Shown in pieces: positions 1-64,000 of a stretch of 64,000 nucleotides of DNA. How positions within the stretch are numbered: position 1 is the first letter of the stretch; each line of letters opens with the position of its first letter. The notes under the pieces are model-generated. The model was not told where the DNA came from and made no database searches. It was given only the letters and a program-made list of their open reading frames with translations. Source of the DNA: Anadara kagoshimensis (taxonomy: Eukaryota > Mollusca > Bivalvia > Arcoida > Arcidae); the NCBI GenBank assembly GCA_021292105.1, contig CM037870.1:15471234-15535233 (forward strand), written 5' to 3'. A program made the translations under genes and the position numbers.

Positions 1-622
1 AAAAAATTGATCAACATCTTCAGTGAACCGTGATGTTGTTAAGCATGTCGGATTATACATGTAGGAAATGCACAAAACGGAACAGGACGTTGTAAAAGAG
101 CTTGTATTTTTTTCTTGGTTGCGTTGGTTACTTCCAAAAACGGTTTTGTCATACTAGTTCTTTCTTTTATACGGGAAAATAAGTTAGGCAGATTCTGCTA
201 CCAAAATATGGTTCAAACGTTAAAGATAAAACTCCATTAAAAATGGAGAGGAGAAATTGTGTCTAGAAATGCGATTCTAACCTAGTCGATGAGCGGCAAT
301 CAATTATCATAATCAGTGAGCCATCGCTCAAGAGCACTATACCAGCCAGCAGGGGTTCAAAATTCCCTGGGTCCGAGGTCCGGGACCTATTGATTTTACC
401 TTGGGACCATTAATATTTAAATTGTAAAAGTCCGTTGAACCTGCCATTTTTAGCAGAATAATTCTACTTTTTCAATATAATTACATAATTGCACATGGAT
501 CTTTCAATGTTGATATTGGACTTTCAAAACTTTATGAGGGACCTGCCAAAAATAAAGGCAAAAGGTCCTGGACCTTTCATTACAAAACATAATTTTGAAC
601 ACATGAGCCAGCCCAAAAGTAT

Positions 623-872
623 GTATAGGTAAACAAAATTGACCTGTCCGCTTGACCTTTTACTATTCACATATGATGATCCACTCAATAAATGGGTAGT
701 GTTAAGATCCAAGTTAATACATACACAGTCCACAGGTGTACTCCATGAGGTGAGTATATCTCATGATATATACAAAATAAACACCTGTGCTCTCTATACA
801 TAGATGTACTTGGTCCATGATAAATATCTAAATGAAAGGTCAAGCGGACAGGTCAAAGTTGTTTGCCTATAC
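623..872. mobile_element. Foldback element family B, copy 1
   Basis: A 250-bp non-coding unit with ~37-bp terminal inverted repeats: left GTATAGGTAAACAAAATTGA...CCTGTCCGCTTGACC, right the reverse complement (GGTCAAGCGGACAGG...GTTTGCCTATAC). The inner part pairs partly too (CACAGGTGTA / AACACCTGTG). A MITE by structure; no transposase here. Confidence 0.85.
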
Positions 873-956
873 CTTTATTCCCATTATTTACATTATTGTA
901 AATGTTACAAATTGAGTAAGCATTGTATTAAACAGGGTTTCATTATGAATCTTTAC

Positions 957-1025
957 CTGCATTCCTTTCAAAGCTGCCACACCCATATAAAGAAACACGC
1001 CATAGAGTACTGCCATAGGTATAAC
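957..1025 (-). CDS. SLC4A8-like: SLC4 transporter exon 17 (last in window)
   Basis: Acceptor TTTCAG, donor GTAAAG; 23 codons, phase 0 (923-945): [20 protein letters not shown] then GMQ. The expected next exon (the short segment after this helix, normally beginning near a DR..L..MP motif) is not present in 1-956 and must lie left of the window. Confidence 0.96.
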
Positions 1026-4000
1026 CTGAAAAAGAAAACATAACATAGCTTTTAAAATAGTAGTTAATATTTTTATGTTATAATGCTAAGCTAAAGATTG
1101 ACCGATTTCATCTTGACTTATTTTATATAGTTTGCTCCTTTGAAGAAAATAGCGTGTTTAACTTAATTTTTTAGTGTTCAATGTTATTACCTTGATTTTG
1201 GGACGTTGATTGAACATTTATTGGTATGTATGTGTTTGTTGTGTACACAAGGATATAATTATGAAATAACCGCCGGACTAAGTCACTGAGTCTAAAAATA
1301 CTTATAATTATAATGTTTAGCATATTTGATGCCCTAGACAATATTTCCTTGCACCCCAGATAGAAAAATTCATAAAAAGATAGGTGCAAGATATATCCAT
1401 CTTGTACCTCCTGTGCAAGATAGCATACACGCTATTTATCCCCGCAAAATCAGAGGTGTATCTATAAGTTAAAATTGATTATAAATTGAAAAAAAAAAAC
1501 TTTCTGATGCAAGAAATAGAATCAATCACTACTTGTAGTGCCAGATAAGTAAATTTCAATCCTTGTTCTAAAATATTTTGCCCAAAAACTCCGCAAGTCT
1601 CGTTCTGGACAAAATATATAAGAACTCGAGTTGAGATTTCCCTATTTTGCACCACAAGTTGTGATAGATTCTATTAGTATGCTATAGCAGTGTTTCTAAT
1701 CCAATTCGAGCTGTACCTTTATATAGTATTCAATATTGCAAGTAATTGTTTAACAGTCTAAGGTATATAATTTCGCTCTTTACCTTTAAGATTGCAGTCA
1801 TGAACACAGATGCTCCACTGAGAAGACCAACCATCAAAGCTGTTACTCTTTGTTCTCTGTAATTAAAATCATTGAAGAAATCGCCCATTGCAGTTCAATG
1901 TTATTCGTTACTATTACTAAACGATCTGAATGAAACGTACTACAGGTATTTATTTACTAAATAGCTTTCAAAAGACGTTCACAGTTCTTTGTTTCCCAAT
2001 GTTGTCTTATATTGCCAAGGAAACAAAATAATATTTGTAGGTACATGTAGTAACATGCAAATTCAGTGAATTAGGATCCCCTGCCAGCGGGTTATGATTA
2101 ACACTTATGGTCAAAGGGAAATAACTCTGAGGAAAATGAGCAAACCAACTTGGGTTAACGATATGCGCATCTCCTGTCTATGTGGATAGTTTCGGAGTAT
2201 TACCACAGACAAGAATTTCGGAAGGATGGACGGAAATTTGAATTTATGATCCCCCTCTTTTTTTCGAAAGACGGATATTAGTTATTAGCTAAGGGCATTG
2301 TGTACTGTGTATACTACAAATGGGGTGATTTATTAATATTAAGACACTGTATCAAAAGTGTTTGTAGTAGTACTATTAAAATGGAAAATGTGAACAGAAG
2401 GGATATTACATTTACTATTTTTGGTACTATTTGAATGAACAAAATGCATCATTTGCGACAAATTAGTATAGTTGAAATTAATTATAGGCACATACCTGAC
2501 ACCAAGGAATGTAGGTTTTTCTCCGGGGGCTGTACATTCTGATTCTTTTTTCAAGCTCATAATATGGGCCAAAGCTGACACAGTAGCCGCGACATACCAT
2601 GGCAATCCCATAAACGAACAGACGAGAATACAAATGGCTACTACAAGGATGTCAAGATGGTAACCGTTTCCTTTCTGTAAAACACAAAAACAATGGTAGA
2701 TAATTATAACAATGCATGAAGTTCTTTATAAGAAGGCTAAGGCAACATATCCTTTTTTAACTCAGTTGCGTTGGCTCAATAATCTTGAGTCTTCGCAGAT
2801 TATGTTTCAACCTCTAATGGTATTAAAAGCAACAAGATAAAAGGAAAATTTTACCATCTTTCGGCAAGCGATATTACTTTTTAACTCTAGGAGCTGCCCA
2901 ATCTGGATTGAAACATAGGGGGTGATAGACGCCAAGATCCGAAACCGTGTGCTTTGGACCACTTGGTAACAAACCGACTTTATGAGCATCGCCAAATCAT
3001 ACGGAGATCATCTAAACAATATAACGATCCGCAGATGCCCAATATGGATTCAAACCACGGGGGCGATTGATGCCGAGATTAGAAACCGTGTGCTTTGGAC
3101 CAATTGGTATCAAACCGACTTTATGAGCAGATATTATCTATATAATAGATTACCGATCCGAAGATGCCGAATATGGAGTCAAACCATGGGGCGAAAGACG
3201 CCAAGATCCAAAACCACGTGCTTTGGACCAATGGTACAAAAAACCGACTTTATGAGCAGATATTGTCTATATTATATAGATTACCGATCCGCAAATGCCC
3301 AATATGGATTCAAACCATGAGGGTGATTGACGCCAAGATCCGAAACCGTGTGCTTTGGACCAATGGCAACAAAACCGACTTTATGAGCGGATATTGTCTA
3401 TATAATATAGATTACCGATCCGCAGATGCCCAATATGGATTCAAACCACAGGGGGGGGGGGGGCGATAGATGTCAAGATCCGAAACCGTGTGCTTTGGAC
3501 CAATTGGTGCCTAACCGACTTCATGAGGGGAGATTATCTATATAATATACATTACTGATGCACAATTAATGTTATATTTACATGCACTATTCCTGACTCA
3601 TTTCCCCCTTCTGTTTCAATACACACAAATAGAATTTTATTTTTCAATAACTTCCAAACTGTGTCTTAAAAATTCAGATAATTACCTTTAGTTTGTTCTC
3701 CTTTCGGTTGACAATAACAGCGGTGATCTGTTGATCGAGGAAGATCAGGATTGTAGCAAGTAGAGCGGGAACAACAGCTGCAATCATAAGCCACCATGGA
3801 TTACGGGCATCAATGGGGTTAATGAACCAACCACGTCCAGGTTTGGAAGGCTAAAATAGAAAAAACAGTTCAAATCATATACAAACATATTTTTCACTTT
3901 TCTACCAGTTACAAGAAATAATTGCAAATGAAAATGGGAAAGTTTTTTTTTTCATATAAGTGAGTAACCTAAAAGAAAGAATTTTTTATAATTTCTATTA

Positions 4001-7000
4001 TCATTATTATTACAATTATTATTTTACGATAAAAATGATGCCGTTTATATGCATTTTCAGATTGCATACCATCAAAATGATAAATTGTAACTAAACTTTT
4101 GTCCAAAAGTTTAATTTAGATGTAGTTTTTTAACAGGAGGTTGCAGTATTTTTAGATAAGCAAATATCAGGAACAGGTTAACATCAATGATGCATGTTAA
4201 TGTCTATAAATTGAATGCCATGTATTTATACTGATTGGTAAATAATATTGACCCGCCCGCTGTATCTTTCGTTTGCTTTCGCGGGTAATAATATAATATT
4301 GACATTGCCTGATTTCAATTATTTAGTGAAACAAGCATATGTGTTCCCTATAAATATGCTGTCCATAATTAAATTAATTAAAGGACAAGACAACAGATCT
4401 GTGTTGTTTGCGTATACAGTGTCTTTAGGGTAAATTTGTATGGTACTTACTGCAAACTTGTCGGGTACTTTTAACTTTGGTGTGTTGACTCCAATAATCA
4501 TGTCCAATCCTACCATCATAAGAATGGCAATCAATACAGCAAAATCACTAAGGTATTGTCTGACCTGCGCGAAAAATAAAATTACAGGAATCAATTCTAC
4601 ATACATAATCAAAAATGCTGCAGTAAACCTTCGTTTTCGTGCCCTCTAGATACCTTTCCCACCTAGCTTATCGCCACACTATTTTCAAGTTTTAAAACTC
4701 ATTTTCTACATTTTTCTTTAAAATCTCCCTAATCCCCCTTTTAATGCCTAAATTTAACTCAACAAAATGGTTTTACTGTAATAAACCATCGCACCGTCTA
4801 AATGGGCGTTTATTGTGCTGTTCCTTCCTTTACTCGCCTATTGGCTAGTTTGAATTGGTTTGCGCGGTTAAGATTTGAACAAAGTTTGCAACCATTTACA
4901 CGTTTTATCATATTTGCCTGCATATCGACGAAATGCAAAGTAAATCTTATCACAATGTTATTAAAATTCCAATTTTATATTGTTCTAGAAATTTAGATGT
5001 ACCCGATTGTATCTTTATTATACTTACAAAAGTTGGGAAATATCCACTTGTTTTAAATGCTTTTAGACCATAGGCAATGGTGAATGTTCCAATAAACAAA
5101 ATGAATGACAGGAAAAATACATCTGGGTAGTAGTGTGGAGTGAAGCATCCGCCACCGAGCAGAGTACCGTTATTTTTAAGACAGGTTGTGGCATTCATGA
5201 CTGTGTAGTTCAGACAGTTGGTGAAGTTCTCCATGGATGATCCAAAGACATCATATGTTGAGTTTTCTATACTTTCATAAAGTGAGCATGGGAGTGTCAT
5301 ATTTCCCACCATGGTAAGAGAGATGCTATCCATCGAAGAAGCAATACCGGACTCCGGAAGCCATGTGTCATTTCCTAAAGTAATATTTGGAGCTAAACAG
5401 GCGCAATCGTAATTCAGTTCAACTTCATGATTGCGGTTGAACGGATATTTCGTATAAATACCAAAAACTTTTTTGAAAGCTTCATAGATGAAAATGATAG
5501 CAATGAGGCAAGCAAAACTTTCTTCTGTGAATCGGGTAATGTATCGAACAAGTGCACTTAAATCGAACGCAACAACTAGTAACAATATACCAGTAGTCCA
5601 TATACCAACCCAACACCGGACAGGTAGAAATTGCCATTCATTGTCTCTGAAAGAGATAAAATAAATTATTTTTGATATACTGAAGAGTTGCATAATAGTG
5701 TTTAACGTCTCAGTAAAGAATATTTAAACGTCGCCAGCTATAGGCGAAGGTGCAGAAATTCTTCCTGTGTCTTGAGCTGTTGGTATTATACAGCAGGGAT
5801 CCTTATCGTGCCACGCCTACTGACTCGGGACCTCGTTTCATATTTAAAGTTCCCATTCGAAAGATCCGCGAGTTTATTTCGTAATGCCAAGTGCTTGGTG
5901 AAGGAATAGTCACTACCCACTTTTAAGTCTTTGGCGAGACCCGATCAGGGCTCGAACCAACAACCTCCCACTTACGAAGCTAGCACTCTGTCAACTCAGC
6001 TATCCCAATGGTGTACCATATTAAAGACTTCGTCATGGCTCACTAGATAAACATCTTCAATCTAATAGATGATAATGGTTTTGACCACATTTTTACAGTT
6101 GCGTGATTTATTAAGCTTGTTTCAAAACGTTTTTTATTTAATCTATGCAAATATCGGTTTTTTATTTCGTTAAAACCTTACATTTGCTCAAATGACTAAA
6201 AACTTACCAAATCAATCATACCAATCTATGTCAAAACCCAAATCAAATAGCAAACTATACAACTATGAAGCTGGCAAATAAGTTGGAACACCCGAACTTC
6301 CACCAGGAAATGAGGTCATAGGGCTAAACTTCCCGTTAACCTAGCTACACCTACCATGCGTATAATACTTTTGGCGTTTTTGAAATGAAAATATTCCGAA
6401 AAAGATGAGGAAGAATGAAAGTGATAAATAAAAGGATGCGTTTAGCCTTATCCGTTAAGGCATTTAAACATGTATAACATATAACTGCTAGTATTAGGAT
6501 GGTGGAGGGGAACCGGAATGCTCGAAGAACTCATCAACCTTCAGCAAGAAAAGTGACATATTTGTTCAATATAGGATTACTTCCAGACACTAAGTCCACT
6601 GCGAAAAGACCATAGTAACAAAAGTGCGAGTAATAATGTTTTACGCCCCAGTCATTATTCTTTTACTTATATCGAGGTGGTTAAGGGAGATGGAGGAAAC
6701 TGGAGTACCCTAGGAAAACCAACGTCCTTTGACAAACTTCCTGACACTAACGTCTCTAACGAGATTTCAACGTACTGTGATAAGTAACCATACATTTTCG
6801 AAAGGAATCAGAAGAAAAGCCATGTTAATATATACATACTTGCAGAAGTTGTAGAGAATCATTTCCAGGACCAACATAGGACCTGTACTACCTAGAATGT
6901 TCAGCGGTTGACCAGAAAACAAGGCAAAGGCAACTCCTGTAATAGCGGCTGTTAGAATACACTCCATTGTACCCTGGAATAATATAAATTTACAATGTTA

Positions 7001-10000
7001 CAATTACATAATATCCCATTAATAAATTCACGATTTTCTGATGAGCATGGTACACATTACTAAATGCTTGGCATTTATTTAGCACACTCTTACAAATCAC
7101 AATGCGACCCTATTGTGAGCCAGTGTGTCATTTAATTGGGTTTCTCTGGACACTGGTTTTAAGCTCTCGATCCTTCGTTTGTTTTTTATTAGTAGGAAAT
7201 TCATTAACCATTTCTTTTGAGATCCCATATATCTTTATAAAGACCAATATATAGCAATTATAGAATTCATGGACAGGTGGATTTATATAAAGCAATACAA
7301 CCTTTCTGGTTGTAATATGAAGTAATGAGACCTTAATATGGAGGTGTGGCCTTTATATACTGGTGACCGACATAGCAGGATTCAGTGCATAATTTTTCGG
7401 ATTAAATATTTTCGTAATAAATATACTAGTGTAAAAGGTATTGTTTAGCGATTTGGAATTTTGTAGATTACCTTCTGGCAATAACATTAGCAAGGAAACC
7501 GTTTTTTTTTCAAAATGCGTCTTACCATATACTGATCTGTGGCAATACCAAGTAACCCTCCAAATGTGACGTTCGGCGTAAGTGTAGCCAGATACAAGAA
7601 GACAACTGAAGCAAAACACTGCATATGAAAACAATCTTTGAAGTCACTACCGTACCATGGAAGTTTTCTTTTAACATCATTGATTAAACCTCCGAACAAC
7701 CTGAAATTCAAGCCATCCATTTAATTACAAAGGTAAACGGTGCTTGTTTTCATTTTAGAACGAATACCACAACAAAATATTTTAGACGTTTCAGTGTTAA
7801 AGTCGGGAGTTTTATAATCTGTGCTCTCTGTTTTTCGCGTTTTGTCTGGTGGGGCTGTTTAATTTGCACTTACATTTTGTCGTATTTTTGTTTGCGTTAG
7901 CTTTCATCTAGAACATGTGTTTCGGTTGCATATTTTTGGTATTTTAGCAAAAAGTCAATCCGCTTTTAGGGTGTGTTGTGTGACCAGTACAGGTTTTATA
8001 ACTTATATTTATAAAAGACGATAGATAAGGCATTGTTACCAACATTAACTTTTATTCAAGATGGCTAGTACAGCACATGTAACATGTATGGCGTCAAAGC
8101 ATACGACATCCAAATTGAACTATAGTCTGTTTCAGTTTCTAGATAATATACTACAGGATGGAGTAATATATAACGAAACAATTGTAAATCCAAGGTTTCG
8201 GCAGTTGAATTAATTATACAAAAAAGTAAGATATAACTAGGCGATGCATCAATTTAAAAACATCTATTTTTCTAAATTAATATCACGTTTTAGTTCAACG
8301 TATTTTATAATTACCTTCCAGTTCTGACTAAGGTTGGATCACAATGGTCTGCTTCGTCATCCTCGATTTTTTCAGCAGCTACTTTTGGTCCAGCCGGCGC
8401 TGGTTTCGCTGTCTTTCTTCCTTCCTATTAATGTAAAAGGAAAATGTGAGTACTATTTTATCTTTAAAAATGTTGGTAAGTTCTTTTGTTTATCGTCTTT
8501 TCATGAGGAGTGCAAGTTTATCAATCTGTAAGAGTAAGATACGTTTGCGTTTGTGCATGGGTGTGTTTTAGTATTCTGATTTGTTCAAATAAAGCGAGGA
8601 ATCAGTATATCGCATTTTAAAAATATTATTTGTGTTATTTTTTTTATTGATTGTATCTTTTATAAAAGTACAGATACTACAAGGGGCGTTTATATACAAT
8701 TAAGTGACGCGTGGTGAAAGGAAGGTGCATTATAAAATTATCAGCCATTTTAAAAATATTTTATCATGACTGACTAGATGAACATCTTCAATCAAACTGG
8801 AGATGATACAAGTTTTCGTTTTAATGTAGCTTATTCTGTCAAGCTCATTTTCATAACTCTTTTTTATATATCTGTTAAACTTTACAGTAAATATATTACC
8901 TGTGAGGGGACACTATCTGGTGGTTCCAATCTAATTTTAGGGTCCCATTCTCCTGGCGGTAACACGGTGACTTGATCTAAGAACTCGTCAATACCAGATA
9001 GGAGATCCTGTCTGTTACGTGCTTTAAAAGCAACCTCTCGGAACACCTATTTAACAGAAAACATTTGCATTAGTTTTAGAATGATCTCTCTTTGACCTAC
9101 CGTGTCTTTCTTTTAACTTGAAAGCTTCCCAATATTCAATTCATCACAAGATAAAAACCGAAAATAGTTTCAATGCAAACTGTCCTTATAGCAATATATG
9201 AAAAGCTTAACGATTCAGAACGTCTGACAAAAGCGTCTCTAAACACCTGTTTAACAGAAGTCATTATATTTCATTAAATAAAATTATAATTTTCAATTTA
9301 TGAACTGTCCCGTCAACTTTGTAAGGGGGCAAACGCTTGAACACTCTCGAACATTCAATTTATCACGACAAGACAAACAACTAAAACTAGGTTTAAGGTA
9401 AACTGCACTTGTAGCAATATCTTAAAAGCTTAACAAATATGAACAAGAAGGTCGTCAGCTATATAGGCAGGGCAAAATATATACGCCTGTTTACATTGTT
9501 GGTGACAAACTTAAAATTTAAAAGGACTCTTGAGAAAATTAGATAGAGTTGCCTCCTCTCTCGCACGCAATGTCATATTCTAGTAACCATGCATACAAAG
9601 TCAGGAAAAACATCTATCACGGTATTGGAAGAGTAATCTAGACTAACTATCCCGGACGGGACGGCGAACGAACGCTGCCCTGCCATACTTCTAGAAACGG
9701 ATATATAGAAACAGGCAAATTAAATTTGCAAAAGGTTTTGAAAAGAACAAACACAATGTAGTCTGCTTTCAAGAAAACTTTTAAAATCAAATTGACATTT
9801 ATTTAATTGTCGATGTTTTTTTATAAAATAAAAATTTGAAAATGAACTCAAACAAATAATCTTAAATATGTATTGCGCATGCTTACCTCATCGACCATCA
9901 TGGTAGCCATAGCTCGGCCTATTTCTACGACTTTGTCTTTACTTCCGGGTGGACCCAGCAATAGAAAGAGGAATCTAGTTGGAAGGGGAACCTCGGTGAT

Positions 10001-13000
10001 TTCTCCTAGGGGACGGGCTTCTGACAGTCGGATGAAGGCAGCTACTTGGTATTTCAAGGAATCCAATTCTCCCACCATTACGTTGGCCACCACCGCACCA
10101 TCTGGAATCTTCCTCATAAACTGTTCGTTCAGCTATATGGTTTAGAAAGAATTTGGTTTTAATGATTACCAAAACATTTAAAACATGAATCTTTTATACA
10201 TATATGACATTGTGTATAGTGCATGCTAATATGTGTTGAATGTATAAGTTATAGAAATTCAAAAGGTGATATATGACATTATCCATAATACGCACTGGCC
10301 GCTTGCGACATTTTTATAATGAAATCATGAAGATAAAGATTGTACGACTGTTCTTATTATTTGTGTGGTGAAATTACTGAATCAAATCTAATGCAAAAGG
10401 CTGCCTCCATGTGAAGATACCTGTAGCCAATCACTGCTTTATGGATCTGTATTACAAATGGTTCGTGAAATACCAGTGTATAATGATATTTAATATCCTA
10501 GTCAATGTCATTTCATAGATGGAAGCGGTCAGTTTTGAGATGATGGAGAAACTGGAACGTCCACAAAAAAATGGCTTTCGGCAAGTGAACGAACAATGCG
10601 TCTTGCTCTGGGGGGGTTTTCCCGAGTGAGATTCGAAGTTAAACTACCTATGTAATTACATTCATAATATTCATTAACCTCTGAAAAATATTCAAAATAC
10701 TTATCAAGCACGACTGTTACGTGTAATGCAACACACATCTGGTGTTGCCAAACATTTATATATTAGAGGTTAATAATAGCGAAAACAACTAGCTTACGAA
10801 AACAAAAATGCAATCATATCAAACCATATAACAAAGCCGTATCCAATTAACAAAATTTAGCACAAAAAAACGAAAAATGTTAACAAAACAACCTTAACCA
10901 ACAAATATGATATTTCCATGGAAACATGAAAAAATTAATGTGGCTTCTGCAGGAGTCTTCAATGCGCAATTTAACGTATTAACAATACATATAAACAGAT
11001 TGTAGGTAATAATATGGACACGACATAAATGCAAACATGCAACAGGACATGCTTGAAATACACAAAATAACATGCACATTCAAAATCACTTATTATATAT
11101 TTAATATTATATTTACATTATAACTAGCATTGGTAAAAGTGGTAAAAGTGATAAAAGTTATATTTGAGTTCCATTAGGTTCAAGTTAGATAAATTGCGTA
11201 CAGTGATAGTCATATTAGACCAATATTGTTTTTGCTTATAAAATGAAAAATAATTAATTAATAAGATGCCACAATAATTTTGTTAGAAAAAGCATGTAAA
11301 ACTCAATTCGCAATCAAAAAAGTTACAGTACAGGTCTGTCGAAAGTTTAACACTTTGCTAACGAATTAATGCCGAATTAACAGCTCAACCAGGGATCTCG
11401 TTAAGGACATCTCGGCAGCTTTCTGGTAGCTAGCTGCCCTCTATTTATCGGCATTTCGGCCACAAGCTATCTTTAGCTAGCTCGGTCACTAGGCAGCCTA
11501 GCATCGACTACTTTTCGTTAGTTCTGTGTTAAACTTTCGACAGTTCCGTACTGCATATTCAACTGCATAACCTGCGTAACTGTAGCGTGCGTAATTCTAC
11601 ATTAAGGGATATTTTTAATTAAAACCTGAACTGATTAATTATGCAATGTGCAATGTTAGAAAGCATAAACGTTCGCATTTAAAATGACTTTATGCCTTGA
11701 TGCATAAGAAATTCTGGCACCATTACATGACATTAATTTATTGTTAATTAAATATTTTGTTTTAATAAAATGTTACATAATTTTGTTATTTGGAGCCAAA
11801 ATGGTCGTTACTTGACTGGTTCGTGTAATGAATAATGTAAAAACACGAAGAGACCCGACAAATGACCCGTGCCCAGAATGCACCGCACCATATGTTAGTG
11901 TTAAGCACTCTCAGACACGCCAATTAAAAAGCCTGCTTTTTTACTTTTTCATATGTTTCACGTAGGTGGGCACTATTCATAAACACGCGACGTTAAATTA
12001 TCGTTTTAGCGCGCAGTAAAAATGAAATTGTATGATATATATGAAAAGATACCAACTTTTAGTATTTTTTTTACTTTGGTTAAAAAATATATATCCTTTT
12101 ACACCTTAAAACAGTATTTATTAAAATTTACCTAATAAAAACCCTCAAACCTCCCTGAAATTCACTAAGCTTTGCTGTATATAGATTACAGACCTGTCAA
12201 AAATTTTATACTAAGCCAACGGATAAGTGCCGAATCGGAAGCCCATACTCATCTCGATTCATCGTTGACTATATCTATGGTTCGCCAGCTTTTAGCTACT
12301 AGCTATCTATACCTCAGCCCTAAGGCAGCTCAGCTTCGACTCCATTTCGTTAGCTCAGTGTTAAAATTTAGACAGGTCTTTAGTCTTTGTCGAAGGTCGA
12401 TCATGAATTACACATAACTTCATCATAAAGATAGATAGATTATTACTTAAAATGTAGAAAAAATTTCATCATCAACTTAGATATTTCTGTTATTGTTACA
12501 TCGCAATTCTAAGATAACAAGAATCTTAGTAATGGTATATTCGCATGCGCAGCGATTCAAGGTCAAGTATAAAATAGTATTGGAATAAGGTCAAAGGTGA
12601 AGGTGACAGTTTAATTGGATGCAAAGGGGTTTTATAATAAAAACGAAAATAACAGTCTAGCTGAAATAAAAAATGGCTAGCTTATATATTAAAGAAAAAC
12701 TAAAAGAAAGAAAACAAAATTGGTTATATTTTAATAAGTATATGGTGCAATAACATACGCTTAACAAATGTAAATGGGACATCAATTGGTGACCAAGGGT
12801 GCTACCATGGTGATGGTTAAGCTGTAACAAAAAACAATACAGAGCATTGTATAGAAATATATTAAGGCTACTTCGTCAAATGATCAATGTATGAAATGAA
12901 GTAGGATTGTTATAGCAGCTGTAACAGTTTATATATTATATAAAATTAATTTATATATACGACAGAACATTAAGATGACATTGTTCAGTCAAGTGCCTAA

Positions 13001-16000
13001 GTATTGACCCTTGAGGTATGAGCTCGTATATATACACAAAATTGTTCAGTAATAGGTGTGGCTAGATTTTGAGGTACATAAAACTCAGTCAATGTTCAGT
13101 AATATTTTTAGGTACATGGCATTGTTCAGCAATGTTACTTGGTTTTGCGGTACATAAAACTGTTCAGTAATATGGACAGGTTTCCAGATAGTTTTGGTAT
13201 CGTATCTCTATTAAAGACAAAGTTTAGCAATGTTTGGAAGAACATGAGATTGTTCAGTAATGTTACTAGGTTTTGTGGTTAAAAAAAAACCTGTTCAGTA
13301 ATATGATCAGGTTTCGAGTAATTACAAAATCTGGTATCTCTATTATATAAGCAATGTTCAGTGATGTTTAGAGTAAATAAAATTGTTCAGTAATGTCAGT
13401 AGGTTTTCCGGCTCATAAAACTCATCGGTTATATGGACATTTTTCGAGGTAGTTGTGGTATCTTCTGATCAAGCTTGTAATTGTATTTGCACCTCTGTTT
13501 GTAGGTTCCACTGTTCGCTGGCCTGTCTTCATCATCTTTGTTCTTATCTATTCTACGATTTTCATATTTTTATTGCTACCAAATGTTCACCTTTTCAAAC
13601 GCTTCAGTAAAGATACAGTAATGAAAATGGACCAAAGGGAAATTACAAAACCCTAACCTTAAGCCTACATTGTATCTCTTTAAAAAATCTCTTCCTACGT
13701 ATACTTAATGCAATTTGTAGGGGACTTCAAACACAAGTGGAGGGAACACATGTACATTTGTATAAACAGAAATGTATATATGTGAATGCATTTATTTCTA
13801 ACAAATATACTGCCTACTTAAGTCAATGTATATCCAAATCACTTTATCAAGAACATTATCTCTTTTATAAAACTACAAAAATTATGTATACAACTCAATT
13901 TTCTTTATACACAGTGTAATCAACCAGAAGCTTAAAACATCTTTGAAATCCCACTTCTTATTCATTGAGGGTCGAGCGGTCAGTTAAAATGATTGATTTG
14001 TATGTTGTATATCATATCCAGTACAGACTTGTCGAAAGTTTAACATTCAGCTAACGAATAAGTGCCGTTTATCTCGATTAGTCGTTAGCTACATTTCCAC
14101 AGCCTTTTTTTGCAGCTATTATCTATCTCTCGACAGTTTTTCGGTCATGGACTATCCATTACTCAGTCACTCGATTGCCGAGCGTACACTACTTTTTGTT
14201 AGGTAAATGTTAAACTTTCGACAGGTCTGTATTATATATATACTATATAATTGTATTTTGCTTAATGGTCCGATATTGATATATCTATTAAGTCAATAGC
14301 CTCATTTGCATAATAATCAGACCACCTCAGAATTCTCATTTCGCGGAGGTTATCATGGCAATGATCTAGACGTTTTGTAATAAATATTTCATTTGTTTAC
14401 AGAAAGCGAGAGGCTTTGTTTGGGGAGCCCAGTATTTATAGACAAGTCAATTTTAGAGCGCTTTGCATACTGCTTCTAGCGAGAATTTCAAAAACTATGC
14501 CTTTTGTTTACAGAAATAAAGGTGTTCTGTTTCGGGATGTTTGTTTTTATTTGCCTGACAATTTTATAGTACTTGTTACAACGAAGCAGCTTCCAACACC
14601 CAGACGCTACTAACACCTTCAACATAACAACAGTTATCCACTATATTAGAATATTAATGTTTTCTAACTGCCCATACATCATATAAATTTGCACATAATG
14701 ACATACCGAAAAATACAGTACAGACCTGCCGAAAGTTTAACACTAAGCTTAAGAATCAGCCCCGAATTGACAGCTCTCCTTGGGTTCTCCCTAGCTACAC
14801 CTAGACAGATTTTCGGCCGCTAGCTACCCATATCTCAACCATCCTGCAGCCGAGCTTGAACGTCTTGCCGTTTGCTTAGTGCTAAACTTTCGACAGGCTA
14901 TGTCAAAACTGTATTCACATTTATTTGTTTCAAAAAGTTTATTTAATTTAGAATTCACAGACGGAGCAAAAACACTTTTAATTTTATCAAGACAGTTATT
15001 TTTAGTACATTGTATCATGAATTTGATATAGTTTGTCTATTACCTTCGCTGATGATGGAGATTCCGAGAGGTCGCCACCATTTTCCATATTGGGGAAACT
15101 TCTTGGATTTCCTCTCATACCACCCTGTATACTATCTGTAAAAGAAAACGATTGAATATCTAACATTTACAAAATAATTGGGAAAATATTAAATATCAAT
15201 AGTTTTGTCGTGTAATTTACCAAGGCTCGAATTCGTTGGCTAACAGCTCATATATGGAAACCTCGTTAGTTATATTTCGATAGAGTTTCGGACGCTACTT
15301 TCTATAAATCTGCATTTTTTACACTGACTATACATATCTGCCATTATGTAACCTAGCTTCTACTCTTTTTTGTAAAATCAGGTATAAATTTTCGATAGGT
15401 CTGCATTGCACGTAATAGTAGGCTTAGCTCTGCCATTTGCCTGTTTAGCCAATTGCTAATTTTTATTATTTCTCGCTCCAAAAAATAGATTTGGCAATTA
15501 TTTAAATCCTAAATGTTTATCATTTTTATATTAGGCAGACAAAAGTCACTTATTTTTCTTTTTACACAAGTATGAACAAGTATCAAGTAAACCAACAAGT
15601 GTTACTAACTGTTAATGAAGAATCGATACAGCAGATTAGAAGAACTGCTTTTGAGACATTTTTGCTGCGTTTACTGGTTTTTCTGGTCGTCTTTGACATA
15701 TTGGCTCCTAAAGTTTACCAATTTTAAATTGGCTACTCTTGCTAAACCTCGGTGACAATGTCGTAATACAGTGCCAAAGTTCCGACAAATTAAAATACAT
15801 ACCCCTTGATCTAATCAAAAACTGTCTTCCTATATCTCAGAGTATTTTCTCTCTAATGACAACTGGTTGAGAAAGCTGAATATCTCTACATGATAAACAT
15901 GTATGACAAATAATTTGTTGACATAATCTCCAAACAGTATTGAACTAGCGATCGTGAAATTGAAATACATACCCCTTGATTTCATCGAAAACTGTCTTCC

Positions 16001-16918
16001 TATCTCAGAGAATGTTCTCTTCATTGACATCTTCCTACCACCAAAGTCATCAGGTGTAGTGGTTTTACGGCGTTTTTGATGTTGATGTCTATGTGAAGCC
16101 ATTATGGCAGCCTTTATTTCATCTCGTAATGAGGATTCTAATAATTTTCCATTAATTAGCTGATCAAGTAACAAATCTGAAAAAATAAAACAAAACATAT
16201 ACAAATGGTTAAATGGTTTAAGCCCTGCTAAAATATATAGAAGTGTTCCTTTTATGACATCCACAAAAATTATAATGTTGGTTAAAAAAAAGCCTAAAAT
16301 GACAGAATAAACCGTTTTTGTAAAATGCATTTCTGCATATATTCATCATGAGTTCATAGATGAGGACAACCGCAAGAAACATACAAAAGTTGGGGTATTC
16401 TTATTGTGTAAGCTGGTGCTTAAAAACAATCACGCATTTACTAAAAAAAGGTGCTTAAAAACAACTACACAATGTATAGTGATGCAATTCTGATCCTTAT
16501 TCTAACGCTGAACAGAAAATTATTTGTCTTGTTTAATAGATAGTTCCATTTAAACTATGTCTATAACTTCATATACCTGCAACTTGTCCTATATGCATGG
16601 CATCCATATCCAACATGACAGCACCGGTAAGTAGAGATGATCTCAGCTCAAACAATGAATGGAGCGAAAGTGAGGCAACGTGGGGTTTGGACCAACGCTC
16701 TCCTCCTTCTTCGACATCCTCTTCATATTTAACCCATCTGTAAGTCAGAATATTGAATAGTTTATTTGACAGCTTAAGACACCGGCTTAAAAGCTTTAAA
16801 AGCTGGGCATAGGAAAGGTATCCGATTATTAGTGTCCAGATTCATTAGATTCATTTTATCCATTCCCATGTTCTATCGCAAAGCAAACGGAAAATTAATA
16901 TCGAACATCAGAGTGGGC

Positions 16919-16988
<70 letters not shown>

Positions 16989-19900
16989 CTGCTTCATATT
17001 CGTTTTTAAGGTTCGGCATCACTTGGAAATATATAATAGTTTGAAAACAGAAACTTCAATAAAGCCTCAAGCAACACTAAAGCTTCTTTAAGCATAACTT
17101 AAAGAAGCTGAAAGAAGGAATGTTTCCATCTTGTGAATCAGTATACACTTAAATATGCAAAGGAAAGTTTTTGTAACATAAATATTGTTTGGCAACTTTT
17201 ACCGTTTTTATAGAAAGCTTTCTCTGTTTCTTACCTGGCTGATTCTCTCCATTGCATTTCATTACAAAGCTTGAATAAAGTGTCCATCTGACAAAAGACT
17301 TTGTGAGATTCAGTGTCCTCATTTTCACCAATAAGTTGTTGAACTTGCTCACTGGGTGTCAATGATGCTAGAAAGGAAAAATAAAATAAAATTTTTTTAA
17401 AATATAAAAAAGAGAAAAATGTTAGGATTTATGCTCTCCTAAATTTTAAAAAAGAGTAAAATGTACATTAGGAAATATAAAATGATGTAGCTGAACTAGA
17501 TAAACAATATCATGGTAGCAGGAAATATTAAACAAAGATCTAAGAAACCCAGCATATCTGAAGTCCCTCGAGTTTCCACATTCTCATTTGAATGTCAATA
17601 TGACCACGCATGTATGTACCTGATCAAACACAAACGTATACTTGACCATATTCAAGTTACAATCCTAAAAGCAAAGTAAAAACTTTGAAATACTGGAAAA
17701 TTAAGTTATACACGTGATCGTCCACCAGGAAAGTGAGGCCGGGTGCTCTAGAAAGGTAAACACCCCAGTGCTTTAATCTGACAAATAATTAAAAACATGG
17801 GCGTACAAACAAGGCAAGACGAGCTAGCAAGCTACATCTGTCGTGTGAAATTAAAATTAAGAACGAAAAGAACATGAAACTATGAGACGACAAATGCATT
17901 CGGGTTATTTTGGGTACACATACACCGTATGTATTTATTTATTTATTTATTTATTTATTTTTTTTTTTTTTTATTTATGTATGTATTGTTGGTGTGTATT
18001 TTCTCGCAGAAACTGTGCGATTTTGGGATTGTTTTCATTTAGAAATAACAATTCAGATTCGACTCTAGAACGATCCTGTTTTTCTTGATTCAGCTATGCG
18101 ATTGTGAAGGTTTTGAACAAAAACTTAAGATTTGATTCAAAGGGGTCCACGGTTTTAATTTCTTCGCTTCAGCTGTGCGATTGTGTACCTTATGAACTAA
18201 CACAGGACGACAAGCTATATAATGTCACACAGAACACGGTCCGGATGTAAGAAAAACAATGTTTTATTTTCTGGACAATACAATGAATAGAAGAAAGAAA
18301 ACGTCTTAATTACGGTGTTACAATGTAGTTAATTAATTAACTCTCCCGTAAATAATGATTAATGAAAAAGGACGTGAAATATATCTTTTATTTCTCCGTC
18401 AAGCTGTAACCGCAAGAAATGTATTATTTACGAACAGGAAATGAACTGACATTATGTTAAAGATCTTGCTTGCTTGCGGTCAATTACAAGTAGGTTTTAC
18501 TTAACCTTTAACCTTTCTTTACAAACCGTTGTGTAACTTTAACAGATAAAGAAGAACATATATATTGTGCAGAACTATATATATATAGACCACCCATTTA
18601 TAAAGGATATCATGCTTTTCTTTAATGTTTATGAACCTTTATATAAAGGACACTAGCTTGTTGTTATAAGGGCAATATACTGTATCATGTATTAAAATCG
18701 TTTTAGTCGCATTGAGAAGACATTCATGAACGAAACTAAACAAGACCGAATTGGGTTTTGAGTCCAGGCAGAATATTTCACTTGTATCAAAACGTCACCT
18801 TCTTAAGATAAATTAGCAAAAATTTTGAACTCTTGCAGTGCCTTCAGGAAAATGTCCACGGAGTGTTCCTTAACGCCTACCCTGAAACGGGACGTTATAT
18901 GTTATTAAAATCTCTTCGTTGCTCTAAATTGTAAAAGCAGGATGCTTGGCAAAACAAACAGTTGCTGCTTTTTCAATTCTTGGTCAGACCCGACAATGAC
19001 TCGAACACCAGCTTCCAACATTAAAAAGGAACGTCAATTCATAAGATACCCCTTATGTTTTCACTCATTTTCAAAAAGCAAAAGAATCGCTGAGCATGGA
19101 CTAAAATATATTTTTGTTACACATTTTGCTTGTTTGTTTTCTTCTTACCGTGTTAGCATGTTTTTGTGGTTTGTTATGTTGCATTGTCTGGAGATAGACG
19201 GGAGGTTCTTATAATTCCGGAGCACATGGCCTCACTTCCCTGGTAGAAGCTTAACATAATTTACCCTACTTAACTATTAGAGTTACAATGATTTGAACAT
19301 GGACCGTTATGTTTATATTTGATAACTACATTTTTTAGATGTAAATTGATTTTTTTTACAGTTTTAAACATGTATAACCTATTTTACATGTATGTCCATG
19401 AACACGTGTACATAATATAAAACGTATGTCTGATTGTATAGGCAAACAATATTGACCTGTCCGCTTGACCTTACATTAAAAATATCCGTCAAAGACCACC
19501 CATTCAATACATTGGTAGTGTTAGAATCCGCAGTTAAAACATAAAAAATTTACATTTCCCGTGATGTAGGCGAAATAAACCCGTGTGTTCCCTTTACATA
19601 AATGTACTGTGCTTAATAAATATTTCAATTAAAGGTCAAGCTGACAGGTCAATGTTGTTTGCCTATGAAATACAATAAGTACCACAAACGATGTACATGT
19701 ATGTACAACATATATTTAAATGGCAAAAGTTACACCAAATCGATAGGAAGTATGAACGACATTTTATACACAGTATAGACCTTTCGAACGTTTAACACTA
19801 AGCAAACCAATTCGCAGCTCATCTCAGCTTCTCGTAAGCTTTGTCATGACAGTTTTCGGCAGCTCTAGCTTTTTGGGTCACAAGCTATGCTTATTTCAGT

Positions 19901-22900
19901 CACCTGACAGTCGATCTTTGACTACTTTTCGGTTTGCTCATTGTTAAACTTTCGACAGACCTGTACCGTACTGATATATACAGATGTTACATTGTATATT
20001 GCCATATAGTAGGTACTTATGGAGATGAACAGCATCATAACACTCAATTAACTTTAGATGTTAGTATTATGGTCTCTATTGATGGAGATTGGTGGGTTTT
20101 CTCTGGACATTTCGGTTCCCCTTCACCAACTTCCTTACTAAAAAAGTGAAAGAATTTTGAATTGGAAGTAAACTGCACTGTCTCTTGCAGTGTTGGGTCC
20201 TCGGTGGTCTAAAGCACGTGTTCATTGATAATAACGCCTCTCACAAGCTAGGTTCGAATCGAATCAAATCTCAGTCTGGACAGTACTTAGTGTAAAACAA
20301 GTTTGTCAGTTTGTTTGTCGATGGTCATTATGGTTCTCTGAGCACACTGGTTCCTTTTACGATCCTGAAACTGACTGTCTCAATATAAGTGACATAATTG
20401 TGACTTGGGAGTAATACTCACTCCCTTACTGCTCTCAACTCTATTAGAGTTTCACTTTATCTTCACTGAATAAATATTAAAATCTGTGAACCCGGATATG
20501 AGGGTGTCCCATAACTTGACTACTTCAAATGATTCATTGTTTATTTACATGATAATTTTACGAGGTTGTTAAACCCTGTTGCTGTTTCACGTATACTCAA
20601 ACAACATTGACCTGTCTGCATGACCTTTCAGTTAAATATTTATTATGGACCGGGAAATTTACATGTATGTAAGGAGAACACAGATTTTTATTTCCTATAC
20701 ATCACAGTAAACATTGTTCGTTGATGTGTTAACACTCCCCGTGTTTTGGTGGGATTATTGTCTACATAAGAATATTCCTAATGCAAGGTCAAGCGGACAG
20801 GTCAATCTTGTTTGCCATACCAGGAAATGGCAAGTCCGCGTTTATAAGGAAACGATATTTATAAAATCTAGTACTGCGAACCAATTTATTCATTTTCGTG
20901 GAAATAACTCATTTATTCATCCTCGTGTTGTTTCAATGGAGACCCTTCTCCACGAATTGTATGTCAACGAAATGAGATGTACAATTTATTGCAAATTCAC
21001 TTAAAACATTAACCAAAAATTGCGAATGTGTCACTCCACGAAATGGTAGGCTATGTCATATTATAAATATTTGAATTTTCTGAATAAAATATTCAAAAAA
21101 TTATAATATGACAAGTTGTCATATTGAATATTTCATTCAGAAGATTCAAAAAATTATAATATGACAGTTTTCCTTAGAACTATAAAAATTAGACACCACG
21201 AAAACATATGATTCCACTGTAGCAAAAAGAACCACTTAAACCCTGAGCATGCATTTTGCATATGTTTGGCTTGTTAAACATCTTCCCAAAATATGACAAT
21301 TATATTCCCACCATCTATAAATAATGTCTTAAAACACATGCAAATTTATGATTAATGTGTTAAAAATAAGGTAAACTCGTGTTTTACCATACCCACATTA
21401 AGAATGGACTTACACAGACATACGCACGTACAATAAACATATAAAATAGTTGTATATCCTGAATATAATAAACTAATAATTTATATATTTATGTTTTTCA
21501 TAAATAATTAAGTAACATTAATGTTATTTCATGCTTGGTTTTTGCTTGACAAAAACGCATAACCCATGAACTGTTTTACAAATGACACTTGAAACAAGAC
21601 GCTTTAGTCTGTTTAAATTAGACGTTTATTAATGACAAGAAAAATTATCCCCAACGCCATGACTGACACCATAGCTGAATTCCACCACCACCGAGTAGGC
21701 CTTACCTGGTAACCCCGTGGCAAATGTTGGTTCAGAGTTCACTGTTGTATAATATATAAATTATGTAAATGGCGTGGGATACAGCGATAATAAAATGTCT
21801 GTACAGTTTTATTTATATTGACAGGGCATGAAACACCATTTCTCCACTCCATACACCATCCCTGGACTTACTACCTCGCTATAAGTGAAAAATTCTTGAC
21901 CGGTGCGTAAACTACGTTACTCCACTCCAAAAACTTAAATAGCATAACGTCATTTGAATTATACATTTGTACTAAAATAATTAGTCTTCAAATATATGAC
22001 ACTGATTAAAACCAAAAATCAGTATCACACTCTCTATCGAATCCCCAATATCACACAATTCTCGGATCATCTCAACTTTGCAGTTCCCCTTGAAACTTTC
22101 TGCGAGTATTACACTTGACATTTTGTATTGATATGCAAAACTCAAATATATTATCCTTATACAGTGCTGATTAGCATTGCGCAGACCGAGAGAGAAAATG
22201 GCCATTAATTTTTACTTAGAAACATAGTAATTAACTTCAACCTGTTGATGTAAGGGATAAATCCACTTCCCATCAGATTAAAAACTTTTTTGTTTTGAGA
22301 TATGTACACCAGTTATGGCGTGACCATGTTAAGCGCATAACGCCTGTTTTTAAGTATTTACCTGGGCTGACGTCCACGTGGTTCATGCCGTCATTTTTAT
22401 CACGGTGTTTTCGGTGTGAATGTTTTCTTGGCCTGTGTGGACGATTGGGTAGGCGTAAACCAATGTACTGCATGCCCGCCCGTTTATTGCTTGCTGAAAT
22501 AGTATAAATGATATGGAGTTAAGATCTAAAAATCAAAGTAAATAATAAAAAGGACCTTCGAATAAGTTCAATTGTTTCTAACATCGCTTCCAATATTGCT
22601 TTGTAGCTTGGCGTTTGGTATTCAAAAAACAATGTAATACAACATGTGACTTGGGGAATACAATGCTTCTCTGTAGCACAGGCATACTGACTCGGTGAGA
22701 CAACACATGAAACTCGCCCTTTTCTTAGACAAATAGTCTCAACTAACAGCATTGATTCTACTTGATATGGTATCGCTTTTACAAATCAGCATTTCTGACA
22801 GGGTTTTCAGTGCTTCATGTATTTAGGCTTTCGATGAATCAAAAATGGTCTTGCTCTAGATCTGTGTAATTGTTGGTATGTACAAGTATAATGTATTTAC

Positions 22901-23021
22901 ATTTGTGATTTATCCTGGACATTTTTCATAATTATTCCATGGAATTTGAAAATACCATGACCATATTTCATTATACAATTTTAACCTGATTGATCGATTG
23001 ATTGCTTGATTGATTGATTGC

Positions 23022-23059
<38 letters not shown>

Positions 23060-23254
23060 AATTATTTCATTCATTAATACATTCGTTCATTCAATTATTA
23101 AATAGAATTATGAACAATATTTCACTAATATCGAGCCGACACCAGCTATAGATAACGTAGCAGAAAACTTACATTCAAAATCAATATCACTGAGATTACG
23201 GTTGATACCCATATCTCGGACGGGCGCACTCTCTCCCATGCCGGTTTCAGACAT
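957..23254 (-). CDS. SLC4A8-like: SLC4-family Na+-coupled bicarbonate transporter (NDCBE/NBC type), 17 exons, 3' end missing
   Basis: Gene-level entry; the exons are listed separately. Seen: 17 minus-strand exons with GT-AG introns join in phase into 945 codons. Order: acidic/His-Arg-rich N-terminus (residues 1-72), band-3 cytoplasmic domain (about 90-400, with [29 protein letters not shown] at 319-328, LPPGEWDP at 379-386), then the membrane domain from about residue 460 with [12 protein letters not shown] (515-526), RYITRFTEE (573-581), a long extracellular loop (about 610-710), [15 protein letters not shown] (822-836), [11 protein letters not shown] (860-870) and GVFLYMGVA (931-939). Known of the family: SLC4 proteins carry HCO3-/CO3 with or without Na+ across the plasma membrane and set intracellular pH; the [12 protein letters not shown] and LPWYVAATV stretches are characteristic of the Na+-coupled branch. 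Inferred: closest to vertebrate SLC4A8/A10/A7. Ion stoichiometry cannot be read here. The last membrane helices and C-tail lie left of position 1. SLC4A4-like electrogenic activity is not excluded. Confidence 0.95.
1517..1676. mobile_element. Small foldback sequence, ~40-bp inverted repeats
   Basis: GAATCAATCACTACTTGTAG at 1519 pairs with the imperfect reverse complement (CACAAGTTGTGATAGATTC) ending near 1673. Non-coding; lies in the SLC4 intron between exons 16 and 17. Only one copy seen. Confidence 0.5.
1784..1856 (-). CDS. SLC4A8-like: SLC4 transporter exon 16
   Basis: Acceptor TTACAG, donor GTAAAG; phase 2 in, 0 out. Residues 898-922: [20 protein letters not shown] then TAILK. The REQRVT motif follows LGV in every SLC4 protein I know. 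Confidence 0.97.
2496..2674 (-). CDS. SLC4A8-like: SLC4 transporter exon 15: [11 protein letters not shown] helix
   Basis: Acceptor TTACAG, donor GTATGT; phase 0 in, 2 out. Residues 839-897: [34 protein letters not shown], then a loop [20 protein letters not shown]. All are standard SLC4 positions. Confidence 0.98.
2885..3545. repeat. Intronic minisatellite, ~131-bp unit, 5 copies
   Basis: Units begin near 2893, 3033, 3161, 3292 and 3423 with GATGCCCAATATGGATTC or a variant, and each carries CCGTGTGCTTTGGACCA and AAACCGACTTTATGAGC. Spacing 128-140 bp. A G-run of 11 (3451-3461) lies in the last unit. It lies in the intron between SLC4 exons 14 and 15; open frames across it are repeat artefacts. 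Confidence 0.9.
3686..3850 (-). CDS. SLC4A8-like: SLC4 transporter exon 14: [13 protein letters not shown] helix
   Basis: Acceptor TTTTAG, donor GTAATT; 55 codons, phase 0 both ends (784-838). [16 protein letters not shown], the helix [17 protein letters not shown] and [15 protein letters not shown]. This block is near-invariant in Na+-coupled SLC4 proteins and is the best single argument for that branch over anion exchangers. Confidence 0.98.
4451..4564 (-). CDS. SLC4A8-like: SLC4 transporter exon 13
   Basis: Acceptor GCGCAG, donor GTAAGT; 38 codons, phase 0 both ends (746-783). Contains [17 protein letters not shown] and [13 protein letters not shown], matching the SDFAV...TPKLQVP block of Na+-coupled SLC4 proteins. 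Confidence 0.97.
5028..5646 (-). CDS. SLC4A8-like: SLC4 transporter exon 12: helices and glycosylated outer loop
   Basis: Largest exon, 619 nt; acceptor TTTCAG, donor GTAAGT; phase 2 in, 0 out. Residues 539-745: [45 protein letters not shown], then an extracellular loop (about 610-710) with eight N-X-S/T sequons at N626, N631, N654, N667, N679, N685, N690 and N698, and Cys at 620, 622, 659, 683, 694 and 706, then [15 protein letters not shown] and the next helix. Family members usually have far fewer sequons in this loop, so the glycosylation density stands out. Confidence 0.97.
5694..6010 (-). mobile_element. tRNA-derived SINE, copy 1 (minus), next to SLC4 exon 12
   Basis: Read on the minus strand the head has a pol III A box (ATAGCTGAGTTGACAGAG) and B box (GGTTCGAGCC), followed by a body shared with the element at 63263: GACTTAAAAGTGGGTAGTGA, AAACGAGGTCCCGAGTCAGT, TTTCTGCACCTTCGCCTATA, and a tail near GAGACGTTAAACAC. 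The 3' end lies only 48 bp upstream of the exon 12 acceptor. Architecture resembles the V-type SINEs known from molluscs, but assignment needs a database. Confidence 0.8.
6268..6370 (-). repeat. Dispersed repeat family C, copy 1
   Basis: Family C is a ~130-170 bp non-coding dispersed repeat found about 15 times in the window. On its forward strand it reads, in order: an AGCTAGCTA-type start, AGGTGCTTACC, a GCACCCGGCCTCACTTTCC core, TGGTGGAAGTTCACG, CTGACATGTCAGT, CAAAGTTTTTACTTTGC and a variable TTGTGATTTGGACATGG end. No inverted termini or pol III boxes were found. This copy is in the SLC4 intron between exons 11 and 12. Confidence 0.65.
6840..6973 (-). CDS. SLC4A8-like: SLC4 transporter exon 11: substrate-site helix
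   Basis: Acceptor TTCCAG, donor GTATGT; phase 0 in, 2 out. Residues 495-538: [18 protein letters not shown], then [12 protein letters not shown] at 515-526. In SLC4 structures the STGP segment lines the ion-binding site (family knowledge). Confidence 0.98.
7225..7375. repeat. Dispersed repeat related to 28231-28375
   Basis: Contains CTTTATAAAGACCA, CAGGTGGATTTATATAAAG and GGTGTGGCCTTTATATACTG, matching the (GTC)TATAAAGACCACC / GTGGCCTTTATATACAG blocks at 28231-28375 and, weakly, 18585-18680. Short TATAAAG/CTTTATA palindromes recur. Function unknown. Confidence 0.45.
7526..7700 (-). CDS. SLC4A8-like: SLC4 transporter exon 10: first membrane helix
   Basis: Acceptor TTTCAG, donor GTAAGA; phase 2 in, 0 out. 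Residues 436-494: [20 protein letters not shown] then helix [19 protein letters not shown] and [12 protein letters not shown], the standard start of the SLC4 transport domain. Confidence 0.98.
8315..8424 (-). CDS. SLC4A8-like: SLC4 transporter exon 9
   Basis: Acceptor AATAG, donor GTAATT; phase 0 in, 2 out. Residues 400-435: an Ala/Pro/Lys-rich linker then [15 protein letters not shown], leading into RLFGGL. Length varies between SLC4 members here. Confidence 0.93.
8900..9046 (-). CDS. SLC4A8-like: SLC4 transporter exon 8
   Basis: Acceptor AATAG, donor GTAATA; phase 0 both ends, 49 codons (351-399). Contains [20 protein letters not shown] and [18 protein letters not shown], the conserved end of the cytoplasmic domain. 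The first ~16 bp and the upstream intron sequence are duplicated about 200 bp to the right. Confidence 0.97.
9040..9450. repeat. ~205-bp tandem duplication across the exon 8 acceptor
   Basis: The plus-strand unit beginning GGAACACCTATTTAACAGAA at 9041 recurs in diverged form near 9239 (AAACACCTGTTTAACAGAAG). Later blocks also pair: CATTCAATTCATCACAAG (9136) with CATTCAATTTATCACGAC (9353), and GCAATATATGAAAAGCTTAA (9191) with GCAATATCTTAAAAGCTTAA (9413). The second copy carries only the exon edge and acceptor, not the whole exon. Confidence 0.7.
9887..10132 (-). CDS. SLC4A8-like: SLC4 transporter exon 7: cytoplasmic dimer domain
   Basis: Acceptor ATATAG above 10132, donor GTAAGC below 9887; phase 0 both ends. 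Encodes residues 269-350 with [42 protein letters not shown] and [13 protein letters not shown], all hallmark SLC4 motifs. Confidence 0.98.
11324..11553. mobile_element. Foldback element family A, copy 1
   Basis: Family A is the commonest repeat: 190-230 bp, terminal inverted repeats of about 30-35 bp (left TACAGACCTGTCGAAAGTTT then AACACTAAGCTAACGAAT; right its reverse complement), and an inner part of short GCTATATCTCG / CAGCTTTTCGG / CTCGG motifs that partly pair with each other. No coding capacity. By structure a MITE or snapback repeat. This copy is complete, in the intron between SLC4 exons 6 and 7. Confidence 0.85.
12186..12380. mobile_element. Foldback element family A, copy 2
   Basis: Left end ACAGACCTGTCAAAAATTTT, right end GTTAGCTCAGTGTTAAAATT...GACAGGTCT. 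Complete but with diverged left arm. Confidence 0.8.
12980..13450. repeat. Diverged tandem repeat built on TTGTTCAGTAAT
   Basis: TGTTCAGTAAT or a one-base variant recurs about ten times, alternating with GGTTTTG(C/T)GGT, ATATGGACAGGTTT and TGGTATC(G)TCTCTATTA. The larger unit is about 165-175 bp (compare 13150-13250 with 13300-13380). Located in the intron between SLC4 exons 6 and 7. Confidence 0.75.
14019..14232. mobile_element. Foldback element family A, copy 3
   Basis: Left CCAGTACAGACTTGTCGAAA, right TGTTAAACTTTCGACAGGTC; complete. Confidence 0.85.
14714..14900. mobile_element. Foldback element family A, copy 4
   Basis: Left ACAGTACAGACCTGCCGAAA, right TGCTAAACTTTCGACAGG; complete. Lies 144 bp upstream (left) of SLC4 exon 6, just inside the intron after its donor. 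Confidence 0.85.
15044..15135 (-). CDS. SLC4A8-like: SLC4 transporter exon 6
   Basis: Acceptor TTACAG, donor GTAATA; phase 1 in, 0 out. Encodes residues 238-268, a Gly/Ser/Pro-rich linker ([20 protein letters not shown]...SESPSSAK). Position and composition match the poorly conserved, often alternatively spliced linker of vertebrate NBCs; sequence identity is weak, so it is placed by phase and order. Confidence 0.85.
15208..15409. mobile_element. Foldback element family A, copy 5 (degenerate)
   Basis: The right arm is recognisable (AAATTTTCGATAGGTCTGCA); the left arm is eroded to CGAATTCGTTGGCTAACAGC. It abuts SLC4 exon 6 on its 5' side, so copies 4 and 5 flank that exon. Confidence 0.6.
15789..15851 (-). 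pseudogene. Decayed duplicate of the 3' end of SLC4 exon 5
   Basis: About 63 bp align with exon 5 and its donor site (15957-16032), with roughly one difference in seven. The copy keeps the exon/donor junction CAAGGGGTATGT but has an extra AT in GAGATATAGG, a TGA and a TAG, so it cannot be read in the exon-5 frame. No acceptor-like 5' half was duplicated with it. Confidence 0.75.
15973..16176 (-). CDS. SLC4A8-like: SLC4 transporter exon 5: variable linker of cytoplasmic domain
   Basis: Acceptor TTTCAG above 16176, donor GTATGT below 15973; phase 1 in and out. Encodes residues 170-237: [17 protein letters not shown], a His/Lys/Arg stretch ([16 protein letters not shown]) and a Ser/Arg-rich end ([20 protein letters not shown]). 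RTFS and RQFS look like basophilic-kinase sites; that reading is inference. A decayed copy of the 3' end of this exon sits 168 bp further left. Confidence 0.93.
16577..16737 (-). CDS. SLC4A8-like: SLC4 transporter exon 4: cytoplasmic domain core
   Basis: Acceptor TTACAG, donor GTATAT; phase 2 in, 1 out. Encodes residues 116-169 with [20 protein letters not shown] and [17 protein letters not shown], the most conserved block of the SLC4 cytoplasmic domain. Confidence 0.97.
16920..16985. repeat. (GA)n microsatellite, ~66 bp
   Basis: An uninterrupted GA run in the intron between SLC4 exons 3 and 4. Confidence 0.98.
17235..17367 (-). CDS. SLC4A8-like: SLC4 transporter exon 3: start of cytoplasmic domain
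   Basis: Acceptor CTAG above 17367, donor GTAAGA below 17235; phase 1 in, 2 out. Encodes residues 72-115, ending [14 protein letters not shown], the counterpart of the EMEWKETARW start of the band-3 cytoplasmic domain. The intron between exons 2 and 3 is about 5 kb, the largest in the gene apart from that between exons 6 and 7. Confidence 0.93.
17632..17780 (-). repeat. Dispersed repeat family C, copy 2
   Basis: Minus orientation: AAGCAAAGTAAAAACTTTG, CCACCAGGAAAGTGAGGCCG, GGTGCTCTAGAAAGGTAA. Confidence 0.7.
17930..17972. repeat. (TATT)n and poly-T run
   Basis: Seven TATT units then a T-run; simple repeat in the intron between SLC4 exons 2 and 3. Confidence 0.95.
19200..19345 (+). repeat. 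Dispersed repeat family C, copy 3
   Basis: CGGAGCACATGGCCTCACTT, CCTGGTAGAAG, then GATTTGAACATGGACCGTTA. Confidence 0.6.
19436..19667. mobile_element. Foldback element family B, copy 2
   Basis: Left GTATAGGCAAACAATATTGA..., right GGTCAAGCTGACAGGTCAAT...TTTGCCTAT. 232 bp, non-coding; in the intron between SLC4 exons 2 and 3. Confidence 0.85.
19771..19973. mobile_element. Foldback element family A, copy 6
   Basis: Left CAGTATAGACCTTTCGAACG, right TTGTTAAACTTTCGACAGAC; 100 bp right of family B copy 2. Confidence 0.85.
20192..20470 (+). mobile_element. tRNA-Leu/Ser-like SINE, copy 1
   Basis: Head CGGTGGTCTAAAGCACG (A-box-like), B box AGGTTCGAATCG at about 20249, then TGTCGATGGTCATTATGGTT and a tail with CTCAATATAAGTGACA. 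Same general layout as the element at 37631. The GTGGTCTAAgGC head is typical of a class II (Leu/Ser) tRNA; it is not a folded tRNA. Confidence 0.5.
20590..20820. mobile_element. Foldback element family B, copy 3
   Basis: Left CGTATACTCAAACAACATTG, right GGTCAAGCGGACAGGTCAAT...TTTGCCATAC. 231 bp. Confidence 0.85.
21052..21168. repeat. Tandem pair of TGTCATATT...AATATGACA palindromes
   Basis: Two adjacent ~52-60 bp units, each starting TGTCATATT and ending TTATAATATGACA, each nearly self-complementary, with the shared inner block ATTCAAAAAATTATAATATG. The whole could form two hairpins or one larger one. Confidence 0.7.
21640..21920 (+). repeat. Degenerate SINE-like tail sequence
   Basis: CTCGCTATAAGTGAAAAATT followed by CTTGACCGGTGCGTAAAC resembles the tail of the 63263 SINE (CTCGATATAAGTGAAATATT, CTTGACTGGGACGTTAAAC). 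No clear pol III head could be placed. Confidence 0.4.
22362..22493 (-). CDS. SLC4A8-like: SLC4 transporter exon 2: basic N-terminal segment
   Basis: Acceptor TTTCAG above 22493, donor GTAAAT below 22362, phase 1 in and 1 out. Encodes residues 28-71, including a His/Arg/Lys cluster ([16 protein letters not shown]) that matches the basic HRRHRHK-type stretch at the N-terminus of Na+-coupled SLC4 members. In that family this region is cytosolic and a known site of regulation; the role here is inferred. Confidence 0.85.
22983..23060. repeat. (GATT)n microsatellite
   Basis: About 18 GATT units with a few CTTG variants, 110 bp left of SLC4 exon 1. Confidence 0.95.
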
Positions 23255-23366
23255 CTTGCCGCCTTTGAGTTTGTCGCTGTAGGTCTATACTCTGGATCTC
23301 ACTGTAACTGTTGCTTCCAGATTAATTTTAGAAACGTCTGTGCAACGTTGATGGAAACCTTCACCA
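23173..23366 (-). CDS. SLC4A8-like: SLC4 transporter exon 1: 5' UTR plus start codon
   Basis: Acceptor TTTCAG lies just above 23366 and donor GTAAGT just below 23173, so at least one further non-coding exon must lie to the right. Coding starts at ATG 23254-23252 (context AAGATGT); an in-frame TAG at 23287-23285, ten codons upstream, supports this start. It encodes 27 residues beginning [16 protein letters not shown] and ends in phase 1. Confidence 0.88.
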
Positions 23367-23422
23367 CTGAAATGATAAAATAAAAAACAGTCAGCAATTG
23401 ACAACATACAAACAAACAACGA

Positions 23423-23645
23423 CGCTTTAGATGGTTAGGTCATGTGACAAGAATGCTCAATACCAAAAACAACATTGAATTCGACACCACCCGAAAAAGG
23501 AAAGCATGGTAGACCTCATGCCACCTGCAGGAGAATCATCCATGTAGAGCTACAGAAGCATGGATACACATGGGAGCAAGCTCAACACATGACACAGGAC
23601 AGAGACAAATTTAAGACGTTTGTTCCTTATTTCCCAGCGGGATGA
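23423..23645 (+). pseudogene. Non-LTR retrotransposon reverse-transcriptase C-terminus, fragment
   Basis: Plus-strand translation begins RFRWLGHVTRML, the common end-of-RT motif (RWLGHVxRM) of non-LTR retrotransposons, continues FDTTRKRKAW then, after a frameshift and stop, TCRRIIHVELQKHGYTWEQA and QDRDKFKTFV, ending at a TGA at 23643. The order matches the usual TWRR..E....G.TW....LAQDR..W...V tail. Only this 3' stub remains. It lies about 60 bp 5' of the SLC4 first visible exon, on the opposite strand. Confidence 0.85.
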
Positions 23646-24399
23646 AGAGGATACTTAATTAAGTAATTGACAAAATAACTAGGTATATCAAGACATGTTT
23701 TCTAAAAACAAATACTTAAGCTTCATGCTATCTTAATACCATGTGCACAATTTTGTTTTTTTTACTAAAAAAGTATTCAAAAGTCTGCAAATAGCATTAG
23801 GACATTAGTCTTTGGTGGTAGCTTGACAAAGTTGGGTTTTCTTTGGGCATTTCGATTTCCTCTACCGTCCCAGCAATGGATATGAATGAAAGATTTAAAT
23901 AGCCACTGAACATATACAGGAATAATTCCGCTGATAGGCTAGAAGTAATTACACCTAGCATAAATGCATTTCTAAATTGGTGATTTGAATTTTGTATTCA
24001 TTAATAAGAAAGGTAACATTCATTAAATATTGGGTCACCTTCTTACATTTTGTGTAGGTGGTTGGCCTTTCGTCTGACAACAACAAAATATATTTACATA
24101 AATAAAATTATTCACTCTGTCAAATACACATCAAAATATCACTTGTAATAATTTTGTGAATAAAAAACTCTTGCACAATGTGTCATGAATAATATTCTTG
24201 TCATAACTGCCATGATTATTCAATTTGATAAGAACACAGAATTACTTGACCCAAACTCCTAACAAACATTGCGTGGTCGTCGGATAGGTCGTTTGTAACA
24301 CATGACGTTATTAAATCATTGAACCAATTCTTATAAAAAAATAGGATTTGCTGCAACGCCATGTAATACACTCTTGTGTTTGTATGAAACAATTGTAGC

Positions 24400-24545
24400 T
24401 AGCTAAACAGGGGGTGCTTATTCTTCAGAAACACGCGGCCTCACTTTCCTTGTGGAAGTTCACGTGTCTAACCTGACATGTCTGTTCCAAAGTTTTTACT
24501 TTGTTTCTGGATTTTTGATTACATTGGATGTGAAATTTTAAGATT
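24400..24545 (+). repeat. Dispersed repeat family C, copy 4
   Basis: One of the best-kept copies: TAGCTAGCTAAACAGGGGGT, GCGGCCTCACTTTCC, GTGGAAGTTCACGTGTCTAA, CCAAAGTTTTTACTTTG. Confidence 0.8.
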
Positions 24546-26790
24546 AGTTGAGCTACGTTTATAAGATAACGCCGTGATTTAGTTGTTAGTGGTGGGGGTA
24601 ATGGTAATATAAAAGTCCGGAATTTTTAGACAGCTTTCCCGATATTGTGTTTCTATTGGTTTAACTGTTTCATCTTTGGCTTGCATTGTGTGTGTTCCTG
24701 GTTATATCAGCCGTTGCCAAGCTTAAGTGCTTTTGTTCAGTAGCAGTATTATGTATAATAAACTTTTACAATGTCGGTGTTTTTTAATTTTGGATTTTTT
24801 TTATATGGAATTTAAGCCAACTCTCTGAACTCGATATTAAAATCCTGACAATAACCCGTCTTGTTTCGGCCGTACAAGAAAACAAGCCCCGATGTAAAAT
24901 GTGATAGCAACCGACCTAACAGCATCGTTGACAGCCGTACCATTGTCATTGGTTAATGTACGCCAAAAAACCCAAAAAACTACAGGTTTTTAGTGAAAAC
25001 GGGATATGTCAGTTGCACACCGATCCAACTGGTATAACTCGTCTTAAACGCCCAGTCGAATTAAATGTGATAATTACTTTAAATAAAATATAAATTCTTG
25101 GGTTTTTTAAGAAAAATATCCTGTATATTTTTGTGTTATCAGAGAGTGTTGTCTTGCAAGAAAAACTAAAAAACAAATTTAAAAAATCTACGTAAGGAGA
25201 TCTCCATAAGGAGAAACAGATTACGCATCTTAAATATATAATTTAAAATCATTAAATTTTTTTAATTGCGCAGTGTTGTTAACACATAAAGGTCATTTAA
25301 CACTATTCCACTGTTTAAAACAAGTCACCTTCGTCTTGTTAAAAGACGTCAATGATCACGTGATAAGTTGTACTGAAATGTCACCTGACTCTACAAGGAA
25401 ATACGTATCACACTATGACACAATGCTTATGCTAATGACTGCTGGCTAAAAACCCAGAACCCATGCCCCACTGACACAAATATTTCTCTTTGTCTGACCC
25501 TGTAGGGCTATCATATTTTATGCCTTGGTGGTTTTACTCTTATTTTTTTATATTTAATTTGTTACTTTTCTACAGTTTACATTAACATTAAAAGCCCATT
25601 AAAATTAACCATGACGATAATATCATTTCACTTTTCGCTCGATAAAATTTAATTTCACTTTATTTTGTAACTTCATCTCGACAATAAATTTTATATTTAG
25701 TTTAGTTTGTAATTTAAATGTCACTCATATACATTTTTTTTACAAAAAATATTATTATAGGAATGAACATTTGAATACTTTGCTACGCGAATTATGTTAC
25801 GTGTGCAATGTTCAATACTTTCATTTTCCATAACAAAAAGTAAAATTTCTTATAATTCAATTCATAGAATTTTTAACAACAAATCACAATTTAAATACCA
25901 ATATTGCCGTGGCAAGTAAAAAATAGCATCATTTTAATGCCTCTGTGTGCCATCCATAATAAGATGACGTCACTGAGGGTCAATTCATTCCTGCAAATGT
26001 AAACAGAAGAATATGGCAATCTAAATGCTTGAATTAAAGGAGAATTGAATTATCATAATACAGCATATTTTCGGAATATATTTTTGAAACTACTGGTGAA
26101 TATTTTTCTCAAAACTAAACTCGAATGTTTTCATTTGGAAGTGATCTTAAAAAGGACACCTTAAATTCTTCAATATCTTGAAACTTAACAAAATTTAAAA
26201 GATTTGAAAATTTGCCAGATTTAAGTTGCTAAGGAATGACTGTGAAACCGGGGCCTGTTTCTGGATTCTTTTTGTTTGTATGCATAATCCTATAAACTGT
26301 ATATTCCATTTGTAATTTTGGCTGACAAATCAAATCAATTGTACATGTTGTTGTATATGGCAATGTCATATACCATTTTCTTGAAATGCATTTTATAATA
26401 TTTTTAAATGGTACATGACATTAAATAGAATTTTCTACAAATGAAATGTAAACAAATATATTTTTTAAAGAAACACATGCCCTATATTTCATTTAGAAAA
26501 ATTTAAAATTAGCATACGACATTGTTTTTAAACACATACCCCATAGTGTTATCCAAAAATTTGACCATTTGATTGCAATCGTGTCAATTAACGATCTATT
26601 AATTAGTCGCCTAATCTTATCAGCAAGAAATATCTATCACCTACTAAGATTTGACGGTATATTTCTAAATCAATTGGCAATTTACTACAGGTTTAAATAT
26701 AGACACCTTTTAAAATACAATCTATATATATTATCCAATGAATATTGGTTTTTAGTTCATTTAATAATCAAAGACAGCATACTTATCAAT
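24546..26790. other. No gene recognised
   Basis: AT-rich sequence with scattered T- and A-runs. No long coding frame with protein-like composition, no clear repeat family and no RNA gene were found on either strand. It lies 5' of the SLC4 exons seen, so an upstream non-coding SLC4 exon or promoter could be here but is not identifiable. Confidence 0.5.
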
Positions 26791-26794
26791 GTCC

Positions 26795-26945
26795 TAATCC
26801 CAATCCAGAAGCAAAGTAAAAACTTTGGAACTGACAAGTCAGGCCAGACACGTGAACTTCCACCAGGAAAGTGAGACCGCGGGTGCTCCGGAAGGGTAAG
26901 CACCTCCAGATTAGCTAGCTCCACCCGCCACGTGTGTAATCAAAA
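26795..26945 (-). repeat. Dispersed repeat family C, copy 5
   Basis: CACGTGAACTTCCACCAGGA, AAAGTGAGACCGCGGGTGCT, CCGGAAGGGTAAGCACCTCC, then TAGCTAGCTCCACCCGCCAC. The most complete reference copy. Confidence 0.85.
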
Positions 26946-27094
26946 TTGTGTGGAAGGAACTATGGGACGTCAAATATATCCAGAGCAATCCTAAACACAA
27001 AGACATCAAATTTATCAACAATTTATTATTTTAATCATTATTATGTAAAATGGAAATTTTTCAAAGATTTAGTTTCAATTTCGTGAAAAAGCAC

Positions 27095-27401
27095 TATATT
27101 AGACACCTTGGGTAGCGGCCTTAGGCTTGCATTGTCGCATCTAATAGTCTGCGGTACTAGTGTCAGTCAGATAGCTCTAGACTACCCCGTTGTGACTAAA
27201 GCATTTTAAGAGCGAGTTTTAGGTGCTAGCTTACCGAGACAGCAGTCCGCGACAGAAGTCATAGTCCGACCTCAGATGAGTCCGCATCAATTAATGTGAA
27301 ATGAAGTAATTTGTTTAAGGCCAAAACATGTCCCGTCGGGATTCGAAGCCACGGACGGTCTTTAGACCTGATGTCCAACGCTCCACAAACTAAGCTACAA
27401 G
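27095..27401 (-). mobile_element. tRNA-derived SINE of a second type
   Basis: On the minus strand the head has an A box (GTAGCTTAGTTTGTGGAG) and B box (GGCTTCGAATCCC) 45 bp apart, so tRNA-like spacing, with an anticodon-arm-like CAGGTCTAAAGACC between. The body (AATTGATGCGGACTCATC, GTCGCGGACTGCTGTCTCGG) differs from the other SINE types. A single copy in this window, so the 3' boundary is approximate. Confidence 0.55.
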
Positions 27402-27805
27402 CTACCGTTTAATTATAATTGTTCCTTCGGAAAACCATTTACTTTTGGATCATAATTCTTCAGTATGTACGCCAACATAAATTCTAGAGCATGCAAAACT
27501 CTCAAAATGCTTTCATCAGCATATAATATATAATATATAATAACGTTATGATAATTAGTTGCTTTATGTGAGAACAAAAGTGTTCTACAATATACATGTA
27601 TCTTACGATAATGTACGTATGTAACATACATTTTTAGCAATTTTATTGCAAAACTGTCAAAAATGCGAAGACTTTGTACATAACAAATAATAATTCCTTA
27701 ACTTTTTTGTTACCTAGCTATCATCAAATTACGTATTCTCATGGCTTTTGATAACCAAGGCAAACTATCACCACAGATGTATGTATGGTATATGTTACAT
27801 ACAGA

Positions 27806-28030
27806 ACAGATATAGACCTGTCGAAAGTTTAACAATGAGCTAACGAAAAGGAGAAGAAATTCGGCTACTGAGTGACCAAGATATAAACAGCTACATTTAG
27901 TTATCGATAAGTTGGCGAGAGGTGGATCATGAACACCTGCCAAACAGCAACATATGCAACTAACGAGGAGCCGAGTTGAGTTGCCGAAATTAGTAAGCTT
28001 AGTGTTAAATTTTAGTCAGGTCTGCACTGT
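27806..28030. mobile_element. Foldback element family A, copy 7
   Basis: Left ATAGACCTGTCGAAAGTTTA, right CTTAGTGTTAAATTTTAGTC then AGGTCTGCACTGTA. Inner orientation is reversed relative to copy 1. Confidence 0.85.
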
Positions 28031-28065
28031 ATGTACCACGTAAATTCCATCGGGTTCAAGCAAAG

Positions 28066-28622
28066 GCACAGTAAAGACCTGACGGGAAGTTAACACATAG
28101 TTAACAATATGGTGCCGAATAAGTAGCTTATCTCGATCTCTCGACCCCATTGTTAGCTATATCTCGAAAGCTTTTCTGGTAGCTGGCATCTATAGTTTGG
28201 CAGGTTTTCGGCAACTGCATTCAAACTTGTCTATAAAGACCACCTTAGACAACCAGTAAAAGTGGCCTTTATATACAGGTTCAAATAATATGAATGAAGA
28301 ACAATTGGGATACAATTCTACTGGCCTTTATAAGCAGGTGACCATTATAAAGAGGTGGCTTTAAAGGCAGGTTGAACTGTATCTATTCATACATGTTGTA
28401 TCTTTGACACTCGGCATTCGATCTTCGAAATGCCTGTTCGTTTGACCAGTGTTTAATTTTCGACAGGTCTGTATCGTATATCGCGACAGCTTTTCTGCAG
28501 CTGCTATCACTCTCTGTAGCTTTTCGTCTTCTGTCTATTCAATTCTCAACCACTCGACAGCCGCACTTTGGGTCTTTTTCCTTAGCTCGGTTTTTAAATT
28601 CTCAACAAGTCTGTGCTATACC
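28066..28622. mobile_element. Foldback element family A, copy 8, interrupted
   Basis: Left AGTAAAGACCTGACGGGAAG; inner family A sequence stops at about 28215, where a TATAAAG-type repeat (28231-28375) is inserted; family A resumes with CACTCGGCATTCGATCTTCG and ends at 28475 (ATTTTCGACAGGTCTGTATC). A further right-half copy follows to 28622. So it is a nested plus partly duplicated element. Confidence 0.7.
28231..28375. repeat. TATAAAG repeat nested in family A copy 8
   Basis: TGTCTATAAAGACCACCTTA, GTGGCCTTTATATACAGG, GGCCTTTATAAGCAGGTGAC: repeated alternating TATAAAG/CTTTATA words. Related sequence at 7225-7375. Confidence 0.55.
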
Positions 28623-28639
28623 ACGCGAATTCCAAGGGG

Positions 28640-30060
28640 ATGAATTACAGATATGCACAGGCTACGGATTAATCTTCCACAGAAGCAATGTATTAAAACC
28701 ACGGTAAACGAAATGAATTATCTGTGGAATGCATTTTATCCGGATTCTCCCAGTACGTCATTTTGACACCCTTCAAGTGATGACCGGATTCTGTCATATT
28801 TGACAGCTTAAGGAAATCACTTTGACTGTTGCATTTGACATCTTATAGCGTAATTCGGATGACGTTGGTTAGTAGAAGGGTTTAAGTAATAAATTTTTGT
28901 ATAGCGTAATCAGTTATACCGTCAAACTATTGTAGTAGAAAAAATTACATTGTTATCACTAGTTGTTTGTTCATCAAATGCCAATGAAAGCTTTCACTAT
29001 TCTATACACTACATATATTAATTAATTAATTAATTACGTAAGCAAGTAAGTAAACATCAATCAGATATGGCTTAAAGAGACTTGGTTGAACTGTAAGCAT
29101 AAATTCTTTCCTGGTACAGAAATTAGGGAAAATGAAAACATAAACATATATCACTAGTGCAGTCTTTACGACCAGCTTGCTTATTTCTTTGGTGTGTTCA
29201 TTCAGAAAGGCCGGAAGTTTGGGACCCCGTCCCGTGACGTCATAACAGTAACATACCCTTCGCCATGATTAGATAAATTTGGTCGAGTAGTTATCAACAA
29301 CAGTTATTTGAGATTTACATTTGCAATTTGAATTTTGACAAAATTTGAGGGTTGGGGTTATTTGATAACTCTCGGTTGTGAATAAAGCAATTTTAAAGTG
29401 AGGTACGGAAAGAGGTGATGAAAATGAAGGTAAGACCCTATACCAGCGCAAAAGCTTACAATGTTTCCGATAAACAATGAAGATCTTTAGCGTATCCCAG
29501 TTGGCATCAGGGTACAAAGTTCAAGTACAGTTATAAATACTAGATGGCGCAACAAAACCAAATTTTATCCTGGTGTGTGATGAATTTTAACATCTGACAC
29601 ATATTTTAAACTATTTATGAAATTATAATACACAATAAAAGAATTCTTATCAATTAATATATTTATGAGACACTTAGAAGACGGCAGATTTATTCCCAAA
29701 GATTTATAAATTTAGTTTATGATAACCCATCCCGCAAAGACTTATATTTTATTTTCAAAAGGTCACGTGACAAGAGCGGCTGTAAATAATTCCACCCTAG
29801 AATATAGTCTCCTTTTGCTTCAAGAAAACACGTTATTTGCCATTTTTCTGTGTTTGCCTTTTTTTAAAAGTACCCCCTTAAACATGTAATGCTGATTTTT
29901 GCGTTTATATCAATATTGATTTCACAAAACTTCAAAAAAACTTTTAATCCAAACAGATTATGTCACGTGACTTCCAAAAAATTGAAAAATGTTTAAAACA
30001 ATAAATTAAATCGAATTAAAAAAAAACAACATTTTATCGCTAAAATTAAGCTGTATTTTT
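28640..30060. other. No gene recognised
   Basis: AT-rich, with a short (TTAA)n near 29017 and nothing that reads as a gene, SINE or foldback element. Confidence 0.5.
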
Positions 30061-30097
30061 ATATTGAAGCAAGATGAGTGCAAAAATTTCCAAGACG

Positions 30098-30139
30098 TAT
30101 CAAACTCTCTCTCTCTATCTCTCTCTCTCTCTCTCTCTC
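30098..30139. repeat. (CT)n microsatellite
   Basis: Nearly pure CT run, opened by a few CTCTCTAT units. Confidence 0.95.
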
Positions 30140-30293
30140 CTGCATATCCGTTTTCGCGATCTATACAAGCACAAAAACTTACCTACTAAAGTTACAAATA
30201 ACATATCGTCTGTGATCAGTCATGGTTCGTCTTCTGGATTAACACGTGCAGTTTTAATCACATTTAACTCATTTTACAACTATTTCACCTTTT

Positions 30294-30362
30294 AAAGACT
30301 TTGATCAGAAATATATTTTAAAACTTTGATCAGAAATGTATTTTAAAACTTTGATCAGAAAA
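30294..30362. repeat. 26-bp repeat, 2.6 copies
   Basis: ACTTTGATCAGAAATATATT then TTAAA, three times in tandem, the last one partial. Confidence 0.85.
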
Positions 30363-30469
30363 TTAAACAATCGTTTCCGGAAGTACCTCATGTATAGCAT
30401 TCATATTTTTCTCCAGTAACAATGATAATCTGGCAGAGCATCTTGCGTTACATCTGTATACATAAAAAG

Positions 30470-30668
30470 AGGCCTGCCAAAAGTTTAACACGGAGCGGTC
30501 AAGCGCGGTTGGTGAGTGGCTGAGGCATGTATTGCTCGTGACAGAAAATGCCAATATAGATGCCAACAATCATTCAAGATAAAGGGTTACAAGGGACAGA
30601 GACGAGCTACCAATACAGCACCAAATTCGTCAGCTTAGTGTTAAACTTTCGACAGGTCTGTACCGTAG
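30470..30668. mobile_element. Foldback element family A, copy 9
   Basis: Left AGGCCTGCCAAAAGTTTAAC, right CTTAGTGTTAAACTTTCGAC then AGGTCTGTACC. Inner part strongly diverged. Confidence 0.75.
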
Positions 30669-31029
30669 ATACAGTCAACTTTGTTTCTTGTGTTTATTTT
30701 AGTATTATAGTCACTATCGCTTATAGACAAAGAAATGTTCCTATATGATGTTTTAATCTATGTTGTAATCAGCTGGTATGATAGTTCATTAGCATAGTAT
30801 GTAGTGATGAACGTGGGTGATGCGCTCGGAATCTGCCCCATTAACTGATAACAGAGAGAATGGGGAAAATTATCACTAAAACTGTATATCATATGAGGAT
30901 CGTCTTTGTATGACAGCGAAAGGGCTTAAACCCATGTCACGGTAAAAAGGAACTGTTTAAATTGCAATCAACGCAAATTAATTTTAATGTATTTGGTTTG
31001 ACTAAAGTAACCCGTGACACCTAACCACC

Positions 31030-31082
31030 CCACACCACTCTCTCTCTCTCTCTCTCTCTGTTACTACTTAGGCGTTTGTGCG

Positions 31083-31119
<37 letters not shown>

Positions 31120-31146
31120 GTAACTACATCGTTAGGCGTTTGTGCG

Positions 31147-31180
<34 letters not shown>
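31030..31180. repeat. Three (CT)n runs separated by TTAGGCGTTTGTGCGCT
   Basis: CT runs at about 31036-31059, 31086-31116 and 31147-31172 with repeated spacers containing AGGCGTTTGTGCGCT, so the array is a compound minisatellite, not three chance runs. Confidence 0.9.
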
Positions 31181-31655
31181 TCAAGTCTATAACGTATTTT
31201 TGATATGCGTTTGTATGTGTTCCGTTACGTATATTTGCTGGCTGTTTTCAGTGTGGTCTGTTACTTTATTTTTTGTTATGCGTTATTTGTGTGTGTTCTG
31301 TAACGCGTTTTAAATTATGCGTTCATCAAAGTATAACATGTCAATGTTATGACCATAATTGTTTAGTTGACTTGGTATAAATCATTAAATTTGACAATTA
31401 TTATTATTAATTTGTTTAGAGGTGAGAATTATTTTTACGCCATTCTGATTAACGTCAATTTTTCCCCTTAAAAATAAAGAAACATATGAGGACATTAATT
31501 GGGGTCCTCTGCTGGCTGCACAGGGAATGTATTTTTGTATAATAATGTTGTTTTGTTTTTAGTTTTCTTTTAATTTTCAAGAAAAACAAGTAAAATGAAT
31601 TAAAAGACCAGAGTTTTTGTCAATATATGTATGCATAGATTTTAGTACCACTGAA

Positions 31656-31860
31656 GTACAGACCTGTCGAAAGTTTGACACTAAGGCAACGAAAAGGAGC
31701 TCGGGCACCGAGTGACCAATATTTAGGGAACTAAAGAATAAAAACTACCCAGAATGAGTGAGAGAGAGAAAAAGAGTTTTGTTGAGATATAACTAACGAG
31801 AGGTCGACATGAGCATTCGGTCCGACACAAATCCGTTAGCTTCGAGTAAATGTTCATTAG
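31656..31860. mobile_element. Foldback element family A, copy 10 (right end lost)
   Basis: Left GTACAGACCTGTCGAAAGTT intact; the right arm decays at CCGTTAGCTTCGAGTAAATG without the terminal GACAGGTCTG. Confidence 0.7.
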
Positions 31861-32012
31861 GCCAACGGGTGGGTACTGTAGTCCATCATCGGTGGTTCAT
31901 GGCGGATGATTTATCCTGCGTAGGCGATTTATGAAAGATTTTGACCACGACACAAACCACCAATCCCTTCTATTCCGAAAAAAAACTTGGGGTGTCACAA
32001 AACACCAGCATT

Positions 32013-32698
32013 GTTACGCCACATAGCAGTGTTGCCGCATAAACGTGTTCCAACACGTCTATGAGGGGAATTTCAACGCATAAAGAGAAAGCTTTTATGC
32101 GGCAAAAAGGCTACATTCCACCGCATAAAGAAAACAATTACTATCATCACCTGCATTTACACCTCCATCATTATTACCACCTTCACATAAAGCACCACCA
32201 CCATCGTGATGATCATCATTATATTATTTTATTATTATTATATTATTATTATTATTATTATTAAAGCAAAAGTCGAAATTCTACCAAAATCACAATTTAA
32301 CGATCATCAACATTACAGTCATAATCGCCACCGCCGTCGGCACGACGACGGTAACATCGTCGTCGCGCTCTCATCGTCCCTGTCCCCATCCTCGTAATAT
32401 TATTACCATTATCAACAACACCAACAACATAAATTCTCAATTGTCACCGTCGTCGTCATAATTTATATCACCACCACCGTTTTTGTCGAGATATGAGCTC
32501 TTTTTTAAATTTCATACCAACTCGTTATAATTAGCCATCGTTATGCGTCAAAAAAGGCAGCCTTGCGCCGCATATAAGCAGCACATCTTTATGCGTTGAA
32601 CGCCGCCGCATAAACGTGGCGGACCTCTTTATGCGTTGGAATTCCCCGCATAGACGTGTTGGGCGCGTTTATGCGGCAACACCGCTATGTGGCGTAAC
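32013..32698. mobile_element. Foldback element family F, long copy with simple-repeat core
   Basis: Terminal inverted repeats of about 75 bp: left GTTACGCCACATAGCAGTGT then TGCCGCATAAACG, right its reverse complement ending GCTATGTGGCGTAAC. Arms are packed with alternating CGCATAAA / TTTATGCG words, allowing many hairpins. The centre (about 32145-32520) is CAC/ATC/TTA/CGTCGT simple sequence. The 245-bp relative at 60631 lacks this centre. Confidence 0.85.
32216..32263. repeat. (TTA)n microsatellite
   Basis: About 15 TTA units within the core of the family F element. Confidence 0.95.
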
Positions 32699-32699
32699 A

Positions 32700-33545
32700 C
32701 AGCATAACCGCCTCCCATTCATAAGTATTTTTAGGGTGTGCGAGTGTGCAGTAAAGAAAGGAAATAGGTGTAACTTGAAATGGGGTGTCACAAAAAATTC
32801 CTTCACATTCAAAATATTTCATAGAGACAATCGGAGTGCACGTATGTGAGTGTTCAGTTGAATAAGAAGTACACGTGTATGCTCTCCCTTCCATTCAAAA
32901 ATATTTTTTAGGGTGAGCGAGTGTTCGGTAAAGAAATGAAGTAAGTGTAAAATGGGGTGTCACAAAAATTTCTTCCCATTCAAAAAATATTTTATAGGGG
33001 TAACACCCCGAGTGTGTGATCTGAAAGAAGTACACGTACTGCAGGTAGGTGCTTTCCCTTCCATTCAAAAATATTTTATAGGGTGTGTCATTGCTCCGTA
33101 AAAAGGAGGTGTAAAAATGGGGTGTCACACAAAATTCCTTCCCATTCAAAATATTGTATAGGAGAAACACTCGGAGTGTGTGAATGTTCAGCTGAGTAGA
33201 ACGTACACGCACATTTAGGTGCTCCCCCTTCCATTCAAATCTATTTTATAGGGTGAGCGAGTGTTCGGTAAAGAAATGAAGTAAGTGTAAAAAGGAGATG
33301 TCACAAAAAACATTCCTTCCCATTTAAAATATTTTATAGGGGAAACTGAGTGTTCAGTTGAATAAGAAGTACACGTAAGTGCTCTAATATATTATAGGGT
33401 GAGCGAGTGTTCGGTAAAGAAATGAAGTAAGTGTAAAAAGGAGATGTCACAAAAAACATTCCTTCCCATTTAAAATATTTTATAGGGAAACTGAGTGTTC
33501 AGTTGAATAAGAAGTACACGTAGGTGCTCCCCCTTCCATTGGAGT
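32700..33545. repeat. ~170-bp tandem array, 5 units
   Basis: Each unit has GGGTGAGCGAGTGTTCGGTA (or variant; near 32733, 32911, 33079, 33251, 33397), a GGGGTGTCACAAAA block, CCTTCCCATTCAAAATATTT and GTTCAGTTGAATAAGAAGTA. Spacing 146-178 bp. Open frames on both strands here are repeat artefacts. A GGGGTGTCACAAAACACC remnant at 31989, just left of the family F element, suggests that element landed in the array edge. Confidence 0.9.
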
Positions 33546-35370
33546 GTATGATTGATCATTTTAAGAAGTGGGTGTTAATCCCTACATACATATATTATGA
33601 AGCTACTTTCATTTTAATAGGATGGGTAGTTTTATCGGGTGCACTTTAAATCGAGGGTATGTTCGCTATTACTGAGTGTGTCTTTATACTTGCTATTCCG
33701 GGTGTTAAATTATTTTTATGGGATGTGGACATCGATACGGATTTATTTCCCGTTACTAATCCGGCAGTGATTATCTTTACAAATAGATTCCACGCGTTGT
33801 TATGGATACGTAACCTGGAGAAGATGCATTAATTTTAGGAGTATTCTGCCTCTGGGTATTACACTGAATCACATCTGGTTTAACACTCGGAACAAAAATA
33901 TTATTTTATTTTATTTATTTATTTTTAACACGCTACATCTAACCTAATCCTATATAGCTAATTGCTGTGCATAAATACCTATATTATGTACAAGGTACGT
34001 CTGTGTATATATTGTCGTAGGACATCCACGCAACTTGTACAATGTAAAACAAAATGCCTATAGCATCTTTACCGTCATCTGTTATAAATGGCATTAATTT
34101 TAACACATTAGATCTAGAGACCACGAAGTCTAATTTAAAATGAGTAAATACTTCTCTATTGGACCAAAGGGTTAAAGGGGGCAGAACCTAGAACAGCAAA
34201 ATGTATTGTCTTATTCGTCCTCAGATCAACAAAATTAACTAATAATTATCAATTAAGAAATTACACATGTAACGTGTGGGGGAGGGCGAATCGTAGGTAG
34301 AACATAATAAAAAATCAAACAGGTGGAATTTATCTTTTTTATTTTTAACTTATTTTATTATATAGTGTAATTAATATGTTATTTTTTATCATTTTAATTT
34401 AATTTAATTTAATTTAATTTAATTTAATTTAATTTAATTTAATTTAATTTTCTATTTACATTTGGATTTTTTTTATTTCAGATAAATTTGGAAGGTAACT
34501 TAAGTTCAGTTTTAATTTTATCCAGGTGTATTAATTTACTTTCTGCGATAACTTCAAACCTGTCAATTCTGAAAAGCAAAACATTCAAGATTTATCTTGC
34601 CGCGTTTCAAATTCAAGATACGAAACTCCTATCACAAATCGGTGGCTTAAATTTCATTATTTAGTTCTACCTTGTACCTCACCTAACGAGATTTTAATTG
34701 CCCCCAGATTTCTGTTGATGACACTAAATGGTTTTATTGCCTTTATTTAACACAGGTCAAGAGGGAAGTCCGAATTTTAGGACCAGCTGTACCAAGTGTG
34801 CGAAGACGTATTACGTTACCAACCCAGTTTCACAATATTTTTCTAAACTTGTATCTCCGATCTGGCAAAATTGATACCATCATAATTTTGTTTGATTTTC
34901 ATATATTTAAGAATTTGAGGTGTCATTTTGAAGATCCCATCAAGCTGATAATATTTGTAAAAATAATAATTTTGTGAAAAATGTCACAAGTTCACTATGG
35001 TATTCATGGACTTATGAAAATGTTTATTCTTAGTTTCAAATATCATCTAGTTATATATGTTTCTGTTCAAACTAAATCTGCTAACCCTTTCCATGTTTCA
35101 GCCCACGAACGAATGCGAATCCAACAGGTCCAAGACAAGTTTTTTCCTTTTTTTTTTTTTTCTTTTTTTTTTTTTTTGTTGAATGAAACATTCAAAAATT
35201 CCTAATGAGAAATAACCACCAAGATTTTCCCCACAGAAACCATGGCCAGCTGATGTACAATCAATTTTAATGATTTGAAAGTATTTTCACCATAACCAGT
35301 AACATAATATGGTATTTTTATATATAATTATTATTTATCGTTGTCGGGACATTTCTACTATATGTATACA
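33546..35370. other. No gene recognised
   Basis: AT-rich; contains only simple sequence ((TTTA)n near 33900, (TTTAA)n at 34397-34451, a T-run at 35143-35177). Confidence 0.5.
34397..34451. repeat. (TTTAA)n microsatellite
   Basis: Eleven perfect pentamers. Confidence 0.97.
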
Positions 35371-35372
35371 TG

Positions 35373-35599
35373 TACAGGACAGACCTGTCGAAAGTTGAAC
35401 ACTGAGCTATCGAATTACCGTACTACCGTATTATCCACCCATCTCGCTCTGTCCCTTGTCAGCTACATGTATATATCGCGGAAGCTGCGCTATCTATCTT
35501 TTGACATCTCTTTTGCTTGTAGCGATTGTACCACTATGCAGCTGAGCTTGGGTCCCTTTTTCGCTAGCCTAGTGTTAAACTTTTGGCAGGCCGTTACTA
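35373..35599. mobile_element. Foldback element family A, copy 11
   Basis: Left ACAGACCTGTCGAAAGTTGA, right CTAGTGTTAAACTTTTGGCA; complete. Confidence 0.85.
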
Positions 35600-36509
35600 T
35601 ATTGTATATCTAATGAATATTCATGTAACATCTGTTGTCTTGCCAGATGGGAAAATTTTATTCAGTTGTAAATTTCAATACGCCGTCAACAATTGTCAAT
35701 CGAAAAAAAAACCATGAGAAATATACATATGACCTTCACAAGATTTTCATCTCATTTAATTCATTTCAATTATTATTATATAATACTTTCCATTGTCTCG
35801 ATTTTTTACATCGGATGTGGTTTATTTTATTTTTTTTTATCTTATATTTAAATACAGTGGGAAAAGATGTGTCACGTAATTATAACACTTCATTGACCGA
35901 TCCGTCATGCGTTTCCATCCGTAGCGCGACTCTAATATTAATGTCCACCGTATTTTTAAGTAGAACAAACTTAACACAAAAGACTGGTTTTTTAATTCTT
36001 ATTTAAACTGACAAAACAAGAATTGCCAGTTCAAAATTTAAAATCCATTGTCATATATTGTTATCAAGCCCGTAACAATTTTATATACAAACATATACAT
36101 GTAGTTCCTTCAAAATATCTCAGTATTTTGACTGAAGACTGTGAAAAACACCTGTTAAACACGTGTTTCCGTGTTCCGCCGGCTTTATCTTGAAATATCC
36201 GCCTTTTTAAATTGAAAGAAAAAGTGTTTGATCGAATGTCAATTAGTTGTATATTGATCTTACTGTAAATCAATTTGTTAGGATTTTAATAAATGTATTT
36301 TTTCTTACCATCAAATAAGTACTTCTTTCCAACCAGTTTTGTAAACAAAAACTTCCAATCCAAAATTAAAATTTCTACTTGGAACTAAAGAAGTCCGTTC
36401 CATTTCAATATAACACTGACATGTCTGTAAATTCACAGCAGACGACAAAACTTATATATATACCATCTACGTTAATATTGTCATTTCCGTTTTACCTGTC
36501 GCGCATGCG

Positions 36510-37550
36510 CAAAAGTTTTAAATCTGTTTCATTCATAACAGACCCCCATACGTTTTGTCATGAATCACTAGAATACATTATTTCTGTTCTGAGTATAATT
36601 TTTTGTACAAATCTCGTGTTTAATACAAGTACAAAGTACAACGTGACAGTTAAGAAATATCATATGGTTTTTTTTTAACTCGGAGTCAGTATTTGTAACG
36701 GATTTTCCCATATAACAATTGATCATATCACATAAAAAGCATTAATGTCCAGATTATACATATACATTTATATAAAAAGATAAAAATAGAAAACAATAGT
36801 TCATCCTCTCTTCTTTAAAAGTACTCTTATATTTATACGACAACAATAACTAAATTCAGAAGCCACGTTTTGAATAGAGAAGTATAGACATTGAAAACGG
36901 ATGAACCTGTACTTTCTTCATGGAAGTGAGACCGGGTACTACGGAAGGGTAGGTACCTCTGTTTAGCTAGCTGGGACTTACCCGCCACGTGTGTAATAAA
37001 AATTGAGGATGAGAGAAAAATGGAACCATTGGTCAGTATGTACATCAAGAGTTTTAAATCTATTTTATTCATAACAGATCCACTACGTTTTGTCATGAAT
37101 CATTAGAATATATTATTTCTATTTTAGTATAAAGTAGTGGTCTTTTGCACAAATATCGTGTTTTACACAAGGACAACGTGACAGTCAAGAAGTATCATAT
37201 TTCTTTTTTTTTTAAGTCAAGAGTCAGTATTTGTAACGGGATTTTCCATGATAACAATTGATCATATCATATAAAAGTATTAATGCCTAGATGTCTTTTT
37301 ATACTAGTATATACATTTATATAAAAAGATAAAAATAGAAAACAATAGTTCATCCCCTCTTCTTTAAAAGCACTCTTATATGTATAAGACAACAATAATT
37401 AAATTCAGCAGCCATGTTTTGAATAGAGAAGTAAAAACATTGAAAACTAGTAAATTCAGTATGATAAATCTTCATGGAAGTGAGACCGGGTACTCCGGAA
37501 GGTTAAGCACATCCTATTCATCTAGCTACATGTTGCTATACCCGCGACCT
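36510..37550. repeat. ~540-bp direct tandem duplication
   Basis: 36510-37000 and 37052-37550 align over nearly their full length: AAATCTGTTTCATTCATAAC / AAATCTATTTTATTCATAAC, CATAACAATTGATCATATCA, TTATATAAAAAGATAAAAAT, AGAAAACAATAGTTCATCC, and both end in a family C repeat (copies 6 and 7). Divergence looks like roughly 10%. Confidence 0.9.
36895..36985 (-). repeat. Dispersed repeat family C, copy 6
   Basis: TTCATGGAAGTGAGACCGGG, TACGGAAGGGTAGGTACC, TAGCTAGCTGGGAC. In the left half of the 540-bp duplication. Confidence 0.75.
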
Positions 37551-37552
37551 AT
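37465..37552 (-). repeat. Dispersed repeat family C, copy 7
   Basis: TTCATGGAAGTGAGACCGGG, CCGGAAGGTTAAGCAC. In the right half of the duplication, so copied with it. Confidence 0.75.
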
Positions 37553-37630
37553 GTTATTAAATATTTCAAGGACAATTCTACATGGGTGTAGAAAGAAAGT
37601 TAAAAAAATTACTTTAAAAAAGCGTTATTT

Positions 37631-37870
37631 GGGGTCTCAGTACCTTAGTGGTCTAAGGCGTACTAACGGATTACAGCGCCTCTCAATACCCCAGTTCGAA
37701 CCAAAATCGGGAAATTCCTAGTGCGAATTTGCCGAACGTTGGTGGTTTTCTTCGGATACTCAAGTTACCGGGCCTCCATCATCCCAGAACTGAGCGTCTT
37801 TACATTAGTGCATGTAACAGGACTCTTACAAGATGCAATGCACCTTTATTCCATTCCATACTCTCCCAAG
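37631..37870 (+). mobile_element. tRNA-Leu/Ser-like SINE, copy 2
   Basis: Head TAGTGGTCTAAGGCGTACTA with ACGGATTACAGCGCCTCTCA, B box CAGTTCGAACC, then GAACGTTGGTGGTTTTCTTC and CCCAGAACTGAGCGTC. The head has the D-arm and long variable region of a class II tRNA but no closing acceptor stem. Confidence 0.6.
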
Positions 37871-38279
37871 TGAACGTCTTTTGCATCGCAGTAAGATTAA
37901 GATGAACTAGTCACAATAGTACATATGTTCAGAAGCAGAGTAAAACTTCGATCAAAGAGTGGGACAAGTTGCTGCGGAAGGTCACGCGCCTCTTGTCACA
38001 AGTTAGAGTTATATCAGACATTGTCTAAATACTTGAAGTAACAATAAAACCTTGTTAAGTAGCCAGCTTCCAGACTAGGAAAACATAGAACTACAGCCTA
38101 ACAAAGACGAGTGCAAAAAAACAACAAAATCTAGATCTCATTAATTTTATTGAAAAACTTTTAAATTTAAAATTAAGAAAAGGAAAGTAAACCTCTTGAC
38201 ATTCAAATGTTGGAAACCGTTGACACACTCGTGAAATTGCATCTTATAATAATACATTTGTATGTTTATTGTACCTTTG

Positions 38280-38475
38280 TTGTAGAGGCCTTGGTGATTG
38301 ACTGTGTTCGAATCCCACTTAGGCAGATACATGTATTAATTAGTGTGAATAAGTTTGCATGCCGATGATTTTTTTTCTGGGTATCCCAGTTTCCCACACT
38401 TTCGGAGAACTAACCGGCTGACGCTTGATATAAGTAAAACTTATATAAGCGACCTGGGCGTAAAACACCATTGTC
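38280..38475 (+). mobile_element. SINE fragment
   Basis: B box GTGTTCGAATCCC at 38307, then GGGTATCCCAGTTTCCCACA and a tail TATATAAGCGACCTGGGCGT then AAAACACC. The A-box side is missing or eroded. Confidence 0.45.
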
Positions 38476-38587
38476 CTAATCAATTCCTTATCTAAATGTT
38501 AACACGAGCAACTTACTTGATTAGTTTGTGGCGTCGTGATTTGCTTTAGAGAGTAAAATTGTGTTTTATTAGATAGAAAAATGAAAA

Positions 38588-38625
38588 AAAAAATAAATAA
38601 AATAAATAAATAAATAAATAAAAAC
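38588..38625. repeat. (AAAT)n microsatellite
   Basis: About nine AAAT/AAATA units. Confidence 0.95.
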
Positions 38626-38839
38626 TACTTACAGCAATTTAAAAACTAGCTTGATTCCTCTTCAACTGTATATTAGGTTCTGACGATTCTTTCTGTAGGT
38701 AAAAGTTCATTTGTTAAGTTAGGGTCATCATTATTTTTCTAAATGCAAGTGACCTGACAGGTGAATCTTTCTGCATAAATCAGTACTGGACATACTAAAT
38801 AGTCCACTAAATACTAAGTATATCAGTCACATACAACTA

Positions 38840-38975
38840 CTTTTTATGAAAATGTTTACACCCAATGCGACATTTACTGTCCTAACAAAAGAGATGTTAA
38901 CGAAGCCTCGTTTACTGTTTTAAAACAATTCCGGCGCAACATTCAGTCTTAGTCGAGTTGACACTCCCATATACT
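38840..38975. repeat. Fragment of the 42.4-43.1 kb array
   Basis: TTACACCCAATGCGACATTT, ACTGTCCTAACAAAAGAG and AAACAATTCCGGCGCAACAT match units at 42480-42570. It lies immediately left of the 3.4-kb transposon, so the transposon splits this array. Confidence 0.85.
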
Positions 38976-40763
38976 CAATACTTGAACCTAGAAATGTTTT
39001 TTCCTATGAAGTTTTTTTGCTGTTTTGTATTCTATAGGGTCCCTAGAGTTAAATTAGGTTAGTTGCCCTGAAGGCAATCTTGGGCGAATTGCATAATTTG
39101 CATATATCCAAGATGGCTGCCTGACGCCATATTGAAAATCTATCTTTAGTAAGAATTGTTCTACAATAGCTTGTAGTATACCGTTTAATATATTTTCAAG
39201 GATGAGGAACTCATTTCCGTTGTTGTTTTTAACATTTTGGGCAATTTAAAAGTATATTTAACAATTTTGACCAACAAAGGTAGGAGTAACATGGTTTTTA
39301 TTATAAGATGTAACTCAGCATATCACATTCAATGCTGCGTAACTTAATCATACATCTTGATACATTTTGATTTAAAAGTCATAAATAAGGCTCGACCAAT
39401 TCCTTATAATAAGATATTAAAACATGATCTTAGTAATTTCAGCTTTACTACGTCTAGCGTAAAGGCTAGTTCACTTTGCTAAGATGTCTTTTAAAGTGTG
39501 TATCCAACGAAGAAGTTTTCAAAGCCACATTATTGCTATCATGATTAATCCAGTTACATATATATTACCACGATTGAAAACCAAATTATACTCGGACTTT
39601 TTATCAAACTAAATAATACGTTTGTCAACAATGAATTGATTCGATTTTTATATTTTTGGTTTTATGATAGTTTTGATCTACTATTTCCACTCCAAATGAC
39701 TACTATGATACACACGCTATGACTACAGACTTCCATGTTTATCAATGTGGTGTAAGTGAAAAGGTGGTGCACAGTCTAGATTTGGTTTAGTTTTAAGTCA
39801 CCTTTAAGCAACATCTCAACGTCTAGATCTTGACAATGCTGTTTCAAATTATACTGGACCGCAGAAAATAATACCCTTACACAATCATCCAACAAAACTG
39901 ATTGTATCCTGATTAACACACCCAACGAATAATTTTATTTGATGCTGAACATGTACAATACGCTGGTAAACTTTCTCAGTGTCTGCTATAAACACTTGCA
40001 TGTCGGCACCATAATGGTTATTAGGATGATGTCTTAGCTAACCAGTTTAGAGAACAAACTGCTATCAAATTTAAAAAATGAGTCTTCAAAGGCATGGCTC
40101 TTTAGCCTGATAATTTCAGTGGGTTGATTGGTGCTTCTCCGATCGATTGGAATGAATATTTTCTGAGTGTGATACGGACCATAACTCAGAGAGTTTAATC
40201 CTTTGTGTTCCTTGGATATATCTGACTAAAATTTATTGCTTCTTCAAACTACCTCTAAATGAAAACAGGTCATAAGGAAATTGCTCGTAAAATTGTTTCT
40301 TATGTGTCAATGTGGTGGATTCAGTTGTAATGTATGATTAGATGGAATTCGAGTACAATCAAGACAACCTGATGAGTTTTATAATGCCATTATTAGCTTA
40401 TAAAGATGATAAAGGCAATATGTTTCAAAGCGACGTCGTCAAGATGCAAAAACAAAGCAAGTTGTTGATCTTGGAAACATGTTTCATTGGTTACCTTTGT
40501 TTGGACAGCAGGGCAGTTTGAGCTTAGCTTCTGATTGTATTTAATATCGGCTCTGTTCCTTTTTGATAGTGGTTGAAAATGGTTGTCATTGGAAAGGCAT
40601 GAAGTCAGCTCTAGCCAAATCGCTTTGTGGAGTTCGTTCACTCAATACTCAAAAACAATCACAATGATTCACACTTTTTCTATCGCATCCCTTGGTTACA
40701 TGGCTACAACACATCAGATTTCATTGCATCAACCCAAAATAGGTCATATTGGTACCCAGACAC

Positions 40764-41899
40764 TTCAAAGAAAATATTGTATTTGACAAATACTATCTCG
40801 TATCTTCTAAGGACCAGGACAGAGAAAACAACACAGCAATATGTATACGATTGTGGATTCGGCCATGATGAATCCGGCATAACTATGTATCGTATGTTCT
40901 CCAGGCTATACAAACATGTCGTGATAGCATTTGTGTGCTGATTGACGACACAGATGTTTTTGTTTTCCTAGTGTATTGTGTGCATAAGCATGAAAACAGT
41001 GTGATATACAGATGGAGTGATAGGATAGAAGGATGGAATTTTGTACATCTATGCATCAAACAATGGTCATGATTTGAGATGTCTTTAACTGCCAGGCATG
41101 CATGCTCTCGGTGTTATGGTCATGATTTGAGATGTCTTGCATGCTGTAAGTGCCATGGTCTTGGTTCGAGAAGTCTTGAACTGACAGGCATGCACACTGT
41201 AGGTGTCATGGTCTTGGTTCGAGATGTCTTGAACTGCCAGACATGCATGCTCTCAGTGTCATGGTCTTGGTTCAACATGTCTTAAACTGTCAGACATGCA
41301 TGCTGTAAGTGTCATGGCCTTGGGTCGAGATGTCTTAAACTGACAGGCACGCATGCACTTAGAGACATGATCTCCGTTCGAGATATCTTGAACTGCTAGG
41401 TATGCATGCTCTTAGAGATTGTGATACAACATCCAAAATACAAACTCTTCTTTTTCTCATTTAGTTGATGTTCTTGGTAAACAAAGCTCACAAATAAGAT
41501 CTGAACCATTCTTTGTTGTTCTGCATGGCCAACCAGCAGGAAAAATGTTTCTTTAGGCTCTTCATAAAGAACATCAAAGCCTAATAGTTACGACTTTGTT
41601 TCAAACACTATTTTCTGTTGTCTCACCTTTAGTTAATGTTGTGAAAAGGTACCTACAGTCAAGATCCTCCTGAAGAGTATGAAATGATAACCGATTTCGG
41701 ATTGAAATTCAAAGATCAATTCTCATTACATGTTATTGCGAAAGAACGTCCAGTGCAACAAGAACGTCTTCATGTCATGTTATGTCAATATAAGGCACAA
41801 AATCATAAGTGCAACACAAGGACGTGATTGTCTTAAAAATCCTGTAAACAATTTTGTATCTCTGGAGACAAGGAATGTTTAAATTTTTACACAAAATGA
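40764..41899 (+). pseudogene. Decayed transposon protein with DDTDVFVFLVYC and CDTTS motifs
   Basis: Plus-strand pieces in shifting frames, in order: FKENIVFDKYYLVSSKDQDR (40764), YVLQAIQTCRDSICVLIDDT then DVFVFLVYCVHKH (about 40895-40990), LPGMHAL (41090), RYLELLGMHALRDCDTTSKI (to about 41440), VVLHGQPAGKMF (about 41515), DPPEEYEMITDFGLKFKDQ and LCQYKAQNHKCNTRT (about 41665-41820), then KSCKQFCISGDKECLNFYTK and a TGA at 41897. From memory, this order (VFD.Y, SDDTDVFVLLV, LPGMHALSGCDTTS, DFGW...KDG, CxCKAQGKKCSTE...C) is that of unclassified transposon-linked proteins common in invertebrates; the DDTD part looks like a PIN/FEN-type nuclease. Many stops and frameshifts: inactive. The coding part 5' of 40764 could not be read. 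Confidence 0.75.
41065..41421 (+). repeat. 53-bp repeat expansion inside the transposon protein gene
   Basis: Seven units begin at 41065, 41118, 41157, 41210, 41263, 41316 and 41369 (53 bp each, one cut to 39). Each encodes the same piece of the protein (LRCLELPGMHALGV) and 53 is not a multiple of 3, so every unit shifts frame. Confidence 0.9.
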
Positions 41900-42419
41900 G
41901 AGTACCCATGGCTATCCTAGCTTGAATAGTTATTTGACACATATGGTCGGTCATTATAGACATGATGGTATTTAATGTAAAACTAATGCCAGAATTGAGT
42001 TGTCCATGCCTAAATACCCCTGGAAAGATATATTACAACCTATCATAAATTTGCTTTGTATAAAAACAATATTTCAAGATGGCGTCCGCCGGTCATCTTG
42101 GATTTATAGCTTATTGTGCAAGTTAAGTGTTCCGTATGTTAAAATTAACACCAGAAATGGGTTTCTCATACCTGAAAACATCTAAAAGGATATATTACAA
42201 GCTATTGGAAGATATTTTATATCGCAGTATGTACTTCAATTTGACGTTTGGCGGCCATTTTGGATTTATGTATATTGTACAAGTTGCCCAAATTTGCCCG
42301 AAGGGCAACTAAGCTAGTTTTGTTTAAGGACCCATGAGGAAAACAAATCAGCAAAAAAACTTCATAGGAATGAACATTTCTAGGTTCGTAAAATGCCTAC
42401 TCGACTATCTAGTTTTCAC

Positions 42420-43080
42420 AGAAGCGAAGAAACTCTTTACTATGCCTCTTTCAATCTTTAACAATTTCCGTGCAACATTTACACCCAATGCGACATTTAC
42501 TGTCCTAACAAAAAAGGATTTTTACGATGCCTCTTTTACTTTTTTAAAACAATTCCGGCGAAATATTCAGTCTCGATTTAACAGAATAAACTCTTTACTA
42601 TGCCTCTTTCAACCATTAACAATTTCTGTGCAGTATTTACACCCAGTGCTACATTTACTGTCCTAACAAATAGGATGCTTACTATGCCTCTTTCAATCTT
42701 TAATAATTCCATGCAATATTCAGTGCAGTTTAAACAGAAGACACTCTCAAATATGCCTCTTTCAATTTTTAACAATTTCGGTGCAACATTTACTTCTTAA
42801 CAAAAAGGAAGTTTATGCTGCCTCTTTTAATATTTTAAAGTTATCCCGGTGCAATATTCAGTCTAGTTTTGACAGAAAAAACTCTTTACTATGCCTCTTT
42901 TAATCGTACAACACTGAGTTTAGTTTTAAAAGAAGATGCATTTTTATATTCGCAGTTTTGACAAAAAGAGCACTTCAATATTTAACAATTCCAGTGCGAC
43001 ATGTACAATTCTATTTTTAACAAAAAGGGACATTTTTACGCTGACTGTTTCAGTCTTTAAACGATTTCAACCAAGAACTT
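42420..43080. repeat. Complex tandem array split by the transposon
   Basis: Recurrent words CTCTTTACTATGCCTCTTTC, CAATCTTTAACAATTTCCGT, GCAACATTTACACCCAATGC, ACTGTCCTAACAAAAAGGA and AAACAATTCCGGCG in variable order, about 60-130 bp apart. Continues on the far side of the transposon at 38840-38975. Confidence 0.85.
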
Positions 43081-43390
43081 TTTGCGGGTGGATACATTTG
43101 CATTCAGTGCAAGACATGCAAATACAAGCAGTAGAAAAAAAATTTCATGGGTTATTTTTATTTTTTATCACCTGTTGCAATTGTGATTTTTATTCATCTT
43201 ATTTCACCTACTTCATACACCGTAAAATTTATTTATTTTAGCTATATTTAGTAAATTGGCATATTATAAATTTATTTTAAGAACGCATAAATTCATAAAT
43301 TCAACTTTTATAACATATTCGTGTGTATTTACTTACACATTGTTAACCTACATATCTAAAGTATTATTGGTATTGGAGAGAGTTCTTTTG

Positions 43391-43392
43391 TA

Positions 43393-43428
<36 letters not shown>

Positions 43429-43486
43429 CACCATTTTAATGTATTGAAAGATAAAAGTAAAAACGTATATAATAATAATAAAAAAT

Positions 43487-43535
<49 letters not shown>
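43391..43535. repeat. (TTA)n and (AAT)n arms, a potential hairpin
   Basis: A TTA run at 43391-43428 and an AAT run at 43470-43535 are complementary to each other across a ~40-bp spacer. Confidence 0.95.
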
Positions 43536-43537
<2 letters not shown>

Positions 43538-43539
43538 GG

Positions 43540-46250
43540 ACGATTCAACAAAACGATGTTTTGCCTCTTAGCTCTTTTTCATCCATTTCATAATCTTTTT
43601 GAAAGATGCCAATAAAAAAGTAGATATCACTTTTATTTAAAGCTCAAATTTGTACATCTGCAAAATTGAATATATTGTTTCTGAAAAAACACAGAAAGGA
43701 AAAACATTTTCCGTTCTTAGTCACTTAAAAATTAAAGCAAAGTTTATACTTTTTGTAATCTAACTGTTAAATGTTGCCATCCCGGCAATTGACAAGAACA
43801 ACTTAAGAAATCTACCATAAGATGAATCAAAAACAAACATACTTAATCACAATCCAAAATAAAAGTTAAAATTTTGGAAAATGGCAAATGAACATATTCA
43901 ACTGAACTTACACCCGGTCGTAAGTGAAACCGTAAAATAATTGAATTTCATCATTTTGAACTGATTTGACTTTTTAACTGTTTTGGTTCAACGCTAATTA
44001 GTTAGACCGGTATCTACTCGCATACTGATTGGTGTAAAGTACTTAGCGGCATTGAAAGTCCAGTACTATAAGGTCATGATTCCGGTCCTGTAAGTTTACA
44101 AAGCCGTAGAGATGGGAATTATCATATGTATTCGTAAAATTTTGCGGTTTTCTAATCTATAAGATTTTGCGGTTGAAGAAATTCCTGGAATTGTGTTTTG
44201 TGATTATAAATCACAGTATTAATTGGTAAGTAAAAATGTCTGTCGACCAGATCTGTGGTGATTACTAAACCGCAAAAATAAAGAAATTAAATCCAAAACG
44301 AAACTTTAAGTGTGAAAATAGGGAAAATTTTACAGTTAAAAGAAAAATTTCAAACTTTCAGCGTCATAATATTCATACATTTATAACCACAACCAACGAA
44401 AATAGTAAAATTAAATCCCCAACGAACATTTAGTGTGAAAATTGCGAAATGTAATCACAGATGAGTGCTTAAACTGTGTTTGACGAAAACCCCAAATTTT
44501 CAGCGTCATAATATTCAAATATGTTTATTCATAACCATCGAAAATAGCAAAATTTAATCCCCGACGAACATAAAGTGTGAAGTTTGCGAAATTAAAATTC
44601 CAAACGAATATTCAGTGCGAAAATTGCGAAAATTGCAAAAATGAAACCCAAACGAACAGTCAGATTTAATAGGTTAGCGATAAACCATAACTTTACACCG
44701 TTATAATATTCATAAATTAAGCTGAATATGTAAAACAACCTTATACAAGACCGTCACCGACTTTTCCTAAGTCTGTCATCTGTAGCGACCTGGAAATTTC
44801 CGAATTTTGAAGAATGTCATTGACGGAAAGATTTAGGTCAAGAGTTTACGTTTTCCATCATAAATAGCTATAAAATTAGTGTTTAGTTAATCCATATTTC
44901 TGTCATATTTCTGACAACTGTGTTGCTTTGATTGAAGTAATGGTCAGACTTTTGTTTTCTAATAACAGGTAAAAAATCAGACCTTTGAGTAAAACCCGTG
45001 AAGAAATAAATAACATACATATAAAACATACTTATAGTGGACAGATCAATGATTGTAATGTCAACAGGGCAGTGAGTTAACAGGACATTTGGTTGGACAT
45101 AGATGGGTCGTAAGTCACATGATGGACAATAACAATTAGTTTTATTTGTGTTACTGTTTTAAATTACACTGACCACTAACCACAGTCAACCCCAAAGTGC
45201 TTCTATTCCGAGAAAGTACTTCTTTCATACGATAACTACGCATTTCATACCAATAGGTTTTTACAATTTCCTGGTATAACTTTTATTTTAGCTTAGCAAC
45301 AGCAAATAATAATATAAGTAAGAACGGTTAGAGAGTTGAATTGATAAGTGATGGGTTGGTTCGTATTTTTAAGGATGTGCTGTTGTCATCTATGCTTAGG
45401 ATACGATAAGGGATGAACGAAATGAAATTGTTCTAAAAAATTTAAATATTTATCTTATTTCATATGTATAGTGTATAAACTTGCAAAATGGAGAGAAAAT
45501 CAAATTGTTTTGTCACACCTTGCCAAAAACCACCAGATCGTTACACAAAATTGAACTTTATTGAAATTAACTTGTTTTTATTTGTCAATAAATCTTGCAA
45601 AAACATTTCAGACGTTTCAGACAGACAGTTTTTTCAGAAAAAAATAAGATTTTGACACCTTAACAACTTTGATTTGGACAGTGGCACAATCGATAGAGGC
45701 GTCTACTAAATTAACTATTATTGTAATGACTCATCCACGAAACTTGATTGCAAAAACACAATTAACACTTGTTAAAAAGGCCTCATCTTTGCTCCCTTTT
45801 GGAGTCGACCTACTAATGCAATCTGAAAATGTGTGAAATGAACATGCACAATTGTGAAATTAACATGCAAACATCTGAAATTACATACAAACGCTTGCAA
45901 TCAACATAAAAACGCTTGCAATTAACATCATATATTGGTAATTGATCAAAGAAAAAGGCGAACTTGTACACGAAAGTTAAGACGAAACCACAATTAAAAT
46001 TGCTTTAATGTGGTTTTAAACTTGATAAAATGTCTAAAATGTTCATTTTTTTATATTTCTGTCTTACTCTACATAAGTGTCATTGTTTAAATAGCTTCTA
46101 ACTATATTCAGTACATGCTAATTACACAAGGTTTTTCTTGTTTTAATTGTGTTATGCCTCTAGACATACACTTAATTTTTACTTTGATTTTTAACCTATA
46201 ATGTTTTATATAACATACATCATGATTACTTAGCGCTGAAGAATCAACTC
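43540..46250. other. No gene; diverged AT-rich repeats
   Basis: Between 44180 and 44720 the block GCGTCATAATATTCATACAT with AACGAACATTTAGTGTGAA and AAATTGCGAAA recurs four to five times at ~110-120 bp. At 45830-45925 a ~25-bp repeat (AACATGCAAACATCTGAAAT type; CAAACGCTTGCAATCAACAT) occurs about four times. Nothing else was recognised. Confidence 0.6.
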
Positions 46251-46259
46251 CCCTCAAAC

Positions 46260-47235
46260 TTATACAATGCAGGCCTGTCGAAAGTTATACATTTAGCTAA
46301 CGAATTAGTACTGAATCGGCAGCTCATGATCATCTCGGTCCCTCATTACAAGCATCATGATTACTTAGCGCTGAAGAATAAACCACAACAATATCTACTA
46401 AACCTTCAAACGTATTCAGTACAGCACTGTTGTAAGTTTAACATTGAGCTAACGAATAAGTGCTGGTTAAGCAACTCATTTCGACCCTCGTCATATACAT
46501 CATGATTATTTAGCGCTGAGGAATCAATTGCAACCTTAGCCTCAACAATATCTACTGAACCTCCAAACACACCAATGCAGACTTATCAAAAGTGAAACAT
46601 TAAGCTAACGAATCGACAGTACATCTTGTAAGCTATATTTCGACAGCTGATATCTACAGTGCAGACATGTCGACAGTTTAAACTACACTAACGAGTCAGT
46701 GCCGAACCGGCAGCTCACCTTGTTAACTATATCTCGCCAGCTGCTATCAACAGTGCAGACATGTCGAAATTTTAACACTAAGCTGACCAAAAAGAACCGA
46801 AACTCGACTGTAGAGTGAAGACCAAAACACTGCATAGATGTTAGTTAGCAGCTGCCGAAAAACTGTCGAGAAAAAGACAATATCTGCTGAGAAGCTGACG
46901 ATATACGCTTTACATAGACACTAACTAATCATATCTTGGCGACTCGGCAGCCGAAATTTGACTCTTTCTGCTTGTTCAGTGTCAAACGTTCAATAGGTCT
47001 GTACTGCATCTTTTCTGTAGCTTTTTGGGCAATAACTATTCATATTTCTACCATCCGCAGCAAAAATTTGACTACTTATTTTGCTAGTTCAGTGTTAAAC
47101 ATTTCACAGATCTGTATTGTATCTCTCTGCAGTTTTGCGGGCATTAGCTTTCAATATATCGACCACCCGACAGCCAAGATTCAATTCGACTCCTTTTTAG
47201 CTGTGTTAAACTTTCGACAGTCTGTACTGTATGAA
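46260..47235. mobile_element. Foldback family A cluster, tandemly amplified left ends
   Basis: Left-arm starts at about 46268, 46420, 46573, 46667 and 46756 (GACCTGTCGAAAGTTTAACA variants), the first three each preceded by a shared flank CATCATGATTACTTAGCGCT then GAAGAATCAA, giving a ~145-bp unit. Right-arm ends at about 46999, 47112 and 47229. So it is a nested and tandemly expanded family A element. Confidence 0.85.
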
Positions 47236-47714
47236 GCCTAGTACTACACCTAAACCATTATGCTCTATGTAGACACTGATGTATTTGATTGACGTCGGTA
47301 TGCAATATATTAATAATTAATAATATACCTATGATTCACTAATTAATAAAACAATGTGTTAGGCCAATTTATCAATTCATCTGTCGTTTTAAATGTAATT
47401 CATTTCATCAGGCATTGCTCGTTTTGACATATAATATTATTCAAACCTGCAATTTTTGTACACAGCTCACAAAACTGGGGAGCATTTATTGTTTATTATA
47501 ATTTCACGTGTTTAAGATTGCAAGTTTTCTAAAAGTCTGTGATTTGAACGTGGACTGGTATGTTTGTTTTTGCTTGGTGGATTATTAAGAAATGGACATT
47601 TACTTTTTGGCGACCGACTGAATGAACACCTTAAATTAAACTGGACATTGTAAAAGTTGGCTAAAATTATTACGAGGTCTGGTTCCCCAAATATATGTAA
47701 GAATTTTCTTAATA

Positions 47715-47880
47715 TCTTTTGACGAGTGTAGCAAGATAGGCAGGAGGTGCTTACCCTTTCACTTCTAGAACATCGGCTTAACTAACCTTGTTGAAGTTCA
47801 CGTGCTGTACTTAGTTAGCCAGTTTCGAAGTTTTCACTTTGCTTTTGAGAATGAAGCGGTATGCTTGTGGTTTGATTATA
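47715..47880 (+). repeat. Dispersed repeat family C, copy 8
   Basis: AGGAGGTGCTTACCC, TTGAAGTTCACGTGCTGTAC, AAGTTTTCACTTTGCTTTTG. Confidence 0.7.
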
Positions 47881-48039
47881 TAGATCTATATTAAACACGG
47901 CTTTGGTAATTTTTTTTGAAATATTTTATACATTTTGCCAAATCAGAAATAATAAGAATTGTAGCTGAGTAAAAGTACTTGTCAAAAGCTCAAATCAACA
48001 GAACCGACGACAAATATTCAACGATATACTAAAGTCAAA

Positions 48040-48170
48040 GATGACGGGTGTAGCTAGCTAAATAGGAGGTGCTTACGTGTCTAACCTGACTTGTCAGTCC
48101 CAAAGTTTTTACTTTGCTTCTGAATTGTGATTCGGACATGGATTTGTATGTTTGTTTTTGATCAAAATGC
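48040..48170 (+). repeat. Dispersed repeat family C, copy 9 (core deleted)
   Basis: GTAGCTAGCTAAATAGGAGG then directly TGCTTACGTGTCTAACCTGA: the CACCCGG...GGTGGAAGTTC core is missing, while CCCAAAGTTTTTACTTTGCT is kept. Confidence 0.75.
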
Positions 48171-49079
48171 TTTTGGTTATTGACAGACACCAAACGTGAT
48201 AAAACACTGAAGTTTAATTGAATTGTTTGCTATTTTACTACTCCTGTTTATAGTATAACTAGGGACCTAAGAGAGAAGATGCCAAGACCGACGCATAGTC
48301 ACAAAGAACACAAATAAATTTAACAATACATTAAAATAGACCAATGATTAAAATCCTCATGGTTCTAGAGGGACGGACAAAAAGCATATTTATAAATAAG
48401 GATTGCAGTTGATTTGTAGGATACTTTACTACCGTCATTAACTAGAAAATGTTAAATAAAGAGAGGACGGATAACACATAAACCTTAACCCATTTATTGT
48501 AAATATGCTCAACCTTTGTAAATTAACAATTTACCATGTATGTATGCAACACAAAAACAACATACAACAGAGCCCGCCGGGATGGAATGAACCCCTACCT
48601 TCATATTGCCCCTAGCACACTGCAAAGGTCAAAATCTATAAGCAACATACAAAACATTGGAAAACCCATTGCTTTTTTTTTGCCACGTATTAGTACTGCA
48701 CTGACTTTAATGGCATTGAAGTCTCTTGAAAAACAAATACAATGCTCTTTTGGTTTGCTTTAGAGGTGTTTGGATTTTGTTGTGCTATATTTCCTTCAAT
48801 TTCGTTGTAATAGTTTTGCGTTTTTGTTTTAGTGTTGTGTATGTTTGAACTATGTGTGTTTATGTTCGAAGCTTATCATTGAATGGTCCTTATATATGTT
48901 TGTCTTCCTGTTTTCTTTGCTTCTTTCGTTTATTGTTTCGTGTTTTGTTTGAATTGGTTATTTTTACTTTCTTTTTTTTATATACAGATAACAAATTACT
49001 ATTTTATCTTTAACTGACGCGAAATTTTCAGTATATATCAAACACAAACATACCTATCTATATCCAAAGAACAATAACA

Positions 49080-49190
49080 AAAATGAAAACTAAAATACGT
49101 GGGCTTGCACCTGGGAAGTGAGACCGGGTGCTCTGGAGGGATAAGCAATTATTGTTTAGGTACCTACACCAGCCAGTGTAAAGTCAAAAT
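49080..49190 (-). repeat. Dispersed repeat family C, copy 10
   Basis: GGGAAGTGAGACCGGGTGCT, GGAGGGATAAGCAATT. Confidence 0.7.
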
Positions 49191-49535
49191 ATAGAATAAA
49201 AGGGACATAAAACTATGAAACGCAAAATCCAAGATACAGACCCCAGCCTACACTCATAAAATATACGTTAGATAACTTGAAAGTCCTTCATTGTATGTAA
49301 ATATACAAGTGCGCATAAATGCCAGTCAGCTTTTTATTTGACTCGCCTAAAACTTTAATCTCTAATGCATTTAGTCTTAAATTTTCTATATCAGAAAGGT
49401 TTATGTAAATAGCGTATGTAGACCATTATAATCAAAGTAACAAATCAAACTGTAAGTACAAGTAAATACTGCGATATAACTCGTATATCACACTTAACAG
49501 CCACTATATATCATACTAACACACACGTCTTAACT

Positions 49536-50200
49536 TAACACAAAATTTGTACAAATATTATAAATTATAACATTTTGCTGAAAGACAAACAATGCATCTA
49601 CTCCTGTCTGCTGGCCGAAGTTTTGCCTGTTTTGATTTTAGCGAGAGAGAAACAATTCGTTGACCCTTGTCTGCGCCGAAATTTTGCCTGTTTTGATTTT
49701 AGCGGGAGAGAAACAATTCGTTGACCTCTACCTGCTGGCCAAAATTTTGCCTGTTTTGATTTTAGCGAGAGATAAACAATTCGTTGACCCCGTCTGCTGG
49801 CCGAAATTTTGCCTGTTTTGGTTTGAACAACAACAAACAATTCGTATTTACCTCTGTGCATGTCTACTGGCCGAAATTTTGCCTGTATGTACAAATATAA
49901 TAAATTATCACATTTTTGCTGAAAGACAAACAATACATCTATTTCTGTCTGGTGGCCGAAATTTTGCCTGTTTGGTTTAAGCAAAGACAAACATTTTTTA
50001 CTCATGTCTACTGGCCGAAATTTTGCCTGTATGTACAAATATTATAAATTACCACATTTTGCTGAAAGACAAACAATACATCTACTTCTGTTTGGTGGCC
50101 GAAATTTTGCCGGTCAAGTTTGATTGTAGCGAGAGAAATACAATTCGTACCCTATCGACTGGCCGAAATTTTGCCTGTTTTGATATTGGAAACAACAAAC
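49536..50200. repeat. Minisatellite on GGCCGAAATTTTGCCTG, 9 units
   Basis: The core occurs at about 49613, 49674, 49736, 49798, 49868, 49952, 50011, 50096 and 50159, mostly 59-70 bp apart (85 bp where a longer spacer, TACAAATATTATAAATTA... GCTGAAAGACAAACAAT, is present). Long open frames on both strands here are repeat artefacts. Confidence 0.92.
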
Positions 50201-50584
50201 AATGTATTCACCAGTTTTTGCTTGCAGAAACAGATTTCTATATTTCTGGGTTAAAATTACCTCAACAAATAATCTTAAGCACTGGACGTGTTTGTTACGT
50301 AAACGTCATGATTTAAGGTTATTTCAGGCTATAGTCCCTCATTCCATTTTGTGTTGTATATTTTATCTACATCAAGGTCAAGCTTTCTACAATACCTATT
50401 TCATTTTAATGGAACAAGATCACACTTCAAATGTCATTTTTCTCGCAAACAAGCACACTGAATGGATACAGTCTTTTTCAGCCTTACAAACACTATATTT
50501 CCATTGAAGCAGGTGCACTTTTTCAATAAGACTCTTTAAAATGATCTCTGGAAACGTTTTTTGTAAACACTGAATTTCTTAGAC

Positions 50585-50710
50585 AGACAGTAGGTGCTGA
50601 CACTTCCGGAGAAACTGTCATCACTCCCTTAATAGAAATTCTCGAGTACAACTAGTTTTCAATGTTTTTGTTTTGCTTTGGGGATTGTGTTCGTTATGTA
50701 CACACGCATG
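50585..50710 (+). repeat. Dispersed repeat family C, copy 11
   Basis: ACAGTAGGTGCTGACACTTC then CGGAGAAACTGTCATCACTCC; diverged. Confidence 0.45.
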
Positions 50711-51389
50711 TTTGAAATAATTATGTACCTTGAATAAACTTTTAACAAAGGTAGTTTAGGTGCTTTTTAATTAACTGCTTATGTGTTTTAGATTTAGATT
50801 TATCACAAATGTAACGTGATTGACATTTGAACAAATACAAGGATGAAATTGACAAATGAATACATAACATATGTATTGCTACAACAGCATTATTATGTAA
50901 ATTTCATGAGTCATCCAATTTCACTTGTTCTTATTCATGTTCTTGTCATTTTGAAAGAAACTTGAAGTTTTAATTCTGTCTTGACTTTTACTAAATGTCA
51001 TAAAATTTGGAGACGTGTTTTTAGAATTAATTATATTTTTGTCGTTATTTTAAGTCTCATTGTACATTTTTGTCTCTATGACACAAATTATATATTGCTA
51101 TCATTTGTTTCTCATTTTCATTTGTTTAAAATGTTATGCAATATCTTTATCAAATTATGTTTTCCTGTTTCACTTGGTTTCTTCCACTTACTGGTATTGC
51201 ATGTTAATGGAGGTATTTGCTATTGCGTTATACACATTTTTTCAGTTAGAAATTTCGGTTGTTTTTTACTTTAGCAATGGACAAACAAATACATCCTGAG
51301 CAAGGTCAAGAACTGCTTCGTAAAATGGAAACAAGGTAAAAGTACTAGACTTTCCAGGCCTTAAAATAAACATATTGCAAATTGTTCCC

Positions 51390-52220
51390 ACTAAAACATT
51401 TACTACAAACAACACCTTCTGAAGTAAAGGTTAAGCATCTTCGCAATGTTTGTTTCTCAACTATGACATGAAATTGTTTTTCATAATTCCAGTGCCATGT
51501 GCTCTTTTGGAATTTTTATGAAATAGATTAAAATACATTCAAATTTAGCATATGGCAAATGTGCTACTTTTGAATGTATTATTTCATAAAAACATAAACA
51601 TGAAAACACAAAGTCCAGGAATGGTTCATCAAGTGAAAAGAACTGATCAGTACTTGTTACTAGTGCCAAGTTTTTCAAGCCCTTAAAAGCTGAATATTTG
51701 CATTTTACAAATTCTTAAATGTCCCAATGAAGCGTTTTATCTTAAATGTCCCAAACGAAGCGTTTTATCCCAAATGTCCCAATGAAGCGTTTTGTCCCAA
51801 ATGTCCCAATGAAGCGTTTTATCACAAATACTACCTTCTTAATTTGCAGATTAAGTATCTTCAAAATGTTTGTTTCTCGACAATGTCATAAAGACTTCAA
51901 CGTTTCTCCAATACAAAAAAGTACAATTAAACTTAATCACAAATAACACTTTCTGGTGACACCAATTAAGCATCTTTGTTATGTCAGTTTTTCAATAGAG
52001 AATTTCAACGTTTCTCCAAATACAAAATGTATATTTAACTTTACCACAAAAACTCCTTCTTAAGTTGAAAACAAAGCACCTCCGTAATGCTTGTTCTAAA
52101 AAAAATGACATGAAAAACTTTTAAAACCTCAAATTAAACCTTCTGAAGATGCCGATTAAGCATTTTTGTAATGCTCGTTTCTCAACAATGACATCTGCAG
52201 CTTCAATTTTTACCCAAATA
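51390..52220. repeat. Diverged ~110-bp repeats with a 27-bp minisatellite inside
   Basis: ACACCTTCTGAAG / GATTAAGCATCTTCGTAATG / TTTGTTTCTCAACAATGACA recurs near 51413, 51830, 51945, 52055 and 52135. At 51717-51825 there are four near-perfect 27-bp units (AAATGTCCCAATGAAGCGTT type). Confidence 0.75.
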
Positions 52221-52566
52221 CCAAAATATTAGTTTTACATGTAATGTAAACCAGGACCTTCGGCTTTTATTTTAAATGAATAGTTTTTTCCTTTCAAGAT
52301 ATTATTAGAAATGAATAAATATCATGCTTGATGCTATCACCGGTTCTCTCAGACGTTTCATTTGTCAAGCCTTTTAATGGTCAAGGTTTGATGCTAAAAA
52401 TAGAAACGTTTAGTAACCTCTATTTTGCATGATGAGTTCTGATGATAAAACTCAGCTCAGCGTGCAAATTATCCACTTCATTTACATAATTACAAGGCCG
52501 CTCCTAGACATTTGTAGGAGCTTATTAAACATTTACAGTTTACAGTGGTTTCGCTTTAAAACTTTC

Positions 52567-52780
52567 ATTACAGACCTGTCGAAAGTTAAACACTGACCGC
52601 ACGAAAAGGAGTCAAAGCTCGGCTGCCGAGTGACAGATATATGGGCAGCTAGTGTCCGAAAAGCTGCCAATACATAGATAGCAGTTATAGAGATATAGCT
52701 AGCGAGGGACCCAAACAAGCTGTCGATTAAGCCCTAATTCGTTAGTTCGGTGTTAAAATGTCGACAGGTCTGTGCTGTAC
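52567..52780. mobile_element. Foldback element family A, copy 13
   Basis: Left ACAGACCTGTCGAAAGTTAA, right GTTAAAATGTCGACAGGTCT; complete, inner part in the same orientation as copy 7. Confidence 0.85.
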
Positions 52781-55160
52781 ATCGCAGTATCAAGTTAGTA
52801 CATTTGTCATAGTAATAAATATATTTCCTGTTGTATAAATTTACCTTAAGAAATATATTCCCATCTTTGACATTAAAATCTGGTTCATAATATATCTACA
52901 TTTATTATGCAGACAAAAATAGCTTTTGTCTTGTGTACATGCATTAATTTAACACAAACCTTACATTGTGAGTCGGAATTCATTTCGGATGAGACAACCC
53001 CACATAAGCATAAATTTAATTCTTTATAGCGGTAAAAATCATATTTGAATATATATAACCTCGTAAATGTCAAATGTTTAGTCGACTTAGTAATAGACAT
53101 TAACAAGACCTATTGTCTTTATACAAAAGTAGGTCTAATACCAAACTGGTTAGATGAACAGTTCCAATTAATCAGGGCAAATTGGGGTTTATGGTAAAAT
53201 TTGATGACGCTAAATAGGTTTCTAGTTAATTTTCTTTTGCAATCTATAAAATTATTCAGTTTCTATTTTTATCTAGACCACATAATATATTTTTCAGTTT
53301 CACAAACAAGTCTTTCATTAATTAAAAATTTCCTCACTTTCAATTTGGCAACTTGTGGCAAGGTTTTATGGTGTTTCAAATAAAAAAAATGTCAAAATGA
53401 CAAAGCTTAAGTTGGAATGATCTTATTTAAAACGACACATTACACTTTTCGATATTTTGAACGCCAAAACAATTATTTAGCTTTCAAATTTGCCTGATAT
53501 GTTAAGGCACTATTGTGAAACTGAAGCCAGGTCAACAACCAAAATACTAAAAGTAATAACTGCATTTGCAAAAGAATAACAAAAACTTAGTTACCCATTA
53601 TATCCAAATTAATAAATAAAGCCAGAGACAACAAAGCACAAATCATAAAACCACAAGTCGAAAGAAAAAACAAGTCCAAACATTCAAAGGCTAAAACTAT
53701 GGAAACCTAGATGATTGTAAGTAGTACCGAAACAAACCACAACAAAAACAAAGGATGCAATGTAAAGTATGAAAAAAGGTTTTGTTTCTGTTCAGTGCAA
53801 GTATGTTGGACACATCAATAATACTTGGGATATGATAGAAAGGCACATTAATTATCTGATGTTTTATTCAAGTCAAACACAAAAACGCCGTTCGATTTTC
53901 AATTCACAATTGCAAAACCAAATTTAAAACCTAGTAAAATGGCAAATAAAGTGAATCACGCAACTTTCATCCGGGGAGTGAGACCGGATGCTCCGGAAGA
54001 AAAAGTGGTTAAGTTAAACCTGTGATTTCTTTGCTTCTGTATTGTAGTCTGCAGGATAAAAATGTCAAGAGCAACTTTCATTTTCAAATTTTGAATACTT
54101 AAATCTTTCACAATTTCAAAATTTCTTGTTTTTCCATTCAGTGAAAAGATTGGGTTTTTTTTCAATACTCAGAAAGGCACCATTGCGGTACATATTAGGT
54201 ACATATCACATTTTAAACAAGCTTCTAGAAATGTCTAGTACTACTTTCATTTTTAAATTCTATATTCAAAATGTTAATAGTTTCTTGTAATTTGAAGTCT
54301 TTGTTGTTCCGTAATGTTATTTATAAAGTGAAAACTTTGGTTTTTTTCAATTATTAAAAAGGTAAGGACTTTCGAGTGTGTACTTTTACTGCCATATACA
54401 TAAGGTTGCCATGTTGGTCTTTCACCCATTAGTAATACGTATCATTCATGCCTCACGTGATATTCCTTTATAACGTTTATGTAGGACGTTGCAAGGTGAA
54501 GTTGGTTTGCTTTAGACCTTCCAGAACAAATCTCAATATTTACTGTTTTCATTCAAAGACACACGTACTAAACTATGAATGAATCGTAGAAAACATTCGG
54601 AAAATATTTAATTATAAATAAATCATAGATCTGATCCGGTTTATTTATTTATTCTTTCCGTGTTTCATTTATAATTTGATGTGGTATAAAAAGCACCTCG
54701 TGACAGCTACTTAAAACACAAAATATTAATTAGCTTGCGTCACCGTCTAGAGAATGACTTACTGGAAAATGACATTCATTAAGTTCACCTTCAAAAATTC
54801 ATTAACTCGCACTTGTGTACCTTTCAATTAGGCACGCAGTTATGCACCAGTGTTGAATCTAGGATTTTTCAGAGGGCCATTTTTCAAAAACTTTCGTCCA
54901 ATACAGCATAACATCAATATTTTGCATTCATTTTATGTTATATAAGGCCCAATTAGCCTTAACTAATAGGCCATTTGACAAAAAAGGGGTCAATGGCCCT
55001 ATGGTCTTTTCCTGAATGAACACTGATGCACCGCGTGAAATGTACAAGTACGCATTCGCCAACACATACGCATGCTAAGAACATGAAGTTAAATTTCTCT
55101 TAACAAAACCATTGACCAACAACTTTAATAACGTTACTATATGTGTATTGGGTATATTAA
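52781..55160. other. No gene recognised
   Basis: Apart from one family C copy (53880-54005) the stretch is AT-rich and featureless on both strands. Confidence 0.5.
53880..54005 (-). repeat. Dispersed repeat family C, copy 12
   Basis: CATCCGGGGAGTGAGACCGG then ATGCTCCGGAAG. Confidence 0.65.
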
Positions 55161-55169
55161 AGAAGATTG

Positions 55170-55700
55170 AACAGTAAAGCCTGTACGGTTTTTGAAGCCA
55201 TATTGCAAGATCTTTTTTCTCTTTTTAGAGACGATGCAATGCAAATTCATAAGTTGCAATAAAGAATAAGTTATGTATCCATAGCACTGCAGTCATCAGT
55301 TTGATAATCAAGTGCGGACTTTTTTTGGAGCCATATTACAAGAAATTTTCTCTTTTTTTTGAGATGGTTAAATGTGGATGCAGAGGTTGCAATAAAGAAT
55401 AGGTTCTGTATTCGTAATGCTTTTATCAGAGGTTGCATTAAAGAATAGGTTCTGTATTCGTAATGCTTTTATCAGAGGTTGCATTAAAGAATAGGTTCTG
55501 TATTCGTAATGCTTTTATCAGAGGTTGCATTAAAGAATAGGTTCTGTATTCGTGATGCTCTTATCAGAGTTTATAATTGCGGTCGATTTTTGGAACCATA
55601 TTACAAGAAACTTCTTTCTTTAATTTCTTAGAGAATGTTACATGAAAATGCGTAGGTTGTAATAAAAAATGGGTTCTGTCTCCGTACTGTATTTATTAGT
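55170..55700. repeat. ~200-bp repeats with an inner 46-bp minisatellite
   Basis: GGAGCCATATTACAAGAAAT and its variants occur at about 55189, 55327 and 55593, each followed by a CTTTTT run, GAGA and GTTGCAATAAAGAATAGGTT. Within the middle unit, four 46-bp copies (55383-55566) of GAGGTTGCATTAAAGAATAG then GTTCTGTATTCGTAATGCTT stand in perfect tandem. Confidence 0.92.
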
Positions 55701-57130
55701 GTAATAAATATGCTCTGACAAAATTGTCATTACATCTTGAGGCGTGTGAAAACTCATGTCGTTTAGGATACACATCATACACAATTAAAATTTTAAGATA
55801 AATGTTCAACACTGCAAAGATACGGCGCATATTAATTCCATCTTAATATAACAAACATCTTTGAAATACTTATCGTGTACAGAGACATTAGTTTTGTCAT
55901 TGTAAAACATAAGCTTTAACAAACAATGCATACATGTATGTACAAGGAAAACGTATCACATCCTTAGGAAACACATCGTTAAAAAGTTTCAAATTTTAAC
56001 TTAAGATGAAATATTTAACTTCATTATATAGACCATCTAAATACAAAAAATAAAATACAGTGTAATACCTAAAGTTTGAGATACACATCATGTAAATTAA
56101 CAATTAATTAATTTCGTTAATGAAAACATACATACTAGTATGTGCATTGTAATCCCGTGTCTGCAGTCGCAAATTCACGGAAGACACTGAACAGATGGAC
56201 TTGGACTGACATTCCGAAAAATTGCGTTTTACTACTGCATCAATAAAAGGCATCACCCAACAAAAAAATAATTTAATGAAGCCTAATACATATTGGAGAA
56301 GAACGGTCACCGAAACCAAATATGTTTATGAATTTATGAAATCCTATATTATTTAAGTGTGTAAAAACCATATCTATTGTTTAAATCCTGGTCCTATCAT
56401 ATTTAGTTCCAATTTATTTGTGCAAATAGATGTTTGATACTTCACACACATTTTCATAATTGTGTTGAGTATAATTCCGTATTAAGGAAGAGTAAGGAAA
56501 TAAGTTACACAAACGCGGTAACAGTATTGAAATTTTTCTGACAATCTTTTTTTTAATTCCTTCCTACATTGTTTAAACAACGCTCTAGAATTGTTCTTAT
56601 GTAGGGAATACCAAGGTACATATGTACTTGTAACGAAAACTGACTGCATCCTAACATATATTGCTTGGTAACGAAATTTTTAAATTCAGACAAAATCCAA
56701 CGAATTAAAACACAATTGCATAATATGTTGTGTAGAAACCAAGTCATCTGCAACGGCAATCCGGCCATTGAAAAAATAAAATGCATCAGCAACTCGAAAT
56801 AAGATCGACAATAATTTACATCAAATTTTGTTATATATTTTTTAAAATTTGCAGTTTTGAAAATTCAGCAAAAATAATATGACGTTATTGATCAATCAAT
56901 ATTACAAAAATAACAATATAGGAGGATCAATAATATTGATTTATTTATAAATCAATTATTTATAATTTATAATTTAATAATAAATAAAATAATTATTTTT
57001 CCTTATTAACAATAAGAAGTTCGAGTCTTGAATGCCGAAAAAAATTATTGGGGGGAGAAATATTTTTTATTTGTGCGAAGCGAAAATTGATTTGAATCCT
57101 GAAATAAAAATGAAAATAATAATAATAATA
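55701..57130. other. No gene recognised
   Basis: AT-rich sequence, including very AT-rich 56820-56995 (ATTTATAATTTAT words). Downstream exons of the candidate gene at 57137-57295 would be expected here on the minus strand, but none can be defended. Confidence 0.45.
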
Positions 57131-57136
57131 ACTTAC

Positions 57137-57295
57137 CTTTTCTATTTTATAAAACCCAGGAAAAATTTCCAGAGTAAAAAAACAAACGACAAAATATAAG
57201 GCCGACAAGCACACGGCTAAGTCGGACAGGGATATTCCTTCTGTCCTGATGCCAATGGCTTCAGAAGGCAAGTGGAAGCACAAACTGTCATACAA
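57137..57295 (-). CDS. Possible first coding exon of an unknown gene
   Basis: Seen on the minus strand: ATG at 57295, 53 codons, then a good donor (AAAAG|GTAAGT) below 57137, phase 0. The peptide has a polar start (MYDSLCFHLPSEAIGIRTEG) and one hydrophobic span (LAVCLSALYFVVCFFTLEIF) ending GFYKIEK, so a signal anchor or membrane segment is likely. GC content is higher than in the flanks. A TATA-like box lies 34-45 bp upstream. Family not recognised and no second exon found, so this may be chance. Confidence 0.35.
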
Positions 57296-57328
57296 TGATA
57301 TTTATTTCATTAAAAAAGAACGCCCTGA

Positions 57329-57340
57329 GCTTATATAAAA
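57329..57340 (-). promoter_or_regulatory. TATA-like box before the 57295 candidate exon
   Basis: TTTTATATAAGC on the minus strand, about 34 bp before the candidate ATG. Plausible TATA box, but such words are frequent in AT-rich DNA. Confidence 0.3.
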
Positions 57341-57629
57341 TTTTTGACGGGACATGCAATAAAGACGACAACTTGAGGTTAACGTGTCAGAATTACTCGG
57401 TTTACGAGTGTATATTTAGAAGTGTTTTACAGATACTCTTGTTTAAAAGATGACATTTGAATAAAAGTGTTCATTGTTTTACAATTCGGTTTTATATGCC
57501 TGAATTAGTAATATTAAATATGTCATTAGGTATTACTCAAAATCGTTCCTGGAATCAAAGGGAGGAGGGGATAAATGTCCTTATTTAACAGGTATAATTG
57601 CTAATTTCAACTATATTTTCGGTACATGT

Positions 57630-57765
57630 ACTACTTGCTCCTGGTCTCACTTTCCTGGTAGAAATTCGGGTGTTTAACGCATACGCAATTTGTCAGTTTT
57701 CAAACTTTTAACTGTGGGATTGTGTTTTTGGCATCGACCGGTATGCTAGTGTTCGATGTTGGACT
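57630..57765 (+). repeat. Dispersed repeat family C, copy 13
   Basis: TGCTCCTGGTCTCACTTTCC, TGGTAGAAATTCGGGTGTTT, CATCGACCGGTATGCTAG. Confidence 0.7.
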
Positions 57766-58034
57766 ATTCATACACCCATAAAAACATAAATAACGTTCGG
57801 CAGAAATGTGTAGACTGGATGGTAGATCGGGACGAATAATAATCACCAAAGGTTGGACTGCAATCCTGGATCCGAGGTTCCGAAAGGATCAACTTACATT
57901 TTCTTTAATGTCAGATATCATTACAATATATAGTTCCCATGGAACAACTATGATAACATCTCTGGAAAATTGATACAACCGTGTAGTTTGTGTTATTTGA
58001 TCATGACATCATTTAAATAACTGTTATGACTGCA

Positions 58035-58195
58035 TTTGGGACTTAACAGGACGTGTCTACCCTTCAAGAGCACCCGGCCTCATTTCCATGGTGGAAGTTC
58101 ACGTATTTAACCCAATATGTCAGTTTCAAAGTCTTTACTTTGCTTTGGGATTGCCATTTGGACATGTATCAGTAGGTATGGTTTTTAATTGACAT
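58035..58195 (+). repeat. Dispersed repeat family C, copy 14
   Basis: AAGAGCACCCGGCCTCATTT, GGTGGAAGTTCACGTATTTA, CAAAGTCTTTACTTTGCTTT. Ends 15 bp before the TA-flanked element. Confidence 0.85.
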
Positions 58196-58211
58196 GTATG
58201 ACGTATCTGTA

Positions 58212-59619
58212 CAGTGCTTACGGCAGTAGCGGATCATTAGTGCAATATTCACTGCTCTCCGAGAAAAACATCACTGCTGATTGTAATTTTTTGGTACTAT
58301 CAATTGACATTTCTCCACTCTTTCAATTTATCATTAGATGATAAAAATCGTCCGACTATAAGTATGGGCAATCCACGCGTTTTGTATCCCATGTATTTAC
58401 GTCAGTAACGAATCAATTTGTGAGTAGCGGATCACGCCACCTAGTGTCAAGAAAACTATAGAGGCTCAACTCAAAACATGATTAGTTTGAGTTTCCATCA
58501 TTCAATTGCAACAAAATACAAATTATGAAACAATATTAAAGAGTTTTAATCGTTATATCAACAAATGTCATGATTAAATAAATAATAACAAAAACAAATC
58601 ATCGCAATGTCCCTGATAAATTAAGTCAATCAACATTGTCTTGAATACTGAATTATAAAAGCAGTAAATAGCGAAGGAAATAAAATAAAGTAAATGTACC
58701 TTATAAGTTATAAATATTATGACATACTCTTGTCCATGAAGATTTTATTTTGACAAGAACAGTATATGCATACAATGATACTTATTGGTATTGTACACTG
58801 TACATCATAGGTCCAAAATTGTTACCAGGCAAAAATATAGAACGGAATGAAACTTTAATTGTCTTAAACACAAAATATAGGGTTGGATATTAATGTATTT
58901 ATTCAATATATTCTAATCTCATACAGATTATCCTTCAAGCATGACAATTATGGCTTCTTTAAAATGCCCATTGATCTGGTCTTATCATATGATAGATAAG
59001 ATAGTGCCATGGCATGACAATGCCCCCATCTTTCTCATGGGGTACTGGCCATGGAGGGAAGCTAGGCACTGGTTCTCCAATAGCCTCTGCATAAATATAA
59101 CTGAACCCACCAGAATCTAATTTTTCTGAAAGCACCAGACAGCCCCATGGGTACATGCCATATTTTCTTAGCCTTTCGAGAGGTCCCCTGTAGACAGCAG
59201 CTGATCCGTTATTGCCGTAATTGCACCCTGCATAAACTGGTTTATTTTTTATTGTCATGAACTGTAAAGCTCAATAAAGGTTTATGTCGTGAAAGAAGAC
59301 ATGTTAACGAATGTAAAGAGCTATTGTAATCATTTCAAATTACCTTTGAAAGTATTGATCACGTTGGTCAAATCGAAAGTTAGGTTTTGGAAATCACATC
59401 CATGTCGCTGAGACGCTTGTGACATTCGCATTAGAAAGCCGAGAATTTAAAAAAAAAGGACGTTTATCAACACAAATGAAACGTAGAATTAAGTTAAAAT
59501 ACACGATTTACAGAAATACATCCGAGTTTTATTGGTCTCTCGTAATGATATGGAAAAAATTTACTTTATTCTAAAAATGATCCGCTACTGACTGAGATCC
59601 GCTACTGCCGTAAGCACTG
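58212..59619. mobile_element. 1.4-kb TA-flanked inverted-repeat element (Tc1/mariner/pogo-like ends)
   Basis: Perfect 24-bp inverted ends (CAGTGCTTACGGCAGTAGCG then GATC) at 58212 and 59619, bounded by TA at 58210-58211 and 59620-59621. A second GTAGCGGATC word lies inside each end (about 58425 and 59580, same orientation relative to each end), as expected for transposase-binding subterminal repeats. CAGT termini with TA duplication are typical of the Tc1/mariner-pogo group. No transposase is encoded; instead it contains the open frame at 58959-59258, so it is probably non-autonomous with unrelated cargo. Confidence 0.85.
58959..59258 (-). CDS. Unknown 99-residue protein carried by the TA-flanked element
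   Basis: ATG at 59258, TAA at 58959. The protein is not low complexity and is rich in Gly, Pro, Tyr and Trp: KPVYAGCNYGNNGSAAVYRG, KYGMYPWGCLVLSEKL, GFSYIYAEAIGEPVPSFPPW, GGIVMPWHYLIYHM. Such composition is unusual for chance translation of this AT-rich DNA. No transposase motif, no signal peptide. A possible upstream exon (about 59355-59441, minus; RMSQASQRHGCDFQNLTFDL then TNVINTFK, followed by GTAATT) could splice in at a CCAG before GTTTATGCAGGG and keep frame. Family not recognised. Confidence 0.5.
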   Translation of the reverse strand: MTIKNKPVYAGCNYGNNGSAAVYRGPLERLRKYGMYPWGCLVLSEKLDSGGFSYIYAEAIGEPVPSFPPWPVPHEKDGGIVMPWHYLIYHMIRPDQWAF

Positions 59620-59694
59620 TAGCATAAATTACCCTGGATTTTTTTTACGTCTCAAAGTGTCATGTTCCTTTCATTTTTAGTTTTGAGTTCACAT

Positions 59695-59845
59695 AGTGCA
59701 GGTGCAGCCAACTAATAGGAGGTGCCTTCGAGAGCATCATATCTTATCCTCCTGGTGGAAGTCCACTGTTGAACTATATTTATAAAGTTTTTAACATGTT
59801 TAAATTCTTTGCTTTTGTATTGTAACTTGAACATGTGTAGCAATT
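59695..59845 (+). repeat. Dispersed repeat family C, copy 15
   Basis: CAACTAATAGGAGGTGCCTT, CTCCTGGTGGAAGTCCAC, then TTCTTTGCTTTTGTATTGTA. Confidence 0.65.
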
Positions 59846-60630
59846 TGAGAACTTTAAATCATATTTAGTCAGGATCAGGACTCAGTTGTTCGACGCTTGA
59901 TTAGTTTACTCAGTGATTAGCAGAAATTTAAAACATGAATAAAAAAGCAAAATATCATTATCGAATCGATAGTTTTTATTACAATTTCCTTTAGTTTGTT
60001 GGAATTTTTTATTAATTTTCAACATTTCAACATTAAGTTCACAGATATCTTAAATTATGAAAAGTTCAAATTTTGACTAATCAATTGATTAAACTAATCA
60101 TGCTTCGAACAACTGACCCCTGGTTTCAATCCAGAGGCTGGATTTTAATTATCTGCGTTCTATACGCTTGTGTTTTTTTATTCTTCCTTATGTTAACTTC
60201 GACGACGGAAATAACCAAATTTTCATTTACAAGTATGAAAGAAACAGAACAAACTAATACCGATGTCAAATGCAAATTTGAATATTTATGATATAAAGTA
60301 TTCACAAATTACCATATTACACATGCAATTTTTGACAGCAGTCCGACACATTCTGTAGGTATGCAGCAGCGAAACAATAAAAATTGAAAGCAAACTGGAG
60401 CAGTCTCCTTAGAGACAAATGCCCCTTGTCCATAATATTTGACCTTGTGATTCTTGACTAATGTACTAAAAGTTGGTTTGCGGCACTTGCCACATGGTTT
60501 ATGTTTGTTCCAAGTTTGATCAAAAGTCATCCATAGACATACATGGAGCGGGCACGATATTAGCTATAGGATGAACGGCCAGGCGGACGTGGGGATTTTA
60601 TATAACACTCCTCCCGTTTTGTGGAGGTTT

Positions 60631-60875
60631 GTAACGTCACATAGCGGTGTTGTCGCATAAACGTGTTCCAACATGTCTATGCGGGGAATTCCAACGCATA
60701 ACTGAGAAAACGCTTTATAAATGCGTCAAAAAGGCTACCTTCCGCCGCATATAAGCAACACATCTCTATGCGTTGAACGCCACCGCATAAACGTGGCCGA
60801 CCTCTTTATGCGTTGAAATTCCACGCAGACACGTGTTGGGCGCGTTTATGCGGCAACACCGCTATGTGGCCTAAC
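60631..60875. mobile_element. Foldback element family F, short copy
   Basis: Left GTAACGTCACATAGCGGTGT then TGTCGCATAAACG, right GCGTTTATGCGGCAACACCG then CTATGTGGCCTAAC. 245 bp; the arms and the segment AGGCTACCTTCCGCCGCATA match both halves of the 686-bp copy at 32013, but there is no simple-sequence core. Confidence 0.88.
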
Positions 60876-61263
60876 AGAGGTTAACAAGCAAGCAAACAAA
60901 ATATCAACGAGTATCAATGCATGCATCAATTTATGTTAAGTTGATTCTGAAACGAGATAGTAAAACAACAACAACAAAAAAACTTTTATCAACTGGAGGA
61001 AATTGCGGTTCGTGTGGTTTTATTTACAAATATTACTTTGAGGAAATATTTCATTTTTAAAACAAAACCAGCGTTATTTAAAAATGTAGGGACATTAATT
61101 ATGTTAATGTGTCTGGTGGACGTATACGGTATATACATTTCCTCACAATTTAACTTAAAGTTAGAAAAGTCCATTTCATTTAATTAATCAATTTCACTTT
61201 AGACGAAATATGTCTTCGGGTGTTATACGTTAGGATATTGTAACTGAGGAAATTTACATGCTA

Positions 61264-61493
61264 TACAGTACAGACATGTCGAAAGTTTAACAGTAAGCTG
61301 ACGAATTAGTACCGAATCGACAGTTCATCTCGGCTACTCATTAGCTATATTTTGGCAGCTTTGTTTCAGCTGTCACTCATCTATCAACGGCTCTTTGGCA
61401 ACTAGGTAGCCATATTTCGACTACTCAGTAGCTTAGCGACGACCCATTTTAGGTTAGCTCAGTATTAAACTTTTGACAGGTCTGTACTGTACT
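61264..61493. mobile_element. Foldback element family A, copy 14
   Basis: Left ACAGTACAGACATGTCGAAA, right TTAAACTTTTGACAGGTCTG; complete. Confidence 0.88.
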
Positions 61494-61579
61494 TAATTAA
61501 AATGTACATTTTAGCATGTTATACAAACTGTATATATAAGAATATAACCTTTTGGTAATAAACGTGTCTGGAACAAGAA

Positions 61580-61790
61580 TACAGTTAAGGTCTGTCGAAA
61601 ATGTAATACTAAGCTAGGCTATCGAGTTGTCGAGGTATATGGATATTTATTGTCTATCAAAAAGCTGACGAGAGATAGGTAGTGGCAGCCGAAAGCTGTC
61701 GCGATACAGCTAACGAGGGGCAGACATGGGCTGTCGATTTGGCACTAATTCGTTAGCTTAATGTTAATTTTTCGACAGGTCTGTACTTTA
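61580..61790. mobile_element. Foldback element family A, copy 15
   Basis: Left ACAGTTAAGGTCTGTCGAAA, right TTAATTTTTCGACAGGTCTG; complete, in inverted orientation to copy 14 87 bp away. Confidence 0.85.
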
Positions 61791-62574
61791 CAACTGTCTC
61801 CTGTCTCAGCTTTGCGTAAAATTAACTTAACCTTTAGTAAAATAATTGGAAGATTGTAGAATTGTATAACGCGAAGGATCAACAATAACAATGTTGTTTC
61901 TGACAACAATTACAATATCCAATCTCAAATAGTAGTTCTCTAAGTATTTCTATCCAGTCGAAAACTAAACTACATGTACATGAATATGACATTTAAGACG
62001 TTAATCCATTTTTTACATAAAGTTGTAGGTACATGTTTTTCAAGGCGATATTTCAATTTTTGGTCTAGCCTCATTACAAACTTATAAAACGTGTATGCCA
62101 CTCTTTTAAACGTTTTGATCTATAAAACTTTGTTTGTTTGAGACCAAAATCATACTTATTAGATTTGAGATTGAGATTTTAGAAATGATCGGTAGGTATA
62201 TGTTTGATTTTGAACTATTCATCCTAGAAATATAGCGTGTCCATGGCCGTCTAGGGCTGAATCCCGCAGATCCTAGTGTCAGACGATCTGCCAGTTCATA
62301 TGTCGCAATTTACACATGTAAAATAAATATACATACAAAATTTCAAGCTCGTATGTTAAACACAACCTTTATGTATCTGTAATTTACCGGGCCAAATGTC
62401 GCATATGGCGGTCTTGTTTATATTCAAAACTTTATTCATCGATTACCCAAAAGGTATTTAATTAATTATGATGATACGCATATATAATGTAGATATATGT
62501 ACAATAATAATAGGAGTTGTTACAGCGCATAGAAACTTGTATCGCATCAATTTCACTGTGTCGCATCAGTTAGT

Positions 62575-62710
62575 ATGACCGAAAGTTGGTGGTATTCTCT
62601 CATGTACATGTACTTCGATTTCATTCAACGTTCCCAGAACTGATCGCCTCGATATTATAAACGACATAATCTTGACTGGGGCGTAGACACCGTAACCTTA
62701 GTCCACTCCT
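62575..62710 (+). mobile_element. SINE body fragment
   Basis: ACCGAAAGTTGGTGGTATTC and TTCCCAGAACTGATCGCCTC match the body of the 37631 SINE (GCCGAACGTTGGTGGTTTTC, TCCCAGAACTGAGCGTC); then a CTTGACTGGGGCGTAGACAC tail. No head. Confidence 0.5.
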
Positions 62711-62773
62711 ATTTTGACCCGAACTTTATTATATACATAAATACATGTATATGTCCACAGATACTCAGATACT

Positions 62774-63007
62774 GTACAGTACAGACCAGTCGAAAGTAAA
62801 AAAAAAAAGAAGTTTAAAAATAAGTATCGAGACGGCAGCTCATCTCGACCACTTTTTAGCTATATCTCGACAGCTTTTCGGTAGTAGTTTTCTATTTCTC
62901 GACAGTTTCAATTTGAGGTCACTAGCTTTCAATATCTCGGAAACTCGATAGTCGAGCTTCGACTTCCGTTAGATTGGCATTGTTAAACTTTCGACAGCTC
63001 CGTACAA
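62774..63007. mobile_element. Foldback element family A, copy 16
   Basis: Left GTACAGTACAGACCAGTCGA, right TTGTTAAACTTTCGACAGCT; complete. Confidence 0.85.
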
Positions 63008-63087
63008 CTGTAGACGTCTTGTTACGGTAAATGATATGAAATATGAAATTCATCATAAGTCCTGTATTAAAAATTTCTCAGATATTA

Positions 63088-63262
63088 AGTACAGGCCTGT
63101 CGAAAGTTTAACACTGACCTAACGAATTGATGTCGAATTGTCAGCTCACCTAGGCCCCTCGTTAGCAATATCTCAGCCGCTGATATCTAATATCTTTAGC
63201 AGTTCTGTGGCTGCTGGCAAGCACTATCTCGGGCACTCGACATCCTAGCTTCGACTCCTTTC
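63088..63262. mobile_element. Foldback element family A, copy 17, cut by a SINE
   Basis: Left GTACAGGCCTGTCGAAAGTT intact; the sequence stops at AGCTTCGACTCCTTTCCACC, where the SINE head begins, so the right arm is missing. Confidence 0.8.
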
Positions 63263-64000
63263 CACCAAATGCGGTAGCTCAGTTGGTAGAGTGCTCGCTC
63301 CGTAAGTGGGAGGTCGTGAGTTCAAACCACGACCAGTTCTGACCCAAGACTTGAAAGTGGGAATTGACTGTTCTTTCGCCAACAAAATAAATGTTACGGT
63401 TCTTTTTTTTTTTGGGGGGGGGACTTAAAGTAAACGAGGTTCCATGTCTTAGTAGGCTTGGCACAGAAAAGAACCCTGCTATAATACCATCAGCGCAAAG
63501 CAAAGACAAAATTTCTGCACCTTCGCCTAAAGCTGGCGACATCTCGAGATAACTAAAATATTCTTGACTGGGACGATAAACACCATTACTCAGACAAAAT
63601 TTCTGCACCTATAGCTAAAGCTGGCGACATCTTGATATAAGTGAAATATTCTTGACTGGCACGTTAAACACCATTACTCAGGCAAAATTTCTGCACCTTT
63701 AGCTAAAGCTGGCGGCATCTCGATATAAGTGAAATATTCTTGACTGGGACGTTAAACACCATTACTCAGGCAAAATTCTGCACATTTAGCTAAATCTGGC
63801 GACATCTCGATATAAGTGAAATATTCTTGACTGGGACGTTAAACACCATTACTCATCAAAATTTCTGCACCTTAAGCTGAAGCTGGCGACATCTCGATAT
63901 AAGTGAAATATTCTTGACTGGGACGTTAAACACCATTACTCAGGCAAAATTCCTGCACCTTTAGCTAAAGCTGGGGACATCTCTATATAAGTGAAATATT
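63263..64000 (+). mobile_element. tRNA-derived SINE, copy 2, with amplified tail
   Basis: Head: A box GGTAGCTCAGTTGGTAGAGT, anticodon-like arm CTCGCTCCGTAAGTGGG, B box TGAGTTCAAACC. Body (GACTTGAAAGTGGGAATTGA, AAACGAGGTTCCATGTCTTA, TTTCTGCACCTTCGCCTAAA) matches the 5694-6010 copy. From about 63500 the tail unit is repeated to the end of the window. The tRNA-like head has mismatches in the T stem and no acceptor stem, so it is not a tRNA gene. Confidence 0.88.
63515..64000. repeat. 88-bp satellite derived from the SINE tail
   Basis: CTGGCGAC recurs at 63533, 63621, 63709, 63796, 63883 and 63971 (spacing 87-88). Unit: TTTCTGCACCTTTAGCTAAA, GCTGGCGACATCTCGATATA, AGTGAAATATTCTTGACTGG, GACGTTAAACACCATTACTC. 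The array runs off the right edge. Confidence 0.95.

Follow-up and report, generated by a model that had tools for sequence, protein, structure and literature searches.

The DNA analysed here (the window, 64,000 nucleotides of Anadara kagoshimensis) contains an element with inverted ends that carries an open reading frame of 99 residues. The preliminary description of the locus noted that Tc1/mariner and pogo-type elements normally carry a transposase or nothing, and proposed that this frame is a captured host exon or a small gene that travels with the element. The question is thus where the frame comes from and whether it is maintained.

The element, its copies and its surroundings

The inverted ends are perfect, as was described from the sequence: the two arms (58210-58235 and 59596-59621) comprise 26 nt each, TA plus 24 bp, and are 100% complementary. 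In the window the terminal 24-mer is found only at these two places, as the left terminal inverted repeat (TIR) CAGTGCTTACGGCAGTAGCGGATC on the plus strand (58212-58235) and as the right one on the minus strand (59596-59619), against a mean of 0.00 in shuffled sequences (n=100, up to three mismatches allowed). Both repeats are assigned from the complementarity of the arms together with the genome-wide TIR count, and the non-autonomous pogo-like element as a whole extends from TA to TA over 58210-59621, as judged from 40 aligned copies and one clean empty site. We read it on the minus strand, which corresponds to the gene order of the parent.

The second copy of GTAGCGGATC reported inside each end is present as well. 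This motif occurs four times in the window (58226, 58424, 59579 and 59596) against 0.01 expected. At the right end the additional copy stems from a 17-bp tandem duplication (59579-59595, minus strand), of which the exact string is found in 34 of the 40 aligned copies and which is missing from the loci L057 and L059. At the left end, subterminal TIR-like sites cover 58397-58433 on the plus strand (58397-58414 with 15/18 matching positions, and 58416-58433 with 13/18, the latter containing GTAGCGGATC). A further TIR-like site, TTACGGCAATAACGGATC (16/18), lies within the leader part of the open frame at 59203-59220 on the minus strand, where it is translated as CNYGNNGSA; the exact 18-mer recurs in 34/40 copies, and a related site (17/24) is seen at position 2339 of the full-length relative A discussed below.

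The genome searched comprises 1.115 Gb in 36 contigs, with the window located in contig C14. Looking for further copies of the 24-bp ends, as had been proposed, reveals a large family: 533 and 537 TIR matches with at most two mismatches on the two strands, against 0 and 0 for the reversed pattern. Our copy set consists of the best 40 of 767 candidates from the DNA search, being the window copy and 39 other places of approximately 1.35-1.45 kb. These 40 best copies are 93-99% identical to the window copy and differ from each other by 4.4% on average. The end-to-end extent is shared by 38/40, TA is found at both ends of 38/40, and both 26-bp ends are perfect in 29/40. For one copy (L018), joining the flanks over one TA gives a sequence that agrees with a paralogous stretch lacking the insertion (L049) at 175 of 190 positions; the element therefore inserts at TA with duplication of the TA. 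Two more paralogous stretches (L047 and L023, 75-78% identity) were considered as empty sites and dropped because of gaps near the join.

Several relatives deviate from the window type. L053, L054 and L056 form a separate subfamily that is approximately 81-83% identical to the window copy; all three have one identical TIR change (CAGTGATTACGG) and an internal block of their own at the frame. In L057 (C1:24588000-24589930) an insertion of about 344 bp at ~424-767, with a tRNA-like stretch (GGTTCGAACCC) towards its end and a short flank duplication, is probably a tRNA-derived SINE, judged by eye. At L035:1480-3151 a window-type copy and an older relative, 81-84% identical, are arranged head to tail with about 60 bp between them.

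Around the window element, diverged repeats of one unit are found on both sides (57683-57736, 58061-58167 and 59725-59836; 63-80% identity). An Rfam search of 57600-60300 gave no match, and neither did a scan of IMG/VR with 23 bases of the TIR. Elsewhere in the window, on the minus strand, are exons of a bicarbonate transporter gene, presumably of the SLC4 type (2339-2725, 4950-5723 and 15830-16342; Pfam HCO3_cotransp with E=4.9e-26 and 5.8e-44, and Band_3_cyto with E=0.00022, below the cut-off). The element is situated about 42 kb upstream of the third of these stretches.

The parent element and the origin of the frame

The frame itself was confirmed. From stop to stop it occupies 58959-59270 on the minus strand (103 aa), and counted from the ATG at 59258 it encodes 99 aa. 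No match was obtained for it in Pfam, NCBIfam or the PDB sequences. When the 98-aa plurality reading of the copies and the other frames were searched, the sole Pfam match was GREB1_N (E 0.08, below the cut-off), which we take as chance.

Relative A is composed of two adjoining stretches of contig C18 (L068 and L063) and has TA-flanked ends 5015 bp apart. Its TIRs are 22/24 identical to the window TIR, both ends showing identical differences, and between them lie pogo-type transposase frames, then a second gene (ORF2), then the right end. The transposase matches DDE_1 (PF03184) above the cut-off (L063:88-726, E=1.4e-11). A second lineage, C13 (L064 and L069), has an ORF2 of approximately 54% identity with an intact frame of 166 residues, downstream of a broken DDE_1 transposase (L069:1-501, E=4.5e-14). 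ORF2 occupies L063:1908-2384 on the plus strand in A and L064:2072-2569 on the minus strand in the C13 lineage. The transposases of both lineages show DD35D spacing (35 residues before the third D), and their N-terminal helix-turn-helix matches are all below the Pfam cut-offs (HTH_psq with E=0.0018 for A and 0.0082, HTH_Tnp_Tc5 with E=0.0055). A is not intact: its transposase is split across three frames and its ORF2 contains one in-frame stop. Among the loci examined no intact autonomous copy was found. As the 7.1 kb of the C13 lineage yielded no TIR match of at least 16/24, bounding of this lineage by the same kind of end is unsupported.

Within approximately 1.5 kb of the twelve loci considered (L070-L081), transposase matches were obtained only at L070 and L071, which are the A and C13 places. 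Over the same distance no transposase match was found for the broken ORF2 relatives L072 and L079, nor for the ORF2-bearing L073 (the L066 locus) and L081. L066 (C8:297300-301600) and L081 have kept the N-terminal part of ORF2 (LENSVIKGYDEFKI...) with no transposase in reach, and show by eye an RNase H-like retroelement ORF upstream. The repeat unit that flanks the window element also occurs near ORF2 in L066, L073 and L081 (~78%; L073 being the same place as L066). Following the C13 transposase there are cysteine-rich stretches (CPVC, then CHMC) at L064:3363-3584 (minus strand) and in the next frame, which by eye suggest a PHD- or RING-type finger interrupted by a frame change or an intron.

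ORF2 is a genuine parental gene and is constrained between element lineages. Based on six sequences, the dN/dS ratio of its core is 0.26 for A against L065, L067 and L059, and 0.31 for A against L066. For C13 against the five others pS is 0.75-0.79 and pN 0.30-0.32, with saturated synonymous sites. Among the close non-autonomous copies the ratio is 0.38-0.45 where defined (L067 and L059 have zero synonymous differences in the core), values in which past and present constraint cannot be separated. If all aligned columns are used, including the flanking non-core parts, the ratios for A become 0.29-0.44, and values above 1 are obtained for two close pairs (1.29 and 2.04), on few changes.

A putative leader exon would end at a splice-donor-like site (CAAAG/GTAATTT; 59337-59348, minus strand), which lies near the position 59355 from which a splice had been predicted earlier; the 12-mer is exact in 27/40 copies. 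The counterpart in A reads GAAAG/GTAAGT, and acceptor-like sites precede the transposase (ttgcag) and ORF2 (ttttttttcag). A possible gene structure, as far as such signals indicate, is one leader exon donor with two acceptors, one for the transposase and one for ORF2.

The path from such a parent to the window frame can be followed through intermediate forms. L058 and L059 are copies of 1.83 kb with the same TIRs and about 500 bp extra at the middle of the frame, and on the minus strand of L059 a frame of 139 residues extends the tail of the window frame upstream. A genome search with the L059 protein gave 151 matches from the best 150 of 1007 candidates. Among the matches listed, most are window-type tails (query ~60-120) and about fifteen reach further upstream; the tails of other copies show 72-88% protein identity over residues 60-120 of the L059 ORF2. 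Stretches around five of the longer matches were taken for analysis. The window copy is absent from the listed protein matches, in which its sisters are present, and its placement rests on DNA mapping. In gene orientation this mapping is collinear: positions 1-318 and 315-452 of the window element correspond to 967-1270 and 2259-2407 of A, and positions 463-820 and 955-1412 to 5152-5491 and 5502-5981. In the 1.83-kb forms L065 and L059 the match to A ends at ~2563 and starts again at ~4609, so that the transposase is missing; since the match breaks at ~4742 and resumes at 5025, the first half of ORF2 is missing as well. The window form of 1.41 kb is without several hundred bp more than these.

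This further deletion joined the leader to the tail of ORF2 and left the frame open. The leader part runs from the ATG to the deletion junction (59170-59258, minus strand) and is homologous to A:2259-2407, a stretch that in A precedes the start of the transposase and is not an open frame, so the first ~30 codons of the window frame are leader that is noncoding in A. The remainder (58959-59159, minus strand) is the C-terminal remnant of ORF2, homologous to A:5152-5384, and the window copy reads approximately 15 codons outside the frame of ORF2. As the leader is noncoding in A and the tail is ORF2, the apparent cargo gene is a deletion fusion of leader and ORF2 C-terminal part. The earlier remark that the frame is unlike a DDE transposase holds true: it is not transposase-derived, and its tail belongs to the separate ORF2. 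The idea of a small gene travelling with the element is borne out in so far as a constrained ORF2 lies downstream of a pogo-type transposase, and fails for the window element itself, where the 99-aa peptide is an unselected fusion. The window element is a non-autonomous, internally deleted derivative that has TIRs and subterminal DNA in common with A and has lost the transposase. Altogether we consider it very probable that it derives by internal deletion from a pogo-superfamily (IS630-Tc1-mariner) element, with the frame as a relic of ORF2; its copies were presumably mobilised in trans.

The alternative that survives best, though still improbable, is that the frame is a host exon captured by the transposon in a transduplication of the Pack-TIR type. 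The block is GC-rich (0.43-0.53 per 100 bp, against 0.21-0.38 in 58460-58910 and 59210-59510), the ORF2 relics L072 and L079 are without a transposase match within ~1.5 kb, and Pack-TIRs are known in animals, with 115 of 370 in TcMariner elements according to the available part of PMC8277862. Against this, a longer ORF, of which the block forms the tail, follows a pogo-type transposase in two diverged lineages, and the loci examined (best 150 candidates per own-genome protein search) are element copies or relics, with no intact gene free of an element among them. The captured host exon of the preliminary description thus receives no positive support, both full-length ORF2 loci (L063 and L064) having a pogo-type transposase upstream. 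An ancient host capture by the parent element is possible.

The frame among the copies

If the frame were selected cargo of the window's family, with a peptide that is made and helps the element or its host, it should be visible as constraint among the copies. The plurality of the copies is indeed open over 98 codons. The cargo frame had been described as one that has stayed open, yet only 14 of the 40 best copies are open from the ATG to the common stop; since these are the best-scoring copies and not a random sample, this is not an unbiased rate. Eleven of the 14 open copies have KIWHV where the window copy has KYGMY, because the latter crosses the ~15 codons in another frame.

Changes were counted against the column plurality, with expectations taken from the element's own mutation spectrum. 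We observed 38 synonymous changes, 126 nonsynonymous changes and 6 stops, against 38.1, 122.6 and 8.4 expected. Across the 40 best copies the N/S ratio is 1.03 of expectation (1.01 when counting stops), and 42% of the same-length windows in any frame score equal or lower. The Ka/Ks comparison suggested earlier therefore comes out neutral, with no selection on the frame among these copies. Distinct indels are denser in the frame (27 in its 300 bp against 60 in the remaining 1107 bp, p 0.03), and multiples of three are not in excess (4/27 in the frame against 6/60 outside, p 0.49). The preliminary description had stated that breakage at the rate of the flanking DNA would mark it as a chance frame; such breakage is what we find, with 26/40 copies not open and indels no rarer than outside. 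Given the neutral N/S ratio, the indels that are no rarer and the lack of an excess of threes, no coding constraint is visible since the copies spread. As the window copy moreover reads part of the sequence out of the frame of ORF2, a selected cargo is very unlikely. The 99-aa frame is a passenger relic, because ORF2 is constrained between lineages and yet neutral among the 40 window-type copies.

The length of the frame is by itself unremarkable, since a frame at least as long appears in 115/1000 dinucleotide shuffles of the element (18/1000 shuffles of the 321-bp block alone). Such counts and the lack of a family match would fit a mere chance frame of the non-coding transposon DNA that never belonged to a gene, which is true of the leader codons but scarcely credible for the whole and refuted for the C-terminal two thirds, given the matches of the other copies' tails to the L059 ORF2 protein among those listed, the mapping of the window DNA on the ORF2 of A, and the constraint on ORF2 between lineages.

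The second gene and comparison with known systems

With the frame explained as an ORF2 relic in a deleted derivative, the nature of ORF2 becomes of interest. Searches of ORF2 against Pfam, NCBIfam, PHROGs and PDB returned nothing convincing. Matches to a Nab2-like CCCH zinc finger (Pfam, best E 0.022, 2/10 rows) and to the PHD fingers of DPF3 and ubi-d4 (PDB, best E 0.015) are treated as chance, because ORF2 is without most of the finger cysteines in that alignment.

The HIRAN domain of HLTF was raised as a candidate from the sequence, ahead of the fold search. The ORF2 of A contains RE..N..D.N, comparable to RD..N..D.N in HLTF, followed in the same order by GHVP..L..AF..IMD, comparable to GHLK..L..AL..IMD. 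Unlike HLTF, ORF2 has a long insertion between these motifs, and the C13 copy, L065, L066, L067 and L059 have the first motif only in part. Aligned by hhalign, the ORF2 alignment A2 scores 23.3 against the HLTF HIRAN, a value reached by 0/200 shuffles (reversed HLTF 14.2), at a probability of only 11.5% over 32 columns. Local pairwise scores are reached by 5/2000 shuffles for A (stop as X), 4/2000 for its C-piece, 11/2000 for the C13 copy and 1/2000 for L066, and by 128/2000 for the N-piece of A alone; in an end-free global scheme the numbers are 65/2000 for A, 671/2000 for the C13 copy and 4/2000 for L066. The Pfam HIRAN model (PF08797) gives 0/10 rows at E<=10, against E=5.3e-23 for HLTF as positive control. 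The structure models of ORF2 are weak (pLDDT 44.7 and 55.4), and a fold search with an ORF2 model of low confidence placed three HLTF HIRAN entries among the 50 matches listed. Since the Pfam model fails, we do not class ORF2 as HIRAN; the HIRAN-like motifs are suggestive and serve as a hypothesis only.

A mechanism can be sketched on this basis. In the parent, ORF2 would be spliced from a leader exon common with the transposase to an acceptor of its own and would give rise to an accessory protein, which may be HIRAN-like and bind DNA ends. The deleted copies would have been mobilised in trans by a pogo transposase that recognised the TIRs together with the GTAGCGGATC sites repeated subterminally. 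The HIRAN domain of HLTF binds 3'-end ssDNA and forks, as far as the portion of PMC4666394 at hand describes. We put forward tentatively, as a conjecture that is rather doubtful in its full form, that a pogo lineage has, next to its transposase, a conserved second gene expressed from the shared leader exon, whose product is a HIRAN-like 3'-end/fork binder that assists excision, integration or repair, and that non-autonomous derivatives kept parts of it after the transposase was lost. A pogo lineage that carries a constrained second gene would offer a testable model for how such an element recruits or imitates repair factors. The window element also illustrates how, through an internal deletion, a leader can become joined to an accessory gene, giving a cargo frame that looks convincing yet is unselected and that can mislead surveys for gene capture.

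Descriptions of animal Tc1/mariner and pogo elements usually give them a transposase alone. The parent fits the pogo superfamily in target-site duplication, TIR length, DDE_1 domain, DD35D spacing and size. Compared with the DD35D groups in the part of PMC7386202 available (e.g. Passer, Fot/Fot-like), it shares the TA target site, a TIR below 40 bp, DDE_1 with DD35D and a length of 5.0 kb, inside the reported 1.20-5.20 kb; the HTH_psq-type N-terminus is a putative further resemblance, its matches being weak. That part describes one or two ORFs that encode transposases, whereas the parent has a separate downstream non-transposase ORF2, and the TIR-like sites of our element recur subterminally and internally. 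In the portions of the literature searched, pogo elements with a HIRAN-like ORF, or with any other ORF that does not encode a transposase, were not encountered.

Ciliate TBE and Tec elements, compared by description only from an excerpt of PMC7325037, are likewise IS630-Tc1-mariner elements with an accessory ORF beside the transposase; unlike the present lineage they are DD34E, belong to ciliates and have other accessory proteins. Animal TIR elements are known to capture host sequences (PMC8277862, PMC2572040), although the present evidence does not point to such a capture here. With the animal Pack-TIR elements as presented in the former, the window element shares a non-transposase coding-like block between TIRs; it differs in that the block comes, as far as tested, from the element's own second gene.

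The window element further resembles internally deleted non-autonomous TIR elements or long MITEs, which we take to be the kind to which it belongs. It has the TIRs and subterminal DNA of a full-length relative, no transposase, and a family of high copy number and high identity. A length of 1.4 kb is long for a MITE. Unlike such elements it retains the tail of an accessory gene, and for this reason it resembles gene cargo. The window element is thus of a known kind, an internally deleted non-autonomous relative, and the departure from the description of pogo elements lies in the conserved non-transposase second gene of the parent.
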